Shown here: positions 1 to 64,000 of the stretch, piece by piece
Layout of the letters: the number at the start of each line of letters is the position of its first letter
Position numbering within the stretch: position 1 is the stretch's first letter
Assembly: GCA_018433765.1 (NCBI GenBank)
Contig: JAHDQO010000012.1
Location: forward strand, 1 to 64,000
Direction of reading: 5' to 3'
DNA from: Tissierellales bacterium
GTDB lineage: Bacteria > Bacillota > Clostridia > Tissierellales > Sedimentibacteraceae
Length of the DNA: 64,000 nt
Made by a program: the position numbers and the translations under genes
The notes under the pieces: generated by a model
What the model was told of the DNA's origin: nothing
The model's database searches: none
Seen by the model: only the letters and a program-made list of their open reading frames with translations

Positions 1-2
1 AC

Positions 3-77
3 AATGAACGGAGAATAAAAGAGAAACTATGCTGGATGAGTCCTGTGGAATACAGGCTTAACTGCTTAGTAGCATAA
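3..77 (+). CDS. IS3-family transposase OrfB, C-terminal fragment (runs off window)
   Basis: Twenty-four codons are open from the window edge to a TAA at 75-77. The residues NERRIKEKLCWMSPVEYRLN match the typical end of the DDE integrase (OrfB) of IS3/IS150 elements, where an ...K.KL..LSPV.YR... tail follows the catalytic domain. Whether the full transposase is intact cannot be judged from here. The adjacent terminal inverted repeat supports the call. Confidence 0.65.
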   Translation, partial: NERRIKEKLCWMSPVEYRLNCLVA

Positions 78-110
78 AAAGAAAACGCGTAGTAGAAAAA
101 TCTACTACGC
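76..110 (-). terminator. Rho-independent terminator at IS end, minus strand
   Basis: A perfect 10-bp stem (87-96 with 101-110, loop AAAA) is followed, on the minus strand, by the T-rich run GTTTTCTTTTT. It lies downstream of the minus-strand MFS gene but inside the IS end, so it may insulate the element from outside transcription as well as end that gene's message. Confidence 0.65.
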
Positions 111-173
111 TACAAAGTCTAACTTTATGGGGTCACATCAAAATATGAAATAGCCTTTTTTCATTAAATAAGA

Positions 174-1394
174 TTAATGTTTTATTTTCTTAATGAAAAT
201 CCATGCTATGAAATAACTGATGGCTGTTACTGCGAATAAACTTGAAAAACCTATTAAATCAGTTACTACTCCAAATATTAGAGGTCCTGTTATAGCAGCA
301 ACTGAAGAAGAAAAATAATAAAGACCGGTAAATGTTCCTACTTTCTTTTCTTCTATACCCTGCACAACAAAAGGATATGAATTAATATTGACACAAGCCC
401 AAAACATGCCGCCTAGTCCGAATAGTATCATCATAAGTATTTTATTAAAAGGAATTAGTTTTTCAGGGCCTATCTGCCATAATAGTAAAAATACTATAAT
501 GTCACCTGTTAATCCTATAAGTATAGCTTTTTTCTTACCAATTTTTTTACCAATAAAACCAGCAGGTATGCAGAATATTAAGAAGAAAAGAGCAAAAACA
601 CCTATAATTAAGGCTGTTTCACCACCATCTGATAAACCGAGATAATTAATGCCATATCTACTAAATGTAGCTTCCATTCCCTGATATCCTATAAACCAAA
701 ATAATACTCCCCAAAGAACATTGATAGTTTTAGTGTCTTTATTTCTTACCATTTCTTTTACTGAATCAATAATTTTTATTTTTTCTTCGGCTGATTTTTC
801 TCCTGTTGTTGGTTCTTTAATAAACTTAACAAGCATAAAAAGTGAAAAAAACATTACAATACCTGTAAACCAGAACGGTAAAGATGGATTAATTTTATAC
901 ATAAAAGATCCGCCTATAAGAACGAATACTGCTGCTAATCCTCCCATAAAATTAATGATTCCATTAGCTTCACTTCTAAGGTGGGATGGAGTAAGGTCAG
1001 GCATTAAAGCTACTGTAGGTCCTCTATATATAGCCATTACAATGTTAAGTATAGTCAAGGTAATCATAAAAATAAGAAAGCTGTTAGCGGTAGAAGGTAA
1101 GATGATAAATAGTATTGCGGATAATGGCAGACCTACCATTATATAAGGCATTCTTCTTCCGAACTTAGTTGATGTGTTGTCGCTCATTGTAGAAATAAAC
1201 GGTATTAAGAATATAGCAAGTATATTATCTATTGTCATTATTCCGTTTATTAATGTAGTGCTATTTAAAAATTTTTCTAAAAAGAGCGGCACATAATTGT
1301 TATACAGCGGCCAAACCAAGCTAATTGCAAAAAAGCCAAATCCTAAAATAAATGTGTTTTTGTAATTGAGTTTAACTGTTCTCTTTTCCGACAT
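174..1394 (-). CDS. MFS transporter, SLC45/GPH-like sugar-cation symporter type
   Basis: This is a 406-residue integral membrane protein with about twelve hydrophobic segments, the usual size for a major facilitator transporter. After the second segment it has the loop SDNTSTKFGRRMPYI, the D..S..FGRRxP motif typical of SLC45/sucrose and GPH-like sugar carriers. A second basic loop (IGKKIGKKKA) sits in the C-terminal half. The ATG follows a GGAGG ribosome site with good spacing. It is transcribed alone toward the IS end. The substrate is not identifiable; a sugar or glycoside with H+ or Na+ is the family expectation. Neighbours give no metabolic clue. Confidence 0.75.
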   Translation of the reverse strand: MSEKRTVKLNYKNTFILGFGFFAISLVWPLYNNYVPLFLEKFLNSTTLINGIMTIDNILAIFLIPFISTMSDNTSTKFGRRMPYIMVGLPLSAILFIILPSTANSFLIFMITLTILNIVMAIYRGPTVALMPDLTPSHLRSEANGIINFMGGLAAVFVLIGGSFMYKINPSLPFWFTGIVMFFSLFMLVKFIKEPTTGEKSAEEKIKIIDSVKEMVRNKDTKTINVLWGVLFWFIGYQGMEATFSRYGINYLGLSDGGETALIIGVFALFFLIFCIPAGFIGKKIGKKKAILIGLTGDIIVFLLLWQIGPEKLIPFNKILMMILFGLGGMFWACVNINSYPFVVQGIEEKKVGTFTGLYYFSSSVAAITGPLIFGVVTDLIGFSSLFAVTAISYFIAWIFIKKIKH

Positions 1395-1661
1395 TAAAGA
1401 CCTCCTTTATTTGATATTACTTATGTTAATTTTATAGATTAAGTTCTATCATTCCAGTTGATTGTCAAAACTTTGCCTTTGATGTCATATATAAGATTTT
1501 AACTTAACTTTGCAGTGTATGTCGAGTCATCCTGCACTTAGTAAGTAAGTGACTAACACCAAATTAAAAATTTGGGTTATCTACTTAAGCGAACATAGTG
1601 AGTTGAAGATATTGACTGATTATACTGCAATATATAAGTAATTAGCTAAACATTTAGTTAT
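1395..1661. other. Intergenic region with a decayed repeat
   Basis: No gene is visible. Around 1520-1610 there are fragments (GTCGAGTCATCCTG, and AACATAGTGAGTTGAAGATA) that resemble a degraded copy of the CATCCTGAGCG...GTCGAAGGATC element seen better preserved at 4335-4374 and 41608-41647. The rest is AT-rich leader for the MFS gene and trailer of the GNAT gene. Confidence 0.4.
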
Positions 1662-2249
1662 TTAGATTTCTTTTACAAGATGGTGATATGTATGTCCAAG
1701 AACATCTAATTCGCAATCTTTTATATAACCTAGTTTTTGATAGATACTAAAAGCTCTATTGTTATGTATATCAGCTAATATTGAAATTTTCTTATATCCT
1801 TTGATTAGTGCGTTTTCTTCGATTTGACAAATTAGTTTTTTGGCTATTCCATTTCCTCTAAAGTTTTGCAGTACAGCTAAATTATCTATATAATATTCAT
1901 CGTCAAATGCTTCTCGTGATTCAAGTATATCTTTTTCATATTTGTGAAAAATTTTTTTATCATGTTTAAATTTTTCTTTTAGCTGTTCTATTAATGGTTT
2001 ATTTAATTCATTCATTTCTTTTCCGGGGTATGCAATAATAGAGCCTGCTACTTGTCCATCTATTTCTGCTGTGAAACAGTATTCATAACTAAATCTGTTC
2101 TTTGGTAAACAGTAAAAATCTTTTAGTTTTTGTTTTGCCATCGAATTATCTTCGCAACCTGTAAAGGTGTTGCTTAAATCCTCAATCGCTTCTATTATCA
2201 AATCTACCACTGTATTTTTGTCTTCTGTTCTTGCTTTTCTTATAATCAT
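1662..2249 (-). CDS. GNAT-family N-acetyltransferase
   Basis: A 195-residue single-domain protein with the GNAT fold pattern: N-terminal MIIRKARTEDKNTVVDL, a central beta strand YIDNLAVLQNFRGNGIAKKL containing the acetyl-CoA pyrophosphate loop (RGNGIA, about residues 131-136), and the C-terminal NNRAFSIYQKLGYI motif of motif B. It should transfer an acetyl group from acetyl-CoA to an amine; the acceptor is unknown. The start follows an AGGAA-type site. It is monocistronic, between the MFS gene and the divergent leucine operon, and has no evident link to either. Confidence 0.85.
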   Translation of the reverse strand: MIIRKARTEDKNTVVDLIIEAIEDLSNTFTGCEDNSMAKQKLKDFYCLPKNRFSYEYCFTAEIDGQVAGSIIAYPGKEMNELNKPLIEQLKEKFKHDKKIFHKYEKDILESREAFDDEYYIDNLAVLQNFRGNGIAKKLICQIEENALIKGYKKISILADIHNNRAFSIYQKLGYIKDCELDVLGHTYHHLVKEI

Positions 2250-2334
2250 AATATCATAAATTCCTTTCCTGTCTTTATAATAACTATATCATAAAATTAT
2301 ACACATATCTATATAGGTAGATATAAAAAAACTA

Positions 2335-2364
2335 TTGACTAAGTTAAAATATATGTGTTATAAT
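2335..2364 (+). promoter_or_regulatory. Sigma-70-type promoter of the leucine operon
   Basis: TTGACT at 2335-2340 and TATAAT at 2359-2364 are separated by 18 bp, a near-consensus vegetative promoter. It lies just upstream of the T-box leader, so transcription should start near 2371. Confidence 0.7.
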
Positions 2365-2370
2365 TCTTGA

Positions 2371-2677
2371 AATAAAAAAACACCTTAATAATGATGGCTT
2401 TGAAGGAGAAAAAAGTTTTCTCAATTTGGCAAGTTTAAGAGAGTCGGTGGTGGTGTGAACCGATACTGCCAAGAAAATACACTCGCTCCTGAGCTTATTT
2501 TCTGAAATAAGTAAGAAAATACGTATGCTGCGTTACTAGCTAGGGTTTGATGGAACGTGAAAAGAGTTGGTTTTTTTATATAGTTTTATTTAATGATAAC
2601 TGTATAATAAAGCAAATAGGGTGGTACCGCGGAATAATATCCCGTCCCTGACATTAGTCAGTGACGGGTTTTTTTAT
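2371..2677 (+). promoter_or_regulatory. T-box leader, leucine-responsive, upstream of leuA
   Basis: The hallmark T-box AGGGTGGTACCGCGG is at 2618-2632. It is followed by the terminator hairpin at 2641-2670 (CCCGTC pairing with GACGGG) and a run of T. Upstream, the stem I region contains the conserved AGAGAGTCGG-like and GGTGTGAACCG elements. Two CTC leucine codons at 2482-2484 and 2486-2488 are candidates for the specifier. Uncharged tRNA-Leu would stabilise the antiterminator and let transcription enter leuA. The T-box is certain; the exact specifier triplet is inferred from the downstream gene. Confidence 0.92.
2641..2677 (+). terminator. T-box attenuator terminator
   Basis: The hairpin formed by CCCGTC-CCTGAC and GTCAG-TGACGGG ends in seven T residues. 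It is the regulated terminator of the leucine T-box and competes with the antiterminator that uses the T-box sequence just upstream. Confidence 0.85.
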
Positions 2678-2747
2678 TTATTAATTTTGTTAATAAGAAA
2701 TGTGAAGCTACTAATTGAAGTGAAAAATTTTTAAGGAGGGTAATAAA

Positions 2748-4271
2748 ATGAAAATAAAGATTTTTGATACTACTTTAAGAGATGGCGAGCAGTCACCGGG
2801 CTGCAGTATGAATTTAAAAGAAAAAATAGAAATGGCTCAGCAGTTAGAAAGATTAAATGTAGATATTATTGAAGCAGGATTTGCAGCTGCTTCACCGGGA
2901 GATTTATTTTCTATACAGCAAATATCAAAAAGTGTAAAAAACTGTACAGTTGCAAGTCTTGCAAGGACTCATAAAGGTGATATTGACAAGGCTTGGGAAA
3001 GTGTAAGATATGCAGTTAACCCAAGAATTCACACTTTCATAGCAACTTCACCAATTCATATGCAATATAAACTTAAGATGGAACCTGAAAAAGTAGTTGA
3101 AAAAGCAGTTGAGATGGTTAAACATGCCAAGAAATACTGTTCTAACATTGAATTTTCAGCAGAAGATGCAACAAGAAGTGAACCAGAATTTTTAGGAAAG
3201 ATATTTGAGAAAGTTATAAAAGTAGGAGCGACTACAATAAATATACCTGATACTGTTGGGTATACAACACCTGATGAGTATTATGAATTTTTAATGAAAA
3301 TAAGAAAATATGCTCCATCATTAGATAAAGTTGATATCTCAGTTCACTGCCATAATGATCTTGGATTAGCAGTTGCAAATTCTTTAGCTGCTGTAAGAGC
3401 AGGGGCTACTCAAATAGAATGTACAGTAAATGGTATTGGTGAGAGAGCAGGAAATGCAGCGTTAGAAGAAATTGTTATGGCTGTTAATACAAGAAAAGAC
3501 AGATATGATTATCAATCAAATATAAATACAAAAGAAATAATGAGAACAAGTAAACTTTTAACTCGTATTACAGGAGTGAATGTGCAGCCTAATAAAGCAG
3601 TTGTAGGTGCAAATGCTTTTGCTCATGAATCAGGCATTCACCAGCATGGTGTATTGAATAATAAGCAAACTTATGAAATTATGACTCCTGAATCTGTTGG
3701 TCTTGAGCAAAATGTTATGGTACTTGGAAAACATTCTGGAAGACACGCATTTAAAGCAAGATTAGATGAGCTTGGTTATAAATTAACAAAAGAAGAGCTA
3801 GACAAAGCATTTGTGAGATTTAAGGAAGTTGCTGATAAGAAAAAAGAAGTCTTTAACAGAGATATAGATGCCATTGTATCAGGACAAAAAATACAAGTAC
3901 CTGAGATATTTGAACTTGAAAGATTCATTATTAACAGCGGTAATACAATTACATCTACAGCTACAGTAATTTTAAAGAAAGAAGACGAAGAAATTGAAGA
4001 AGTAGCAATTGGAGATGGGCCTATAGATGCAGCTTTTAAAGCAATTGAAAAAATAGTTGATAAAAAGCTGACATTAGATGAATATGCTCTTCAATCTGTA
4101 ACAGAAGGAAAAGATGCTTTAGGTGATGCATTAGTAAGAATTAGAGAAAATGGTACTGTATATACTGGTCGAGGACTAAGCACCGATGTCGTAGAAGCAA
4201 GTATACAAGCTTATGTAAATGCAGTTAATAAGATGATGTATGAAGACTTTACTGACGTAAAGCAGAAATAA
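2748..4271 (+). CDS. leuA: 2-isopropylmalate synthase
   Basis: It catalyses condensation of acetyl-CoA with 2-oxoisovalerate, the first committed step of leucine synthesis, in the cytoplasm. The 507-residue protein has the DRE-TIM metallolyase barrel: FDTTLRDGEQSPG at residues 5-17, the metal-binding HCHNDLG near residues 201-207, and NGIGERAGNAALEE. A C-terminal leucine-binding regulatory domain covers about residues 390-495 and suggests feedback inhibition. The ATG follows AAGGAGGG. It is first in a T-box-controlled leuACDB operon. Oddly, the last codons (residues FTDVK) are exactly the hairpin of the intergenic repeat family, so the C-terminus appears to have been remodelled by a repeat. 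Confidence 0.96.
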   Translation: MKIKIFDTTLRDGEQSPGCSMNLKEKIEMAQQLERLNVDIIEAGFAAASPGDLFSIQQISKSVKNCTVASLARTHKGDIDKAWESVRYAVNPRIHTFIATSPIHMQYKLKMEPEKVVEKAVEMVKHAKKYCSNIEFSAEDATRSEPEFLGKIFEKVIKVGATTINIPDTVGYTTPDEYYEFLMKIRKYAPSLDKVDISVHCHNDLGLAVANSLAAVRAGATQIECTVNGIGERAGNAALEEIVMAVNTRKDRYDYQSNINTKEIMRTSKLLTRITGVNVQPNKAVVGANAFAHESGIHQHGVLNNKQTYEIMTPESVGLEQNVMVLGKHSGRHAFKARLDELGYKLTKEELDKAFVRFKEVADKKKEVFNRDIDAIVSGQKIQVPEIFELERFIINSGNTITSTATVILKKEDEEIEEVAIGDGPIDAAFKAIEKIVDKKLTLDEYALQSVTEGKDALGDALVRIRENGTVYTGRGLSTDVVEASIQAYVNAVNKMMYEDFTDVKQK

Positions 4272-4326
4272 GATAAAAGTGAAAAGATAAAAGATAAAAG
4301 TTATGGTAACTTTACTGACGTAAAGT
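4246..4326 (+). repeat. Two hairpin-repeat units, the first inside the leuA 3' end
   Basis: ACTTTACTGACGTAAAGC at 4246-4263 lies in the last codons of leuA. A near-identical ACTTTACTGACGTAAAGT recurs at 4309-4326, 63 bp later, the spacing seen in the large array at 50617-50946. The spacer is an A-rich AAAAGTGAAAAGATAAAAG-type low-complexity stretch. Confidence 0.75.
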
Positions 4327-4334
4327 ATATTATT

Positions 4335-4374
4335 GGTCATCCTGAGCGAGTAATACGAGTCGAAGGATCTTGTC
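4335..4374 (+). repeat. Interspersed GTCATCCTGAGCG...GTCGAAGGATC element
   Basis: GGTCATCCTGAGCG at 4335 followed by GTCGAAGGATCTTGT ending at 4374 forms a dyad (GATCC.. with ..GGATC-like arms). The same element occurs at 41608-41647, in both cases next to hairpin-repeat units and in more GC-rich sequence than the surroundings. Confidence 0.65.
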
Positions 4375-4511
4375 TATATATAGAAGCAAAATAGTGTAAT
4401 AAAACATATATTATTAATTAAAAAACTTAGATTTACGAAGAATGAGTAAATCTTCAATAACTTTTAGTTTTTAACTATTAACTTTAAACTTTAAATTTGG
4501 AGGTAATTATA

Positions 4512-5774
4512 ATGGGTATGACAATGACACAAAAAATTCTTGCGGGACATGCGGGATTAGAAAAAGTTAAAGCAGGACAGTTTATTGAAATAGATTTAGA
4601 TGTGGTATTAGGTAACGATATAACAACACCTGTTGCAATAAAAGAGTTTGAAAAAATGGGTGCAGATGATGTATTTGATAAAGAAAAAGTAATTGTTGTT
4701 TTTGATCACTTTACACCAAATAAAGATATAAAAACTGCTGAGCAGTGCAGATTTACAAGAGAATTTTGTAATAAAAAAGGTATAGTCAATTTTTTTGACG
4801 TAGGAGAAATGGGTATAGAGCATGCACTTCTACCGGAAAAGGGCATTGTTGCTTCAGGAGATACGGTAATAGGAGCAGATTCTCATACCTGCACGTATGG
4901 AGCATTAGGGGCATTTTCTACTGGTATAGGAAGTACTGACATGGCTGCTGGTATGGCTAGAGGAAAAGCTTGGGTAAGAGTACCGTCAGCAGTAAAAGTT
5001 GAAATAACTGGACAACCTGCTAAATGGGTGAGTGGAAAAGATGTGATACTGCACATAATAGGTAGAATAGGTGTAGACGGAGCATTATATAAATCAATGG
5101 AATTTACAGGAGATGGAATAAAAAACTTATCTATGGATGATAGATTTACTATATCTAATATGGCTATAGAAGCAGGAGCTAAGAATGGGATTTTTCCAGT
5201 AGATGAAAAGACAACAGAATATTTAAAAGAACATACAAAAAAAGAATATAAAACATATAAAGCTGATGAAGATGCACAATACGATGAAATTATTAAAGTG
5301 GATTTAAGCAGATTAAGACCTACTGTTTCTTTTCCGCATTTACCTGAGAACACAAAAACAATAGATGAGGTAGAAGATATAAGAATTGATCAAGTAGTTA
5401 TAGGTTCTTGCACTAATGGTAGAATAGAAGATATGAGAAGAGCAGCAAATGTGTTTAAAGGAAGAAAAGTGAACAAAAAAGTTAGAACTATAATAATACC
5501 AGCTACACAAAAAATATATCTTGAATGTATACGAGAAGGTCTTATGGAAATATTTGTAGAAGCAGGAGCTGCTGTAAGTACACCAACGTGTGGACCTTGC
5601 TTGGGCGGACATATGGGTATACTTGGAAAAGGAGAAAGAGCAGTTGCTACAACGAATAGAAACTTTGTAGGCAGAATGGGGCATACTGAATCCGAAGTAT
5701 ACTTAGCAAGTCCTGAAGTAGCTGCTGCATCAGCAATAACAGGAAAAATATCATCACCAGAATCTTTAAAATAA
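4512..5774 (+). CDS. leuC: 3-isopropylmalate dehydratase large subunit
   Basis: With LeuD it isomerises 2-isopropylmalate to 3-isopropylmalate through a [4Fe-4S] cluster. The protein is 420 residues, the short form found in clostridia and archaea. Cluster ligands are visible in VIGSCTNGR (about residue 298) and TCGPCLGG (about residues 358-365), with the aconitase-type motif [21 protein letters not shown] start at ATG 4512 because a longer TTG start at 4497 would translate through the GGAGG ribosome site. It is the second gene of the leucine operon, separated from leuA by repeat-bearing DNA. Confidence 0.95.
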
Positions 5775-6035
5775 AAGTGAAAAGATAAAAGTAAAAAGTT
5801 AAGGTAGCTTTACTAATGTAAAAAGCAATTCAAACGAGTAACGAAGACGGAGAAACGAAAAACATGGAAGTTTTAATATTGTAAAACAAGATAAATATAA
5901 GAAACTAGGGATTAGTTTCAACAATGTTACTCGTTATTCGTTACTAATTGCTCGTTTAAATGTAAGTGCAGAGCACAATCCAGTGTTTTCTGTGTAATTC
6001 AGTGGCTAATAAAAAAATAGAGGAGATTTTGAATT
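5775..6035 (+). repeat. Repeat-filled spacer between leuC and leuD
   Basis: The spacer holds an AAAAGTGAAAAGATAAAAG stretch, a degenerate hairpin unit at 5807-5826 (GCTTTACTAATGTAAAAAGC), AACGAGTAACGAAGAC-type words, and TTAGTTTCAACAATGTTACT followed by CGTTATTCGTTACTAATTG, which recurs almost unchanged at 41690-41730. It ends with a CAGTGTTTTCTGTGTAATTC module also seen at 17124 and, inverted, at 37323. No gene is visible. Confidence 0.6.
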
Positions 6036-6530
6036 ATGATTGTAAATGGTAAGGTATTTAGATATGGAGATAATATAGATACAGATGTAATAATACCAGC
6101 GAGGTATTTGAATACGTCTGACCCTAAAGAATTAGCAAAATATTGTATGATAGATATAGATGAAACATTTGCTAAAAGAGTTGAAGAAGGAGATATAATA
6201 GTAGCTGATAAGAACTTCGGATGCGGGTCATCAAGAGAGCATGCACCTTTGTCAATAAAATCCGCAGGTGTTTCATGTGTTATTGCTAAAAGCTTCGCAA
6301 GAATTTTTTATAGAAACTCATTTAATATAGGACTTCCTATACTTGAATGTGAAGAAGCAGTTAACAATATTGGAGCAGAAGATAAAGTACAAGTAAATTT
6401 TGAAACTGGAGAAATAAAAAACATAACTAAAAATCAAACTTATAAAGCAGAACCATTTCCTGAGTTTATAACTCAGATAATTGAAAAAGATGGATTAGTT
6501 GGATACGTCAAGAGCAAGATAAAAGATTGA
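6036..6530 (+). CDS. leuD: 3-isopropylmalate dehydratase small subunit
   Basis: This is the 164-residue swivel-domain partner of LeuC in the isopropylmalate isomerase. The family motif [12 protein letters not shown] is at about residues 61-72, and the N-terminal [15 protein letters not shown] carries substrate-contact residues. Length matches the short clostridial and archaeal LeuD family. The ATG follows AGAGGAGATTT. It sits between leuC and leuB in the same orientation and is expected to be cotranscribed from the T-box promoter. Confidence 0.95.
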
Positions 6531-6735
6531 ACGAGGGATGAGTAACGAGCAATAATAACGAAGGATGAGTAACTAGGAACGAGCAATAATGAACGAAGGA
6601 TTAGTAACTAGGAACGAGTAACATGGTAGCTTTACTGTCGTAAAGCAAATTAATTATTCTTTGACTCACTATGTTCGTTTAGGGTGATACGTTAAAAATT
6701 TTTAACTATTAACTTTTAAGTAGGGAGTGATATAA
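6531..6735 (+). repeat. Repeat-filled spacer between leuD and leuB
   Basis: AACGAGGGATGAGTAACGAG and GGAACGAGCAATAATGAACG words are iterated several times before a hairpin unit at 6629-6646 (GCTTTACTGTCGTAAAGC). No gene is visible apart from the leuB ribosome site just before 6736. Confidence 0.6.
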
Positions 6736-7797
6736 ATGAAATACAATATAGCAATAATAAAGGGTGATGGGATAGGGCCTGAAATTGTTGACGAAGCTTT
6801 GAAGGTGCTTAACAGTATAGGAGAGAAATTTGGACATGAGTTTTGTTTTACAGAAGTATTGGCTGGAGGAGCAGCTATAGATCAAACAGGTGAAAACTTA
6901 CCACTAGAAACAATAGAAGTATGCAAAGCAAGTGATGCTGTACTTCTAGGTGCGGTAGGCGGACCTAAATGGGATAGTCTTCCTGGACAGAAGAGACCTG
7001 AAAAAGCACTTTTAGCTATAAGAAAAGAATTAAACCTTTATGCAAATATAAGGCCTGCTGTAATGTTTAAAGAACTAAAAGAATCATGTCCAATAAAAGA
7101 TGAAATAATTGGCGAAGGAATAGATATTGTTATAGTAAGAGAATTAACTGGTGGTATTTATTTTGGAGAAAGAAATACTCATGGTGATTATGCATATGAC
7201 AAAATGGAATATAAAAAAGCAGAGATAGAAAGGATTGCTAGAAGGGCATTTGAAATTGCAGCAAAAAGAAATAGAAAAGTAACAAGTGTAGATAAGTCAA
7301 ATGTATTAGATACTTCAAGATTGTGGAGGAAAACAGTTGAAGAAGTTGCAGAAGAATATAGAGATATAAGACTTAATCATATGTATGTTGATAATGCTGC
7401 AATGCAGCTCGTAATAAATCCAAAACAATTTGATGTAATTTTAACAGGTAATATGTTTGGCGACATTATTTCAGATGAAGCTAGTATGATAACAGGTTCT
7501 ATAGGTATGCTCCCATCAGCATCATTAGGAGATAATAATTTTGGCATGTATGAGCCTATACACGGATCAGCACCAGATATTGCAGGTCAAAACAAAGCAA
7601 ATCCAATAGCAACAATATTATCAGCAGCTATGATGTTAAGATATACATTAGGTCTTGAGAAAGAAGCTGATGTTGTAGAAAAAGCGGTACAAAAAACATT
7701 GGAAGAAGGGTACAGAACGGCTGATATAGCTAAAGGACATGAAAAAGTTTTAGGAACAAGAGAAATAGGTAAAAGGATAGTTGAATTTATTGATTAG
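6736..7797 (+). CDS. leuB: 3-isopropylmalate dehydrogenase
   Basis: It performs NAD-dependent oxidation and decarboxylation of 3-isopropylmalate to 2-oxoisocaproate, the third step of leucine synthesis. The 353-residue protein has the beta-decarboxylating dehydrogenase signature: KGDGIGPEI at residues 9-17, AVGGPKWD near 74-81, the substrate arginine region in LYANIRPA, and the metal-binding [25 protein letters not shown] cluster (read as two overlapping motifs). [14 protein letters not shown] binds NAD. The ATG follows TAGGGAGTG. It is the last leucine gene of the operon. Confidence 0.96.
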
Positions 7798-7855
7798 AAC
7801 ACTTTGCTTTATTCTTCATAATATGTAATATAAATTGCATTGTGGAGGTAAAAAT

Positions 7856-8221
7856 ATGAGTGACTATAATGACAATATAAAATATCCAGAACTTTATAAA
7901 AAAATAGACAAAGAAGCGGAAAAATGCATTGATAAACATCTTTTCAATAGGCCGTATGATTATATGCCTGACCAAGAGGAAATGGATAATATGGTTAGAG
8001 AAGTTTATAGAGAGGTTATAAAAGATTATCCTGAGATAAATAATGATCCATACGAAAACAATAGAGGACTAAAAGTAAAAGCCTCAAGAAAATTTTATGG
8101 AAGACGGAGAATAGCAGATGCATTTATATGGTATGTCCTTTTAGACAGATTGGGCAGAAGAAGGAGAAGAACATATAGACCTTATCCACGACCTTATAGA
8201 CCATACAATTGGTATTATTAA
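7856..8221 (+). CDS. Hypothetical small basic protein with Arg/Tyr/Pro-rich tail
   Basis: I do not recognise a family. The predicted 121-residue protein has an acidic, helical first half (DYNDNIKYPELYKKIDKEAEK) and a very basic C-terminus with RRRRR followed by YRPYPRPYRPYNWYY, repeats that look like a surface- or nucleic-acid-binding tail. There is no signal peptide and only one weakly hydrophobic stretch (ADAFIWYVLLDRL). I start at ATG 7856, preceded by TGGAGGT; an earlier TTG would include that site. It may be read from the leu operon (58 bp gap) and ends at a strong hairpin. Confidence 0.6.
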   Translation: MSDYNDNIKYPELYKKIDKEAEKCIDKHLFNRPYDYMPDQEEMDNMVREVYREVIKDYPEINNDPYENNRGLKVKASRKFYGRRRIADAFIWYVLLDRLGRRRRRTYRPYPRPYRPYNWYY

Positions 8222-8244
8222 CCGAACCAACATATGGTTCGGTT
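8220..8244 (+). terminator. Hairpin terminator-like, left arm of a composite element
   Basis: AACCGAACCA (8220-8229) pairs perfectly with TGGTTCGGTT (8235-8244). It starts at the stop codon of the small basic gene. There is little T-tract, so it may be an element boundary as much as a terminator; its sequence recurs at 8394-8420. Confidence 0.5.
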
Positions 8245-8420
8245 AGGCTATTGACAAACCCGAATTTCATCGTTGTTGCCTCAATCGAGAATGCTCACGT
8301 ATTTCTATATACGCTCCGCTTACTCGTTTTCTGCACGCGTCGAACTTCGAGCTTCTCAAAAGCCTATCATCTTGTTGACTTTGTCAACAATCTGACCGAA
8401 CCAATATTAATGGTTCGGTT
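8220..8420. repeat. GC-richer composite palindromic element between two identical hairpins
   Basis: Two copies of the same stem (ACCGAACCA/TGGTTCGGT) at 8220-8244 and 8395-8419 flank about 150 bp that is clearly less AT-rich than the surroundings. Inside are inverted-repeat pieces: TTGTTGAC at 8372-8379 with GTCAACAA at 8383-8390, and CTATTGACAAACCC near the other end. No coding potential is convincing. It looks like a small non-autonomous interspersed element sitting in the convergent gap between the leu operon and pucR. Confidence 0.55.
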
Positions 8421-8433
8421 TAATATTTTCATA

Positions 8434-9591
8434 CTATAACCTGTCGTTTTTTGAATTCAAAATGCTGTCTATTTTTAAAGCAATAGAGATTTGTTCTATG
8501 AATTTTAAATGATTGTTTTCTAAGTCAAGCAATTTCTTTGCTTTTAGAATTCTATATCTCACAGTATTTTCATGCTGATGAAGTTGATTAGCTGTTTTTT
8601 TATAATCTCCGTCATTTTCAAGATATAATCCTATTGTTTTTATTAAGTCTGCATTATAATAACTATCATATTCTTTAATAGGCTGAATAATTTCCTTATA
8701 AAAGTCTCTTATTTGATAAGTTTCTTTAAGTGGGTATAATATTTTATAAACATTTAAGTCTTTATAATGCACAACTGTATCATCTATAATTTTAGATATT
8801 TCAAAAGATGATATTGACTGGCTTATACAGTGATGAAAGTTTCTGATTCTTGAAAATATATTACTTACACCTATTTTGTAGCCGCTGCCATAACGTTTTA
8901 TTAAATCAATGACGTATGAAACGTGTGAATTAAAAACACGAAGATTATCAAAATTTATAATTACTAACATGCCATTCTTATATTTTATAGGTTCAAATTC
9001 ATTAATTCCCTTTAAATCACTTCTTAAAAAACGCTCTTTTTCATAAGTGATATTTTCAATCTTAAAATATAATGCAGCGTAGTTTTTCTTAAAACTACCG
9101 TTTATATGTTTTGCTGTTCTAAGCACTTCTTCTTTTCTAACGTTTTTATCAAGAAGTCTATCTATTCTCATTTCAGAGATTATATCTGATTGATCAAGCA
9201 GTATCATTTCCATGGTAGCTTTGATAATATCAGCATAAGGAACATTAGAGTCAATGAGTATAATAGGGAAGTTATTCTTGTCAGCATATTGTATTATTTT
9301 TTTAGGTATTATTTTAACAAATTCATCTATTACAAAAGCACCAGAACTTCCACTATTTACGTAAAACTCAAATACTTCGAGCATTTTATCATCATCGTCT
9401 TTTACTATATATAAGCTATTAATAAAACAGTCACCTTTTTTTACTAGTTTATGATCTAAAACATCATCCAATATAGGACAATCTGAAAAATTAATCCTTT
9501 TTATTTCATTATCCAGTCCTTTTTTACCTGCTTCCACTCTAGCACTTTTAAATAAATTGAGAACTAATAAATCTTTAATTTTAACAGACAT
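8434..9591 (-). CDS. PucR-family transcriptional regulator (copy 1)
   Basis: A predicted DNA-binding regulator of the divergent transport cluster. The 385-residue protein has an N-terminal PucR domain (MSVKIKDLLVLNLFKSARV, about residues 1-125) and a C-terminal PucR-type helix-turn-helix, NDGDYKKTANQLHQHENTVRYRI, at about residues 330-355. I start at the ATG preceded by GGAGGT at 9592-9600 rather than the upstream in-frame ATG. It is paralogous to the regulator at 19313-20476. In described members PucR proteins control purine, amino-acid or GABA use; here the inducer is unknown but likely a ligand of the adjacent importer. Confidence 0.88.
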   Translation of the reverse strand: MSVKIKDLLVLNLFKSARVEAGKKGLDNEIKRINFSDCPILDDVLDHKLVKKGDCFINSLYIVKDDDDKMLEVFEFYVNSGSSGAFVIDEFVKIIPKKIIQYADKNNFPIILIDSNVPYADIIKATMEMILLDQSDIISEMRIDRLLDKNVRKEEVLRTAKHINGSFKKNYAALYFKIENITYEKERFLRSDLKGINEFEPIKYKNGMLVIINFDNLRVFNSHVSYVIDLIKRYGSGYKIGVSNIFSRIRNFHHCISQSISSFEISKIIDDTVVHYKDLNVYKILYPLKETYQIRDFYKEIIQPIKEYDSYYNADLIKTIGLYLENDGDYKKTANQLHQHENTVRYRILKAKKLLDLENNHLKFIEQISIALKIDSILNSKNDRL

Positions 9592-10162
9592 TAACAAACC
9601 TCCTATTATAATTTTTTTAAAATAGAACATATAATAATTTTGCTTATATTAATAAAAAAATATGTATTATTATAGGAAATAAGAAATTTAAGCTGTACTT
9701 TTGTAATTTTTACAAAGCTATGCTCAATATTAAGTATATATTAAAATAAAAACCATTTCTACATATATTTCGTTTCTAAAGAATAATTCAGTTTCAAGAA
9801 GTAAAAGATAAACTTAACAAGATTTTACAATGAGATTACTATATTACATAGAAAATATAATAACTATAAACAAATATTAATAATCCGTTCAAAGCAAACG
9901 ATTACAATGCGTATAATTATTCACTTTAATAATAAAATAACATTTTGTTGTATAAAGTTTAAAAAATCACTGTCTAATTTTGTAGAAATCACAAAGATTT
10001 TATATAGGTAAAAAGTTATAATCTTAAGTATCTACTAAAAGACAATTCATAGAAACTTATCAACATTAATACAAATCAAAAATTTACAATATAAATAAAT
10101 TTGTTATGAAGAATAATATAAGTGTATTCACTTTTATTATAAATAAATGGAGGTGCAATGAA
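9592..10162. promoter_or_regulatory. Divergent regulatory region pucR / substrate-binding protein (copy 1)
   Basis: This 570-bp gene-free, very AT-rich region contains two related dyads, CTTTTGTAATTTTTACAAAG at 9698-9717 and TTTTGTAGAAATCACAAAGA at 9978-9997. A third member of the motif lies in the equivalent region of the second cluster (20599-20618). I interpret them as candidate PucR operators. A weak cre-like sequence AGCAAACGATTACA is at 9893-9906. No RNA gene is visible. Confidence 0.5.
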
Positions 10163-11737
10163 ATGAAGAAAATAATAACATTATTTCTTGTACTGATGTT
10201 AGTTGTAGGATTGCTAGCAGGATGTGGAGGAAATAATAACGGTATTGGTGGAGCCGATCAAATGGATATCGTCTATTATGCTTATAATGCTGAACCAATA
10301 TTAAATTGGGATCCAAGTGTTATGTTTTCAAATGGAGTTATAATACTAAACAATGTATATGAAACATTATTGAGATTTGACCCTGATACCAAAGAGTTTG
10401 AAGGTATATTGGCTACTGATTACAGCCAAAGTGAAGACGGTCTTACATGGACTTTTAACTTAAGAGAAGGAGTAAAGTTCCATGATGGGACAGATTTTAA
10501 TGCCGAAGCAGTTAAGTTTTCAATTGATAGAACAATAGAAATGGAAAAGGGAGCTTCATACATATGGAGTGCAGTTGAGAAGATAAATGTGGTTAATGAC
10601 TATACGGTAGAATTTAAATTAAGTTACCCTGCACCACTTAATTTAATAGCCAGCAGTCCATATGCAGCTTTTATAATGTCACCATCGGCAGTTCAAAATA
10701 ATGGTGATGAATGGTTTGAACAAGCTAATGAAGCTGGAACAGGTCCTTATAAACTTGAAAGCAGCAGCATGGGTGATGAAGTAATTTTAGCAAAATATGA
10801 TGATTATTGGAATGGCTGGGAAGGCGAGCATTTTGACAAAGCAATAGTTAAAAAAGTTTCAGAAACTTCTTCAAGAAGACAGCTTATAGAAAAAGGTGAA
10901 GCAGATATAACTCATAATTTACCTGCTGAAGATGTAGAGGCATTAAAGAATGTACAAAATGTAGAAGTTTTGTCTCTACCATCATTTACTAATTTGTTTG
11001 GGTTTTTCAATACTGAAAAAGCACCATTAGATAATGTTAAAGTTAGAAAGGCTTTAGCATATGCATTCCCATATGATGATGTAGTTAACTATGCGGCTGG
11101 TGGATATGCTGAGCAGTCAAGAGGAGCTATTCCTAAAGGTCATTGGGGAAGAGGAGATGATTTATTCCAATATTCAAAAGATCTTGATAAAGCTAAATCA
11201 TTACTAGATGAAGCTGGAATTAATCAAGGCGAGCTTAAATTATTATTAACTTATATGAGTGGAGACGAAGCTGAAAAGAAAGCAGCAGAATTATATAAAG
11301 CAGAACTTTCTAAGATTGGCGTAGAGCTTGAAATAAGAGCTATGCCTTGGGAAAGTCAATGGGAAATGGCTATGGATACTAATGCACAGAACAGGCAAGA
11401 CATACTTATGATGTACTGGTGGCCAGATACTTCTAGTCCATATAGTTGGTTATACAGTCTATATCATACAGAAGAAGATATATTATTCAATCTTGCATAT
11501 TACTATAATGAAGATTTTGATGAAATAATTGACAATGCATATGCTTTAAGTGGAGAAGATCTTGATGCTTCAGAGCAAGAATTTATTAGAGCTCAAGAAA
11601 TTTTAATAAAAGATAGCCCATCAATATTTATGTTTGATAAAGAAGATGTATGGATTTTAAATTCATCATTGAAAGGGTTTAAGCCAAATCCAGCATATCC
11701 ACTTGTAGTATATTTCTATGATTGCTACAGAAAATGA
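10163..11737 (+). CDS. ABC transporter substrate-binding lipoprotein, family 5 (copy 1)
   Basis: This is the extracytoplasmic receptor of the adjacent importer. The 524-residue protein begins with a lipoprotein signal (KKIITLFLVLMLVVGLLAGC; lipobox LLAGC at about 16-20), so it is lipid-anchored. The body has SBP_bac_5 features: LTWTFNLREGVKFHDGTDF, a substrate-domain signature AGTGPYKLES and the C-terminal AMPWESQWE region. I start at ATG 10163 behind GGAGGTGCA; an upstream in-frame ATG would add 19 unsuitable residues. A hairpin terminator at 11788 separates it from the permeases, which should make it the most abundant product. Ligand unknown: peptide-like compounds or other small nitrogenous molecules. 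Confidence 0.9.
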   Translation: MKKIITLFLVLMLVVGLLAGCGGNNNGIGGADQMDIVYYAYNAEPILNWDPSVMFSNGVIILNNVYETLLRFDPDTKEFEGILATDYSQSEDGLTWTFNLREGVKFHDGTDFNAEAVKFSIDRTIEMEKGASYIWSAVEKINVVNDYTVEFKLSYPAPLNLIASSPYAAFIMSPSAVQNNGDEWFEQANEAGTGPYKLESSSMGDEVILAKYDDYWNGWEGEHFDKAIVKKVSETSSRRQLIEKGEADITHNLPAEDVEALKNVQNVEVLSLPSFTNLFGFFNTEKAPLDNVKVRKALAYAFPYDDVVNYAAGGYAEQSRGAIPKGHWGRGDDLFQYSKDLDKAKSLLDEAGINQGELKLLLTYMSGDEAEKKAAELYKAELSKIGVELEIRAMPWESQWEMAMDTNAQNRQDILMMYWWPDTSSPYSWLYSLYHTEEDILFNLAYYYNEDFDEIIDNAYALSGEDLDASEQEFIRAQEILIKDSPSIFMFDKEDVWILNSSLKGFKPNPAYPLVVYFYDCYRK

Positions 11738-11787
11738 TTAAAATTCAAAATTTAAAATGCAAAATTAATTGAAAACTAAAGATTATT

Positions 11788-11836
11788 GAGAGGCGGGGAT
11801 TTAATTATTTAAATCCTAATCCCTCTTTTCTTTTTA
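11788..11836 (+). terminator. Partial terminator between binding protein and permease genes
   Basis: AGAGGCGGGGATTT pairs imperfectly with AAATCCTAATCCCTCT around an AATTATTT loop and is followed by TTTCTTTTT. Internal attenuators of this kind commonly raise binding-protein expression over permease expression. The paralogous cluster has only a 29-bp gap and no such hairpin. Confidence 0.7.
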
Positions 11837-11878
11837 CTAATATGACAAACAAATAACAGTTAAAAAGTAGGTGAAAAT

Positions 11879-12889
11879 TTGAAAAATTATATTATAAAAA
11901 GAATTTTACTTGGAATTTTGGTGTTATTAGGAGTAATAGCAATAACATTTTTCTTAACTAGGGTAATACCTTCAAATCCAGCAGCACAATGGGTAGGTCC
12001 TAGAGCTACACAAGAACAAATAAATAAGGCTACGATTGAATTAGGACTAGACAAACCGCTGTATGTTCAATTTGGTAAATATTTAAAAGATTTATTTCAA
12101 GGAAATTTAGGAAACTCTTTGAGAACGAAACAACCGGTTGTAAAAGAATTAAAAACTTATATTCCACCTACATTAGAGCTAGTTTTTTTCTCAACAATAT
12201 TGGCAATAATAATTGGAATTCCACTTGGATTAAATTCAGCAAGGAAGAAAGATCAGCCTTTAGATCATTTTTGCAGATTTTTTTCAGTTGGTGCAGTATC
12301 ACTACCTACTTTTTGGGTAGCATTGTTCTTACAGTTAATATTCTTCAGATGGTTAAGTTTACTTCCTTTAGGCGGACAGTTAGATACAAGAATAAAGTTA
12401 TTATATGAAGTTCCTCATTACACTGGATTACTACTATTTGACAGTTTGATAGATGGAAATTTTACAATATTTTTCGATGCTTTAAAACATATGCTGCTTC
12501 CAGCTATAACTATTTCTCTATATCCTATAGGGTTAGTAGCAAGAATGACAAGATCTGCTTTATTAGAAATAATAGGAGAGGACTATATAAAAGCTGCTAG
12601 ATCATATGGATTAAAGGAAAAATTAGTAATGTGGAAATATGCATTGAAAAATTCATTAGGAACTACGATAACAGTGCTTGCATTATCAGTAGGATATACG
12701 TTAGTTAATACTTTTTTAGTAGAAGCTATATTTAGCTGGCCGGGCATAGGTAGTTATATAGCTACAGCAGTTATGTCACTGGATTACCCTGCTATTATGG
12801 GAGTTACACTATTCTCTGCTTGTGCTTATATAGTTTTAAATTTAATAGCAGATATAATAGTAGCACTAGACCCAAGGGTAAGAGTATAG
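11879..12889 (+). CDS. ABC peptide-type permease DppB/OppB-like (copy 1)
   Basis: A 336-residue inner-membrane permease with six predicted spans. The N-terminus YIIKRILLGILVLLGVIAIT is typical of DppB/OppB, followed by RVIPSNPAA. The EAA loop that docks with the ATPase is EDYIKAARSYGLKEKLVMWKYALKN (about residues 226-250, split by me into EDYIKAARSYGLKE and following). It starts with TTG at 11879 behind AGTAGGTGAAAA; the paralogue at 22498 starts at the homologous position with ATG, supporting this. It forms the channel with the next gene's product. Confidence 0.9.
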   Translation: MKNYIIKRILLGILVLLGVIAITFFLTRVIPSNPAAQWVGPRATQEQINKATIELGLDKPLYVQFGKYLKDLFQGNLGNSLRTKQPVVKELKTYIPPTLELVFFSTILAIIIGIPLGLNSARKKDQPLDHFCRFFSVGAVSLPTFWVALFLQLIFFRWLSLLPLGGQLDTRIKLLYEVPHYTGLLLFDSLIDGNFTIFFDALKHMLLPAITISLYPIGLVARMTRSALLEIIGEDYIKAARSYGLKEKLVMWKYALKNSLGTTITVLALSVGYTLVNTFLVEAIFSWPGIGSYIATAVMSLDYPAIMGVTLFSACAYIVLNLIADIIVALDPRVRV

Positions 12890-12902
12890 GAGGTGGAAAA
12901 AG

Positions 12903-13793
12903 ATGAATCAAAGTCAATTAATAAAGTCATTAAAGCCTAAATATAAAGAATTTAAAGTATCACTTTTTCTATTGAAAAAAAATAGACTTACTAAAATGGC
13001 ACTTTATGGAGTTGTTCTTTTAGTTCTCATAGCAATAATAGTACCTATTCTTCTTCCATCTGCACAACATATAGATCAAGATGCAAATCCACAACAAAAA
13101 TTATTGCAGCCATCACTTAGACATCCGTTTGGAACAGATGAATTAGGAAGAGATGTATTTAAAAGAGTGCTGCTGGGGACTAGGATATCACTGCAAACTG
13201 CATTGATTGCAGTTGGAATGGCACTGCTTATAGGAGTACCTTTAGGAGCAGTAGCAGGCTATTTTGGCGGGTTTTTAGATGAAATTATAATGAGGTTTAC
13301 AGATATATTTTTAGGATTTCCTCCTTTATTACTTGCGATAGCAATAGCATCCTTTTTAGGTCCAAACCTAAGAAATGCAATGCTGGCTATAGCAATATCA
13401 TGGTGGCCTTGGTATACAAGGATAGTTCGAGGGCAGGCAGTATCGTTAAAAGAAAGGCAATTTATCAAAGCATCAAAGGCTATAGGGTCACCTCCAAGAA
13501 AAATCATATTTAAGCATATAATACCGAATTGTGTTGCACCAGTAATAGTTCAAGCTTCGATGGATATAGGAGGAGTTATTTTGACAATAGCTGCACTAAG
13601 TTTTCTAGGACTTGGAGCACAAGCACCAGCTCCTGAATGGGGATTAATGGTAAGTACAAGCAGAAACTATTTTTTAAATGCTTGGTGGTATAGTGTATTC
13701 CCGGGACTTGCAATATTTTTTACAGTTTTAGTTTTTAATTTATTAGGTGATGGGTTAAGAGAAATACTTGATCCTAAAACAAGAAAAAATTAG
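12903..13793 (+). CDS. ABC peptide-type permease DppC/OppC-like (copy 1)
   Basis: A 296-residue second permease subunit. The N-terminal OppC-type domain (LLKKNRLTKMALYGVVLLVL) is followed by HPFGTDELGRDVFKRVLLG, a signature of DppC/OppC proteins, and by the EAA loop ERQFIKASKAIGSPPRKIIF. It heterodimerises with the upstream DppB-like subunit. A 13-bp gap and an AGGAGGTG site just before its ATG indicate tight translational coupling. Its paralogue is at 23523-24413. Confidence 0.92.
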   Translation: MNQSQLIKSLKPKYKEFKVSLFLLKKNRLTKMALYGVVLLVLIAIIVPILLPSAQHIDQDANPQQKLLQPSLRHPFGTDELGRDVFKRVLLGTRISLQTALIAVGMALLIGVPLGAVAGYFGGFLDEIIMRFTDIFLGFPPLLLAIAIASFLGPNLRNAMLAIAISWWPWYTRIVRGQAVSLKERQFIKASKAIGSPPRKIIFKHIIPNCVAPVIVQASMDIGGVILTIAALSFLGLGAQAPAPEWGLMVSTSRNYFLNAWWYSVFPGLAIFFTVLVFNLLGDGLREILDPKTRKN

Positions 13794-13804
13794 GAGGTGA
13801 TAAT

Positions 13805-14794
13805 GTGAGTGAAAGACCATATTTACACATAAAAGACTTAAAAATAAACTTCGTAAGTTATGAAGGTGAAAAAACAGTTTTAAATATAGATGAAATAAAA
13901 ATAAACAAAGGTGAAGCCTATGGAATAATTGGTGAAAGTGGAACAGGAAAGACAGTACTTGCATTATCAATTTTACAGCTTTTAGAAATGCCGCCTGGCA
14001 AAATTGTCAGCGGGCAGATACTGCTAGAAGGTGATGATTTACTCAAAAAGACTCAAAGACAAATGCAGAAAGAAATACGAGGCAAAAAAATATCAATGAT
14101 TTTCCAAGACCCTATGTCAACACTTAATCCTGTGTTTACAGTAGGAGAACAAATGATAAAGGTAATAGAAGAAAATCAAAAACTTGATAGAAAACAAGCT
14201 TATAAAAAAGCAGTAGAAATGATAAATACAGTAAAACTTGCTGATGCAGAAAGAGTAATGAATAAATATCCTCATGAATTAAGTGGTGGACAAAGGCAAA
14301 GAGTAATAATAGCCTTAGCACTTAGCTGTGGAGCAGAATTTATAATAGCAGATGAGCCTACTAGAAATCTTGATGTAACAATACAAGCAGGGATACTTAA
14401 ACTTATAAAAAACTTACAAAGAAATTTAAATGTGACAGTACTATTTATAGCAAATAATCCGGGCTTAATATCAGCAACTTGTGATAATGCAGGAGTTTTA
14501 TATAAGGGAGAAATAATAGAAAAAGGTACAACAAGAGAAATACTTAGAAATCCGCAGCATCCATATACATTTACATTATTAAATGCAATACCAAAAAATA
14601 AAGATACAAAAATAGATTTGAGCAAAGTGATACCGCCAAATGATGGAGAAGAAATAAAAGAAGGATGTATATATTATAATAGGTGTTTAAAAAAACAAGA
14701 AAGCTGTAAGAAACAGCAGAAACTTTTAAATGTAAAAGACACACACTACGTAAAATGCAGCCTTTTTAGGGAAGGTGTTAATAATGAGCAGTAA
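13805..14794 (+). CDS. ABC peptide-type ATPase DppD/OppD-like (copy 1), altered H-loop
   Basis: A 329-residue ATPase powering the importer. Visible motifs: Walker A GESGTGKT at 43-50, Q-loop Q101, signature LSGGQ at 159-163, Walker B IIADEP with catalytic E184, and a C-terminal cysteine-rich tail (C at YNRC, KKQESC, VKC) typical of OppD/DppD. The start is GTG 13805 after AGGAGGTG. Oddly, the switch histidine after Walker B, normally ITHDLG, reads IANNPG (N217), and the paralogue at 24425 has the same change. This suggests an asymmetric ATPase pair where this site may be weakly active or inactive. Confidence 0.92.
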
Positions 14795-15752
14795 TATATT
14801 AGAAATTAAAAATTTGAAAAAATACTTTCCGATAAAGAGTGGATTTTTTTCTAAAGTATCGGCTTATGTTAAAGCTGTAGATGGTGTATCAATAAACATA
14901 AAAAAAGGTGAAGTTTTAGGGTTAGTTGGAGAATCTGGCTGTGGGAAAACAACACTAGTGAATACGGTATTAAATCTTATTGAACCAACAGAAGGTGAAG
15001 TAATTTTTGATGGTAAAGAAATGTTTACTTTGAATAAAAAAGATTTAAGAGATATAAGAAAATATATACAGATAGTGTTTCAAGACCCGTTTTGGTCGCT
15101 GAATCCAAGAATGTTAGTTAAAGATATTATAGGTGAACCACTGGACGTACAGGCTGGAATGAATAGTCTTGAAATAGTACCAAAGGTAGAAGAATTATTA
15201 GAAATGGTAGGACTTCCAAAAGAGGGTGTATATAAGTATCCACATGAATTTAGCGGAGGCCAAAGGCAGCGTATAGCAATAGCAAGAGCATTGGCACTGA
15301 TGCCTAAACTAGTAGTATTGGATGAACCTACATCATCAATAGACGTCTTGTCTCAAGCACAAATACTAGATTTGCTGGGTAAATTAAAAGAAAAATTTGA
15401 TTTAACATATATATTAATATCACATGATTTAAGTGTAGTAAGCTACATGTCAGATAAGATAGCAGTAATGTATCTAGGAAAGATAGTAGAATATGGAGAT
15501 TCAAGAAAGATATTTGAAAATCCTAAGCATCCATATACACAAGCACTTTTTGCAGCTATACCTGATATAAATACAGAAAGAATAGAAGATATAGCTACTC
15601 TTGAAGGAAATGTACCAAGTGCAATTAATCCACCTAAAGGATGTAGATTTCACACTAGATGTCCTAAAGCTATGGATATATGCTCAAAAGACGAACCAAA
15701 ATTAATTACTTTAAGCGATGGGCGAAGTGCAGCATGTCACCTTATGAAATAA
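14784..15752 (+). CDS. ABC peptide-type ATPase DppF/OppF-like (copy 1)
   Basis: This is the partner ATPase of the DppD-like subunit. About 322 residues with canonical motifs: GESGCGKTT Walker A, FQDPFWSLNPR Q-loop region, FSGGQRQRIAIARAL signature, LDEPTSSID Walker B and an intact switch histidine in ISHDLSVVS. The C-terminal oligopeptide/dipeptide domain has CRFHTRCPKAMDIC. I start at ATG 14784, preceded by GAAGGTG and overlapping the end of the upstream gene by 11 bp. The canonical site here contrasts with the altered H-loop in its partner. Confidence 0.93.
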   Translation: MSSNILEIKNLKKYFPIKSGFFSKVSAYVKAVDGVSINIKKGEVLGLVGESGCGKTTLVNTVLNLIEPTEGEVIFDGKEMFTLNKKDLRDIRKYIQIVFQDPFWSLNPRMLVKDIIGEPLDVQAGMNSLEIVPKVEELLEMVGLPKEGVYKYPHEFSGGQRQRIAIARALALMPKLVVLDEPTSSIDVLSQAQILDLLGKLKEKFDLTYILISHDLSVVSYMSDKIAVMYLGKIVEYGDSRKIFENPKHPYTQALFAAIPDINTERIEDIATLEGNVPSAINPPKGCRFHTRCPKAMDICSKDEPKLITLSDGRSAACHLMK

Positions 15753-15905
15753 AAGATAAAAGTTAATAGGTAAAAGTTAAAATTTATGGAAACTTTACTA
15801 CGTAAAGTATTTAATAACAAAAACTTATTGAATTCAAAATTTAAAATGCAAAATTAAATACAAAAAAATTCAAATAAAAAAATGAAAAGTTAAAGGAGGA
15901 TTAAG
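15753..15905 (+). repeat. Repeat-bearing spacer before the M29-like gene
   Basis: AAAGATAAAAGTTAATAGG words lead to a hairpin unit at 15792-15808 (ACTTTACTACGTAAAGT, loop shortened by one base) and then to an ATTCAAAATTTAAAATGC module shared with 11741-11765. The gene start follows AAAGGAGGA. Confidence 0.55.
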
Positions 15906-16952
15906 ATGGCGAAATTTTATGAGTTTGAATTGCAGAAGGCATCGGATAGATTGATAAAGGAAATTTTAAAGGTTCAGATTGGAGAAACAGTTCTTATTAC
16001 AGCGGATACACTTTCTGATGAAAGAGTTGTTAATTCAACTGCATCAAGTGTGCATGCTGTAGGAGGCAAGCCTATGGTTGTTTGGACTGCAACACCTAGT
16101 GGAGTTGGAAAGGCAGCAGATGCTGAACTACCAGTAGAAGCTTTAGGAGCGGCTTTAGCTAAAACAGATGTTTGGATTGAATATAATAAACAGTGGTTAT
16201 TGTATTCAACTCCTTTTGAGATAGCTTATGAAAATAATAAGAAACTTAGATATATAAATCTTGTTGAAATGAATCCTGATTTAATGATAAGAAACATTGG
16301 AAATGTTGAAATAATTTTATTAGCTGAATTTATGAAAAAGTTCGCTGACATGAATAAAAAAGCAAAGAAAATGAAAATTAAAACACCTTCAGGAACAGAT
16401 CTCAGTTTTGAGCTTGAACCAAGACATTTAATAAGCTGTGATGCCGGAGATGCTTCAACACCCGGAATATTTATGATGCCCGGACAAATCAATGTAGTTC
16501 CAAGGTTTAATACTGTAAATGGAACTTTGGTTTACGATGGTTCATTAGTTCCGCCATGTGGATTATTGGAGCAGCCTATTAAAATGACTATAGTAAACAG
16601 CACAATAACTAATATTGAAGGAGGAAGACAAGCAGAAGAATTTGAAATTTGGTTAAAGAGTTTTGATGACCCTAATATGTATAAACTGGCACATATAGCT
16701 TATGGATTAAATCCGGGAGCTAAATTAACAGGAAACATTGTAGAAGATGAAAGAGTATGGGGTTCAACAGAATGGGGTATAGGATATGTTAGTCCTTATG
16801 ATGCACCACCAGAAGGACAAGATGCTAAATCACATTGTGATGGAATATGCTTAAATTCTTCAGTATGGCTAGATGATGTTCAAGTTTTAGAAAATGGTAA
16901 GTTTATTCACCCGGAGTTAAAGGAATATGAAGAAAAAATTTTAAAGAGATAA
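15906..16952 (+). CDS. M29-like aminopeptidase / NicX-like metalloenzyme
   Basis: A 348-residue cytoplasmic protein of the fold shared by M29 aminopeptidases and 2,5-dihydroxypyridine dioxygenases (NicX). Likely metal ligands lie in HIAYGLNPGA (about residue 265) and SHCDGICLNSS (about residues 310-320), the positions used in this superfamily. Residues MKIKTPSGTDLSF match the family core. An oxygenase role is unlikely in an anaerobe, so hydrolysis of an imported peptide or amide is more plausible, but this is inference. ATG follows AAAGGAGGATTAAG. It lies behind the importer and before DUF917 and has no counterpart in the second cluster. Confidence 0.7.
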   Translation: MAKFYEFELQKASDRLIKEILKVQIGETVLITADTLSDERVVNSTASSVHAVGGKPMVVWTATPSGVGKAADAELPVEALGAALAKTDVWIEYNKQWLLYSTPFEIAYENNKKLRYINLVEMNPDLMIRNIGNVEIILLAEFMKKFADMNKKAKKMKIKTPSGTDLSFELEPRHLISCDAGDASTPGIFMMPGQINVVPRFNTVNGTLVYDGSLVPPCGLLEQPIKMTIVNSTITNIEGGRQAEEFEIWLKSFDDPNMYKLAHIAYGLNPGAKLTGNIVEDERVWGSTEWGIGYVSPYDAPPEGQDAKSHCDGICLNSSVWLDDVQVLENGKFIHPELKEYEEKILKR

Positions 16953-17193
16953 AAGCTTTATGAATGGAGAAATGAGAAATGAGAATGGAGAATTAATGGT
17001 AGCTTTACTGCCGTAAAGCATTTTAAAAAACAATCAAAATAAATTTTTGGTTAGAAAATTTATACCATGTTACTCGTTATTCGTTACTAATTACTCGTTT
17101 TCAAAAAGAGTGCGAAGCACTTTTCAGTAGTTTTCCGTGTAAATCCGTGGTTAAATAACATTTAATTATCAATTATAAAAAGGAGGCGATGGT
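16953..17193 (+). repeat. Repeat-filled spacer before the first DUF917 gene
   Basis: The spacer contains GAATGGAGAAATGAGAAATG, a hairpin unit at 17002-17019 (GCTTTACTGCCGTAAAGC), GTTACTCGTTATTCGTTACT, a GTGCGAAGCAC dyad at 17109-17119, and TTTTCCGTGTAAATCCGTGG. These are the same modules found around 5900-6010 and 41700-41760. Confidence 0.6.
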
Positions 17194-18303
17194 TTGAGAA
17201 AGTTAATGAGACAAGATTTGCATGATATATTACTAGGAGCGGCAATAGTTGGAACAGGTGGTGGTGGAAGCCTTGATGAAGGAATAAAACTCGTAGACAA
17301 AGCATTAGATGATGGGTGTGAATTTATATTAGCTGAATTAAAAGAAATTCCTGACGACGCTTTAATAGGTACACCTTATGGTTGCGGTTCTATAAGTCCT
17401 CTTTCAGAAGAGCAGATTAAAAAATATGAAGCTATGCCTAAAATTAAAGATACTCCAGAAGTCGCCGCAGTAAAAGCAATAGAAGAGTACTTTAATAAAG
17501 AACTATATGGATTAATTACAACTGAGCTAGGAGGCGGAAATACAGCAGCAGCTTTAAATGCAGCTGCAAGAACAGGTAAGCCTATTATAGATGCAGATCC
17601 TGCTGGCAGAAGTGTTCCATGTTTACAGCATTCAACATACTATTTAAAAGATGTTCCTATTTATCCTATGAGTGTTGCAAATGAGTTTGGAGATGCTATG
17701 ATTATTACAAAAGTTGCAAATGATGAAAGAGCGGAAGCACTTGCAAGGGCAGCAGCTGTAGCAAGCTTTAATCATGTTGGTGTAGTTGACCATCCAGCTG
17801 AGTGGAAAATATTAAAAGATGCACTTTTTAAAAACACCATAACAATGTGTTTGGAAATAGGTAGAACAGCAAGGAAAGCTAGAGAAGAAGAAAGAAACTT
17901 TGCGTATGATGTTGCTGAAAAATTTGGCGGATTCATAATGTTTGAAGGTATTGTAACAAAAGCTGACTGGGAAGATAGAGATGGATTTACATTTGGCAAT
18001 ATTTATATAAAAGGTGAGGAAGAATATAAAGGCAGTGAATTAAAGATTTGGTTTCAAAACGAGAATATTATTTCATGGAAAAATGGAGAAATATTTGTAA
18101 CAGTACCAGATTCAATGAATATAGTAAATTGTGATGAAAATATGCCTCTTCTTAATCCTTATGCTAAAAAAGGAATGAAAGTTACAGTTTTTGTTCTTAA
18201 AGCTTTTGATGAGTGGAGAACTGAGAAAGGTTTAGAGATTTTCGGACCTAAATTCTTTGGATACAATATAGAATATAAGAAAGTTGAAGACATATTGGAG
18301 TAA
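17194..18303 (+). CDS. DUF917 / S-methylthiohydantoin-desulfurase-like protein (copy 1)
   Basis: A 369-residue protein of the DUF917 family, often found beside hydantoinases and PucR regulators. Visible family features are the N-terminal LLGAAIVGTGGGGSLDEG, GCGSISP, TTELGGGNTAAALNAAARTGKPIIDADPAGR (in two halves) and the C-terminal VPDSMNIV. The exact reaction is not established for this subgroup; processing of a cyclic amide or thioamide is a reasonable guess. It starts at TTG 17194 behind AAGGAGGCGA, matching the ATG start of its paralogue at 26411. It is probably cotranscribed with the importer and M29-like gene. Confidence 0.8.
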   Translation: MRKLMRQDLHDILLGAAIVGTGGGGSLDEGIKLVDKALDDGCEFILAELKEIPDDALIGTPYGCGSISPLSEEQIKKYEAMPKIKDTPEVAAVKAIEEYFNKELYGLITTELGGGNTAAALNAAARTGKPIIDADPAGRSVPCLQHSTYYLKDVPIYPMSVANEFGDAMIITKVANDERAEALARAAAVASFNHVGVVDHPAEWKILKDALFKNTITMCLEIGRTARKAREEERNFAYDVAEKFGGFIMFEGIVTKADWEDRDGFTFGNIYIKGEEEYKGSELKIWFQNENIISWKNGEIFVTVPDSMNIVNCDENMPLLNPYAKKGMKVTVFVLKAFDEWRTEKGLEIFGPKFFGYNIEYKKVEDILE

Positions 18304-18316
18304 CACTTCCCCCTTA

Positions 18317-18352
18317 CAAATAACTGCTTTTTAAGCAGTTATTTGCTTGAAT
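18317..18352 (+). terminator. Terminator after the first DUF917 gene
   Basis: CAAATAACTGCT (18317-18328) pairs perfectly with AGCAGTTATTTG (18334-18345). A T-rich but interrupted stretch follows (ATTCTGTTTTGCTTTTC). Confidence 0.7.
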
Positions 18353-18464
18353 TCTGTTTTGCTTTTCACTTTTTTGTTAATTTATAATGTTTTTTATTAT
18401 ATATATTATTTTAAATTATTGTTATATAATATTATCAAATCCAAAATTAAAGGAATGAGAATTA

Positions 18465-19310
18465 ATGAACAATGAAGTTTTTAAAATTATAAATGATAGG
18501 GCAAGCTGTAGGAGTTTTTTAGAAAAAGAAATACCAGAAGATATTTTAAATAAAGTTCTTGATGCTGCATGCAAAGCTCCGTCTGCCGGAGGATTTCAAT
18601 CATATTCTATAATTAAAGTAACTGATAAAAAGAAAAAAGAGATTTTAGTCGATTTATCAAGAGGACAGAAATTTATAGCTAAAGCGCCGGTAAGTCTAGT
18701 TTTTTGTATAGATTATAGAAGAATAAAAAGAATTAATGAAGTACAGCCTAGTCCATTTAATGAGACTAATAATTTTATGAATCTATGGATGTCTATTTTG
18801 AATACAGCATTAAGTGCTCATACATTATGTATGGCAGCAGAGTCATTAGGCTTGAAATCAGTTTATATTGGTAATATATTAAACAGAGTAGACAAAGTAT
18901 CTGAGTTATTAAACATACCTGATTTTGTTTGTCCTTCCATTATGGTTACATTAGGATATCCTAAAAGTATAACAAAACAACCTCTTAAATACAGTAGAGA
19001 AGTAATAGTCCACGATGAAGAATATAAAGACATAGAGGTAGATAAGCTAATAGAAGTATACAAGATAAAAAATAAAAATTGGAAGATGAAAAATCAAGAA
19101 AAGTGGATAAATAAAATATATGAAACAGCATTGAAATATCATGGAAAAGAATACGCTGAAAAATGCAAGAATGATATAATAAAAAAAGGATACATAAGTA
19201 CTTACCAGTATTGGTTTGGATGCTACTACCTCGAGGAAGAAGGTTTTATGGACTTTGATGATTATGTAAAGTTCATGAAAGAAAAAGGATTTGGATGGAT
19301 AAAAAAATAG
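18465..19310 (+). CDS. Nitroreductase-family FMN oxidoreductase with C-terminal extension
   Basis: A 281-residue flavoprotein of the nitroreductase fold: RASCRSFLEKEIPEDIL (FMN phosphate contacts near R13 and R16), KAPSAGGFQSYSI, and the dimer-interface region LCMAAESLGLKSVYIGNI. Typical members are about 170-220 residues, so roughly the last 80 residues (KWINKIYETALKYHGKEYAE onward) are an extension of unknown role, rich in Lys, Tyr and aromatic residues. It is preceded by a terminator and a weak AGGAATGAG site, so it may be separately transcribed. It ends two bases from the convergent pucR copy 2. Confidence 0.82.
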   Translation: MNNEVFKIINDRASCRSFLEKEIPEDILNKVLDAACKAPSAGGFQSYSIIKVTDKKKKEILVDLSRGQKFIAKAPVSLVFCIDYRRIKRINEVQPSPFNETNNFMNLWMSILNTALSAHTLCMAAESLGLKSVYIGNILNRVDKVSELLNIPDFVCPSIMVTLGYPKSITKQPLKYSREVIVHDEEYKDIEVDKLIEVYKIKNKNWKMKNQEKWINKIYETALKYHGKEYAEKCKNDIIKKGYISTYQYWFGCYYLEEEGFMDFDDYVKFMKEKGFGWIKK

Positions 19311-19312
19311 AC

Positions 19313-20476
19313 TTAATCACTTTGTTTTATTAAGTTAATGATTTTTTCTATTTTCATTGCTACTGAAACTTGTTCAATAAATTTAAAGTAGTTATCTTCT
19401 AATTTTAAAATTCTTCTAATTTTAAGAATTTTTTTTCTAATAGTCTTTTCATGCTGTTTTATTACCAATGTTGTTTTGTTGTAATCTCCATAATTATCAA
19501 AAAATACTCTTAATATTTCAAATAAATCAGAGTTATTTTCACGATCATAATCTTTTATTGGATTAAGCAAATGATTATAATAATCGTAAAGATATATTGA
19601 ATTTCTCATAGGATAAAGTATTTTATATAAATCTAAGTCTTTATAATATACAACATCTTCATTGATTATTTGCAATATTTGGCTCAAAGAAATTGATTGT
19701 TTTATACAATAATGAAAATCTTCAGGTTTTGAAAAAATATCGCTTATAACAATATTGTAATTTGTGCAATAATTGGATGTAATTTCTTTTATTAATTGAG
19801 TTTGTTTTTCAAATAACTCAATATTGTTTAAATTAATTATTACTAATATACCGTATTTATATTTATAAGCTTTCAAATTAAAATTTTTAATTAAATCTTT
19901 TAGAAAAAAGTTTATCTTATTGTAAGGTAAATTACTATTATTTAAATAAATATATAGCGAAGCATAATATTTTTCGAAGCTGTTATTGATAAACTTTGAT
20001 AATGTTATAACTTCTTCTTTACTTATATTATTATTGTTTAACCTATCTATTCTCATTTCAAAAATAGTATTAGTTTGATCAAGAATAATTATTTCCATTA
20101 TAGTTTTTATAATTTTAGCATAAGAAATAGAAGCATTAATAAAAATTACAGGAAAAGAGTTCTCATTTGAATATTGTACTACTTTTTTTGGAAGGTCTTT
20201 AATATATTCATCTGTTATACATATACCAGAAAAACCATAATTAACTAGTGTTTGAAAGGTTTTTAATATATCATCTTCATTATCTCTTACAACATATAAA
20301 CTATTAATAAAAAAATCCTTCTCCATTACCAAATCGCGATTTGATGGATTACTAAATAAAGGAGAGTCACTAAAATTAACTCTCTTAATCTCATTGTCTA
20401 AACCATTCTCTCCGCATGCAACTCGTGCATGTTTAAATAGATCCAGTTCTAGTATATCTCTAATTTTTACAGACAT
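19313..20476 (-). CDS. PucR-family transcriptional regulator (copy 2)
   Basis: A 387-residue regulator paralogous to the one at 8434-9591 along its whole length, e.g. MSVKIRDILELDLFKHARV at the N-terminus and NYGDYNKTTLVIKQHEKTIR in the C-terminal helix-turn-helix. It diverges from the second importer cluster exactly as copy 1 diverges from the first. The start follows a GGAGGATAA site. It presumably senses a related but not identical ligand. The copy is noticeably more diverged than the transporter genes, which suggests selection for different effector or operator specificity. Confidence 0.88.
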   Translation of the reverse strand: MSVKIRDILELDLFKHARVACGENGLDNEIKRVNFSDSPLFSNPSNRDLVMEKDFFINSLYVVRDNEDDILKTFQTLVNYGFSGICITDEYIKDLPKKVVQYSNENSFPVIFINASISYAKIIKTIMEIIILDQTNTIFEMRIDRLNNNNISKEEVITLSKFINNSFEKYYASLYIYLNNSNLPYNKINFFLKDLIKNFNLKAYKYKYGILVIINLNNIELFEKQTQLIKEITSNYCTNYNIVISDIFSKPEDFHYCIKQSISLSQILQIINEDVVYYKDLDLYKILYPMRNSIYLYDYYNHLLNPIKDYDRENNSDLFEILRVFFDNYGDYNKTTLVIKQHEKTIRKKILKIRRILKLEDNYFKFIEQVSVAMKIEKIINLIKQSD

Positions 20477-20887
20477 AATTATCCTCCATAATTTATTAAT
20501 ATAATATATGCAAATATAAAAAAATTCAATAAAAAACTTTATAAGGGAAAATTAGCCTTATATTCCACATTGAAATCTTCAATCTTATTATATGAATATT
20601 TTGTAGAAATTATAAAGACTTTATTTTATATAAAATATATAATAAAAATACAAAACATTTCTTTTATACAAAACTATCTTTACATATGGAACATGTTGAA
20701 TACTTGTTCCTACTATTAAGGCAAATAATAACAATTTTCCATTTAAGATTAAAATCATAAAAATCTAAACATAAAATCTAAAAACAAAATCAGTAAAAAT
20801 TAAAATAAAAAATAATATACTTTTAATTATTGGCGGATAGAACTCTCAAATTAGAGAGCACTATATATTTTAAATGGAGGTTTAATT
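20477..20887. promoter_or_regulatory. Divergent regulatory region pucR / binding protein (copy 2)
   Basis: This gene-free 411-bp region contains TTTTGTAGAAATTATAAAGA at 20599-20618, which matches the 9978-9997 motif of the first cluster at 18 of 20 positions although the rest of the two regions has diverged. A short CTCTC..GAGAG dyad lies near 20851-20868, just upstream of the ribosome site. No RNA gene is visible. Confidence 0.5.
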
Positions 20888-22468
20888 ATGAAAAGAAAAA
20901 TTTCTTTATTTCTTGTGTTAATGTTAGTTTTAGGACTTCTGGCAGGATGCGGAGGAGACAGTAATGCTGGTAGTAAATCAGTTGATGAAGTTGATATCGC
21001 ATATTATGCTTTTAATGCAGAACCGATTTCAACATGGGATCCAAGTATCATGTATTCAACAGGAAGCATTGTTTTGTGTAATGTATATGAGACATTGTTA
21101 CGTTATAATGCTTCAGATGATGAATACGAAAATGTACTTGCAGAAGATTATTCTACAAGTGAAGATGGGCTTACTTGGACATTTGAACTAAGAAAAGGTA
21201 TAAAATTTCATGATGGTACAGATTTTACTTCTGAAGCAGTTAAGTATTCTATAGAAAGGACAATAGAAATAGGTAGAGGAGCAGCATTTATTTGGGATGC
21301 AGTTGACAAAATCAACATAATTGATGAACATACAGTAGAAATTAAGCTAAGTTATGCAGCACCTATTGACATGATTGTCAGTTCGCCTTATGGAGCATTT
21401 ATAATGTCACCTGAATCAGTTAAGAATAATGGAGACGATTGGTTTGAACAAGGAAATGAAGCGGGTACAGGTCCTTATACACTTGATAGCTTTGCTATGG
21501 GAGATGAAGTTGTTCTTAATAAATTTAATGACTATTGGAAAGGTTGGGATGGAGAACATTTTGATAAGATAATTATAAAGAAAATTACTGAATCTTCTTC
21601 AAGAAGACAAATGATTGAAAAGGGAGAATGTGATTTTACTGGTTTCTTACCTGTGGAAGATATTCAAGCTCTTAAAGAAAATAGTTCAGTTGATATAATA
21701 GAAATATCAGCTTTTACAAATTTGTTTGCTTTCTTTAATACTGAGGTAGAACCATTGAAAGATGTAAGAATTAGAAAGGCACTTGCATATGCATTTCCAT
21801 ATGATGATGTAATTAACTATGCTGTTGGAGGATATGCTACTCAATCTATTGGACCAATACCAAAAGGTCATTGGGGACATAGCAGTGATTTATTACAATA
21901 TAACTATAACCTTAGTAAATCAAAACAGTTATTGGAAGAAGCAGGCATTAAAGAAGGCGAGCTTAAATTATTGCTAACATATGCAAGTGGAGATGAAACA
22001 GAAAAGAAGACTGCTGAACTATATAAAGCAGAACTTTCAAAAATTGGTGTAGAACTTGAAATAAGAGCTATGCCTTGGGAAAGTCAATGGGAAATGGGAA
22101 TGTCAGAAGATCCCCAAAATAGGCAAGATATTTTTATGATATATTGGTGGCCAGATATAGCTAATCCTTATTCATGGTTGTTTAGTTTATTTAATACAGA
22201 AGAGAAACCTTTGTTTAATCTATCTTATTATAAAAATGAAGAGTTTGATAAATTAATTGATAATGGATATACAAATAGTGGTGTAAATAGAGATGAAGCT
22301 GAAAAAGATTTTATAAAGGCACAAGAAATACTAATTGAAGATTGTCCTGGATTATTTGTTTTTGATAGAAAAGATGTGTGGGCTGCAAATTCTACATTTA
22401 AAGGCTTTAAGTACAATCCTGTTTATAGTAATGTTGTTTTCTTCTATGATTGTTATAGAGAAAAGTAA
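20888..22468 (+). CDS. ABC transporter substrate-binding lipoprotein, family 5 (copy 2)
   Basis: This is the lipid-anchored receptor of the second importer, 526 residues. The signal KRKISLFLVLMLVLGLLAGC ends in lipobox LLAGC. The SBP_bac_5 signature LTWTFELRKGIKFHDGTDF and AGTGPYTLDS match copy 1, and ELRAMPWESQWE-like residues are conserved near the C-terminus. Ligand-proximal stretches differ between the two (for example INIIDEHTVEIK against INVVNDYTVEFK), as expected for paralogues that may bind related ligands. ATG follows ATGGAGGTTTAATT. It is 29 bp from its permease gene, with no intervening hairpin. Confidence 0.9.
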   Translation: MKRKISLFLVLMLVLGLLAGCGGDSNAGSKSVDEVDIAYYAFNAEPISTWDPSIMYSTGSIVLCNVYETLLRYNASDDEYENVLAEDYSTSEDGLTWTFELRKGIKFHDGTDFTSEAVKYSIERTIEIGRGAAFIWDAVDKINIIDEHTVEIKLSYAAPIDMIVSSPYGAFIMSPESVKNNGDDWFEQGNEAGTGPYTLDSFAMGDEVVLNKFNDYWKGWDGEHFDKIIIKKITESSSRRQMIEKGECDFTGFLPVEDIQALKENSSVDIIEISAFTNLFAFFNTEVEPLKDVRIRKALAYAFPYDDVINYAVGGYATQSIGPIPKGHWGHSSDLLQYNYNLSKSKQLLEEAGIKEGELKLLLTYASGDETEKKTAELYKAELSKIGVELEIRAMPWESQWEMGMSEDPQNRQDIFMIYWWPDIANPYSWLFSLFNTEEKPLFNLSYYKNEEFDKLIDNGYTNSGVNRDEAEKDFIKAQEILIEDCPGLFVFDRKDVWAANSTFKGFKYNPVYSNVVFFYDCYREK

Positions 22469-22497
22469 TTATAAATAAGTATTACAGGAGGTAAAAA

Positions 22498-23508
22498 ATG
22501 AAGTCATATATTTTAAAAAGAATTTTATTAGGCTTATTAGTATTAAGTGGTGTTATAGTGATAACGTTTTTTCTAGCACGAATAATGCCATCAAATCCTG
22601 CCGCTCAATGGGTAGGTCCTAGGGCAACACAAGAGCAAATAGATAAAGCAACAATAGAACTTGGACTAGATAAGCCATTACACGTTCAATTTGGAAAATA
22701 TATAACTAGTTTGTTTAAAGGTGATTTAGGAGTATCTTTGAGAAGTAAACAACCTATAATTAAAGAGCTAAAAGCATACTTACCACCTACGATAGAGCTA
22801 GTAATATTATCAACCTTCATGGCTGTAATTATAGGTGTACCATTAGGTTTAAATTCGGCTAATAAAAAAGATCAAGTACTAGACCATTTTTGTAGATTTT
22901 TTTCTGTTGGATCTGTTTCACTACCAATTTTCTGGGTTGCACTTTTTTTACAGCTTATATTTTTTAGATGGCTAGGAGCATTACCTATTGGTGGGCAGCT
23001 TGATACTAAAATTAGATTATTATATGAAATACCTCACCATACAGGATTTATGTTAATTGACAGTCTTTTAGATGGTAACTTAATAATATTTAAAGATGCA
23101 TTTAGACACATGATACTACCAGCAGTAACAATAGCACTGTATCCAATCGGATTAGTTGCAAGAATGACAAGATCAGCTTTGTTAGAAATTTTAAGCGAAG
23201 ATTATATAAAGGCAGCTAGATCATATGGATTAAAAGAAAGACTAGTACTATGGAAATATGCACTTAAAAATTCATTAGGAACTACTATAACAGTACTTGC
23301 ATTATCAATTGGATATACACTAGTTAATACATTTTTAGTAGAAGCAATTTTTAGCTGGCCTGGAATAGGAAGTTATATAGCAACAGCAGTAATGTCGCTA
23401 GATTATCCTGCAATAATGGGAGTTACACTGTTTTCTGCATGTTCATATATTCTATTAAATCTTATAGCAGATATAATAATAGCTTTAGACCCAAGGGTAA
23501 GAGTATAA
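22498..23508 (+). CDS. ABC peptide-type permease DppB/OppB-like (copy 2)
   Basis: A 336-residue permease, the same length as copy 1 and very similar throughout. The N-terminal YILKRILLGLLVLSGVIVIT, RIMPSNPAAQWVGPRATQEQ and the EAA loop SEDYIKAARSYGLKERLVLW are conserved. Six membrane spans are predicted. ATG follows ACAGGAGGTAAAA. It forms the second importer's channel with the DppC-like product of the next gene. Confidence 0.92.
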   Translation: MKSYILKRILLGLLVLSGVIVITFFLARIMPSNPAAQWVGPRATQEQIDKATIELGLDKPLHVQFGKYITSLFKGDLGVSLRSKQPIIKELKAYLPPTIELVILSTFMAVIIGVPLGLNSANKKDQVLDHFCRFFSVGSVSLPIFWVALFLQLIFFRWLGALPIGGQLDTKIRLLYEIPHHTGFMLIDSLLDGNLIIFKDAFRHMILPAVTIALYPIGLVARMTRSALLEILSEDYIKAARSYGLKERLVLWKYALKNSLGTTITVLALSIGYTLVNTFLVEAIFSWPGIGSYIATAVMSLDYPAIMGVTLFSACSYILLNLIADIIIALDPRVRV

Positions 23509-23522
23509 GGAGGTGGAAAAGG

Positions 23523-24413
23523 ATGAATCAAAGTCAATTTTTAAAAACATTAAAACCAAAATTTAAGGAATTTAAAGTATCACTGTATTTATTGAAAAGA
23601 AATAGACTTACAAAAATAGCATATTACGGAGTAATATTACTGATGCTTATAGCAATAATAGTACCTATCCTTCTTCCATCTTCAAAACATGTAAATCAGG
23701 ATACGCACCCTGAAGATAAACTGTTGGAACCATCACTTCAACATCCATTTGGAACAGATGAATTAGGAAGAGATATACTTAAGAGAGTATTAATCGGTAC
23801 TAAAATATCCTTGAAAACAGCACTAATAGCAGTTGGAACTGCTCTTTTAATAGGAGTACCACTTGGAGCAATAGCTGGATTCTTTGGTGGAATAATAGAT
23901 GAGATAATCATGAGATTTACAGATATATTTTTGGGATTTCCGCCATTACTGCTAGCAATAGCAATAGCTTCGTTTCTTGGACCAAGTCTAAAGAATGCTA
24001 TGCTGGCAATAGCCGTATCGTGGTGGCCTTGGTATGCAAGGATTATAAGAGGACAGGCAGTAACTATAAAAGAAAGACAATTCGTAAAAGCAGCAAAAGC
24101 AATAGGAGCTCCATCAAGCAAGATTATATTTAAGCACATTATACCAAACTGTGTAGCACCACTAATAGTTCAAGCTTCAATGGATATAGGAAGTGTTATT
24201 TTGACAATAGCATCACTTAGTTTCTTAGGACTAGGAGCACAAGCACCAGCTCCTGAATGGGGGTTAATGGTTAGTACAAGTAGAAACTATTTTTTAAATG
24301 CATGGTGGTACAGTATATTCCCAGGACTTGCAATATTCTTTACTGTTTTAGCATTTAACTTATTAGGCGATGGTTTAAGAGAAATACTTGACCCTAAAAC
24401 AAGAAAGAATTAG
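23523..24413 (+). CDS. ABC peptide-type permease DppC/OppC-like (copy 2)
   Basis: A 296-residue partner permease, identical in length to copy 1. HPFGTDELGRDILKRVLIG and the EAA loop ERQFVKAAKAIGAPSSKIIF identify the DppC/OppC family. I start at ATG 23523, preceded by AAGGAGGTGGAAAAGG and homologous to the copy 1 start; a longer frame from 23439 overlaps the upstream gene and is not supported. It is translationally coupled to dppB copy 2. Confidence 0.92.
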   Translation: MNQSQFLKTLKPKFKEFKVSLYLLKRNRLTKIAYYGVILLMLIAIIVPILLPSSKHVNQDTHPEDKLLEPSLQHPFGTDELGRDILKRVLIGTKISLKTALIAVGTALLIGVPLGAIAGFFGGIIDEIIMRFTDIFLGFPPLLLAIAIASFLGPSLKNAMLAIAVSWWPWYARIIRGQAVTIKERQFVKAAKAIGAPSSKIIFKHIIPNCVAPLIVQASMDIGSVILTIASLSFLGLGAQAPAPEWGLMVSTSRNYFLNAWWYSIFPGLAIFFTVLAFNLLGDGLREILDPKTRKN

Positions 24414-24424
24414 GAGGTGGTAAT

Positions 24425-25414
24425 GTGAGTGAAAAACCATATTTACACATAAAAAATCTGAAAATAAACTTCAAAAGCTTTGAAGGAGAAAAAACGATAA
24501 TAAATATTGATGAAATAAAAATAAATAAAGGTGAAGCTTATGGAATAATAGGTGAAAGCGGAACAGGAAAAACGGTACTTGCATTATCCATATTACAGCT
24601 TTTAGAAATGCCTCCCGGTAAAATAGTGAACGGACAAATATTGCTAGAGGGTGAAGATTTACTTAAAAAGACACAAAAACAAATGCAGAGAGAAATACGC
24701 GGTAAGAAAATATCAATGATTTTTCAAGATCCTATGTCAACACTTAATCCGGTGTTCACAGTAGGAGAACAAATGATAAAGGTAATAATAGAAAATCAAA
24801 AACTTAATAAAAAAGAAGCATATAGAAAAGCTGTTGAGATGATAAATATAGTAAAACTGCCTGATGCAGAAAGAGTAATGGATAAATACCCTCACGAACT
24901 AAGTGGAGGACAGAGACAAAGAGTAATAATAGCACTAGCACTTAGCTGTGGAGCAGAATTCATAATAGCAGATGAACCTACTAGAAACCTTGATGTAACA
25001 ATACAAGCAGGAATATTAAAACTCATAAAAGAGTTACAAAGAAACTTAAAAGTAACAGTACTATTTATAGCAAATAATCCAGGCTTAATATCAGCAACAT
25101 GTGACAATGCAGGAGTTTTGTATAAGGGAGAAATAATAGAAAAAGGTACAACAAAAGAAATACTTAAGAATCCACAGCATCCATATACTTTTACTCTGTT
25201 AAACGCAATACCAAAAAATAAAGATACAAAAATAGATTTAAGTAAAGTAATACCGCCAAACGATGGAGAAGAAATAAAAGAAGGCTGTATATACTATAAT
25301 AGATGTCTAAAAAAACAAGAGAACTGTAAAAAAGAGCAGAAATTAATAAATGTGAAAGATACACACTATGTAAAATGCAGTCTTTACAAGGAAGGTGTTA
25401 ATAATGAACAATAA
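24425..25414 (+). CDS. ABC peptide-type ATPase DppD/OppD-like (copy 2), altered H-loop
   Basis: A 329-residue ATPase with the same start context (GTG after AGGAGGTGG) as copy 1. Walker [17 protein letters not shown] and [11 protein letters not shown] are intact. The switch-histidine position again reads IANNPG instead of ITHDLG, so the change predates the duplication and has been kept. The C-terminal cysteines ([15 protein letters not shown]) are conserved. It works with the DppF-like gene that overlaps its 3' end. Confidence 0.92.
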   Translation: MSEKPYLHIKNLKINFKSFEGEKTIINIDEIKINKGEAYGIIGESGTGKTVLALSILQLLEMPPGKIVNGQILLEGEDLLKKTQKQMQREIRGKKISMIFQDPMSTLNPVFTVGEQMIKVIIENQKLNKKEAYRKAVEMINIVKLPDAERVMDKYPHELSGGQRQRVIIALALSCGAEFIIADEPTRNLDVTIQAGILKLIKELQRNLKVTVLFIANNPGLISATCDNAGVLYKGEIIEKGTTKEILKNPQHPYTFTLLNAIPKNKDTKIDLSKVIPPNDGEEIKEGCIYYNRCLKKQENCKKEQKLINVKDTHYVKCSLYKEGVNNEQ

Positions 25415-26384
25415 TACAAATAATATATTAGAAATTAAAAATTTAAAAAAATACTTTCCAATAAAAAGTGGATTTTTTTCTAAAGTATCTTCCTATGTAA
25501 AAGCTGTAGATGGAGTATCAATAGATATAGAAAAAGGAGAAGTATTAGGGTTAGTCGGAGAATCCGGATGTGGCAAAACAACATTAGTGAACACCGTACT
25601 AAATCTTATTGAACCAACGGAAGGTGAGGTAATTTTTGACGGCAAAGAAATGTTCTCCTTAAACAAAAAAGATTTAAGAGACATAAGAAAGTATATTCAA
25701 ATAGTATTTCAAGATCCATTCTGGTCATTAAATCCAAGAATGTTAGTGAAAGACATAATTGGAGAACCATTAGATGTACAGGCTGGAATGAGCAGTCTAG
25801 AAATAGTACCAAAAGTAGAAGAACTTTTAGAAATGGTAGGACTATCAAAAGAAGGTGCATATAAATATCCACATGAATTTAGCGGAGGTCAAAGACAGCG
25901 TATAGCAATAGCAAGAGCGTTAGCATTAATGCCTAAATTAGTAGTTCTTGATGAACCTACATCATCAATAGATGTTTTATCACAAGCTCAAATATTAGAT
26001 CTGCTAGGAAAACTAAAAGAGAAATTTGATTTAACATATATTTTGATATCACATGATTTAAGTGTAGTAAGTTACATGTCGGATAAGATAGCAGTAATGT
26101 ATTTAGGAAAGATAGTAGAATACGGAGATTCGAGAAAGATATTTGAAGATCCTAAACATCCTTATACTCAGGCACTATTTGCAGCAATACCAGATGTGGA
26201 TACAGAAAACATAGAAGACATAATTACGCTTGAGGGTAATGTACCAAGTGCAATAAACCCACCTCAAGGATGCAGATTTCACACTAGATGTCCTAAAGCT
26301 ATCGACATATGTTTTAAACAAGAACCAAAATTGATTAACATAGACGATGAACGGTTAACAGCCTGCCATATATTAAAATCTTAA
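25404..26384 (+). CDS. ABC peptide-type ATPase DppF/OppF-like (copy 2)
   Basis: A 326-residue ATPase nearly identical to copy 1: GESGCGKTT, FQDPFWSLNPR, EFSGGQRQRIAIARAL, LDEPTSSID and ISHDLSVVS. It differs mainly at the extreme N-terminus (three extra residues) and in the C-terminal cysteine domain (CRFHTRCPKAIDIC). I start at ATG 25404 behind GAAGGTG, overlapping dppD copy 2 by 11 bp as in the first cluster. Confidence 0.93.
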   Translation: MNNNTNNILEIKNLKKYFPIKSGFFSKVSSYVKAVDGVSIDIEKGEVLGLVGESGCGKTTLVNTVLNLIEPTEGEVIFDGKEMFSLNKKDLRDIRKYIQIVFQDPFWSLNPRMLVKDIIGEPLDVQAGMSSLEIVPKVEELLEMVGLSKEGAYKYPHEFSGGQRQRIAIARALALMPKLVVLDEPTSSIDVLSQAQILDLLGKLKEKFDLTYILISHDLSVVSYMSDKIAVMYLGKIVEYGDSRKIFEDPKHPYTQALFAAIPDVDTENIEDIITLEGNVPSAINPPQGCRFHTRCPKAIDICFKQEPKLINIDDERLTACHILKS

Positions 26385-26410
26385 TGTATTACAAAAGGAG
26401 GAAATGACAA

Positions 26411-27523
26411 ATGAAAATATTAACAAGAGAAGATTTACACGACATATTACTTGGAGCAGCTTTAGTTGGAACAGGTGGTGGAGGAAGTCTTGAAGAAGGT
26501 ATAGAAATTATAGATAAGGCTTTAGATGATGGATGCCAGTTTTTACTAGCAGAATGGAATGATATAAATGATGATGAGTTAGTTGTTACACCTTATGGAT
26601 GTGGTTCTATTAGTCCATTCACTAAGGAACAGCAAAAAAAATATGATTCACTGCCAAAAATTAAAGCAAGACCTGAAGTTGTTGCTGTTAATTCATTGGA
26701 GGATTATTTAGGAGCCGAAATTCAAGGTATTGTTGCTACGGAATTAGGAGGATTTAATACTGCAGTTGCTTTAAATGCAGCAGCTAGATTAAATAAACCT
26801 ATAGTTGATGGAGACCCAGCTGGCAGAAGTGTTCCATGCTTACAACATTCAACTTATTATTTAAATGATATTAATATAGCTCCAATGAGCATTGCAAATA
26901 TATTTGGTGATAAATTAATTTTAACAGATGTAGTTAATGATGAAAGAGCAGAAGCACTAGTAAGGTCAGCAGCAGTAGCAAGTTTTAATTTAGTTGGAGT
27001 AGTTGATCATGTTGCAGAATGGAAAATAATAAAAGATGTTTTGATTAAAAATACTATAACTATGTGTTTAAATATAGGAAAAACTGCAAGAAAAGCTAGA
27101 AATAATAATAAAAATATCGCTTATGCAATAGCAGATGAATTTAATGGATACGTTATTTTTGAAGGTGTAGTTAGAGAAGCAAATTGGGAAGACAAAAATG
27201 GATTTACATTTGGCAATATCTACATTGATGGAAAAGATAAGTTTGAAGGGTCAAATATGCGTATATGGTTTCAAAATGAGCACATAGTTAGCTGGAAAGA
27301 TGAAAAAGTTTATATAACTGTTCCTGATTCAATAAATATTGTTAGTAATGATGAAAATATGCCTCTGCTAAATCCTAATGCAAGAGTTGGACAATCAGTA
27401 ACCGTTTTTGCTTTTAAATCATTTGATAAGTGGAGAACTAAAAAAGGAATAGAAGTTTTTGGTCCTAAATTCTTTGGCTTTGATATAGAGTATAAAAAAA
27501 TTGAAGATATATTTGAACAATAA
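26411..27523 (+). CDS. DUF917 / S-methylthiohydantoin-desulfurase-like protein (copy 2)
   Basis: A 370-residue paralogue of the protein at 17194-18303, with LLGAALVGTGGGGSLEEG, GCGSISPF, ATELGGFNTAVALNAAARLN and VPDSINIV. One difference is TTELGGGNTA becoming ATELGGFNTA, a Gly to Phe change in a conserved loop that could mark altered substrate choice. ATG follows AAAGGAGGAAATGAC, 26 bp after dppF, so it belongs to the importer operon. Its role is presumably the first intracellular step on the imported compound. Confidence 0.82.
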   Translation: MKILTREDLHDILLGAALVGTGGGGSLEEGIEIIDKALDDGCQFLLAEWNDINDDELVVTPYGCGSISPFTKEQQKKYDSLPKIKARPEVVAVNSLEDYLGAEIQGIVATELGGFNTAVALNAAARLNKPIVDGDPAGRSVPCLQHSTYYLNDINIAPMSIANIFGDKLILTDVVNDERAEALVRSAAVASFNLVGVVDHVAEWKIIKDVLIKNTITMCLNIGKTARKARNNNKNIAYAIADEFNGYVIFEGVVREANWEDKNGFTFGNIYIDGKDKFEGSNMRIWFQNEHIVSWKDEKVYITVPDSINIVSNDENMPLLNPNARVGQSVTVFAFKSFDKWRTKKGIEVFGPKFFGFDIEYKKIEDIFEQ

Positions 27524-27560
27524 AAATATAGATTTGGTTGAAATGTAGGAGGAAAATAAT

Positions 27561-28298
27561 ATGAACAAACTTACAGTTCTAGGCGTTTGCGGAAGTCCAA
27601 GAAAAGGCAATAGTCAATATTTACTTGAAAAATCCTTACAAGCAGCTAAAAATGTTGCTCCTGATAAAATAATTTGTGAAAGTTATACTTTAAGAGGTAA
27701 AAAAATAGGTCCCTGCATTAGTTGTGATAGATGTTTTAAAACTAACGGTGAATGTATAATAAAAGATAGTTTTCAAGAACTTAGAGATTTATGGTTTAAA
27801 GCAGATGTTATTATATATTCAGTTCCAGTATATCATATGGGTATACCTGGGCAATTAAAATGTTTTATTGACAGGTTAGGAAATAGTATTATGGGTCAGT
27901 TCCTAAATTATTTTAACAGTGGTGAAGAAGATATGCCGAAATTTTTAAAAGTTATAGGCAGTATGACAAATGGAATTCATATGTGTTCAGGGCAAGAACA
28001 TACGCAAACACAACTAATAAATCATGCCTTAGTTTGCAGGTGTATACCAGTTCCAGGGGACACATGGAAGTCTTATCTAGGAAGTGCTGGATGGACATCT
28101 AATAAATTTGAAAAAAATGCTTTACAATATCAATTTGAACAAGGAGAATTTGATGCTAATGTAATTGTTGAATCAGCTGAAAGTGTAGGCAAAAGATGTG
28201 CTGAAATGGCATTAATAATACGAGAAGGAATGATTAATTGTAAAGATTATTTGATGGATAATGCATATTATACTCCTTATTATAAAAAAATGAATTAA
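27561..28298 (+). CDS. NADPH-dependent FMN reductase-like iron-sulfur flavoprotein
   Basis: A 245-residue flavodoxin-fold protein. GVCGSPRKGNSQYLLEKSL is the FMN-phosphate loop, PCISCDRCFKTNGEC supplies the compact cysteine cluster of the iron-sulfur flavoprotein (Isf) family near residues 52-65, and YSVPVYHMGIPGQLKCFIDR is the FMN-binding SPVY-like region. It likely shuttles electrons between ferredoxin and an acceptor. ATG follows GTAGGAGGAAAAT. It is followed by a polyferredoxin and an aldehyde oxidoreductase, so the three probably form one redox unit. Confidence 0.82.
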   Translation: MNKLTVLGVCGSPRKGNSQYLLEKSLQAAKNVAPDKIICESYTLRGKKIGPCISCDRCFKTNGECIIKDSFQELRDLWFKADVIIYSVPVYHMGIPGQLKCFIDRLGNSIMGQFLNYFNSGEEDMPKFLKVIGSMTNGIHMCSGQEHTQTQLINHALVCRCIPVPGDTWKSYLGSAGWTSNKFEKNALQYQFEQGEFDANVIVESAESVGKRCAEMALIIREGMINCKDYLMDNAYYTPYYKKMN

Positions 28299-28333
28299 AG
28301 TGGGAAAATTATTATGCTTTGGAGGAATTAATA

Positions 28334-28741
28334 GTGAGTAAAAAGAAAATAATAGTCGATAGTAAATTATGTATAGGTTGTCGGCAATGTGCTTTATGTT
28401 GTTCGTTTGTTCATGAAAATTTATATTCTGTTAATTTATCAAGAATAACAATAATTACTAATGAAGAAGAATGTAATAATACACCAATTGTATGTTTGCA
28501 TTGTGATGATGCGCCTTGTGAAAATTCATGTCCTGTAAATGCAATAGAAAGGAACTCGCAAACTGGAATATTAAAAATAAATCAAGATATTTGCATAGGA
28601 TGCAAACTATGTGTAAAAGCTTGTCCTCAAAATGTAATAAAAATACATCCGGAAAAACGTAAAGCTTTAAAATGCGATCTTTGCAATGGTGATCCAGAAT
28701 GTGTTAAGAATTGTCCTACTAATGCATTAAAATTTGAGTAA
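28334..28741 (+). CDS. Polyferredoxin-like 4Fe-4S electron-transfer subunit
   Basis: A 135-residue protein with four cysteine clusters: CIGCRQCALCCSF, CLHCDDAPCENSCP, CIGCKLCVKACP and CDLCNGDPECVKNCP, the pattern of HycB/CooF/AOR-partner ferredoxins. It should carry electrons for the downstream aldehyde oxidoreductase. I start at GTG 28334 behind GGAGGAATT; the TTG at 28319 would include the ribosome site. It is close to the flavoprotein upstream and its 3' end lies 16 bp before the AOR start. Confidence 0.88.
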   Translation: MSKKKIIVDSKLCIGCRQCALCCSFVHENLYSVNLSRITIITNEEECNNTPIVCLHCDDAPCENSCPVNAIERNSQTGILKINQDICIGCKLCVKACPQNVIKIHPEKRKALKCDLCNGDPECVKNCPTNALKFE

Positions 28742-28757
28742 AGGATGGTGCAATAAT

Positions 28758-30671
28758 TTGATTGATAGTTCAAAATGTATTTTGCATATTGACTTAACTA
28801 ATAAAAAAATATGGAAAGAAATTTTAGATGATGAAATAATAGCTAAATACTTAGGCTGTAGAGGTGTAAATGTAAAATTACTATGGGATTTAGTAAAGCT
28901 AAATGCAGACCCTTTAGGATCTGAAAATGTTTTAATATTTGGAACAGGTTTATTAACAGGTACGAGTGCACCTTGTTCTGGACGGACTACAGTAACAACT
29001 TTAAGTCCAGCTACAGGTATATACTTAAAAACTAATGCCGGTGGTGAGTGGGCAAGCGAGTTGAAATTTGCTGGCTATGGTTATGTAGTTATTCATGGAA
29101 AATCTGATAAACCAGTTTATGTATGTATAGAGAATGATAAAGTTGAAATAAAAGATGCTTCTCATTTATGGGGTATGGATGTGAGAACGGCAGATATAAA
29201 ATTAAAAGAAGAATTAGGAGATAATGAAATACAAACCGCAATGATTGGACCTGCTGGTGAAAATCTTGTTAAATTTGCTTCAGTTATGTTTTCAATATAT
29301 AGTGCAGCAGCAAGAGGTGGAGCAGGGGCAGTTATGGGTTCTAAAAATCTAAAATGTATTGTTGTTAGAGGAACGGGAAGCGTTTCAGTTAAGAATCCTA
29401 AAGAGTTTCAAAAATATGTTAATGAAAGTAAAAAGGCTCTTTTTAATGATTCTGGGTATGAAGAAATGCATTTATATGGGACTGCAAGTTCAATTAAAGA
29501 ATTAAATGAAATAAATTTATTACCAGCATATAATTTTAAACAAAGTAGTTCAAAAGATGTAACTAAGCTTACGGGGCAATATCTTATAAAATCTGGTTAT
29601 TTAAAGAAGAGAGTAGGATGCTTTGGATGTGTTATAGGTTGTCATAGGTATACTACTGTAGATAAAGGAAAATATTCAGGTAGTTTCAGCGGAGGACCAG
29701 AATATGAAACAATTAGCTCCTTTGGTACAGGATGTGGTATATTTGAAATCGAGCCTGTTTTAAAGGCAAATGAATTATGTAATATTTACGGTATGGATGT
29801 AATTTCAGCAGGTACAGTAATACAATGGGCTATGGAGTGTTATTCAAAAGGTCTAATTAATAAAGATAATCTCAATGGATTAGAACTTGAATGGGGAAAT
29901 GCGGATGCTATGATTATAATGTTGGAGAAACTTGCTTATAGACGAGACTTTGGTAATATTCTTGCTGAAGGAGTAAAAAAAGCATCTGAGGTAATAGGTG
30001 GAGATTCGTATAAATGGGCAGTTCATGGGAAAGGTCTTGAACAATCTAGAATTGAAACTAGAGGAGCAAAAGCATATGCTTTAGCTTTTGCTGTTAATCC
30101 AAGGGGTGCAGACCATTTACACACACAGACATTGGCTGAATTTGGGATAGGCCCAGAATCAGTTGATTTAATTGAAGAAATTACAGGAGATAAAAAATAT
30201 GCAGTGCCTGATACTATAGAAAAAAGGGCGGAAATTGTTAGATGGCATGAAGATTGTTATTCGGTTACTGATGCATTGGGTATTTGTACTTTTGCGACTT
30301 CATCGTGCTATGGTGTTACTCCAAAAATGATGGCACAGTTGTTTTCTACTGCTACGGGATATAATATAAATGAAGAAGAAATTATGCTTGCTGGAAGAAG
30401 AATATTAACACTTGAAAAATGTTATAATGTTAGACTTGGTTTAGATAGAAAAGATGATGTTTTACCATGGCGTATAATGAATGAAAAAACAGCCCCTAAG
30501 GGAGATTTACCTAGAAACGTAACTACTAAAGAAGAGTTAGATATTATGCTAGATGAATATTATAAGTTGCATGGTTGGAATATAGATAACGGAATTCCAA
30601 AAAGAAGTACTTTATTAATGCTTGATTTAGAAGATGTAGCTGATGAATTAGAAAAAATACACAGGTTATAA
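28758..30671 (+). CDS. Aldehyde:ferredoxin oxidoreductase, tungsten type
   Basis: A 637-residue tungstopterin enzyme that oxidises an aldehyde to a carboxylic acid with ferredoxin as acceptor (the reverse is possible). N-terminal ILHIDLTNKKIWKE matches AOR starts, SGRTTVTTLSPATGIYLKTN and the following AGGEWASELKFAGY-type region bind pterin, and GCFGCVIGCHRYT (about residues 286-298) plus a downstream cysteine ligate [4Fe-4S]. I start at TTG 28758, preceded by AAAGGATGGTG; an earlier TTG overlaps the ferredoxin gene. Substrate unknown, but the operon suggests an aldehyde from the imported compound. Confidence 0.9.
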   Translation: MIDSSKCILHIDLTNKKIWKEILDDEIIAKYLGCRGVNVKLLWDLVKLNADPLGSENVLIFGTGLLTGTSAPCSGRTTVTTLSPATGIYLKTNAGGEWASELKFAGYGYVVIHGKSDKPVYVCIENDKVEIKDASHLWGMDVRTADIKLKEELGDNEIQTAMIGPAGENLVKFASVMFSIYSAAARGGAGAVMGSKNLKCIVVRGTGSVSVKNPKEFQKYVNESKKALFNDSGYEEMHLYGTASSIKELNEINLLPAYNFKQSSSKDVTKLTGQYLIKSGYLKKRVGCFGCVIGCHRYTTVDKGKYSGSFSGGPEYETISSFGTGCGIFEIEPVLKANELCNIYGMDVISAGTVIQWAMECYSKGLINKDNLNGLELEWGNADAMIIMLEKLAYRRDFGNILAEGVKKASEVIGGDSYKWAVHGKGLEQSRIETRGAKAYALAFAVNPRGADHLHTQTLAEFGIGPESVDLIEEITGDKKYAVPDTIEKRAEIVRWHEDCYSVTDALGICTFATSSCYGVTPKMMAQLFSTATGYNINEEEIMLAGRRILTLEKCYNVRLGLDRKDDVLPWRIMNEKTAPKGDLPRNVTTKEELDIMLDEYYKLHGWNIDNGIPKRSTLLMLDLEDVADELEKIHRL

Positions 30672-30692
30672 TTATAATGTGAGTTTAATTAA

Positions 30693-30722
30693 TTCCTCTA
30701 ATATTTTAGAGGAGTTTTTTTA
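30693..30722 (+). terminator. Terminator of the second importer/AOR operon
   Basis: TTCCTCTAA pairs with TTAGAGGAG around a TATT loop and is followed by eight T residues. It ends the long operon that starts at 20888. Confidence 0.85.
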
Positions 30723-30832
30723 TATTTAATATGTTATACTTTGATTAAATAGCTTTCTATTATATTAACCTTTTATATATGCGATTGTGAAATGAAAGAG
30801 TAAAAAAATTATAGATAAGGAGGTGAGGTATT

Positions 30833-32542
30833 ATATTAGTAGTATTAAGTAAACTTATAGGCAATTTTGGTTATATTTTAATATTAATTTTCTTCTTGTC
30901 GAGAGGAAATTTCTTTAAGCAGTTTTTACAGAAAGAAAAATTGAAATTAAAAGAAGAAGTAATTTTATCTATATTATTTGCTTGCTTAGGTATTTTTGGA
31001 ACATACTCAGGTGTTTTATATGAAGGAGCTATAGCAAATATTAGAAATATGTCAATCATGTTTGGAGGTATGTTGTGCGGACCTGTAGTTGGGATATCAT
31101 CTGGTCTTATTGCTGGTATTCATAGATTTGTAATTGATATTGGAGGAATTACAGCATTACCTTGTGGTATATCTACTGTCTTAGGTGGAATACTTTCAGC
31201 ATATTTATATAAGATTTCAGATGTAAAAAACAGATGGGTCTATGCAATGTTTGGAGCAATGGTTATAGAGAATTTAAGCTTTGGACTTATGTTAATCATA
31301 TCAAAACCGTTTGAAACTGCTGTTGCAATACTCAAAGCTGTATATATTCCAATGGTATTAATTAATGGTATTGGAGCTGCTGTGCTGATGTCGATTACAG
31401 AAAATATTTTTAAAGAGAAAGAACAAATAGCAGCAAAGCAATCAAAACTTGCACTTGAAATAGCTGATAGAACTTTACCATATTTCATGAGTACTGATGA
31501 AATATCGTTAGGAAAAATTTGCAGTATAATAAAAGAATCTGTTGAGGCAAAAGCGGTTGTTATTTCAAATACAAACAGAATAATTGCTGCTTCTAAAGAA
31601 ATTGAATTTGATATAAAAGAATATGGAACCAATATTGTTAAGGAACTTGTTAATTTTTCTACCAGTAATGATGTAATTACAATAACGAATAAGAATAAAG
31701 GTACTTTATTTGATAAAATTATATATAAGTCAGCAATAGCATCACCTTTATATGAAAATGATGAGATTATAGGAATTTTGATTTTCTTTTATTATTCAAG
31801 AAATGCTTTTAGGTATGATGAAAAATCACTTATTAAAAGCTTGTCTAAACTTATTTCAACACAATTAGAACTAATAAAAATTAATAATTTAAAGAAGATG
31901 GCTGCAAAAGCAGAAGTAAGAGCTTTACAAATGCAGATAAATCCTCATTTCTTATTCAATGTATTAAATACAATAGTTTCATTCATAAGGATTAATCCCG
32001 ATAAAGCTAGAGAATTAATTATAGACTTTTCTAAATATCTAAGATATAACACAGAAAATAAAGAAGAATTTATAGACTTAAAAGAAGAAATTAAGCATGT
32101 AAAATCATATATAAAAATAGAACAAGCAAGATTTGGTGAAAAAATAAAAACAAAATTTATCATAGATGAGAATATTAATGTTAAAATACCAATGCTTTCA
32201 ATACAGCCTTTAGTAGAAAATTCAATTCAGCATGGAATGAAGGACATGAAAAATGGAATTTCTGTAATTGTAAAAGTGTATAAAATGCAGAATATGACGA
32301 AAATAGTGATAGAGGATGACGGCGTAGGTATTGATGAAAATGTAATTCAAAAAATATATAATGATACTATAGAAAATAATAAAGTAGGACTTATTAATGT
32401 TCATCAAAGACTTATATTGTTATATGGAAGTGGCTTAAAAATAGAAAGGCTTGTAAAGGGAACAAGAATACATTTTTTAATAAATGAAGAAAGAGCAAAG
32501 AAAATTAATAAAGGAGAAAAGTATGAATTGTATAATAATTGA
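30833..32542 (+). CDS. LytS-family sensor histidine kinase, apparent ATA start
   Basis: A membrane sensor with an N-terminal 5TM-LYT receptor domain, a GAF-like region (about residues 200-350) and a LytS-type kinase core INPHFLFNVLNTIVSFI with the phospho-accepting His near residue 373, then an ATPase domain with VIEDDGVGI. The first transmembrane helix (LVVLSKLIGNFGYILILIFF) is encoded upstream of the first ATG/GTG/TTG in frame (TTG 30896). The only possible starts after the strong AAGGAGGTGAGG site are ATT 30830 or ATA 30833, since TGA at 30824 closes the frame. It pairs with the overlapping response regulator and probably controls the downstream cstA operon. Confidence 0.85.
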   Translation: MLVVLSKLIGNFGYILILIFFLSRGNFFKQFLQKEKLKLKEEVILSILFACLGIFGTYSGVLYEGAIANIRNMSIMFGGMLCGPVVGISSGLIAGIHRFVIDIGGITALPCGISTVLGGILSAYLYKISDVKNRWVYAMFGAMVIENLSFGLMLIISKPFETAVAILKAVYIPMVLINGIGAAVLMSITENIFKEKEQIAAKQSKLALEIADRTLPYFMSTDEISLGKICSIIKESVEAKAVVISNTNRIIAASKEIEFDIKEYGTNIVKELVNFSTSNDVITITNKNKGTLFDKIIYKSAIASPLYENDEIIGILIFFYYSRNAFRYDEKSLIKSLSKLISTQLELIKINNLKKMAAKAEVRALQMQINPHFLFNVLNTIVSFIRINPDKARELIIDFSKYLRYNTENKEEFIDLKEEIKHVKSYIKIEQARFGEKIKTKFIIDENINVKIPMLSIQPLVENSIQHGMKDMKNGISVIVKVYKMQNMTKIVIEDDGVGIDENVIQKIYNDTIENNKVGLINVHQRLILLYGSGLKIERLVKGTRIHFLINEERAKKINKGEKYELYNN

Positions 32543-33230
32543 TGATGAGTATCCTTCAAGAGAAGAATTAAAATTTTTAATAAACAAATACAGCAGTATA
32601 AATATATTAAGTGAATTTGATAATCCGATTGATGCATTAAAATATATTGAAAGCTGTCGACAGTTGGATATAATTTTTCTTGATATTAATATGCCTAATT
32701 TAGATGGAATGACTTTAGCAAAAATAATTTCTAAATTTGAAAATAAACCTAAAATAGTTTTTGTAACAGCGTATAAGGAATATGCATTAGAAGCATTTGA
32801 AATTGAAGCAGAAGATTATATATTAAAGCCATATTCTGAAGATAGAATGAAGAAACTTTTACGTAAATTAGACATGCAAGATGAAAACGTATGTCATCAT
32901 AATAAAATAACCTTTTCAAATGGTGAAAAAATTTTAGTTGTAGATAAAAATGATATATCCTGCATAAAGGCTTCAGATAGAAAAGTTATAATTTGTTATA
33001 ATCATAAGTTATTTGATTCAAAGTCTAAATTTTGTGATTTAATTAAAGATTTACTTAATTATGACAACTTCTTTCAAACACATCGATCGTATGTGGTAAA
33101 TTTGGATAAAATAACTGAAATAGATCACTGGTTTAATAATACGTATTTGCTTGTACTAAGAGGAGTTAAAGAAAAAATACCAGTTAGTAGAAACTATATA
33201 AAAGAGTTTAGAAAAAGAATGAAAATATAA
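32523..33230 (+). CDS. LytTR-type response regulator
   Basis: A 235-residue regulator with a receiver domain (NCIIIDDEYPSREEL; phospho-acceptor Asp in FLDINMPNLDGM at about residue 54; KP motif in YILKPYSED) and a C-terminal LytTR DNA-binding domain (residues about 135-235, with FFQTHRSYVVNLDKI and KIPVSRNYIKEF). I start at ATG 32523 behind AAAGGAGAAAAGT, overlapping the kinase gene by 20 bp. LytTR proteins bind direct repeats; a good candidate lies at 33347-33388 before the next operon. Confidence 0.93.
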   Translation: MNCIIIDDEYPSREELKFLINKYSSINILSEFDNPIDALKYIESCRQLDIIFLDINMPNLDGMTLAKIISKFENKPKIVFVTAYKEYALEAFEIEAEDYILKPYSEDRMKKLLRKLDMQDENVCHHNKITFSNGEKILVVDKNDISCIKASDRKVIICYNHKLFDSKSKFCDLIKDLLNYDNFFQTHRSYVVNLDKITEIDHWFNNTYLLVLRGVKEKIPVSRNYIKEFRKRMKI

Positions 33231-33242
33231 TAAATAAATTAT

Positions 33243-33293
33243 TAAAACCTAAGATTTTGTATTGAAAAAATATTTAATTTTAGGTTTTTTTAT
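33243..33293 (+). terminator. Terminator after the LytS/LytR genes
   Basis: AAAACCTAA (33244-33252) pairs with TTAGGTTTT (33280-33288) across a long AT-rich loop, and six T residues follow. The loop is larger than usual, so efficiency is uncertain. Confidence 0.55.
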
Positions 33294-33346
33294 ATACTAA
33301 AAAAAGTGCTGAGGTTGCATTAGAAACTTTTTTTACATCTAATTAA

Positions 33347-33417
33347 TTGCATTTCGTGCAGAAAACGTTGTATTTCATGTAGAAAATGGAAACATATTAT
33401 ACTAATAATGTTATAAT
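33347..33417 (+). promoter_or_regulatory. Tandem 21-bp direct repeat (LytTR operator) and -10 box
   Basis: Two consecutive 21-bp repeats, beginning TTGCATTTCGTGCAGAAAA (33347) and TTGTATTTCATGTAGAAAA (33368), agree at 17 of 21 positions with all differences being transitions. Two helical turns of periodicity is what a LytTR dimer needs. A TATAAT at 33412-33417 lies just downstream without a good -35 box, as expected for an activated promoter. It precedes the unknown gene at 33458 and cstA. Confidence 0.7.
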
Positions 33418-33457
33418 ACGTAAAATTAAAATAATATTAATAAATTAGGTGATACTA

Positions 33458-33952
33458 ATGAATTTTATGCAGTATAAGAATAAAATTATTGATAATTTAA
33501 AGTACAATTTTGATATTAATGAAGGTTGCAATTATGGAGGAGCAGTATTTGACGTTCAAGCAGAATCACATATTAGGAATGAAAAATATGTTGCAACTAA
33601 AAAAGCTGTTATATATGCTTTTGAAAATAATGAAGAGTGTTTAATTAAACATCTCCATAATACAAGTATAAGTCAAATAGATAAAATCATTGAAGTAACA
33701 AAGGAAAGTATATTAAAAAGCATACAACTCACCGATGATCATATGTCTACTACTATTACCTTGATCTTAGTTTCTGAAACTTCAATTGATAAACAAATCG
33801 CAAAACATGTTAAGAGATATAAATATCAAAAGTCTTTTAAATTTGGATTGAAAGGCTGGATAGTATTTAGGATAGTATTAGTTGATTTAGACAATGAAGA
33901 AGTAATTTGCAGTAAAGAAGCTAAAAAGGTTGGTAAATTTTATCAGCCTTAA
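33458..33952 (+). CDS. Hypothetical protein upstream of cstA-like gene
   Basis: I do not recognise this 164-residue protein. It is soluble, without signal peptide or membrane spans, and rich in Lys, Ile and Asn, with phrases such as NEGCNYGGAVFDVQAESHIRN and KFGLKGWIVFRIVLVDL. I start at ATG 33458, preceded by TTAGGTGATACT; a GTG nine bases earlier is an alternative. It is the first gene behind the proposed LytTR operator and 51 bp before the transporter, so it may be coregulated with it and possibly assist it. Confidence 0.65.
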   Translation: MNFMQYKNKIIDNLKYNFDINEGCNYGGAVFDVQAESHIRNEKYVATKKAVIYAFENNEECLIKHLHNTSISQIDKIIEVTKESILKSIQLTDDHMSTTITLILVSETSIDKQIAKHVKRYKYQKSFKFGLKGWIVFRIVLVDLDNEEVICSKEAKKVGKFYQP

Positions 33953-34003
33953 TATAGATGTTAAGCCAAAAAACATCTAATAAAATATAAGGAGGTAGTT
34001 AAA

Positions 34004-35602
34004 TTGGCATTATCATTAATATTAATAGCAATTGTAATTTTCTTAATAGCCTATGTTACTTATGGTGCTTGGTTGTGCAAAAAATGGGGAATAGACCCTA
34101 AAAGAAAAACTCCAGCACATACAATGAGTGATGGAGTTGACTATGTACCAGCAAAGACTCCTGTTCTTTTAGGCCATCATTTTGCATCCATAGCAGGAGC
34201 AGGGCCAATAGTTGGACCTATTGCAGCTGCAATGTTTGGATGGCTTCCAGTATTCTTGTGGATAATTATAGGTAGTATATTTGTTGGCGGTGTTCATGAT
34301 ATGGGAGCATTATTTGCATCTATTAGACATGGTGGCAAATCTTTAGGCAATATTATTGATGAGAACTTAGGCAAGTCAGGTAAAAAATTATTTTCAATAT
34401 TTGCTTGGTTAACTCTCTTATTAGTTGTAGCAGCTTTTACAAATATAGTAGCTGGAACTTTTGTAGCAACTCCGGCAGTTGCAACTACTTCAATACTATT
34501 TATAATAATAGCAATAGTATTTGGATTAGCAGTTAATAGAGGCGGTGTGGGACTAATACCTGCAACTATAGTTGGTGTAGCACTTATAGCATTAAGCATA
34601 TGGTTAGGACTTAGATTTCCTTTAGTACTGTCAATGAATACTTGGATAGTAATTATACTAGTTTATATATTTATAGCATCAACTGCTCCAGTTTGGATTT
34701 TACTTCAGCCAAGAGATTATCTTAATTCATACTTATTATATGCAATGCTAGCGGGTGCAATATTAGGATTAATAATGTACAGACCTAATATAGTAGCTCC
34801 AGCGGTTGTAGGATTTAATGTAAATGGAAGTTATATGTTCCCAATATTGTTTGTAACGGTTGCATGTGGTGCTATTTCAGGATTCCATTCACTTGTAAGT
34901 TCAGGAACAACAGCAAAGCAATTGAATAGTGAAAAAGATGTTAAACCAATAGGATATGGTTCAATGCTTATAGAAGGTATACTTGCTGTAGTAGCTTTGA
35001 TAACAGCAGTGTATATAGGAGCAGATAAATTAGGTTCACTTGGCAGCGCAACAAATGTATTTGCAGATGGTGTAGGTACTTTTATGACAGCTATAGGAAT
35101 AAATAAAGATATAGGAACTACATTTATTGCACTATCAATATCAGCATTTGCTTTAACAAGTCTCGACACAGCTACAAGATTAGGAAGATTTGTTTTCCAA
35201 GAGTATTTTGAAGATAAAAATAAAGATGTTCAAACTAGTCCTCTTACTAATAGATTTGTGGCAACTGGAATAACAGTAGTTCTTGGTGGCTTATTAACAG
35301 TTGCTGGATACGAAAAAGTATGGCCTATATTTGGTTCAGCAAATCAATTACTAGCAGCTTTAGCTTTATTAACTCTTGCTGTATGGCTTAAAAAAGAAGG
35401 AAAATCAAACAAGATGGCTACTATACCAATGATTTTTATGGTTTGTGTAACATTAGTTGCATTAGCACAGCTAGTTCAAGCAAATATAGTAGCAAGTAAT
35501 TATATTTTAGTATTCTTTGGAGTAGTTTTATTTGTACTTGCTTTAGTATTTATGAAACAATCATATAAAGTTTTATTTAAGAAAGAATCTAAGATACAAT
35601 AA
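34004..35602 (+). CDS. CstA-family transporter (BtsT-like)
   Basis: A 532-residue membrane protein with about 13 spans. It carries the CstA signature: FASIAGAGPIVGPIAAAMFG (about residues 60-79), PVFLWIIIGSIFVGGVHDMG and FHSLVSSGTTAKQL. The family imports peptides or pyruvate with a cation; the E. coli relative BtsT is a pyruvate transporter under a LytS/LytR-type system (BtsSR). The same pairing here, with a LytTR operator upstream, favours pyruvate or a related nutrient, by inference. It starts at TTG 34004 behind AAGGAGGTAGTTAAA. Confidence 0.9.
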   Translation: MALSLILIAIVIFLIAYVTYGAWLCKKWGIDPKRKTPAHTMSDGVDYVPAKTPVLLGHHFASIAGAGPIVGPIAAAMFGWLPVFLWIIIGSIFVGGVHDMGALFASIRHGGKSLGNIIDENLGKSGKKLFSIFAWLTLLLVVAAFTNIVAGTFVATPAVATTSILFIIIAIVFGLAVNRGGVGLIPATIVGVALIALSIWLGLRFPLVLSMNTWIVIILVYIFIASTAPVWILLQPRDYLNSYLLYAMLAGAILGLIMYRPNIVAPAVVGFNVNGSYMFPILFVTVACGAISGFHSLVSSGTTAKQLNSEKDVKPIGYGSMLIEGILAVVALITAVYIGADKLGSLGSATNVFADGVGTFMTAIGINKDIGTTFIALSISAFALTSLDTATRLGRFVFQEYFEDKNKDVQTSPLTNRFVATGITVVLGGLLTVAGYEKVWPIFGSANQLLAALALLTLAVWLKKEGKSNKMATIPMIFMVCVTLVALAQLVQANIVASNYILVFFGVVLFVLALVFMKQSYKVLFKKESKIQ

Positions 35603-35625
35603 TTTAATAGCAGGTGGTGAATTGA

Positions 35626-35913
35626 ATAAAAGTAGTAATTACAGAAAAAGCAAAAAATTATATAATTAAAAAAGACAATAAAATTGTTACTGTAGATCTA
35701 TTACTAACCAATTCATGAGTAGATGCTGCACTTCCATACGTGTATATGGAAAATCCTAAAGAAGATATCAATAAATACAATAAATTTGAAGTAGATGATA
35801 TAACAGTATATGTTTATAAAGGTGCTAATACTAAAAGAGGTAAAGCTATCATTACTTTAAACAGCTTTCTTTTTATAAAGTCATTAGAAGTTCAAGGAAT
35901 ATCATTAGTTTAA
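35626..35913 (+). CDS. Small selenoprotein, HesB-like CC/Se-motif type; in-frame TGA = Sec
   Basis: A 95-codon gene hidden by an in-frame TGA (35716-35718, codon 31) and an apparent ATA start (35626). An AGGTGGTGA site ends 6 bp upstream, and TGA at 35623 rules out an earlier start. Read through, it gives IKVVITEKAKNYIIKKDNKI near the N-terminus, NS-U-VDAALPYVY around selenocysteine, and KFEVDDITVYVYKGANT later, which resembles small HesB-related selenoproteins of anaerobes. Directly after TGA a 7-bp stem (35732-35738 with 35745-35751) holds loop CGTGTA whose second base is G, 20 nt from TGA, as the bacterial SECIS model requires. Cotranscribed with cstA. Confidence 0.78.
35719..35751 (+). 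promoter_or_regulatory. Bacterial SECIS element
   Basis: TTCCATA (35732-35738) pairs without mismatch to TATGGAA (35745-35751), with loop CGTGTA. The stem starts 13 nt and the loop 20 nt after the TGA codon, within the range known for bSECIS elements that recruit SelB. Confidence 0.7.
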
Positions 35914-35915
35914 TT

Positions 35916-35950
35916 AATTCCACTTTGATTTAATCAAAGTGGAATTTTTT
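35916..35950 (+). terminator. Terminator after the selenoprotein gene
   Basis: AATTCCACTTTGA (35916-35928) pairs perfectly with TCAAAGTGGAATT (35934-35946), followed by TTTT. Its placement two bases after the predicted stop supports a real gene ending at 35913. Confidence 0.9.
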
Positions 35951-36104
35951 ATCGACAATTTAATAAAGTAATAATCCTAAATCCAAAAAAATGTGACAAA
36001 ATAACAGGACTGTTTGTCCTAATTTGTTGAAAATAACCCATTGTAATGCTTTGGGGAAAAATAGTAAAATTAAATAAGTTTATTTAATTTTTAGGGGGGA
36101 TACG

Positions 36105-37253
36105 ATGATAAAAAAATTATTTATTGTTTTACTAGTGTTTATACTAATAATAGGGTCGACAGGCTGTAGTAAAGAAACATCAGTTGGCGATGACAACTGG
36201 AAAGTAGGAGTTATAACAGGAACTGTTTCACAGAATGAAGAAGAGTATAGAGCAGCAGAAAATGTGTTAGCTAAATACGGTGAGGAACATGTTGTAATGC
36301 AAACTTATCCCGATAAGTTTACAGAAGAGCAGGAAACAGTAATTGCTAACATAGCAGGTGTTGCTGCTGATCCTGAAGTTAAGGCACTTGTAATATGCCA
36401 AGGAGTACCGGGAACATCAGCTGCACTTGATAAAGTAAAAGAATTAAGAGATGATTTGCTGATAATAGTTGGTACTTCAGGAGAAGATCCAAATATGATT
36501 GCTGAAAGAGCAGATATTTGTTTCCAAATGGATGAGTTAGGAATGGGATATGCGGTTATTGATCAGGCTAAAAAGCAAGGTGCAGAAGTATTTGTGCATT
36601 ATTCATTTCCTAGACACATGTCTTATGCACTTTTAGCTGCAAGAAGAGATTTGTTTATAGAAAGATGTGAGCAAGTAGGACTTGAGTTTGTTGATGCTAC
36701 AGCACCAGATCCAATAGGTGATGCAGGACAATCAGGAGCACAGCAGTTTATTTTAGAAGATGTTCCTAAAAAAGTCAAAGAATATGGAAAAGATACAGCA
36801 TTTTTCTCTACAAACTGTGCAATGCAGCCGCCATTGATTAAATCTGTGTTTGAAGAAAAAGCAATTTATCCACAGCCATGCTGTCCATCGCCGTTCCACG
36901 GATTCCCAGCAGCTTTGGAGGTAGACATGGAAGGTCATAAAGGTGATGTATTATACGTAATTGAAGAAGTAAGAAATATATGTGCAGAAAATGATATGAC
37001 AGGCAGAATGTCAACTTGGCCGGTACCTGCAAATATGATGTATATAGAGGCAGGCGTTGAGTATGCTATTAAGTGGATGAATGGTAACACAAACGGTAAA
37101 ATAGATATAGATGTTATAAAAGAATGTTTTAAAGAATATGCAGAAAGTGTTTCACAGGGAAAAGAAATTGAAATAAAAGTAACTAATTTAGAAGAAAACG
37201 GTAAAGAATTTGATAATTATTTCATGGTTCTTGAAGACTTCATTGATTTTTAA
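36105..37253 (+). CDS. DUF3798 substrate-binding lipoprotein
   Basis: A 382-residue secreted lipoprotein with signal KKLFIVLLVFILIIGSTGC and a mature part of the DUF3798 family, a periplasmic-binding-like fold. Characteristic stretches are KVGVITGTVSQNEEEYRAAE, CQGVPGTSAALDKVKELRD, VHYSFPRHMSYALLAARRD and the cysteine-rich NCAMQPPLIK / YPQPCCPSPFHGFPAA. It is followed by one double ATPase and two permeases of the ribose/BMP class, so it should be their receptor. The ligand is unknown. ATG follows AGGGGGGATACG. A hairpin terminator separates it from the ATPase gene. Confidence 0.85.
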   Translation: MIKKLFIVLLVFILIIGSTGCSKETSVGDDNWKVGVITGTVSQNEEEYRAAENVLAKYGEEHVVMQTYPDKFTEEQETVIANIAGVAADPEVKALVICQGVPGTSAALDKVKELRDDLLIIVGTSGEDPNMIAERADICFQMDELGMGYAVIDQAKKQGAEVFVHYSFPRHMSYALLAARRDLFIERCEQVGLEFVDATAPDPIGDAGQSGAQQFILEDVPKKVKEYGKDTAFFSTNCAMQPPLIKSVFEEKAIYPQPCCPSPFHGFPAALEVDMEGHKGDVLYVIEEVRNICAENDMTGRMSTWPVPANMMYIEAGVEYAIKWMNGNTNGKIDIDVIKECFKEYAESVSQGKEIEIKVTNLEENGKEFDNYFMVLEDFIDF

Positions 37254-37272
37254 AGAAAAACTAAGTTTAAAA

Positions 37273-37308
37273 TAAGGTTGCCAAAATCTTTTGGTAACCT
37301 TATTTTTA
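37273..37308 (+). terminator. Terminator between DUF3798 gene and ABC genes
   Basis: TAAGGTT-G-CCAAAA pairs with TTTTGG-T-AACCTTA around a 2-base loop, followed by TTTTT. As in the first peptide cluster, it probably raises binding-protein levels over the membrane components. Confidence 0.8.
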
Positions 37309-37425
37309 GAAAAAAAAGATAATTAACCACGGAAGAACACGGAAAAACACTGAAAAAATTGACCATTAACTATCAACTATCAATTATCAACTATTAACTA
37401 TTAACTATAATAAAGGGGGGCGGAT
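37309..37425 (+). repeat. Low-complexity repeat module before the ABC ATPase
   Basis: TTAACCACGGAAGAACACGG and AAAAACACTGAAAAAATTGA (inverse of the modules at 5983 and 17124) run into iterated ATTAACTATCAACTATCAAT words. The gene starts directly after, behind AAAGGGGGGCGGAT. Confidence 0.55.
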
Positions 37426-39030
37426 ATGAATAATGGGTATGTACTTCAAATGAAAGATATATCAAAAGAATATTATGGAAATAAAGTTCTTAAAGGTGTT
37501 AATTTGAATGTAAAAGCAGGAGAAATTCACTGTTTAGTAGGAGAAAATGGTGCGGGAAAATCTACACTTATGAATATATTGTTTGGAATGGATGTAATAC
37601 ATTCAACAGGCGGATATGAAGGAGAAATTTTATTTAATGAGAAAATAACAGAAATTAAATCTCCTAAAAAAGCTATGGAACTTGGGATTGGAATGGTACA
37701 TCAGGAATTCATGCTAATTCCTGAATTTACGATTACAGAAAATATTAAACTTAATAGAGAAATAACTAAAGATAATGTGATAAGTAAAATTCTTGGAGAT
37801 AGATTAAGAACAATAGATTCTAAAAGGATGAATGATGATGCAAGAAGTGCATTAGATAGACTTGACATGAATATAGATGAATGGGTAAGGATTGTAGGAC
37901 TGCCTGTTGGACATATGCAGTTTGTTGAAATAGCGAGAGAAATAGATAAGACAAAAGTTAAATTAATGGTATTTGATGAGCCTACAGCAGTATTAACTGA
38001 AAGTGAAGCTGATAATCTACTAAAATCTATGAAAAAACTAGCTTCATCAGGTATAGCAATACTATTTATAACACATAGATTAGATGAAGTAATATCTATA
38101 TCTGATAATGTTACAATACTAAGAGATGGTGAATTAGTAAAGACATTGGTAACATCAGAGTCAAGTGTAGGCGAGATTGCGGAACTTATGGTTGGAAGAA
38201 AAGTTGACATTTTAAATAAGGAAGAAAAAAATAAAAAACAAGTTAAAAGAGAAGTGATACTTGAATTAAAAGATTTTAGTGTACATATGCCAGGAGAGGA
38301 AGTTAAAAATATAAATTTAAAAATAGAAAATGGTGAAATATTTGGTATTGGTGGACTCGCTGGACAGGGAAAAGTAGGTATTGCTAATGGTATAATGGGT
38401 CTTTATCCATCTAATGGAGAACTATATTTAAAAGGAAATAAATTAAAATTAAACGATACAAATAATTCACTTGAAAATGGTCTAGCTTTTGTTTCAGAAG
38501 ATAGAAGAGAGGTTGGATTGATACTTGATTCTTCAATTGAATTAAACATAATATTTACTGCATTAAATATTCAAAATAAATTTTTAAAAAAATATTTATT
38601 TTTTACTTTACAGAATTCAAAAAAAATAAAAAAGCATACAGATGAAATGATAAAAAAACTTGATATTAGATGCACAAGTTCAAAACAGAATGTTGGAAAA
38701 TTAAGTGGCGGGAATCAGCAGAAAGTATGTATAGCAAGAGCACTTACACAAGACCCTGATATTTTATTTGTTTCAGAACCAACGAGAGGTATAGATATAG
38801 GAGCAAAGAAACTTGTACTTGATTTGCTTGTAGAGTTAAATAAAGAACTAGGAATGACTATTGTAATGACATCTTCAGAGCTTACTGAGCTTAGAAAGAT
38901 ATCTGATAGAATAGCTATAATAAGTGAAGGGAAAGTTGCTGGGATTCTAAAACCGGGAGATAGCGATAAAAAGTTTGGCTTAATGATGTCAGGTACTAAA
39001 ATAAAAGAATTACAAGAGGAGGTAATATAA
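37426..39030 (+). CDS. Sugar-type ABC transporter ATP-binding protein (RbsA/BMP class)
   Basis: A 534-residue fused double ATPase. The N-terminal half has Walker A GENGAGKST (about 38-46), a degenerate signature LPVGHMQFVEIAR and VFDEPTAVLT. The C-terminal half has a poorly conserved Walker A GLAGQGKVGIAN but a good signature LSGGNQQKVCIAR and FVSEPTRGIDIGA. This asymmetry is usual for the class. It energises the two permeases downstream, whose first gene overlaps its stop by one base. Function with a DUF3798 receptor rather than a ribose-binding protein points to an unknown, non-sugar ligand. Confidence 0.9.
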   Translation: MNNGYVLQMKDISKEYYGNKVLKGVNLNVKAGEIHCLVGENGAGKSTLMNILFGMDVIHSTGGYEGEILFNEKITEIKSPKKAMELGIGMVHQEFMLIPEFTITENIKLNREITKDNVISKILGDRLRTIDSKRMNDDARSALDRLDMNIDEWVRIVGLPVGHMQFVEIAREIDKTKVKLMVFDEPTAVLTESEADNLLKSMKKLASSGIAILFITHRLDEVISISDNVTILRDGELVKTLVTSESSVGEIAELMVGRKVDILNKEEKNKKQVKREVILELKDFSVHMPGEEVKNINLKIENGEIFGIGGLAGQGKVGIANGIMGLYPSNGELYLKGNKLKLNDTNNSLENGLAFVSEDRREVGLILDSSIELNIIFTALNIQNKFLKKYLFFTLQNSKKIKKHTDEMIKKLDIRCTSSKQNVGKLSGGNQQKVCIARALTQDPDILFVSEPTRGIDIGAKKLVLDLLVELNKELGMTIVMTSSELTELRKISDRIAIISEGKVAGILKPGDSDKKFGLMMSGTKIKELQEEVI

Positions 39031-40064
39031 TGACCTCAAAATTAATAGTCAATAAAATAGGATTACCAAGATTCATTATATCAACTTTATTTGTCTTTGT
39101 TTTGATACTTGCAGTGGTTTTAAAAGTTCCTATGGATATGTTATTAAGCGACGTTATTAAAAGATTTGGAATGTACGGTATTTTAGTACTTGCAATGGTT
39201 CCTTCTATACAATCAGGAACAGGACCGAATTTTGCACTTCCTATAGGTATCGTATGCGGTCTTTTAGGAGCGACAATGAGTATAGAATTTGGTCACGTTG
39301 GATTTTCAGCATTTATTATTGCTGTGCTTTTTTCAATACCTATAGCAGTAATAACAGGATATTTTTATGGAAAACTTTTAAATGCTGTAAAAGGTTCAGA
39401 AATGGCTATTGCAACTTATACAGGTTTTTCTGTAGTGCAGTTGATGTCAATAGGATGGATTATGCTTCCATTTAAAAGTGGACAAATGATTTGGCCGATA
39501 GGTAAGGGTTTAAGGACAACATTCACTTTGGAAAAAACATTTGGGCATGTTTTAGATAACTTTCTTCATTTTAATATTTTAGGAGTTACTATTCCTACAG
39601 GATTATTGCTTTTTTTCTTAGGTGCATGCTATTTTGTATACCTTTTTACTAAGAGTAAAACAGGTACTGCTATTCTTGCAGGAGGTATGAATCCTAATTA
39701 TGCAAGAGCATCAGGAGTCAATATTGATAAAGGCAGAATGATTGCAAATATACTATCAACAGTCCTTGGAGCAGTAGGAATAATAGTATATTCATCAAGT
39801 TACGGATTTGTACAATTATACACAGCACCATTAATGATGGCATTTCCAGCAGTAGCTGCAGTCTTAATAGGTGGTGCTACAGCAAAAAGAGCTAAAATAT
39901 CTCATGTAATAATAGGGGTACTGCTATTTCAAGGTTTACTTACAAGTGCAATGCCTGTAACAAATAAAATTTTTCCGGTAGGCAATATATCTGAAATTAT
40001 AAGAACAGTTGTTCAAAACGGTATCATTCTCTACGCATTAACAAAAGTAGAGGGAGGTAAATAA
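39030..40064 (+). CDS. Ribose/BMP-class ABC permease, first subunit
   Basis: A 344-residue membrane protein with eight or more spans of the BPD_transp_2 family. GLLGATMSIEFGHVG-like segments, the loop AGGMNPNYARASGVNIDKGRM (coupling region, about residues 215-235) and AVLIGGATAKRAKISHVIIG identify the family. It overlaps the ATPase gene by one base (TAATG), showing translational coupling, and is followed by a second permease two bases later. Confidence 0.88.
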   Translation: MTSKLIVNKIGLPRFIISTLFVFVLILAVVLKVPMDMLLSDVIKRFGMYGILVLAMVPSIQSGTGPNFALPIGIVCGLLGATMSIEFGHVGFSAFIIAVLFSIPIAVITGYFYGKLLNAVKGSEMAIATYTGFSVVQLMSIGWIMLPFKSGQMIWPIGKGLRTTFTLEKTFGHVLDNFLHFNILGVTIPTGLLLFFLGACYFVYLFTKSKTGTAILAGGMNPNYARASGVNIDKGRMIANILSTVLGAVGIIVYSSSYGFVQLYTAPLMMAFPAVAAVLIGGATAKRAKISHVIIGVLLFQGLLTSAMPVTNKIFPVGNISEIIRTVVQNGIILYALTKVEGGK

Positions 40065-40065
40065 T

Positions 40066-41349
40066 ATGGCTGAAGTTAAAGAGATTAATAAAAAAAATAG
40101 TCAATTAAAGAGTTTTTTTATAAAAAACATTGTAACAATTATATTTATAGTAATAACGATAATTGGAATATTGCTGTCAGAACTTAGCTTTACATTTATA
40201 GTCAATGAATTAATAAACAGAATATCAAGAAATTCATTCCTTGTTCTATCGCTTATTATACCTATATTAGCTGGTATAGGATTGAATTTTGGTATAGTAG
40301 TAGGTGCTATGGCAGGGCAGACAGCTATTATTATGGTTACATATTGGGGTATTACTGGACTAAAAGGTTTTATTTTAAGTCTCATATTTGCATTTCCTTT
40401 TGCAGTATTATTCGGATATCTTACTGGAAAGCTTTTTAACAAAACAAAAGGTCAGGAAATGATAGCTGGACTTATAGTAGGATTTTTTGCTAATGGTATA
40501 TATCAATTTGTTTTTCTTTATCTTGTAGGAACTATTATACCAATGAAAAATACCGTTATGATTAAGCCAGATGGAGTAGGATTAAGAAATACTATTTCAT
40601 TATGTGGTGGAGATTATCCTGATGGAATTAAATATGCTTTAGATGGGATATTTAGACTTAACTTATTTTATTTTATGATAATAGGTTCATCACTAGTCAT
40701 GATATATGCTGTATATAAAATATTAAAAAACAGAAACAAAAAATATATACCTGTAAAAAGTAGTGGAACCTATATCACATATATAATTATAGCTTTAGTC
40801 TTTATAGCAGTTAGTATAGGTGTTTTAGTTTCAGGTTCATCTTTAGCAATGTTGAAAGTTCCAGTTATAACATTAGCAGTGATTGCAGTTTTATGTTTAT
40901 TTAACGTACTAATCATGAAAACAAAGATAGGTCAAGATTTTAGAACGGTTGGATTAAGCCAAAGTATAGCAAAAGTTTCAGGAATTAATGTAGACAGAAC
41001 AAGATTAATTGCTACAATTATTTCTACAGTACTTGCTGCATGGGGACAAATTATATTCCTTCAAAATATAGGAACAATGAATACCTATGGTAATCATATG
41101 CAAGTAGGTATGTTTGCAATAGCTGCAATATTAATAGGAGGTGCATCTGTTACAAAAGCCAATGTACGTCATGCGTTAATAGGAACAGCACTATTCCACT
41201 CTGTTTTTATAGTATCTCCAACAGCAGGAAAAACATTATTTGGAGATGCACAAATTGGAGAGTTCTTTAGAGCTTTTGTTGTATACGGCGTAATTGGTAT
41301 ATCTTTAGGACTACATGCTTGGAAAAAAAGAGCTGTGAGCAGACTTTAA
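40066..41349 (+). CDS. Ribose/BMP-class ABC permease, second subunit
   Basis: A 427-residue permease of the same family, longer because of an insert around residues 165-260 that contains a charged loop (ILKNRNKKYIPVKSSGTYI). The coupling loop VGLSQSIAKVSGINVDRTRL and AAILIGGASVTKANVRHALIG are conserved. It presumably pairs with the upstream subunit as a heterodimer. ATG follows GAGGGAGGTAAATA. A terminator hairpin follows at 41363. Confidence 0.88.
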   Translation: MAEVKEINKKNSQLKSFFIKNIVTIIFIVITIIGILLSELSFTFIVNELINRISRNSFLVLSLIIPILAGIGLNFGIVVGAMAGQTAIIMVTYWGITGLKGFILSLIFAFPFAVLFGYLTGKLFNKTKGQEMIAGLIVGFFANGIYQFVFLYLVGTIIPMKNTVMIKPDGVGLRNTISLCGGDYPDGIKYALDGIFRLNLFYFMIIGSSLVMIYAVYKILKNRNKKYIPVKSSGTYITYIIIALVFIAVSIGVLVSGSSLAMLKVPVITLAVIAVLCLFNVLIMKTKIGQDFRTVGLSQSIAKVSGINVDRTRLIATIISTVLAAWGQIIFLQNIGTMNTYGNHMQVGMFAIAAILIGGASVTKANVRHALIGTALFHSVFIVSPTAGKTLFGDAQIGEFFRAFVVYGVIGISLGLHAWKKRAVSRL

Positions 41350-41362
41350 GTTTATATAAATA

Positions 41363-41402
41363 GAAAAAGATGATATTATATTGATATCATCTTTTTCTTT
41401 TT
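41363..41402 (+). terminator. Terminator of the DUF3798 ABC operon
   Basis: GAAAAAGATGATAT (41363-41376) pairs with ATATCATCTTTTTC (41384-41397) and TTTTT follows. Confidence 0.9.
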
Positions 41403-41762
41403 GAACGAGAGACTTTATAAAGATAAAAGTTAAAAGATAAAAGTGAAAAGTTAAAGAGGTTTTACTGACGTAAAACAATTTGAACGAAAGATGAGGAATG
41501 AGAAACGAGGAACATGGTAGCTTTACTAATGTAAAACAGATTTAATTAGTAATGGAAAGTGGCTATATAGTAAAAGCTGGTGAAGTTTGAAACAAGACTA
41601 AGGCTGCGTCATCCTGAGCGTAACGCAGTGGAGTCGAAGGATCTTGTATAAAATTAGCAGTTAAGCTGAATACAGAAACTAGAATTAGTTTCAACAATGT
41701 TACTCGTTATTATTTACTCGTTTCTCGTTCAAAAATAGTGCGAAGCGCACAAGGAGATTAGC
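41403..41762 (+). repeat. Repeat-filled spacer before the GIY-YIG gene
   Basis: Two hairpin units, 41459-41476 (GTTTTACTGACGTAAAAC) and 41520-41537 (GCTTTACTAATGTAAAAC), are 61 bp apart with an AACGAAAGATGAGGAATGAG spacer. At 41608-41647 is the GTCATCCTGAGCG...GTCGAAGGATC element, then TTAGTTTCAACAATGTTACT (also at 5912) and a GTGCGAAGCGCAC dyad just before the gene. No other gene is visible. Confidence 0.65.
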
Positions 41763-41999
41763 ATGCCGTATGTATATATTGTAGAATGTAAAGATAAAAC
41801 ACTTTATACTGGGTGGACAACAGATATAGAGAGAAGATTGAAAGAACATAATAAAGGTATAGGATCAAAATATACTCGTTCAAGATGTCCTGTAACGTTA
41901 AAATATCTTGAAAAATTTGAAACTAATAGAGAAGCTATGAAACGAGAATGTGAAATAAAAAAATTATGTAGAAAAGATAAGTTAAAGTTATTTAAGTAA
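41763..41999 (+). CDS. GIY-YIG domain protein, UPF0213 type
   Basis: A 78-residue single GIY-YIG nuclease domain. MPYVYIVECKDKTLYTGWTTDIERR carries the two strands of the motif (YVYIV...YTGWT), with the catalytic arginine in DIERRLKEHN and the conserved KYTRSRCPV. The UPF0213 family is probably a structure-specific DNA nuclease, but its biological role is unproven. ATG follows AAGGAGATTAGC; the gene stands alone between repeat DNA and a strong terminator. Confidence 0.88.
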   Translation: MPYVYIVECKDKTLYTGWTTDIERRLKEHNKGIGSKYTRSRCPVTLKYLEKFETNREAMKRECEIKKLCRKDKLKLFK

Positions 42000-42001
42000 A
42001 A

Positions 42002-42046
42002 GAAAGCATTTTATCATAAACTAAGATAAAATGTTTTCTTTTTTTA
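42002..42046 (+). terminator. Terminator after the GIY-YIG gene
   Basis: GAAAGCATTTTATC (42002-42015) pairs with GATAAAATGTTTTC (42025-42038), followed by eight T residues. Confidence 0.9.
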
Positions 42047-42233
42047 TTTCTCAAAATGTGAAACATTCGCATATTGAGAATAAAAGAGGGATAGCTAATT
42101 ATAAGTTTAACTAATTTAATAAATTGAACTGTTTTTTTAATTTTAGGAAAACGTTAAATTATTAACATTTGTCATTATGAGAAATACTAATAATAAAGAT
42201 CGCTGTAAGTACTGAAAAATACTAAGCTTGTTT

Positions 42234-42249
42234 TGGCATATGTTTTGCA
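42234..42249 (+). promoter_or_regulatory. Sigma-54 promoter upstream of the YfcC/opine genes
   Basis: TGGCATATGTTTTGCA matches the -24/-12 consensus TGGCAYNNNNNTTGCA exactly, with GG and GC ten bases apart. It lies 98 bp before the YfcC start. The rest of the 42047-42346 gap is AT-rich and contains a CGCGCGCG run at 42301-42308 just upstream of the gene. Confidence 0.8.
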
Positions 42250-42346
42250 ATTATTTTATTTTGTATTGATTTCATAAATATAGACATGTTTTGTTAATTA
42301 CGCGCGCGTGTGATTTATATATAAAAATAAAAAAAGAGGTGAATTG

Positions 42347-43735
42347 ATGGATAATAAGTTAAGTAATAAAAAAAGTTTTAAAATGCCAGGAACAGCAGCA
42401 TTATTAATGTTTATGATTTTGCTAGCGGCAGTACTAACTTATATAATTCCTGCTGGAGAATATCAAAGAGCATTTGATGAAGCAACTAATAGAACTCTTG
42501 TTGTTGCGGATACTTTTACTAGAATTGCTCAAACACCAGTTGGTATAGGACAAATACTATCGTCAGCATATAGGGGACTTGTAAATGCAGCAGAAATTAT
42601 TGCATTTGTATTTATAGTAGGTGGAGCATTTGGAATAATATCAAGAAGTGGTGCAATTAATGCAGGTCTTGAAAAATTAATAAGGAAGTTTTCTGGACGT
42701 GAATCTATCCTTATAGCCATAATTATGACTGCTTTTGCAATATGTGGAGCAACATTTGGTATGGCTGAAGAATCATTACCTTTTGTTACAATATTAGTTA
42801 CAGCAGCGATAGCACTTGGTTTTGATGAAGTAGTAGGGGTAGCTATGGTCGTAATAGGAATTTACTGTGGATATTCAGCAGGACCTTTAAATCCTTTTAA
42901 TACAGGTATTGCACAGGGAATAGCTGAACTGCCTTTGTTTTCTGGTCTTGGATTAAGGGTTGTCCTTATGGCAGGTGCATTAGTAATTGCGATACATCAT
43001 ACCGTTAGATATGGCAAAAAAATAAAAAGAAATAGAATATTTTCAAATCAAAAACTTGAAAAAACAGACGAAATGTATGAATTGACCTCAACAAGAAAAG
43101 TAATTCTTTGTATACTTTTAATAACTATTGTAATTTTAATATTTGGTGTCTTAAAATATGGGTGGTATTTTACAGAAATTTCAGCGTTGTTTATGCTTAT
43201 GGGAATAATAGTAGGAATGATTAATTATAAAGGTAATTTTAATACATTTACATCTGAATTTTTAAAAGGCGCAGGTGAAATGACAACAGCGGCAATATTT
43301 ATAGGACTTTCAAGAGCAATACTTGTTGTACTTCAGGATGGTAACATAATGGATACTATAGTGTATGGAATATCTATACCACTAAAAAGTCTTAACAGTA
43401 TATTTGCTGCTTGGGGAATGTACTTTACGCAGGGAATTATAAACTTTGCAATACCATCTTCTACAGGTCAGGCTGTTGTAGTAATGCCAATAATGTCTTC
43501 AATAAGTGATGTTATTGGAACAACTAGACAAGTAGCAGTACTTGCATATCAAGCTGGTGATGGCTTTTGGAATATGATTACACCAACACATCCAGTAGTA
43601 ATGGCATCATTAGGTTTAGCAGGAATATCATTTAATAAGTGGTTTAAATTTGCTGGAGCATTAGTTTTAAAATGGACAATTTGGATTCTTGTAGTGCTTG
43701 CTATTGCTGTTTCAATAGGCTGGGGACCATTTTAA
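42347..43735 (+). CDS. YfcC-family transporter
   Basis: A 462-residue membrane protein with about 12 spans, related to YfcC/DcuC-type and arginine-ornithine-like carriers. MPGTAALLMFMILLAAVLTYIIPAGEY (read from residue 12) is the family N-terminus, and IIPSSTGQAVVVMPIM-like FAIPSSTGQAVVVMPIMSS near residue 370 and GDGFWNMITPTHPV are family motifs. It probably imports an amino acid, peptide or opine. ATG 42347 follows AGAGGTGAATTG; a TTG one codon earlier is possible. It is the first gene behind the sigma-54 promoter. Confidence 0.85.
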   Translation: MDNKLSNKKSFKMPGTAALLMFMILLAAVLTYIIPAGEYQRAFDEATNRTLVVADTFTRIAQTPVGIGQILSSAYRGLVNAAEIIAFVFIVGGAFGIISRSGAINAGLEKLIRKFSGRESILIAIIMTAFAICGATFGMAEESLPFVTILVTAAIALGFDEVVGVAMVVIGIYCGYSAGPLNPFNTGIAQGIAELPLFSGLGLRVVLMAGALVIAIHHTVRYGKKIKRNRIFSNQKLEKTDEMYELTSTRKVILCILLITIVILIFGVLKYGWYFTEISALFMLMGIIVGMINYKGNFNTFTSEFLKGAGEMTTAAIFIGLSRAILVVLQDGNIMDTIVYGISIPLKSLNSIFAAWGMYFTQGIINFAIPSSTGQAVVVMPIMSSISDVIGTTRQVAVLAYQAGDGFWNMITPTHPVVMASLGLAGISFNKWFKFAGALVLKWTIWILVVLAIAVSIGWGPF

Positions 43736-43805
43736 TATAAGTATATATCATGTCACTATATTATGAAATCAATACAAAATACATTTATAATATGAGGTGA
43801 ATGAT

Positions 43806-44909
43806 ATGCAAAGTAAAACAAAGTGGGCAGTTATAGGTGCTGGAAATGGTGGACATGCAGTAGCAGGTTATCTAGGGTATTTAGGATATGAAGTAAACAT
43901 ATACGATTCATTTGATAAAACCATCAATATAATTAAAAAGCAAGGCGGAATAGAAATTGATGGAATTGTAAAGGGATTTGGTAAAATAAAAGTTGCTTCA
44001 ACGAGCATAGAAGAAGTAATAAAAGATGTTGACTTTATAATGGTTATTAATCCTTCTATATATCATAGAAGCATTGCAGAAAAATGTGCAAAATATATTA
44101 AAGAAAATCAAATAGTATTTCTTCATCCAGGAGCAACATTTGGTGCATTTGCTTTTAAAAAAGCATTAGTGGATTTTGGATGTAAAGAAAATATTACTAT
44201 AGCAGAAAGCAATACTTTAATATATGCATGCAGAAGTTTAAAACCAGGAAAAGTTGATATTTTAGGTAAAAAGGACAGATTGTTAGTTGCAGCTTTACCA
44301 GCTGTAAAAACTAAAGAAGTAGTTTCAATGTTAAAAGAAGTATATCCCGAAATTGAAGAAGCTGAAAATGTTCTTGTTACTAGTATTGACAGCACAAATC
44401 CTGTTGTTCACTGTGCACCAACAATTTTGAGTACATCATGGATTGAATCTGATAAAGACTGGTATTTTTATATTGATGGAATGTCAGAAACTATAGGAAA
44501 ATTTGTTGAAAAATTAGATGCTGAAAGAGTTGAGTTAGGAAAAAAATTAGGTTTAGTTGAAAATAAAACATTATTTACATGTGTAAAACAGTATGAATAT
44601 GAATACAACGTAAAAGAATCAACATTAAGCAATGCAGTTAGAAATACAGAAGCTTATGCGGATATAAAAGGCCCAAAAACTATTAATACTAGGTATTTAT
44701 ATGAGGACATACCAATGGGGCTTATTCCATTAGCGACTTTAGGAAAGCAATTAGGTATAAAAACAGATAGAATGGAACTAATCATAAAAATGGCTGAATA
44801 TCTTCTTGAAGAAGATTTCAATAAAGATGGACGAATCCCAAGCAATTTAGGACTTGAAGGCTTGGATGCTGAAGGAGTTATTGAATTTGCTACAACAGGT
44901 AAAAGATAA
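43806..44909 (+). CDS. NAD/NADP octopine/nopaline dehydrogenase-family enzyme
   Basis: A 367-residue opine-dehydrogenase-family oxidoreductase. WAVIGAGNGGHAVAGYLGYLG (residues 5-25, GxGNGG dinucleotide site) and a C-terminal octopine-DH domain with NPVVHCAPTILSTSW (substrate His near 205) and DIPMGLIPLATLGKQLG are visible. Family members split or form N-(carboxyalkyl) amino acids; with the adjacent carrier a catabolic role on an imported opine is likely but unproven. I start at ATG 43806 behind GAGGTGAATGAT rather than at GTG 43797. Confidence 0.85.
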   Translation: MQSKTKWAVIGAGNGGHAVAGYLGYLGYEVNIYDSFDKTINIIKKQGGIEIDGIVKGFGKIKVASTSIEEVIKDVDFIMVINPSIYHRSIAEKCAKYIKENQIVFLHPGATFGAFAFKKALVDFGCKENITIAESNTLIYACRSLKPGKVDILGKKDRLLVAALPAVKTKEVVSMLKEVYPEIEEAENVLVTSIDSTNPVVHCAPTILSTSWIESDKDWYFYIDGMSETIGKFVEKLDAERVELGKKLGLVENKTLFTCVKQYEYEYNVKESTLSNAVRNTEAYADIKGPKTINTRYLYEDIPMGLIPLATLGKQLGIKTDRMELIIKMAEYLLEEDFNKDGRIPSNLGLEGLDAEGVIEFATTGKR

Positions 44910-44952
44910 TATAAATAAAAAATTTAATTTAATATGAAATAATATATAATAC

Positions 44953-45010
44953 TACTTTACTTCTGATATATAGACAAGTTAAACTATAATAGCAGAAGTA
45001 AAGTATTTTA
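44953..45010 (+). terminator. Long-loop hairpin after the opine gene
   Basis: TACTTTACTTCTG (44953-44965) pairs perfectly with CAGAAGTAAAGTA (44993-45005), followed by TTTTAAAT. The 27-nt loop is unusually long for a simple terminator. Confidence 0.5.
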
Positions 45011-45047
45011 AATAAACTATTTACAATAAAATATAGATTTATAGCCA

Positions 45048-45240
45048 AAAGATACTGGAAATATAACATCTGATTTTGGTTTAGAAGATTATGATTTAGT
45101 TAATTCATGAAATGATTATTAATAATTCTATAAAGAATGCTAGAGCAGGGCATACTAAATATATTGATTTTAGAGGAGATCTAAACATACTTGTGATATT
45201 AGATGAAAAGATAATTGTTTTTATAGTTTTACTTATGTGA
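45048..45240 (+). pseudogene. Possible gene relic before the sigma-54 activator
   Basis: The gap 44910-45266 has no intact gene, but two adjacent frames look protein-like: KDTGNITSDFGLEDYDLVNS ends at TGA 45109, and MIINNSIKNARAGHTKYIDF followed by RGDLNILVILDEKIIVF runs from ATG 45113 to TGA 45240. One frameshift near 45108 would join them. I do not recognise the family, and it could be chance. Confidence 0.25.
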
Positions 45241-45266
45241 AATAATCTTAGAAAAGGAGTTCTGCT

Positions 45267-47030
45267 ATGGTGAAATTAGAATCAATTAAAAATTATGTAA
45301 AACAAACAGCACAGATAATATCCAGTGTTATAGATATGGATGTATTAATTTGTAATAAAGAGCTAATTATAATTGCAGATACTTCTGAAAAGAATAATTG
45401 TGAAAATCAATGCTTAACTACTGATTCTATACTAAAACGAGTTATGAAAGAAAATAACACAATAATACTTGAGTCAAGAGATTTACATTATGGATGTTTA
45501 AGATGTAATTACTATAATATTTGTGATGTGAAAGCAATAGTAGGTGTTCCTATTGTAGCTTCCTGCGGTGTTATAGGAAGTATTGGAGTATATGCTGGAT
45601 CTATCGAGAATAAAGAAGAACTTTTAAATAAAAAAGACTATTATATTAAATTTATAAGTAGAATGTCAGATCTAATGGTCGGAAGATTGGTAGAACTTGA
45701 AAAAAATATAGAAATTAGTATTATGCGAACGAGATTAAATACAATAATGAACTCAATAGATACTGCTGTAGTTGCAGTAGATAAAGAAGGGAAAATATTA
45801 TATTCTAATTGCAATTTTGAAAATTTGGTTAAGCAAGATATTGACGGTAATAATTTTAATATATTTGATTTTATAAATGAAAATGTAGTAAATGATATTA
45901 TAAAAAATGAAGTATCAGTTAAAAACAAAGAGATATATGTGAAAAGTGCAGATGAAAAAATATTTTCACTTTTATCAGGAAAAACTATATTATATGGCGA
46001 TAAAAATAAAGAAACATTGCTAATCTTAAAAAGAATGTTGGATGTTTATAAAGAAGTAAATGAATTATCTACTCATGTTATACCAACTAGTTTTGATGAT
46101 ATTATTGGTGTAAGCAAGCAGGTAATAGATTTAAAGAAAAGAGCTAAAAAAATTGCTGACAGCAAATCTACTGTTCTCATTCAAGGAGAAAGCGGCACAG
46201 GTAAAGAAATTTTGGCAAGAGCTATACACAATTATAGTAATTTTAATAATAAACCATTTATAGCAATAAATTGTGCAGCTATTCCAGATAATTTGCTTGA
46301 AAGTGAGCTTTTTGGATATGAAGAAGGAGCATTTACAGGAGCTAAAAAAGGTGGTAAAATAGGAAAATTTCAATTGGCTGAAGGTGGAACTATCTTTTTA
46401 GATGAGATTGGAGAAATGCCACTTCATTTACAAACAAAACTATTGAGAGTACTTCAAGAAAGATGTATAGAAAAACTTGGAGGTACAGAAAGTATACCTA
46501 TAGATGTAAGAGTAATAGCAGCTACAAATAGAAATTTACAAGAATTAATTAGAGTAGGTAAATATAGGGAAGACCTATATTATCGACTCAATGTAATACC
46601 AATAAAAATGACCCCTTTAAGAAATAGAAAAGAGGATATACCAATTTTATTGAGCCATTTTTTGAATATTTATAATAAAAAATTAGGTAAAAATATTGGA
46701 GGATTTACATTAGAAGCTGAAAAAACTTTGATGAATTATAACTGGAAAGGTAATGTTAGAGAGGTTCAAAATGTTGTTGAATATTCTGTGAACATGGAAA
46801 ATGGAGAATATATTGTTTTAGAAGATATACCTATTGGTATAAGAGAAAGCATAGAACAAGAGGATATTGAAGTTAAACAAATTCCGAGAATTGATGATAT
46901 CACTAAAAAGCTTATATTTGAAGCACTAGATCTTTATGGAAATACCGTTGAAGGAAAAACCTTGGCTGCAAAAGCTTTAGGCATTTCAAGAGCTACATTA
47001 TATAGAAAATTAAGAGAATATGAAATTTGA
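45267..47030 (+). CDS. Sigma-54-dependent activator with Cys-rich sensor, PAS and Fis HTH
   Basis: A 587-residue enhancer-binding protein. Residues 1-150 form a GAF-like sensor with a cysteine set C45, C49, C77, C80 and C86 that could bind a metal or Fe-S cluster; a PAS-like region covers about 160-260; the AAA+ domain (275-515) has Walker A GESGTGKE near 307 and the sigma-54 contact loop GAFTGA near 354; a Fis-type helix-turn-helix (KALGISRATLYRKLREYEI) ends the protein. It lies behind the YfcC/opine genes, whose promoter is of sigma-54 type, so it is their probable activator. ATG follows AAAAGGAGTTCTGCT. Confidence 0.93.
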   Translation: MVKLESIKNYVKQTAQIISSVIDMDVLICNKELIIIADTSEKNNCENQCLTTDSILKRVMKENNTIILESRDLHYGCLRCNYYNICDVKAIVGVPIVASCGVIGSIGVYAGSIENKEELLNKKDYYIKFISRMSDLMVGRLVELEKNIEISIMRTRLNTIMNSIDTAVVAVDKEGKILYSNCNFENLVKQDIDGNNFNIFDFINENVVNDIIKNEVSVKNKEIYVKSADEKIFSLLSGKTILYGDKNKETLLILKRMLDVYKEVNELSTHVIPTSFDDIIGVSKQVIDLKKRAKKIADSKSTVLIQGESGTGKEILARAIHNYSNFNNKPFIAINCAAIPDNLLESELFGYEEGAFTGAKKGGKIGKFQLAEGGTIFLDEIGEMPLHLQTKLLRVLQERCIEKLGGTESIPIDVRVIAATNRNLQELIRVGKYREDLYYRLNVIPIKMTPLRNRKEDIPILLSHFLNIYNKKLGKNIGGFTLEAEKTLMNYNWKGNVREVQNVVEYSVNMENGEYIVLEDIPIGIRESIEQEDIEVKQIPRIDDITKKLIFEALDLYGNTVEGKTLAAKALGISRATLYRKLREYEI

Positions 47031-47090
47031 TGTTATTGTATAATAAACTTCTTTTTGGAAAAATTAATTTTAAAAAAAGGAGTTTTATTT

Positions 47091-47342
47091 ATGGAAAATA
47101 AAATATTAGGAATATCAATTGATTTAAGAAGCGATTCAGCTACACAAGTACAAAATGTTTTAACTAAACACGGATGTATTATAAGAACAAGAATAGGGTT
47201 GCATCAACAGGATAACAGTATGTGTTCTGAAAAAGGAATAATACTATTAGAATTGAATAGTGATTGCAGAGATGAATGCCGACAACTTAAAAATGATTTA
47301 TCATCAATAGAGAGTGTTTCAGTAAAAGAAATGAAATTATAA
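47091..47342 (+). CDS. TM1266-type ACT-like small protein
   Basis: An 83-residue ACT/NikR-C-like domain protein: ENKILGISIDLRSDSATQVQ then NVLTKHGCIIRTRIGLHQ, typical of the TM1266 family that is annotated as a putative iron-only hydrogenase regulator. It has no DNA-binding segment of its own. I start at ATG 47091 behind AAAGGAGTTTTATTT. It follows the sigma-54 activator by 60 bp. No hydrogenase gene lies in this window, so the family name should not be taken as its function. Confidence 0.75.
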   Translation: MENKILGISIDLRSDSATQVQNVLTKHGCIIRTRIGLHQQDNSMCSEKGIILLELNSDCRDECRQLKNDLSSIESVSVKEMKL

Positions 47343-47563
47343 AAATATTGAACGACAGATGAGTAACGAGAAACGAGAAACATGGAGGTTTTACTGACGT
47401 AAAACAATTTAGAACGAGAGATGAGTAACGAGTAACGAAGAACATGGTAGTTTTACTAGCGTAAAACAAAACTAAACGAGTGACTATTTACAACTAACCA
47501 ACTAACCAATTTTCAATGTTGATAGTTTAGTTCCTAGTTACTCGTTTATTTTTAATTTTGCAT
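47343..47563 (+). repeat. Hairpin-repeat pair between TM1266-like gene and feoB
   Basis: GTTTTACTGACGTAAAAC at 47388-47405 and GTTTTACTAGCGTAAAAC at 47450-47467 are exactly 62 bp apart. The spacer is AGAACGAGAGATGAGTAACG followed by AGTAACGAAGAACATGG. More ACTAACCAACTAACCAATTT and CGTTTATTTTTAATTTTGC words fill the rest. The tandem arms may also serve as a weak terminator for the convergent genes. Confidence 0.65.
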
Positions 47564-49402
47564 TTATTTAGTACATTCTGTGTTTCTTTGGTCATAATTA
47601 AGGTTTTTACTATTTCCTATTTTAGGCATGTATTTCAATATTATAAATAATATAACTATAGGTATAAGTCTTACAAGACTAAAGCTTTCTCCTACAAAGG
47701 CAAAATTCAAATATCCTCCTACAACTATTGTTGATGTAAGCATTATCAAAGTTGATTTAAGCATATCTTTAATTCCAAGTTCTCTCAAAAGAATAACAAA
47801 TGTTGCAATACATGGGAAATAAATAACCAGTAATACACTCATTGTAAGCATTTGTTTTGCATTTAATCCTAAAGGAATCAATACTCCCATTGCAAGGTCT
47901 TTTCTTAAAAATCCCATAATCAATGCATCTATAGCTTCAAAAGGAACACCAAACACTTTATTAAGGAATGGCCCTATAGCAGTAGATAATGCACTAAATA
48001 CACCTAAAACATAGAATATATTAATAACAAATACACCTAAAAGCATCATTGGAAGTGCTTCAGCTAAGAAACCAACTATACGCATCCTTAATTTTTTAAA
48101 TACAGTACTTATACTAGGAAATCTAAAAGATGGTATTTCCAAAAGTAAATCTGTACTAAATCCAGGTATAAGTTTATTCATTAGACTTCCAACAAAGATC
48201 CATACTACTAATAATACTAAAAATACATATAATATAAATTTATTTCCATAAGAACCTAAAAGTCCTATAACCATAGCAGTTTGCGACATACATGGTATTG
48301 TAGTTGCCATAAGTGTACTTGCTATAAATTTTTCTCTCCGGCTCTCAAGGTTTCTTATAGCAAGTGCAGCAGGAACGTTGCATCCAAAACCTAACATCAT
48401 AGGAATAATAGAAAAACCATGTAAACCAACCTTATGCATTATATTATCTACTAAAACAGAAATTCTAGGAAGATAACCTGTATCTTCTAACAAACCTAAT
48501 AATAAATAAAATGCTATAATGTAAGGAAGTACAGAGGCTAAAGGAATATATACTCCAGTAGTAAGAAGTCCAAATGATTGTTCAAAGTCCAGTTCGCCAT
48601 TAATAAGTTGTCCGATAATAAGGTTATGAAGAAAACCGTCTCCTCCAAAAAATACGCTTAATTTTAACATTAGAGGTTTATAAATAACTTCGAAGAAGGG
48701 TTCTGTAACATAACCTATTAATCCTTCACCAATAAATCTTATAACAAAAAAAGATATTGCCAAAACTATTATAGCGATAGGAATACCTGTAATTGGTTTA
48801 ACGGTTATGTCTTCTAGTACATCGAGTACAGTATGTTTTTTATGCTTGATGTCTTGAACATCTCTAATAATTTTACCTATGGCTGTCCATCTTTCATTTT
48901 CATCACCAAAATTATGTTTTACTGTATCTTTATAATCAAAATTATTTATAATTTCTTTCATTCCTATACCTTTAGTGGCAGCAGTAGGTATTACCGGAAC
49001 TTTAAAATATTTTTCTAGTTTATCAACGTCTATATTTATACCCTTATGTTTTGTTTCATCCCAAAAATTTAATACAATAATCATTGGTATCTCTTTTTCA
49101 ACAAGTTGAAGAGTAAGATTTAAATTTCTTTCTAAGTTTGTAGAGTCTAGTACATTAACAATTAAGTCACCCTCACTTAGCATTTGTACAGCTACTTCTT
49201 CTGCTTTGTTAGTTGGATTTAATGTATAAGTACCGGGCACATCAATAATTTCAACTATTTCATTTTTCCATTTCATACGTCCTTTGGTAAATTCAACTGT
49301 AGTTCCAGCATAATTTGAAGAAACAACATTAGTTCCTGTTAGCTTAGAAAAAATTACACTTTTACCTACGTTAGGATTTCCCATTAGTAATATTTTTTTC
49401 AT
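47564..49402 (-). CDS. feoB: Ferrous iron transporter FeoB
   Basis: This inner-membrane Fe(II) transporter has an N-terminal G domain: GNPNVGKS (G1, residues 8-15), a G2 region YAGTTVEF, DVPGTY (G3) and NFWD in place of NKxD (G4). A spacer helix region and two Gate regions follow (FGCNVPAALAIRNLESRREK with the conserved Cys, and a second gate near RKDLAMGVLIP). It is 612 residues, shorter than the usual 650-800, mainly because the soluble spacer is short. Its start overlaps the feoA stop by 4 bp. The operon starts below a Fur box at 49663-49677. Confidence 0.94.
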   Translation of the reverse strand: MKKILLMGNPNVGKSVIFSKLTGTNVVSSNYAGTTVEFTKGRMKWKNEIVEIIDVPGTYTLNPTNKAEEVAVQMLSEGDLIVNVLDSTNLERNLNLTLQLVEKEIPMIIVLNFWDETKHKGINIDVDKLEKYFKVPVIPTAATKGIGMKEIINNFDYKDTVKHNFGDENERWTAIGKIIRDVQDIKHKKHTVLDVLEDITVKPITGIPIAIIVLAISFFVIRFIGEGLIGYVTEPFFEVIYKPLMLKLSVFFGGDGFLHNLIIGQLINGELDFEQSFGLLTTGVYIPLASVLPYIIAFYLLLGLLEDTGYLPRISVLVDNIMHKVGLHGFSIIPMMLGFGCNVPAALAIRNLESRREKFIASTLMATTIPCMSQTAMVIGLLGSYGNKFILYVFLVLLVVWIFVGSLMNKLIPGFSTDLLLEIPSFRFPSISTVFKKLRMRIVGFLAEALPMMLLGVFVINIFYVLGVFSALSTAIGPFLNKVFGVPFEAIDALIMGFLRKDLAMGVLIPLGLNAKQMLTMSVLLVIYFPCIATFVILLRELGIKDMLKSTLIMLTSTIVVGGYLNFAFVGESFSLVRLIPIVILFIILKYMPKIGNSKNLNYDQRNTECTK

Positions 49403-49638
49403 TGATTATCTACCTCTACAATAATTTTGGTTGCCATATTTCTGCCTATAGCAATTCTTGTGCTGCCTGCAAGTACAGTTAAAGGACCTCCCATAAAAGA
49501 GCCATTTACAATAAATATTTCTTTTCCAAGTCTTATACCTAGACTAGTAAGTTTATTGACCATGCCTCTACCGCTTTCATAATCTATGACTCGGCATTTT
49601 TTACCATTATCTACTTCAGTAAGTCTACATCTGCTCAT
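49399..49638 (-). CDS. feoA: Ferrous iron transport protein FeoA
   Basis: A 79-residue SH3-like FeoA protein, with NKLTSLGIRLGKEIFIVNGS and GPLTVLAGSTRIAIGRNMA in the expected order. It is thought to assist FeoB at the membrane. Its ATG follows TGGAGGATAAATT. It is the promoter-proximal gene of feoAB, just downstream of the Fur box. Confidence 0.92.
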   Translation of the reverse strand: MSRCRLTEVDNGKKCRVIDYESGRGMVNKLTSLGIRLGKEIFIVNGSFMGGPLTVLAGSTRIAIGRNMATKIIVEVDNQ

Positions 49639-49662
49639 AATTTATCCTCCAACAAAATAATA

Positions 49663-49677
49663 TGATAATAATTATCA
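49663..49677 (-). promoter_or_regulatory. Fur box upstream of feoAB
   Basis: TGATAATAATTATCA is a perfect 7-1-7 Fur-type palindrome (TGATAAT-A-ATTATCA), 25 bp upstream of feoA. It predicts iron repression of the Fe(II) importer. Confidence 0.88.
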
Positions 49678-49725
49678 TTACATTATACAAAAAAAATCAT
49701 TATTTGTCAATAAAAAATAGCAATC

Positions 49726-49768
49726 AAAAAAGTCTAAAAGACAGTAATTTACTATCTTTTAGACTTTT
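49726..49768. terminator. Terminator downstream of the GntR gene
   Basis: AGTCTAAAAGA (49731-49741) pairs with TCTTTTAGACT (49755-49765), extended by AGT/ACT inside. A-rich and T-rich flanks make it functional in both directions; on the minus strand it ends the GntR-family transcript. Confidence 0.85.
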
Positions 49769-50493
49769 TAGAATATATTTGTAATGCTGCCATCAATTAA
49801 ACTTTTATAAGTTATTTGAAGATACTCTTTCATTAGATTTTCAGCTTGCTTAGAATTCCTATTTATTATAGCTTCACAAATATTTGAATAATAAATTATT
49901 ATAGATTTTCTTTTTTCAAGTGTCATTCTTTTAATAATTTGCTCAATATGCAATTTTATTAACATATGTAAAGTTTTAAATAGTTTCTTACAAATATCAT
50001 TTTTAGAACATTCACAAATTTGAATATGAAAATTGTAATTAATGTTTGCAAATGTTTTGGAATCAGATGTAAGTTTTTCTTTTGAAGTTTCCACTATTTT
50101 TTTTAGTATCAAGAAGTCTTCAATTGAACCTCTTTCAGCAGCTAATCCGCTCATTTCTATTTGTATTGCACTTATTAATTCAAACAAATTTTTAGTATTT
50201 GCCTTTTCATATAGCATGACGTAAATCAATGGAAAATAGCTTGCAGTATCTTCTGGTTTATTAACAACGATTCCTCTTCTAGGTGAGACAGTTATTATTC
50301 CTAAGAATTCCATTACTCTAAGAGCTTCTCTTAATGTAGGTCTGCTGACATTAAACATTTGCATGAGTTCAGTTTCATTATAAAGCTTTTCTCCATATTT
50401 GATTTTACCATTTGCAATCAGCGAAATTAGTGTTTCTATAATCTGAATATATGCTTTTTTATTTTTAACTGGGTTAATATTTATATTATCCAT
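49768..50493 (-). CDS. GntR-family regulator, FadR/FCD subfamily
   Basis: A 241-residue regulator with an N-terminal winged helix (ELMQMFNVSRPTLREALRVM, about residues 46-65) and a C-terminal all-helical FCD ligand domain in which metal ligands are expected (D/H residues in NINYNFHIQI and CECSKND region). FCD proteins respond to organic acids or amino-acid derivatives. It reads away from the porGDAB operon and lies next to feoAB, without an obvious target. Upstream lies the large repeat array. ATG 50493 has only a weak AGAGGTTTTAAA site. Confidence 0.86.
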   Translation of the reverse strand: MDNININPVKNKKAYIQIIETLISLIANGKIKYGEKLYNETELMQMFNVSRPTLREALRVMEFLGIITVSPRRGIVVNKPEDTASYFPLIYVMLYEKANTKNLFELISAIQIEMSGLAAERGSIEDFLILKKIVETSKEKLTSDSKTFANINYNFHIQICECSKNDICKKLFKTLHMLIKLHIEQIIKRMTLEKRKSIIIYYSNICEAIINRNSKQAENLMKEYLQITYKSLIDGSITNIF

Positions 50494-50616
50494 TTTAAAA
50501 CCTCTGATTTTTATAGTTTATAGTTTATAGTGTATAATTGATAATTAAAGGTTTAAATTTCAAAAGAAATTTATTCATTGTTACTCGTTTATCGTTTCTT
50601 ATCTCTCATTAAAAAT

Positions 50617-50946
50617 GTTTTACGTCAGTAAAACCACCATGTTCCTCGTTCCTCGTTCCTCATCTCTCGTTCTAAATTGTTTTACGTCAGTAAAACCTCC
50701 ATTAATTCTCATTTCTCATTTCTCCATTCTCAATTCAAAATGTTTTACGTTAGTAAAACCTCCATGTTCCTCGTTACTCGTTCCTCATCTTTCGTTCTAA
50801 ATTGTTTTACGTTAGTAAAACCTCCATTAATTCTCATTTCTCATTTCTCCATTCTCAATTCAAAATGTTTTACGTTAGTAAAACCTCCATGTTTCTCGTT
50901 CCTCGTTCCTCATCTCTCGTTTTAAGTTGTTTTACGTCAGTAAAAC
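50617..50946. repeat. Six-hairpin array with alternating 62/63-bp units
   Basis: Hairpins of type GTTTTACGTCAGTAAAAC begin at 50617, 50679, 50742, 50804, 50867 and 50929, so spacings are 62, 63, 62, 63 and 62. Two different spacers alternate strictly: type A contains CCTCGTTCCTCATCTCTCGT, type B contains AATTCTCATTTCTCATTTCT. The higher-order unit is thus 125 bp, repeated about 2.5 times. Open frames through it on the plus strand are artefacts of the period. The remaining 50947-51052 is AT-rich without features. Confidence 0.85.
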
Positions 50947-51052
50947 CTCCATTAATTATCAATTATCAATTGTTAACTATCAACTATTATAAATATTCTA
51001 TCAATTTAAGACAAGATATTCAATATTAATTAACTAATTTAACTCATTAGAC

Positions 51053-51090
51053 AACAAATCCCGACATTAAAGTATATGTCGGGATTTGTT
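51053..51090 (-). terminator. Strong hairpin downstream of porB
   Basis: AACAAATCCCGACAT (51053-51067) pairs perfectly with ATGTCGGGATTTGTT (51076-51090), loop TAAAGTAT. It lies about 50 bp beyond the porB stop on the minus strand. The T-tract is modest on both strands. Confidence 0.7.
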
Positions 51091-51138
51091 TACAATGTTT
51101 TAAAGGATGTTATCTATATTAAAAAGTTATATCAAAAA

Positions 51139-52074
51139 TTATTTTTCACCACATCTTACAAGTAAATCATTCCATCTTCTATCAACTTCTTCTTGGAATT
51201 CTTTAATTAAATGTTCATTTCCTTTTTTAAATAAATGTTTAAATCTTCCTTGTGGTTTTAGGAACTCTTCAATAGGAAGTTTTTCTTTAGGCATGTAGCT
51301 TAATTTCCATATACCATCTTCGATTTCATACAACGGCCAGTAACAAGTTTCTACAGCAAGGCTGCACATTTTCATCAAATCTTCAGATGGGTATCTCCAA
51401 CCTCTTGGACATGGAGCAAGTACATTTAAGAATGCAGAACCTTTTTTATATATAGCTTTTTCTGATTTTTCATGTAAGTCCTTAAAGTTCTTTATAAATG
51501 TAGTTTGAGCTACATATGGTATATGATGTCCTCCTATTACTTGACTTAAGTCTTTTCTATATTGTGTTTTTCCAGTTGAAACACTTCCAGCTGGTGTTGT
51601 AGTTGTATCGGCAAAGCGTGGAGTTGCTGAAGAACGCTGTATACCTGTATTCATGTATGCTCCGTTGTCATAACATACATAAACCATATCATGTCCTCTT
51701 TCCATTGCTCCAGATAGTGATTGGAAACCGATATCATAAGTACCACCATCACCACCGAAAGCAATGAATTTATAGTCATCATTTATTTTCCCTTTTCTTT
51801 TCATAGCTTTATACGCAGCTTCAACACCGCTTACAGTAGCTCCAGCATTTTCAAAAGCATTATGTATAAATGAATCTTTCCATGCTGTATATGGATACAT
51901 AAAAGTTGATACTTCAAGACATCCTGTAGCACATCCAATTACAGCTTTATCTTCGGGATTTAATGCACGAAGAACTCCTCTTACAGCTACAGGGCCGCCA
52001 CATCCTGCACACATTCTATGTCCACCAGCTAATCTTTCTGGTTTATTCATTTCTTGTTTAAAATTATAAGCCAT
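51139..52074 (-). CDS. porB: 2-oxoacid:ferredoxin oxidoreductase beta subunit (pyruvate type)
   Basis: The thiamine-diphosphate-binding subunit, 311 residues. RMCAGCGGPVAVRG provides the first cysteines of its own [4Fe-4S] cluster, and the TPP motif is FGGDGGTYDIGFQS...DNGAYMNTG. The conserved ALNVLAPCPRGW-type region (FLNVLAPCPRGWRYPSEDL) is near residue 200. Pyruvate is the likely substrate from the gene order and similarity, but 2-oxoisovalerate cannot be excluded. I start at the ATG 52074 preceded by AGGAGGTGAAAGGA. Last gene of porGDAB. Confidence 0.88.
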   Translation of the reverse strand: MAYNFKQEMNKPERLAGGHRMCAGCGGPVAVRGVLRALNPEDKAVIGCATGCLEVSTFMYPYTAWKDSFIHNAFENAGATVSGVEAAYKAMKRKGKINDDYKFIAFGGDGGTYDIGFQSLSGAMERGHDMVYVCYDNGAYMNTGIQRSSATPRFADTTTTPAGSVSTGKTQYRKDLSQVIGGHHIPYVAQTTFIKNFKDLHEKSEKAIYKKGSAFLNVLAPCPRGWRYPSEDLMKMCSLAVETCYWPLYEIEDGIWKLSYMPKEKLPIEEFLKPQGRFKHLFKKGNEHLIKEFQEEVDRRWNDLLVRCGEK

Positions 52075-52086
52075 TCCTTTCACCTC

Positions 52087-53268
52087 CTAGTCTCTTACAG
52101 ATAGATAACGGTATTTATTTCCGATATCTCCTGTTTTATTTATTTTTTCTAATTCGTTATAAACTTCTATTATGTTGTCTACTTTTACGTCTCTTCCGCC
52201 TAAACCATAAATATAATTTATTATTTTAGGTGCATTTTCTATATTGTATAGAGCACTCTTAATTTCACTGCATAAAGGTCCTCCTTGAGAATTAAAACCT
52301 TCAGCTTTGTCCATTACTGCAATTGATTTTGTGTTCTCTAAAGCTTCAGCTATTTCTTCAGCAGGGAAAGGTCTAAATACTCTTATTTTTAACAAACCTA
52401 CTTTTTTGCCTTCTGCTCTTAATCTATCAACAGCATCTTTAGCAGTTCCTGCAGTTGAATTTATTATAACGAGTGCACTATCAGCATCATCTAGTTTATA
52501 TGTTTCAAACAATCCGTATTTTCTTCCTGTTAATTTTTCAAATTGTTCAGAAATTTCTAGAATTACTTTTTTAGCTTTTATCATTCCTTCTGCTTGAAGT
52601 CTTTTATGCTCCATATAATAAGTAGGTGTGTCATAAGGCCCAACTGACATAGGCTGTTTGCTGTTAAGTAAGAAATTTTGTGGGTAGTATTCACCAACAA
52701 ATTCTTTAACTTTGTCATCTTCTATCAGTTCTATGTTTTCAACTGCGTGACTAGTTATAAATCCGTCTTGGCATACCATAACCGGAAGTCTTACATCTTT
52801 ATGTTCTCCTATCCTTACAGCTTGTATAAAGTTATCATATGCTTCTTGGTTATTTTCTGAATATATTTGTATCCAACCTGTATCTCTTGCACCCATGCTA
52901 TCTGAATGGTCTGCATTAATGTTTATAGGACCTGATAGAGCTCTATTTACTAATGCTAATGTTATTGGTAATCTGCAAGATGCAGCTATGAATAATTCCT
53001 CCCACATTAATGCTAATCCACATGATGAAGTTGCAGTCATTGTTCTAGCACCAGCAGCTTCTGATCCTACGCATGCAGACATCGCACTGTGTTCACTTTC
53101 TACGGGAACAAACTCTGTATCAACTAATCCATTTGCAACATAAGTTGAAAAATATTGTGGTACTTCAGTTGATGGTGTTATCGGGAAAGCTGCTACAACA
53201 TCAGGATTAATTTGTCTCATTGCTGTTGCAACTGCTTCATTTCCAGATAATCTTTCTCTTATCGCCAT
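52087..53268 (-). CDS. porA: 2-oxoacid:ferredoxin oxidoreductase alpha subunit (pyruvate type)
   Basis: The 393-residue alpha subunit, which binds substrate and, with PorB, TPP. N-terminal LSGNEAVATAMRQINPDVVAAFPITPSTEV contains the conserved YPITPS-like loop (split: NEAVATAMRQ, AFPITPSTEV), then VPVESEHSAMSACVGSEAAG and TATSSCGLALM. The C-terminal transketolase-like domain has LLKIRVFRPFPAEEI. ATG follows AGGAGGAAAAAAC. It is preceded by a 66-bp gap containing CAAAATGCAAAATTGAG repeat words. Confidence 0.9.
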   Translation of the reverse strand: MAIRERLSGNEAVATAMRQINPDVVAAFPITPSTEVPQYFSTYVANGLVDTEFVPVESEHSAMSACVGSEAAGARTMTATSSCGLALMWEELFIAASCRLPITLALVNRALSGPININADHSDSMGARDTGWIQIYSENNQEAYDNFIQAVRIGEHKDVRLPVMVCQDGFITSHAVENIELIEDDKVKEFVGEYYPQNFLLNSKQPMSVGPYDTPTYYMEHKRLQAEGMIKAKKVILEISEQFEKLTGRKYGLFETYKLDDADSALVIINSTAGTAKDAVDRLRAEGKKVGLLKIRVFRPFPAEEIAEALENTKSIAVMDKAEGFNSQGGPLCSEIKSALYNIENAPKIINYIYGLGGRDVKVDNIIEVYNELEKINKTGDIGNKYRYLSVRD

Positions 53269-53334
53269 GTTTTTTCCTCCTATTTAAATTTATCTCTTAT
53301 TTCGATTCTCAATTTTGCATTTTGCATTTTTTAA

Positions 53335-53637
53335 CTATTTATCATCTTTAATCATTTCTATTGCACCGAAAGGACATGCTTTAGCACATATGCCGCATCC
53401 TTTACAATGATCATAGTCAAAATCTAGTCTTTTGCTATCTTTTACAGGTATAGAACTGTCAGGACATACAGGTACACAAAGCAAACATTGTTTACATTTA
53501 TCTTCTATAAAGATTGGTTTATCTGTTCTCCAATCGCCTGTTATAAATTCAATTGAGTTACCGCTTGCACATATATTTCCGCCTGGAGTAATGTCCTGCC
53601 ATTTTATAGTTTCGTTTATGGTTGTTTTCTTTTCCAT
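53335..53637 (-). CDS. porD: 2-oxoacid:ferredoxin oxidoreductase delta subunit (ferredoxin)
   Basis: A 100-residue bacterial-type 2[4Fe-4S] ferredoxin subunit with CKQCLLCVPVCP (about 46-57) and CKGCGICAKACP (about 77-88). It passes electrons from the TPP subunit to external ferredoxin. The N-terminal ITPGGNICASGNS is typical of PorD. Its ATG immediately follows the porG stop (no gap), indicating coupling. Confidence 0.92.
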   Translation of the reverse strand: MEKKTTINETIKWQDITPGGNICASGNSIEFITGDWRTDKPIFIEDKCKQCLLCVPVCPDSSIPVKDSKRLDFDYDHCKGCGICAKACPFGAIEMIKDDK

Positions 53638-54210
53638 TTATTTCACCTCCTGAAGTGCTATTTTTAATGCCTTCATGTTGCCTTCAATAACCTCAGGTTT
53701 AGCTGCAAATTTATGTTCAAAAGAATGCTGCATTTCTTTTATGAAAATTTCTTCTTTCATAACACCACTTACTTTTACAATAGCTGAGAGCATTGGAGTG
53801 TTTGGAAAATACTTTCCTAAAGCTTCTTCTGATATTTTCCTTGCGTCTATAGTATGTATTTTACCGGTATAACCTTTTAACTCTTTTCTTATTTCTTCTG
53901 GAGTTTTTTCTGTATTAATAACAATAGCTCCATCTGGTTTTAATCCTTTAGTTACATCAATACTTTCAAGTAAAGTTTGATCAACTACCACAACAAAGTT
54001 TGGTTCATATATATTAGAATGAACTCTTATTTTATTTTTACTTATACGGTTATATGCAGTTATAGGTGCACCCATTCTTTCAGGACCATACTCTGGAAAA
54101 CCTTGTACAAATTTTCCGGTACTAAAAGCAACATCTGCTAATAAGAGCGAAGCAGTTTTTGCACCTTGTCCACCACGTCCATGCCATCTTATTTCTGTTA
54201 CGTTTGACAT
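53638..54210 (-). CDS. porG: 2-oxoacid:ferredoxin oxidoreductase gamma subunit
   Basis: The 190-residue gamma subunit, with EIRWHGRGGQGAKTASLLLA at residues 6-25 (the invariant GRGGQG motif) and EYGPERMGAPITAYNRIS. It is the first gene of the porGDAB operon. ATG follows ATAGGAGGTATAAATTTT. A perfect sigma-54 promoter sits 37 bp upstream. Confidence 0.92.
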   Translation of the reverse strand: MSNVTEIRWHGRGGQGAKTASLLLADVAFSTGKFVQGFPEYGPERMGAPITAYNRISKNKIRVHSNIYEPNFVVVVDQTLLESIDVTKGLKPDGAIVINTEKTPEEIRKELKGYTGKIHTIDARKISEEALGKYFPNTPMLSAIVKVSGVMKEEIFIKEMQHSFEHKFAAKPEVIEGNMKALKIALQEVK

Positions 54211-54246
54211 AAAATTTATACCTCCTATTAATTTTCAAATTACTTG

Positions 54247-54262
54247 TGCAAACATCGTGCCA
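54247..54262 (-). promoter_or_regulatory. Sigma-54 promoter of porGDAB
   Basis: On the minus strand the sequence is TGGCACGATGTTTGCA, a perfect match to TGGCAC-N5-TTGCA. It lies 37 bp upstream of porG and faces the divergent sigma-54 activator gene at 54541. Confidence 0.9.
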
Positions 54263-54357
54263 AAAAATTGATTGGCTATTTTGCAATACTTTTATAGAAA
54301 CTTTCAAAAATATATGTTAGAATATTTGTTATAAAAATGTTATATGTTAGAAAAATC

Positions 54358-54412
54358 AAACGAGAGAAATTTAAACGAGAGAAATTTAAACGAGAGAAAT
54401 TTAAACGAGAGA
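54358..54412 (+). repeat. 15-bp tandem repeat, 3.7 copies
   Basis: AAACGAGAGAAATTT is repeated at 54358, 54373, 54388 and partly 54403, then grades into GACGAGTAATATGGAG, a decayed hairpin-repeat unit. GATTTACGAAGTATGAGTAA at 54463 matches GATTTACGAAGAATGAGTAA at 4431. All lie between the sigma-54 promoter and the activator gene. Confidence 0.75.
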
Positions 54413-54540
54413 CGAGTAATATGGAGATTTTTGTAATGCGAAGTATTTATAATTAATTAGATTTACGAAGTATGAGTAAATCATCATTGTTTCTCGTTAT
54501 TCGTTACTTATCTATCGTTTGTTATATTAGGAGTGATTTT

Positions 54541-55956
54541 ATGGAATTAAAATATAGTGATTTATATGAGAATAAGTTATTTGAAAGAATACTTGATCGT
54601 GATAACGATGGAATTAATGTTGTAAATAAAGAGGGGATTTTGGTTTATGTTAATAAAGTATCGTCAGATTATGCAAATACAACAAAAGAGAAGATGTTAG
54701 GAAAGCATATTACAGAATTTTATCCTGCTGCCGTTTTATTAAAAGTGTTAGAAAATAAGCATGCTATATTAGATAAAAAGATTCACTATGTTGGCGAAAA
54801 AATATATGTTGTCAGTTCTTATCCTATATATATTGGAAATCAATTTGTAGGAGCTTTTTCAGTGTTCAAGGATATACAGGAAATAGATGAATTAAATAAA
54901 AAAATTAAACTGTTAGAACTGCATTTAACATTGAATAAACCAGAAAATGATATTTTGTCAGTTATAGGTAACTCAGGCAGCTTAAAAGAAGTGCTGATTA
55001 AAGCCAAAAGAACTGTTGGTTCATTAGGTGGACCTAGACATTCTATTATTATTGGTGAGTCAGGAACAGGAAAAACAATGTTAGCTAATCTTATTTATAA
55101 TTATGCTAAAAAAGTTGGAGTAATAGATAATGATGCTCCATTTATAGAAATTAACTGTGCGCAATTTACTAATCCAGATATTGCAGCAGTTGAGATATTT
55201 GGAAGTGAAGAGGGAGCATATACTGGATCAAAGCAAAAAAAAGGATTATTCGAACAGGCAAACGGAGGAATACTTTTTTTAGATGAAGCTCATACTTTAG
55301 AACATTATCAAAATTTACTTCTTAAAGCTATTGAATCAGGAAAGATAAGACGTGTTGGTGGAAGTAAAGAAATAGGTATTGATGTAATTATTATAGCTGC
55401 ATCTACTAAAAATTTAAAAGACGAATTATTGCCAGAACTATATCAGAGGCTTGCTCAGTATGAATTGTATTTACCTACACTAAAAGAGAGAAGTAAAGAT
55501 GAAAAAGAATTGCTTTTCAGTCATTTCATACATAGATATGAAAATGCAGTAAAAAAACTTCATAACATTGACTATAAAGTAATTTTTTCTGATGAATCTA
55601 AAAATGATTTGCTTACAGCGGTATATCCAAGGAATATTAGGCAGTTTAGAGATGTTATAAATTATAGTATAGACGCTGCTGCTCCTTTAATATCTGATAT
55701 TGATGACAAGAAAGAAATTACTACTATTGTTGAAACTAAGCATTTACCATTTGAGATCTTTGATGATAGAATTGCTGAAAATAAGAACGATAATAAAGCT
55801 AAATTGAATAAATCAGTAAAACACATAATTTTATCGTTGAATAAAGAAGGTTTAGGACCTAGAAAAATAGCTAATAGACTAAAAGAAAAGGGATATAACA
55901 TTGAATATTACCAAGTTGCTTATTTTCTGAAAAAGAATGAACAAAACAAATCCTAA
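54541..55956 (+). CDS. Sigma-54-dependent PAS-AAA activator of porGDAB
   Basis: A 471-residue enhancer-binding protein. An N-terminal PAS domain (DGINVVNKEGILVYVNKVSS, about residues 19-38, through 120) is followed by an AAA+ domain with GESGTGKTM near 172 and a variant sigma-54 loop GAYTGS (usual GAFTGA) near 226. The C-terminus (LGPRKIANRLKEKGYNIEYY) is a non-Fis helix-turn-helix. I start at ATG 54541 behind TTAGGAGTGATTTT. Its position opposite a perfect sigma-54 promoter makes it the likely activator of pyruvate oxidoreductase, with the PAS domain sensing a metabolite. Confidence 0.92.
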   Translation: MELKYSDLYENKLFERILDRDNDGINVVNKEGILVYVNKVSSDYANTTKEKMLGKHITEFYPAAVLLKVLENKHAILDKKIHYVGEKIYVVSSYPIYIGNQFVGAFSVFKDIQEIDELNKKIKLLELHLTLNKPENDILSVIGNSGSLKEVLIKAKRTVGSLGGPRHSIIIGESGTGKTMLANLIYNYAKKVGVIDNDAPFIEINCAQFTNPDIAAVEIFGSEEGAYTGSKQKKGLFEQANGGILFLDEAHTLEHYQNLLLKAIESGKIRRVGGSKEIGIDVIIIAASTKNLKDELLPELYQRLAQYELYLPTLKERSKDEKELLFSHFIHRYENAVKKLHNIDYKVIFSDESKNDLLTAVYPRNIRQFRDVINYSIDAAAPLISDIDDKKEITTIVETKHLPFEIFDDRIAENKNDNKAKLNKSVKHIILSLNKEGLGPRKIANRLKEKGYNIEYYQVAYFLKKNEQNKS

Positions 55957-55986
55957 TATTTAATTTAATATTAGGATTTGTTTATT
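55945..55986 (+). terminator. Terminator at the end of the PAS-AAA gene
   Basis: AACAAATCCTAATATT (55945-55960) pairs with AATATTAGGATTTGTT (55967-55982) around TAATTT, then TTATT. The left arm includes the stop codon of the gene. Confidence 0.8.
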
Positions 55987-56023
55987 CATACGTAATTAAT
56001 ACTAAGATATTATTATAACTCAT

Positions 56024-56581
56024 TTAGATTTTCTTAGTTATATCATTTACAGTTCCTTGATAAGTCCAATAACTTACACATTCACCGGGATTTAATTTTC
56101 TAAAACTGTGTTCTGTATTAGCTTTTATATATATTGAATCTCCTTCTTCTAATATATACGGAATTTCATCTACGGTCATTTCTAAGCAGCCTTCAATTAT
56201 AATTCCGAATTCATCTGTGTTATGCATAAAGGATAAATTTTCTTTAGAATTATCATCTACAATCATGCTTACCCCTTTGAGATTTCTGTCTCCTTCTGAA
56301 GTCAATTCATATTTAATATGAGATTCGGTTTCAAATATTACACGTCTTTCATCTTTTTTTACACATATTTTGTCTTCAGCTAAATCAGATAATAACTCTG
56401 TCATATTTATATCTAAAGCTTTGCAAATTTTCTGCAAATTAACAATTGTCGGACTGTTAAGATTTCGTTCAAGTTTACTCAAATATCCAGGAGATAATCC
56501 CGATTTTTTGGAAACTTCTTGAAGAGTTATGTTTTTAGAGTTCCTTATTTTTTTTATATTAAATCCGATTTCATTAACCAT
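56024..56581 (-). CDS. XRE-cupin transcriptional regulator
   Basis: A 185-residue regulator with an N-terminal Cro/C1 helix-turn-helix (ITLQEVSKKSGLSPGYLSKLE, about residues 19-39, split by the reader at SGLSPGYLSK) and a C-terminal cupin (EFGIIIEGCLEMTVDEIPYI and GDSIYIKANTEHSFRKLN) that should bind a small effector. Such proteins control amino-acid and polyamine catabolism. I start at ATG 56581, preceded by AAAGGTGATATA. It diverges from the RidA/AcnX/methyltransferase operon, and repeated ATTCAT..ATGAAT sites in between are candidate operators. Confidence 0.9.
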   Translation of the reverse strand: MVNEIGFNIKKIRNSKNITLQEVSKKSGLSPGYLSKLERNLNSPTIVNLQKICKALDINMTELLSDLAEDKICVKKDERRVIFETESHIKYELTSEGDRNLKGVSMIVDDNSKENLSFMHNTDEFGIIIEGCLEMTVDEIPYILEEGDSIYIKANTEHSFRKLNPGECVSYWTYQGTVNDITKKI

Positions 56582-56630
56582 TATATCACCTTTAAAAAGA
56601 ATAACATACATTATATTCAAAGTAAAGAAA

Positions 56631-56817
56631 AATTCATATATGAATTATATACACTGATCAAATTTTACAAATAGAAAAAAATCTATTGACAATATCCATG
56701 AATGAGATGTATAATCAGGGCATAAATTTCATAAATGAATAAAATGCACTAAAAAATGTACAAAATATTTACAAATGTAAAAGATAACGTTATCACAAAA
56801 ATTGCATTTATGAATAA
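56631..56817. promoter_or_regulatory. Divergent control region of the betaine/AcnX operon
   Basis: TTGACA (56686-56691) and TATAAT (56710-56715), 18 bp apart, form a strong sigma-70 promoter toward the operon. Candidate regulator sites share ATTCAT..ATGAAT: AATTCATATATGAATT at 56631-56646, ATTTCATAAATGAAT at 56726-56740 over the start point, and TGCATTTATGAATAA at 56803-56817. AGATAACGTTATCA at 56782-56795 matches 13 of 14 positions of the CcpA cre consensus and lies downstream of the promoter, a position for roadblock repression. Confidence 0.7.
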
Positions 56818-56855
56818 TTAATTTGCTTTTTTTAAATAAAAATATTGAGGTGGCT

Positions 56856-57236
56856 ATGAAAAGAAAATTTACTTCAAAAAAAGGATCTATTCCAAATGGT
56901 ACAATAGCTCAAGTTAGTATAGGTAACAACATTGCTCATATATCAGGACAAATATCAATTAATCCTGAATCAGGTCAAGTTGAAAGAGGTACAGTAGAAG
57001 AGCAAACAAAGAGAGTGTTAGAAAACATTAAAGGAATAGTTGAAGACATGGGACTTACCATGGAAAGTATAATAAAATGCAATGTATTTATATCATCAAT
57101 GAAATGTTTTGACGAAATGAATAAGGTGTATCAGCAGTATTTTACTATAGATAATCCTCCAGCGAGACAAACTGTTGCAGTTGAAATATGGGATGGACTA
57201 GATGTAGAAATAAGTGCTGAAGTTTTAATAGACTAA
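56856..57236 (+). CDS. RidA-family enamine/imine deaminase
   Basis: A 126-residue YjgF/RidA protein. IAQVSIGNNIAHISGQISIN, the conserved VFISSMKCFDEMNKVYQQYF and PPARQTVAVEIW (catalytic Arg of the RidA subfamily, about residue 108) are present. RidA hydrolyses reactive imines/enamines to ketones; beside aconitase X it may act on an enamine or the pyrroline formed by dehydration of a hydroxyproline. I start at ATG 56856 behind TTGAGGTGGCT. It is the first gene of the operon. Confidence 0.92.
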   Translation: MKRKFTSKKGSIPNGTIAQVSIGNNIAHISGQISINPESGQVERGTVEEQTKRVLENIKGIVEDMGLTMESIIKCNVFISSMKCFDEMNKVYQQYFTIDNPPARQTVAVEIWDGLDVEISAEVLID

Positions 57237-57269
57237 GAAATCAAATGACTAAAAAGGAGATATATAACT

Positions 57270-58547
57270 ATGGTTAGGTTAACAGATTACGAAAAGAAAA
57301 TGTTAAATGGCGAAATGGGTGAATTTAAACAAACTGCTCTAAAGAATATAGTTAAATATGCTGAAGCTTTAGGGGCAGAAGAATTATGTGAAGTTTCAAA
57401 AGCCACTCTTTATTTTGGAGCACATCCATATTTAGATGTAGTTGATTCAGATGATTATAATGATATTTTTTCAAAAATGTATTTATGCAGTGATAAAACT
57501 GTTAATATAGATGAATTTTCCAATACATGCTACTGCCAAACGTGTGTAGCTCCATGCGATCAATATGTTTATGAACCATTAAATCTTACAAAAGAATTTT
57601 TTAATAAAAACAATAAGTTTTTGGAAATAACAAAAGAAGCAGGTGTCAGTATAACAGGATCATGTACTCCATATCTTATAGGTTGGCTTCCATTAAGAGG
57701 AGAACATTTCGTTACTACAGAATCAAGTAATGTTATATTCTGCAATTCAGTACTTGGTGCTTGTGGAAATTCAGATGGTATTGAAGCTGCTGCTTGGTCA
57801 GCCATTTGTGGACGAACTCCTAAATGGGGAAATCATATTATGGAAAATAGAAAAGGAACACATGTATTTGAAATTGAATGCCCTTCAAAAACTGCAATAG
57901 ATTGGGACGTTATTGGTTATACCGTCGGCAGATTATTACCTCCTCATGCTGTACCGATTATTGATGGGAATTTCAATAGACCTAATTTAATTAAATTAAA
58001 ACAGTGTTTTGCATCTTTAGCAACTACTAGTGGTGCTGAAATGTGTCATATTATTGGTATTACACCAGAGTCAATAACTTTAGATATGGCTACGGGAGGC
58101 GATGAGCCTGTAGGAGTAATTAAAATTACTGATGAGGAATATAATAAGTCATTTGATATGTTATGTGATAAAGGCTGTGAAGATGTACAATTTGTTACTC
58201 TGGGATGCCCTCACTATACATTAGAAGAAATCAGAGATGCCGCCTTATATATTAAAGGAAAAAAAGTTAAGAAAGATGTACTCTTTATGATTTGGACTGA
58301 TTATGCTACAAAAGAAATGGCAAGTGTAAATGGATACACAAAAATAGTTGAAGAAGCTGGTGGACATATACTTACTAGTGGCTGTCCATTAGTTATTGGT
58401 CATAAATGTCATGAAGGAGTAAAGGGCATGGCTATGGACGGTGCTAAACAAGCTCATTATATAAGATCGGAAACTGATGCTACAGTATATTATGGTAATA
58501 TGTATAAATGCATAGATGCTGCAATAACAGGAAAATGGGAGGCATAG
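57270..58547 (+). CDS. Aconitase X large subunit (DUF521), probable hydroxyproline-type dehydratase
   Basis: A 425-residue catalytic subunit of the two-subunit aconitase X family. Cluster and active-site stretches are GSCTPYLIGWLP (about residue 130), NSVLGACGNSDGIEAAAWSA, MATGGDEPVGVIKITDEEY, FVTLGCPHYTLEE and LTSGCPLVIGHK. Characterised bacterial members dehydrate cis-3-hydroxy-L-proline to pyrroline-2-carboxylate; archaeal ones act on phosphomevalonate. RidA and amine genes around it favour an amino-acid substrate. ATG follows AAAAAGGAGATATATAACT. The start of its small subunit follows three bases after its stop. Confidence 0.88.
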   Translation: MVRLTDYEKKMLNGEMGEFKQTALKNIVKYAEALGAEELCEVSKATLYFGAHPYLDVVDSDDYNDIFSKMYLCSDKTVNIDEFSNTCYCQTCVAPCDQYVYEPLNLTKEFFNKNNKFLEITKEAGVSITGSCTPYLIGWLPLRGEHFVTTESSNVIFCNSVLGACGNSDGIEAAAWSAICGRTPKWGNHIMENRKGTHVFEIECPSKTAIDWDVIGYTVGRLLPPHAVPIIDGNFNRPNLIKLKQCFASLATTSGAEMCHIIGITPESITLDMATGGDEPVGVIKITDEEYNKSFDMLCDKGCEDVQFVTLGCPHYTLEEIRDAALYIKGKKVKKDVLFMIWTDYATKEMASVNGYTKIVEEAGGHILTSGCPLVIGHKCHEGVKGMAMDGAKQAHYIRSETDATVYYGNMYKCIDAAITGKWEA

Positions 58548-58549
58548 AA

Positions 58550-58972
58550 ATGGAAAAGATAACTATTAAAGCAAGAGGAGCAATTAAAGGAATAGCAGAA
58601 GGAGAAGCATTAGTTTGTCCTGAAAGTATTCAAGGCTGGGCAGGAGTAGATGATCACACTGGCAATATAATAGAAAAAGGACATTCACAAGAGGGTAAAT
58701 GTATAAATGATAAAATTCTTATATTACCATGCAGTAAAGGTTCAAACGGATGGTCTTGTCACTTTCATTCTGCTCAAGTAAAAGGCAAAATGCCAGCAGG
58801 ATGGGTTTTTACAAAGATGGATTCAAGAGCCGGAGTAGCAGCAGTTGTTATTGATGTACCAATGGTAGCAGATTTTGAAGATGTAGACCCTTGTGAAGTA
58901 ATTGAAACAGGAGATTGGGTAAAAGTAAACGGAAATACAGGTGAAGTAGAAATAACTAAAAAAAATAGTTAA
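58550..58972 (+). CDS. Aconitase X small (swivel) subunit, DUF126
   Basis: A 140-residue swivelling domain, with KGIAEGEALVCPESIQGWAG and ILPCSKGSNGWSCHFHSAQV. The LPCSKGSNG-type loop (usual GSCTGS/LPSGRGS in relatives) is the conserved active-site segment. It completes the aconitase X heterodimer. I start at ATG 58550 behind TGGGAGGCATAGAA; the gene follows the large subunit by two bases, so the two are translationally coupled. Confidence 0.88.
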   Translation: MEKITIKARGAIKGIAEGEALVCPESIQGWAGVDDHTGNIIEKGHSQEGKCINDKILILPCSKGSNGWSCHFHSAQVKGKMPAGWVFTKMDSRAGVAAVVIDVPMVADFEDVDPCEVIETGDWVKVNGNTGEVEITKKNS

Positions 58973-58985
58973 AAGGAGAACAAAA

Positions 58986-59312
58986 ATGCCTCAAGTAACT
59001 TTCAAAGGAATTAAAATAGATGAATTATGTTTTATAAGTAAGGATTTAAAAGATAATTTAGAAAGAATAATAGATTGTGAAAGAAGACATATAAAATTTG
59101 ATCTTGTACAAGCTGTTAATGTAGATAATGGAACAGTTATTGAGGCATTTCCTAAAGCTGAAATGGTATGGTTCCCAAGAAGCCAGGAAATGCAGGATGC
59201 TGTAGCTCAAGAAATTACTAAAGTATTAAAAAAACTAGGATATATCCATGTACAAGTAACATTTAATGTATTTAAACCTGAGAACTTTTATGAAAACGGT
59301 ATACACTATTAA
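58986..59312 (+). CDS. DUF1904 family protein
   Basis: A 108-residue protein of the tautomerase-like DUF1904 family: MPQVTFKGIKIDELCFISKD keeps the amino-terminal Pro2 that would act as base in tautomerase-fold enzymes, and MVWFPRSQEMQDAVAQEITK is the family core. No activity is proven for the family. Its place between aconitase X and the transporter suggests a tautomerisation of a pathway intermediate such as an enamine, by inference. ATG follows AAAAGGAGAACAAAA. Confidence 0.8.
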   Translation: MPQVTFKGIKIDELCFISKDLKDNLERIIDCERRHIKFDLVQAVNVDNGTVIEAFPKAEMVWFPRSQEMQDAVAQEITKVLKKLGYIHVQVTFNVFKPENFYENGIHY

Positions 59313-59329
59313 CTTAGGAGGAACGGTCA

Positions 59330-60880
59330 ATGAAATCACATGATAAGAAGGATTTTACAATTAACAAGACGGTTATAGGAATTTCAGCAGTAGTATTTGG
59401 TATAATATTTGTTTTAGGAATAGTAAAACCAGAAATATTTACAACTGTACTAACAGATATAGTAAACTTTTTATGTGACCAATTAGGATGGTTTTTAAAT
59501 TTAGCTGTAATATTTAGCATTGGTATGACTTTATATTTCTTATTTAGTAAATATGGAAAAATAAAAATTGGTGGAGAAGATGCAAAACCAGAGTTTAGTA
59601 AATTTACTTGGTGGGCAATTTCATTATGTGCAGGTATGGGAATGGGTATAGTTTTTTGGCCTCCAGCAGAAGTAATTGAATATTCATGTAATCCGGCAGT
59701 TGGAGGACATTTAGCAGCAGCTAGCCCAGAAGCATTATCTAAAGCATTTGAGTTTACATATCTTCATTGGACAATAACTTTATACGGTGTTTATGTAGCC
59801 GCAGGTTTAGTAGCAGCTTATGTGTGTTATAATATGAAACAGCCATATAGTATAACTTCAACGCTGTATCCTTTGTTTGGTAAGAAAGTATATAAATATC
59901 AAAATGTTATAGATGGTATAGTAACATTTGCAATAGTTGGAGGAGTAGCAGGGTCGTTTGGTTATGGATTGCTTCAAGTGTCAGATGGGTTGCATCAAAT
60001 TTTTAACTTGCCTACAGGTGCTTTAATGTGGATAATAATAGCTGTAATTGTTACAATAGTGTATACTTTGTCGAGTGTAACAGGTTTGAAGAAAGGTATA
60101 CAGTGGTTAGGAGATAATAATGCTAAACTTTTCATTGCAATGCTTATATTTGTTATTATTTTTGGACCAACAAAATTTTCTATGAACTTAGGATTAGAAA
60201 CTACAGGAAGTATGTTTTCAAATTTATTTAAAAACCTAACTTTTACAGAACCTTTTGAATCAGCAGATAAATGGTCAGTATGGTGGAACTGGTTATGGTA
60301 TTTAGATTTCTTCATATTTGCACCAACAACAGGATTATTCTTAGCTAGACTTAGTAAAGGAAGAACAATTCGTGAATTTGTAACAGTAAATATGGTTGCG
60401 CCATGCTTATTTGGATGGTTATGGGTTACTATATTTGGTGGTATTGCAGCACATGCACAATATATTGGAGGGCTAGACTTATACCAATTAATTCAATCAA
60501 GTGGTTATGAATCTGTAATGTTATCATTATTTGACCAACTTCCTATACCCACTATATCAAAATCTGTAATGATGATAGTAATTTTAGTATCATTCATTAC
60601 ATTAGCAAATGCAGTTACTTCAACAATATCAAAAATGAGTGTTAAACTTGGACCAAATTATACACAGGATGATGCTCCTGCTGGAATTCAAATATTCTGG
60701 GGAGTTTTTATAGGAGCAATAGCAGTTATATTCTTATTAAATGGCGGGTTAGATGGTGCTAAGACAGTAAAAATGTTAGTAGGATATCCAATTGTAATAT
60801 TACAGGTATTAGTATTAATAGGTTTTATAAAAATGTTTGTTAAAGGTGAATATAAAGAAAAACATCTATTTAAAAAATAA
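59330..60880 (+). CDS. BCCT-family betaine/carnitine/choline transporter
   Basis: A 516-residue transporter with 12 spans. Family signature GAMGMGIVFWPPAEVIEYS-like CAGMGMGIVFWPPAEVIEYS (about residues 104-123) and the aromatic-box region WSVWWNWLWYLDFFIFAPTTG (split around WNWLWYLDFF) identify BCCT carriers for quaternary amines. With an MttB-family methyltransferase next door, it should import the methylated substrate rather than serve osmoprotection. ATG follows TTAGGAGGAACGGTCA. It lies 17 bp after the DUF1904 gene. Confidence 0.94.
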   Translation: MKSHDKKDFTINKTVIGISAVVFGIIFVLGIVKPEIFTTVLTDIVNFLCDQLGWFLNLAVIFSIGMTLYFLFSKYGKIKIGGEDAKPEFSKFTWWAISLCAGMGMGIVFWPPAEVIEYSCNPAVGGHLAAASPEALSKAFEFTYLHWTITLYGVYVAAGLVAAYVCYNMKQPYSITSTLYPLFGKKVYKYQNVIDGIVTFAIVGGVAGSFGYGLLQVSDGLHQIFNLPTGALMWIIIAVIVTIVYTLSSVTGLKKGIQWLGDNNAKLFIAMLIFVIIFGPTKFSMNLGLETTGSMFSNLFKNLTFTEPFESADKWSVWWNWLWYLDFFIFAPTTGLFLARLSKGRTIREFVTVNMVAPCLFGWLWVTIFGGIAAHAQYIGGLDLYQLIQSSGYESVMLSLFDQLPIPTISKSVMMIVILVSFITLANAVTSTISKMSVKLGPNYTQDDAPAGIQIFWGVFIGAIAVIFLLNGGLDGAKTVKMLVGYPIVILQVLVLIGFIKMFVKGEYKEKHLFKK

Positions 60881-60905
60881 CATCTATAAAGGAGGAGGCT
60901 TCTAA

Positions 60906-62303
60906 ATGAAAGTTAAGAGTAATTTTTTAGACATCAATGAAATAGAAAAAATTCACAGCATGACATTAAAAATATTGTCTGAAGTAGGTGTTGAAATTGA
61001 TTGTAAAGAAATAGTCGAGTTATTTAAGAAAAATGGAGCAAAAACAGATGGAAACAAAGTATATATCGATGAAGAATTATTTAACAAGGCACTAAGCACT
61101 GTTCCTAAAGAATTTGACTTGTATGGAAGACGAGGTTCAATTAAAATTGGTGGAGATAGTAAAATAATAGCACCAGTATCTGGACCTATTATGGTAATGG
61201 AAGGAAATAAGACTAGATCAAATACAGCTGAAGACTTTGTCAAATTTCAAAAATTACATCACAGTAGTAAGGTAATGGATGTAATTAATCCCAATCTTAT
61301 AGAACCTCAAGACATTGATCGTGAAAACGTTAGAAACTATCAAATGGCTGTATGCTTAAAATATTCAGATAAACCTATGATTGGCTTTACAACAAGTCCT
61401 GAAGCTTCAATAGATAGTATAAATATGGCACAAGAATTTTATGATTATAAGGATAATGTAGTTTTAGGAATTATTAGTGTTATATCACCATTAAAATATG
61501 ATGATGCAATGATGGAAGCTACGCAAATATATGCTGAAAAAAATCAGCCTCTAATGTTTGCATGCTGTTCTTTGCCCGGTGCAACAAGTCCAACAACAAT
61601 TTCTGGTACAGTTGCTGTAAATAATGCAGAGGTTTTAGCAGGAATAATAATATCTCAATTACTTCGACCTGGATTACCAGTATTATATGGTAATACTACA
61701 GGGTCATGTGATTTAAGATATGTTTCACCAGCTATTGGAACAGTAGAAACAGGATTATTTATATATGCAGCAGCAGCAATGGCAAAATATTATGGGATTC
61801 CCTGTAGAACAGGAGGAGCTCTTTCAGATGCTAAAGGCGTTGATTGGCAGGCTGGAATAGAATCTACTGTAACAATGCTGCCTTCTTTAATGTCTACTAG
61901 TAATTTTATATTACAAGCATGTGGAGTAATGGATTCATTTAATATTATGAGTTATGAGAAGTTTATTTTAGATGAACAAAATATTGAAATGCTTCTTAGA
62001 ATGACAAAAGGATTTGATGTATTAGATACAGAAGAAGAGTTTGATGTAATTAAAAAAGTAGGACCCGGTGGACAGTATTTACAAGAAATGCATACAGCAA
62101 TGAATTTCAGAAAAGAACATTATACTGCAAAGTTATTTAACAAAGCAGGATATGAAATGTGGGCAAATTCTGGATCACCATCTGTATTGGAAAATGCAAG
62201 TAAAGAGGTCAAGAAAAGATTAGAAGGACATAAAAATATAGAAAATACTGAAGTACAAGAAAAAATATTAAAAAGATATTTAGATGGATATAAGATAAAT
62301 TAA
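60906..62303 (+). CDS. MttB-superfamily corrinoid methyltransferase, non-pyrrolysine
   Basis: A 465-residue protein of the trimethylamine methyltransferase superfamily. IEKIHSMTLKILSEVGVEID at the N-terminus, CSLPGATSPTTISGTVAVNN, GNTTGSCDLRYVSPAIGTVE and RTGGALSDAKGVDWQAGIES are family motifs. The frame has no in-frame TAG, so it is not pyrrolysine-dependent and belongs with the quaternary-amine demethylases such as MtgB or MtpB. It should move a methyl group from a betaine to the corrinoid protein encoded next. ATG follows AAAGGAGGAGGCTTCTAA. Confidence 0.92.
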   Translation: MKVKSNFLDINEIEKIHSMTLKILSEVGVEIDCKEIVELFKKNGAKTDGNKVYIDEELFNKALSTVPKEFDLYGRRGSIKIGGDSKIIAPVSGPIMVMEGNKTRSNTAEDFVKFQKLHHSSKVMDVINPNLIEPQDIDRENVRNYQMAVCLKYSDKPMIGFTTSPEASIDSINMAQEFYDYKDNVVLGIISVISPLKYDDAMMEATQIYAEKNQPLMFACCSLPGATSPTTISGTVAVNNAEVLAGIIISQLLRPGLPVLYGNTTGSCDLRYVSPAIGTVETGLFIYAAAAMAKYYGIPCRTGGALSDAKGVDWQAGIESTVTMLPSLMSTSNFILQACGVMDSFNIMSYEKFILDEQNIEMLLRMTKGFDVLDTEEEFDVIKKVGPGGQYLQEMHTAMNFRKEHYTAKLFNKAGYEMWANSGSPSVLENASKEVKKRLEGHKNIENTEVQEKILKRYLDGYKIN

Positions 62304-62335
62304 AATTATAAATTATTATGGAGGAAAAATCAAAC

Positions 62336-62962
62336 ATGTTAAATAAAATATATGATGCTATGATGAACGGAGATATTGCGTCAATAGGTCAGTTAACGAA
62401 AGACGCTTTAGATGAAAATATTGTGCCTAAAACAATTATAGATGACGGACTTTTAAGAGCAATGAATGAAATTGGAGAATTATTTAAAAATGGAGAACTA
62501 TTTGTTCCAGAAGTATTAATGAGAGCTCAAGCCTTAAACATGTCGATGCAAATACTTGAACCATTGTTAAAGGAAGGAGATATAGATAAGAAAGGCAAAA
62601 TCGTAATGGGAACAGTTAAAGGTGACCTTCATGATATAGGTAAAAATCTTGTTATTTTAATGCTTGAAGGTGCAGGATATGAAGTAATTGATCTCGGTGT
62701 AGATGTATCAGAACAAAAAATAATTGATGCAGTAAAAGAGCATAATCCTGATTTTATAGCAATGTCTGCAATGCTTACAACAACTATGGTTAATATGGAA
62801 AAATGCATAGAAGCTATAAAAGGTGAAGGATTATATGATAATTTGAAGGTATTAGTTGGAGGTGCTCCTGTAACAAATACTTTTGCTGAAAAAATAGGTG
62901 CATACTATTCTTCAGATGCTTCATCAGCAGTTGAGCTTGCTAATCAATTGATTGCATCATAA
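62336..62962 (+). CDS. Corrinoid (B12-binding) methyl carrier protein
   Basis: A 208-residue MtbC/MttC-type corrinoid protein. An N-terminal helical cap (ALDENIVPKTIIDDGLLRAM through VPEVLMRAQALNMSM) precedes the B12-binding Rossmann domain with the cobalt-ligating motif DLHDIG in GTVKGDLHDIGKNLV (His near residue 102). It accepts methyl from the upstream MttB-family enzyme. I start at ATG 62336, preceded by ATGGAGGAAAAATCAAAC; an ATG at 62318 is part of the ribosome site. A terminator follows. Confidence 0.93.
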   Translation: MLNKIYDAMMNGDIASIGQLTKDALDENIVPKTIIDDGLLRAMNEIGELFKNGELFVPEVLMRAQALNMSMQILEPLLKEGDIDKKGKIVMGTVKGDLHDIGKNLVILMLEGAGYEVIDLGVDVSEQKIIDAVKEHNPDFIAMSAMLTTTMVNMEKCIEAIKGEGLYDNLKVLVGGAPVTNTFAEKIGAYYSSDASSAVELANQLIAS

Positions 62963-62967
62963 AAAAC

Positions 62968-63009
62968 AAAAAACCTTCTTAGCTGTTATAAATTAAGAAG
63001 GTTTTTTTA
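62968..63009. terminator. Bidirectional terminator between convergent genes
   Basis: AAAAAACCTTCTTA (62968-62981) pairs with TAAGAAGGTTTTTT (62994-63007). A and T flanks allow it to end both the corrinoid gene and the convergent flavodoxin-like gene. Confidence 0.92.
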
Positions 63010-63011
63010 TT

Positions 63012-63569
63012 TTATTTGAGTATATTTTCTCCAAGTGAAATTACTTTATTTATAGTGTAAATGTCTTTAGAGACATCATTTTTTTCAAATGCTCTACAGT
63101 AAACATAATCAACTGCTTCTATTCCTAAATAACTCCACATATCTTGAAAGCTTCTTAAGGCATTTACAGCACCTGAGGTATATGGGTCGCTAGCTGCATA
63201 AGCCATAATTATTCCAATTTTTATATTTTCAAAAGCTTCCTTACCTTTTCCTAATAAAATTGCATAAAGCCTGTCTATAAATAATTTAGTTTGAGCAGAC
63301 ATATTAAACCAATAAATAGGAGTAGCAATGATCATTCCATCACAGCTTAAAATTTCATCATATATTTTTGCCATATCATCATTTATTACACATGTTCCTA
63401 CCTTTTCACAAAATCTACAGCCTTGACATGGTTTTATATCCATCTCATTAAGTGTATATGTTATAGTTTTACCACCTATTTTTTCAATTCTTTCTTTACA
63501 TTTATCTGCTAAAAAATTTGTATTGCCTTCCCTTCTTGGACTTCCTTTTATAATTAATATCTTCTTCAT
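63012..63569 (-). CDS. NADPH-dependent FMN reductase / flavodoxin-fold oxidoreductase
   Basis: A 185-residue flavoprotein with KGSPRREGNTNFLADKCKER (FMN phosphate loop), PCQGCRFCEKVGTC (compact cysteine motif of the Isf type) and ATPIYWFNMSAQTKLFIDR. It is distinct from but related to the protein at 27561. It may supply low-potential electrons for corrinoid reactivation together with the adjacent RACo-like gene, but that is inference. ATG follows GTGAAAGGAATGTATTA on the minus strand. Confidence 0.88.
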   Translation of the reverse strand: MKKILIIKGSPRREGNTNFLADKCKERIEKIGGKTITYTLNEMDIKPCQGCRFCEKVGTCVINDDMAKIYDEILSCDGMIIATPIYWFNMSAQTKLFIDRLYAILLGKGKEAFENIKIGIIMAYAASDPYTSGAVNALRSFQDMWSYLGIEAVDYVYCRAFEKNDVSKDIYTINKVISLGENILK

Positions 63570-63635
63570 TAATACATTCCTTTCACTAACTTTACTATTT
63601 ATACCTTTCTTTTTATCTTAATTTTTAACGGTTAA

Positions 63636-64000
63636 TCAAAATCCCATATTTTCTATAAAATAATTATTAAATCTCTTATCCATTGATAATTCAACATATC
63701 TACATTTATTGATAATTTGATAGACTTTATCTCTTGAACTAGTGTTTAGTAGATATTTAACAGCTCCACCAAGAGAACTGTTACCAACTGTTTCAGACTT
63801 ATCTTTCATAGCTGAAGGTATAATTCCAACCTTACATGCGTTTTCTATATTAATATGTTTTCCAAATCCTCCTGCTAGATAAAGCTTCTCAATTTCGTTT
63901 ATATTAATACCTGCTTCATCTAGTAAAACCTTTATACCTGAGTATATTGCAGATTTTGCAAGCTGTACTTCTCGTATATCTTTTTGGTAAAAACTGATAT
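63636..64000 (-). CDS. RACo/RamA-type corrinoid activation protein, C-terminal part (runs off window)
   Basis: A minus-strand frame is open from the window edge to a TGA at 63636-63638, 121 codons. FYQKDIREVQLAKSAIYSGI, LYLAGGFGKHINIENACKVG and ETVGNSSLGGAVKYLL are hallmarks of the C-terminal ASKHA domain (DUF4445) of corrinoid-reducing ATPases such as RACo. These proteins use ATP to reduce inactive Co(II) corrinoid back to Co(I). Its position beside an MttB/corrinoid pair makes the assignment strong. The N-terminal ferredoxin domain lies outside the window. Confidence 0.9.
   Translation of the reverse strand, partial: ISFYQKDIREVQLAKSAIYSGIKVLLDEAGININEIEKLYLAGGFGKHINIENACKVGIIPSAMKDKSETVGNSSLGGAVKYLLNTSSRDKVYQIINKCRYVELSMDKRFNNYFIENMGF

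Follow-up and report, generated by a model that had tools for sequence, protein, structure and literature searches.

The gene at positions 35626 to 35913 of the window, i.e., the 64,000-nucleotide stretch of Tissierellales bacterium DNA analyzed here, is a well-supported selenoprotein gene of a known, uncharacterized family, NCBIfam NF041239 ("CC/Se motif family (seleno)protein"). Our best overall explanation, in which we have good confidence, is that it would be a working selenoprotein gene, the last of a lytS-lytR-orf167-cstA unit; less surely, with about even chances, its product would act as an accessory protein of CstA. The family was already in print as a hypothetical protein; new here are its placement behind cstA, its predicted fold and its start codon. 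The region contains the following features.

30833..32542, + strand: lytS-like histidine kinase (5TMR-LYT, His_kinase), probable ATA start; the ORF list starts it at TTG 30896
32484..33230, + strand: lytR-like response regulator (Response_reg, LytTR), order conserved in 4 of the 5 nearest loci
33449..33952, + strand: orf167, no Pfam match, conserved before cstA
34004..35602, + strand: cstA (PF02554), directly upstream, ending 23 nt before the ATA
35613..35620, + strand: Shine-Dalgarno (SD)-like GGTGGTGA, 5 nt before the ATA, assigned from the sequence
35626..35913, + strand: CC/Se (seleno)protein gene, 95 codons plus TAA, start ATA; based on translation with TGA as Sec, the NF041239 match and full-length homologues
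35716..35718, + strand: TGA codon 31, very probably read as selenocysteine, aligned with Cys in 5/5 nearest homologues and with TGA in others
35732..35751, + strand: bacterial SECIS-like hairpin, 7 bp, loop CGTGTA; 31.7 bits, E 1.9e-6 with model R1 (see below)
35911..35913, + strand: stop TAA of the CC/Se gene
35916..35946, + strand: intrinsic terminator, stem of 14 pairs followed by a T run, two bases past the stop

The frame, its TGA at codon 31, the hairpin, the ribosome site and the terminator had all been proposed in an earlier sequence-only reading, and all are present in the sequence. Except for this single TGA, the 95 codons contain no stop and no other lesion, and none of them encodes Cys. 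The terminator stem folds with a z of -7.75. The same reading had called the gene overlooked. This holds for the gene itself, of which a mechanical ORF list retains only the 57-aa piece after the TGA, but not for the family, which has been published. With both its TGA and its start codon outside standard ORF rules, the gene is an example of how small selenoproteins stay hidden.

Family membership rests on a match of 64.8 bits to NF041239 (cut-off, 40), covering 90 of the 91 model positions with residues 1 to 91, and no other model came near its cut-off. In a search of the whole genome the gene scored 58 bits and was the sole match. At the motif position, which is a Cys or Sec codon, TGA codon 31 aligned with the Cys or TGA of the other members. 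A Pfam scan of the product gave nothing at E 0.1, and a related-locus search using the single protein as the query recovered no relative. Within the order, NF041239 matched 123 of 249 genomes at E 0.001 or better and 87 of 249 above the cut-off; among the matches listed, many had one in-frame TGA and many had none. An alignment of the window protein with its five nearest homologues was matched by 67 of 398 genomes spread over the phylum. In the literature searched, from which most subscription journals are absent, the accession was encountered in a single paper (PMC13188914), where one row of a table lists a hypothetical protein predicted for Moorella thermoacetica; CstA is absent from the text of that paper.

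Codon 31 is Cys in all five nearest homologues and TGA in other family members, and the only invariant positions of the ten family proteins linked to cstA are A9, P44 and residue 31 (Sec or Cys). The homologues thus align across the TGA, one of the checks proposed by the earlier reading. The window protein shares 10 to 14 of 29 residues with them before the TGA and 19 to 27 of 64 after it, a drop similar to that seen between intact homologues. The other proposed check, a search for the Sec machinery, was likewise positive: selA, selB, selD and a tRNA-Sec with a UCA anticodon are all present above cut-off in the genome, all on the same contig (C16). Taken together, TGA codon 31 is very probably read as selenocysteine, and we consider the case for the Sec reading strong. 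Over the 16 genomes checked, selA was above cut-off in 14; one of the others (G091) had no match and one (G499) had a single match below cut-off, and both carry the Cys form next to cstA. The five nearest genomes possess selA, yet they use Cys at codon 31.

In-frame TGAs were also seen outside the family. The selD of the same genome (L014, contig C16) has one, as does a HesB-like gene on contig C32 (L175, 1441-1743; FGUGG), another selenoprotein candidate. A cstA match in a different genome (G085:C62:64309-65361) contains one as well.

The hairpin TTCCATA-CGTGTA-TATGGAA begins 13 nt after the TGA and has a G at loop position 2, i.e., it lies just 3' of the UGA and carries the loop G, a feature also given in PMC4607533. 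An equally good hairpin within the allowed distance was found at 42 of the 2179 TGAs of the window (both strands, its own TGA counted). In the exact register, at least 7 pairs formed at 4 of the 2178 other TGAs, none with a G in the first two loop positions. Under a null of synonymous codons drawn with window usage, P was 0.087 in any register and 0.098 in its own, and a 50-nt fold at the hairpin reached a z of only -1.11, with 28 of 200 shuffles as good. Because of these values, the window hairpin alone is weak evidence.

Once the family is included, the hairpin is strong evidence. The 78 other Sec members had a mean hairpin score of 13.29, whereas redrawing synonymous codons gave 8.78 on average and no more than 10.45 in any of 200 set means. 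No such excess was seen in the 20 Cys members (6.35 versus 6.05). The hairpin sits on the codons of a conserved P-x-V-x-x-G stretch, and part of its conservation is thus due to the protein. When a single pairing register was imposed on all 72 Sec sequences, 60.6% and 66.1% of the cells were paired, compared to shuffled means of 54.3% and 61.3%; this poor performance is explained by the family using two registers one base apart. We then aligned (A3) 25 of the 72 Sec members, picked for the register of the window and including the badly fitting L066, L150 and L036. Partly as a result of this choice, 96% of the cells paired; 3 of 5 pairs changed on both sides, and slid partners paired in 26 to 46%. 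A covariance model (R1) built from the TGA-hairpins of these 25 members, window excluded, ranked the window TGA-hairpin first over the 64 kb (31.7 bits, part of which reflects coding kinship and the TGA itself; E 1.9e-6; runner-up, 14.1). On 18 further loci (16 Cys or motif-less and 2 Sec), R1 gave 39.3 bits to L150, a training member, and at most 13.7 elsewhere, this value coming from the motif of the Cys member L026; the Sec member L153, which uses the other register, was missed. With the E limit of Rfam raised to 10, no SECIS family was recovered close to the gene, and the best match was weak, antisense over the terminator and below the gathering score. In a Cys member, L068 (gene 4989-5273, minus strand), a 7-bp hairpin at the SECIS position was considered as a relic of Sec use and rejected, since none of the Cys members reached significance when synonymous codons were redrawn.

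The rarity of ATA as a start codon counts against a working gene. ATA 35626 aligns with the Met at which the nearest homologues begin. The codon just before it, at 35623, is another TGA in the same frame, and upstream GTG starts are thus excluded unless this TGA is also read. TTG 35622 was rejected as a start, being in another frame and 1 nt after the SD. Six related genomes of one genus carry the gene in tandem (L067 [5326], L073 and L169 to L172), and an SD-like sequence precedes the start of each second copy, which is ATT in five and ATA in one. Five of these SD-like sequences contain a GTG in frame that could serve as the start instead; that of L170 has none. Within the window unit, lytS also probably starts at ATA 30833 (or ATT 30830), after AAGGAGGTGA, where its homologues have ATG. 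No excess of SD-preceded ATA was seen in the window (ATA, 6; TTA, AAT and AAA, 7 each; ATG, 28). According to PMC13009471, infC, ccpN and citZ of Staphylococcus aureus start with AUA, and noncanonical starts tested in reporters gave about 10 to 30% of AUG activity. These genes behave like the window gene in that AUA follows an SD-like sequence in a Gram-positive bacterium; unlike the start of the window gene, which is inferred, theirs were shown by ribosome profiling and reporters. In view of the second copies, lytS and S. aureus, the ATA need not signify a lost gene and can reflect initiation that is weak and perhaps regulated.

The main rival to the selenoprotein reading is a decaying gene, in which the start has changed from ATG to ATA and the Cys codon to TGA, with no full-length product. 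Both codons are indeed one base away from the state of the nearest homologues, and codon make-up could give rise to the hairpin (P 0.087 to 0.098). However, decay would have left no other lesion in 95 codons, an intact SD-like sequence and terminator, and a sequence whose identity is lost no faster after the TGA. Moreover, the R1 match lies at the right register, the genome has the Sec machinery, and ATT/ATA starts have been kept in the second copies of six related genomes. We consequently regard decay as improbable. That the frame is a noncoding stretch with a random TGA and hairpin is already refuted by homology, through the NF041239 match and the conserved gene order, and chance deserves hardly any weight even though AT-rich DNA of 31% GC makes such hairpins fairly often (42/2179 TGAs).

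The order orf167-cstA-CC/Se gene was found in all five nearest loci; lytS and lytR precede it in four, and in the fifth the contig ends there. Among more distant loci, orf167-cstA-gene recurs in L150 (Sec) and L151 (Cys), while L153 (Sec) has gene-orf167-cstA and L152 (Cys) has lytS-lytR-cstA-gene. In the tree, the window protein groups with its five nearest homologues in a supported clade (99/94), and the Sec/Cys label changes at least 11 times, the Cys label also being given to members whose motif contains no Cys and no TGA (SSES type). The cstA-linked rows are scattered in the best tree, and a single clade of them was not rejected (p-AU 0.08). The link between the CC/Se gene and cstA thus recurs with exchange of Sec and Cys. 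In the literature searched, excluding most subscription journals, no paper links a selenoprotein to CstA or carbon starvation by title or abstract. As for orf167, it has no Pfam match, yet its place before cstA is kept in ten loci that have the CC/Se gene or are near it.

Viewed from cstA, the data speak against a close tie: among the 30 best cstA loci in the order, a single one has a CC/Se gene behind it, and the second cstA of the same genome has no adjoining family gene. In five other loci (L103, L110, L112, L115 and L117), cstA is followed by a different small protein of ~95 aa and then by a P-loop ATPase resembling ArsA (identified by eye). A comparison of 10 linked with 29 unlinked CstA proteins found no residues marking those with a CC/Se neighbor; one Cys (residue 288 of the window CstA) is invariant in all 39.

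We also examined what lies upstream of the family genes in general, 26 loci, mostly places covered by a longer stretch, having been left out beforehand. For 48 of 108 genes, the distance to an upstream ORF of 150 aa or more on the same strand was 130 nt or less; for 54, no ORF on that strand came so close, in some cases owing to a short stretch. By a crude hydropathy rule and crude ORF calls, 28 of the 48 upstream ORFs have at least 5 predicted membrane spans, compared to 16 of 150 neighboring pairs in the same loci. These 28 are not corrected for kinship: CstA accounts for 9 of them, and another 7 resemble a single SDF symporter (two of these 7 were scanned). Nine scanned representatives were SDF symporters (two), BacA, an ABC protein, an MFS protein, YibE/F, CstA, a MASE3/SpoIIE sensor and one protein without a match. 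A CC/Se gene close behind a multipass membrane protein was observed in L034, L069, L051, L071, L076 and L070.

The earlier reading had pointed to small HesB-like selenoproteins of anaerobes. A HesB-like nature is borne out by the predicted fold and by distant kinship of the family, whereas the window protein itself matches neither PF01521 nor TIGR01911, and its family is NF041239. An AlphaFold2 model from six rows (pLDDT, 85.3; pTM, 0.77; least confident around the Sec, with block means of 74 and 70) predicts an IscA/SufA/HesB fold. The first eleven Foldseek matches in the PDB were IscA, SufA and other HesB-type entries, together with a crosslinking-derived model with YneR; the best E was 7.9e-4, to IscA, the one match that passes E 0.001. 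VIA-align to IscA gave a Z of 8.3 over 89 residues (rmsd, 3.5), a value near which, as the tool warns, an arrangement can be a common one; rows 10 and 11 gave Z 4.4 and 2.5. Of 40 family members, 19 matched PF01521 with an E of 1 or lower (the best being 1.2e-6), and 4 matched TIGR01911. A profile of the 40 members found no HesB relative among PDB sequences, so that kinship shows by the fold and by the Pfam matches of members. An hhalign comparison of the family with the HesB-like TGA gene of the same genome (L175) gave an E of 3.1e-7 and placed codon 31 beside its Sec.

Based on these data, we propose the following model. Translation would start at the AUA, probably weakly, and SelB with Sec-tRNA, aided by the downstream hairpin, would read UGA codon 31 as Sec. 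The product would be a cysteine-free protein of 95 residues with a predicted IscA/HesB fold, whose single selenium would sit at the first conserved Cys/Sec position of HesB-type proteins. Since the gene is coupled to cstA in several lineages, an accessory protein of CstA is its most likely function; we judge the chances that it serves CstA to be about even. It would act in the cytosol, in the slot occupied by the unrelated YbdD in E. coli, and the whole unit would be a sensed transporter with a selenium-bearing accessory protein. BtsS, a kinase of the LytS type, is a pyruvate sensor in E. coli (PMC10653868). As the window protein lacks Cys, a Cys-Sec pair within the chain is impossible, and we infer that its only selenium has to interact with a metal, with a substrate or with the thiol of a partner. 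More tentatively, it could act on transport as a metal ligand or a redox switch.

A selenoprotein not tied to CstA, serving general redox or iron-sulfur trafficking of the HesB type and placed behind cstA through shared regulation, is a quite conceivable alternative. The fold is that of iron-sulfur carriers, and most family loci lie away from cstA, only 9 of 108 genes being directly behind it. On the other hand, family members from distant parts of the tree share the cstA link, and the window protein lacks both the C-terminal part of HesB proteins with its further Cys and any Cys of its own. Under our preferred reading as a CstA accessory protein, one may speculate further, although we find this doubtful, that CC/Se proteins are Se- or S-bearing HesB-fold subunits for membrane transporters. 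Unrelated small chalcogen proteins, each in Sec and Cys forms, would then have come to occupy the CstA slot at least two times (YbdD/KCU-star and CC/Se), with the dose held down here by the AUA start. The fold and the recurring neighbor give the NF041239 family a testable role.

Compared to the rest of NF041239, the window gene shares Sec or Cys at the same position and, with the other Sec members, a hairpin after the TGA. It differs by its ATA start and its place directly behind cstA. Having no Cys, it also lacks the CxxU pair given in PMC13188914 and does not belong to the CxxU/CU dithiol-type redox selenoproteins, in which Cys is paired with Sec in the chain. Such a pair is not a condition of the family, since members such as L023 (GGGU) also have no Cys three residues before the Sec.

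A-type iron-sulfur carriers have a C-terminal Cys pair. The window protein shares the predicted fold with IscA, SufA and ErpA (PF01521) and with HesB-like selenoproteins (TIGR01911), and its Sec position with the HesB-like gene of its own genome, but it differs from the carriers in having no Cys codon at all.

A further parallel is the YbdD family. PF04328 (YbdD/DUF466) had no match in the genome, while the control found the E. coli and C. glutamicum proteins. In E. coli, ybdD adjoins cstA, and pyruvate uptake by CstA requires YbdD, with 20% of wild-type uptake left without ybdD (PMC5847655); PMC4607533 gives Sec forms of DUF466 in Epsilonproteobacteria. YbdD and its Sec form KCU-star (NF033934) show no sequence match to the window protein, and Sec is the last residue in KCU-star, whereas it is internal in the window protein. 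Nevertheless, both are small proteins encoded next to cstA that occur in Sec forms, and the fold and the recurring neighbor of the CC/Se family bear on what YbdD does for CstA.
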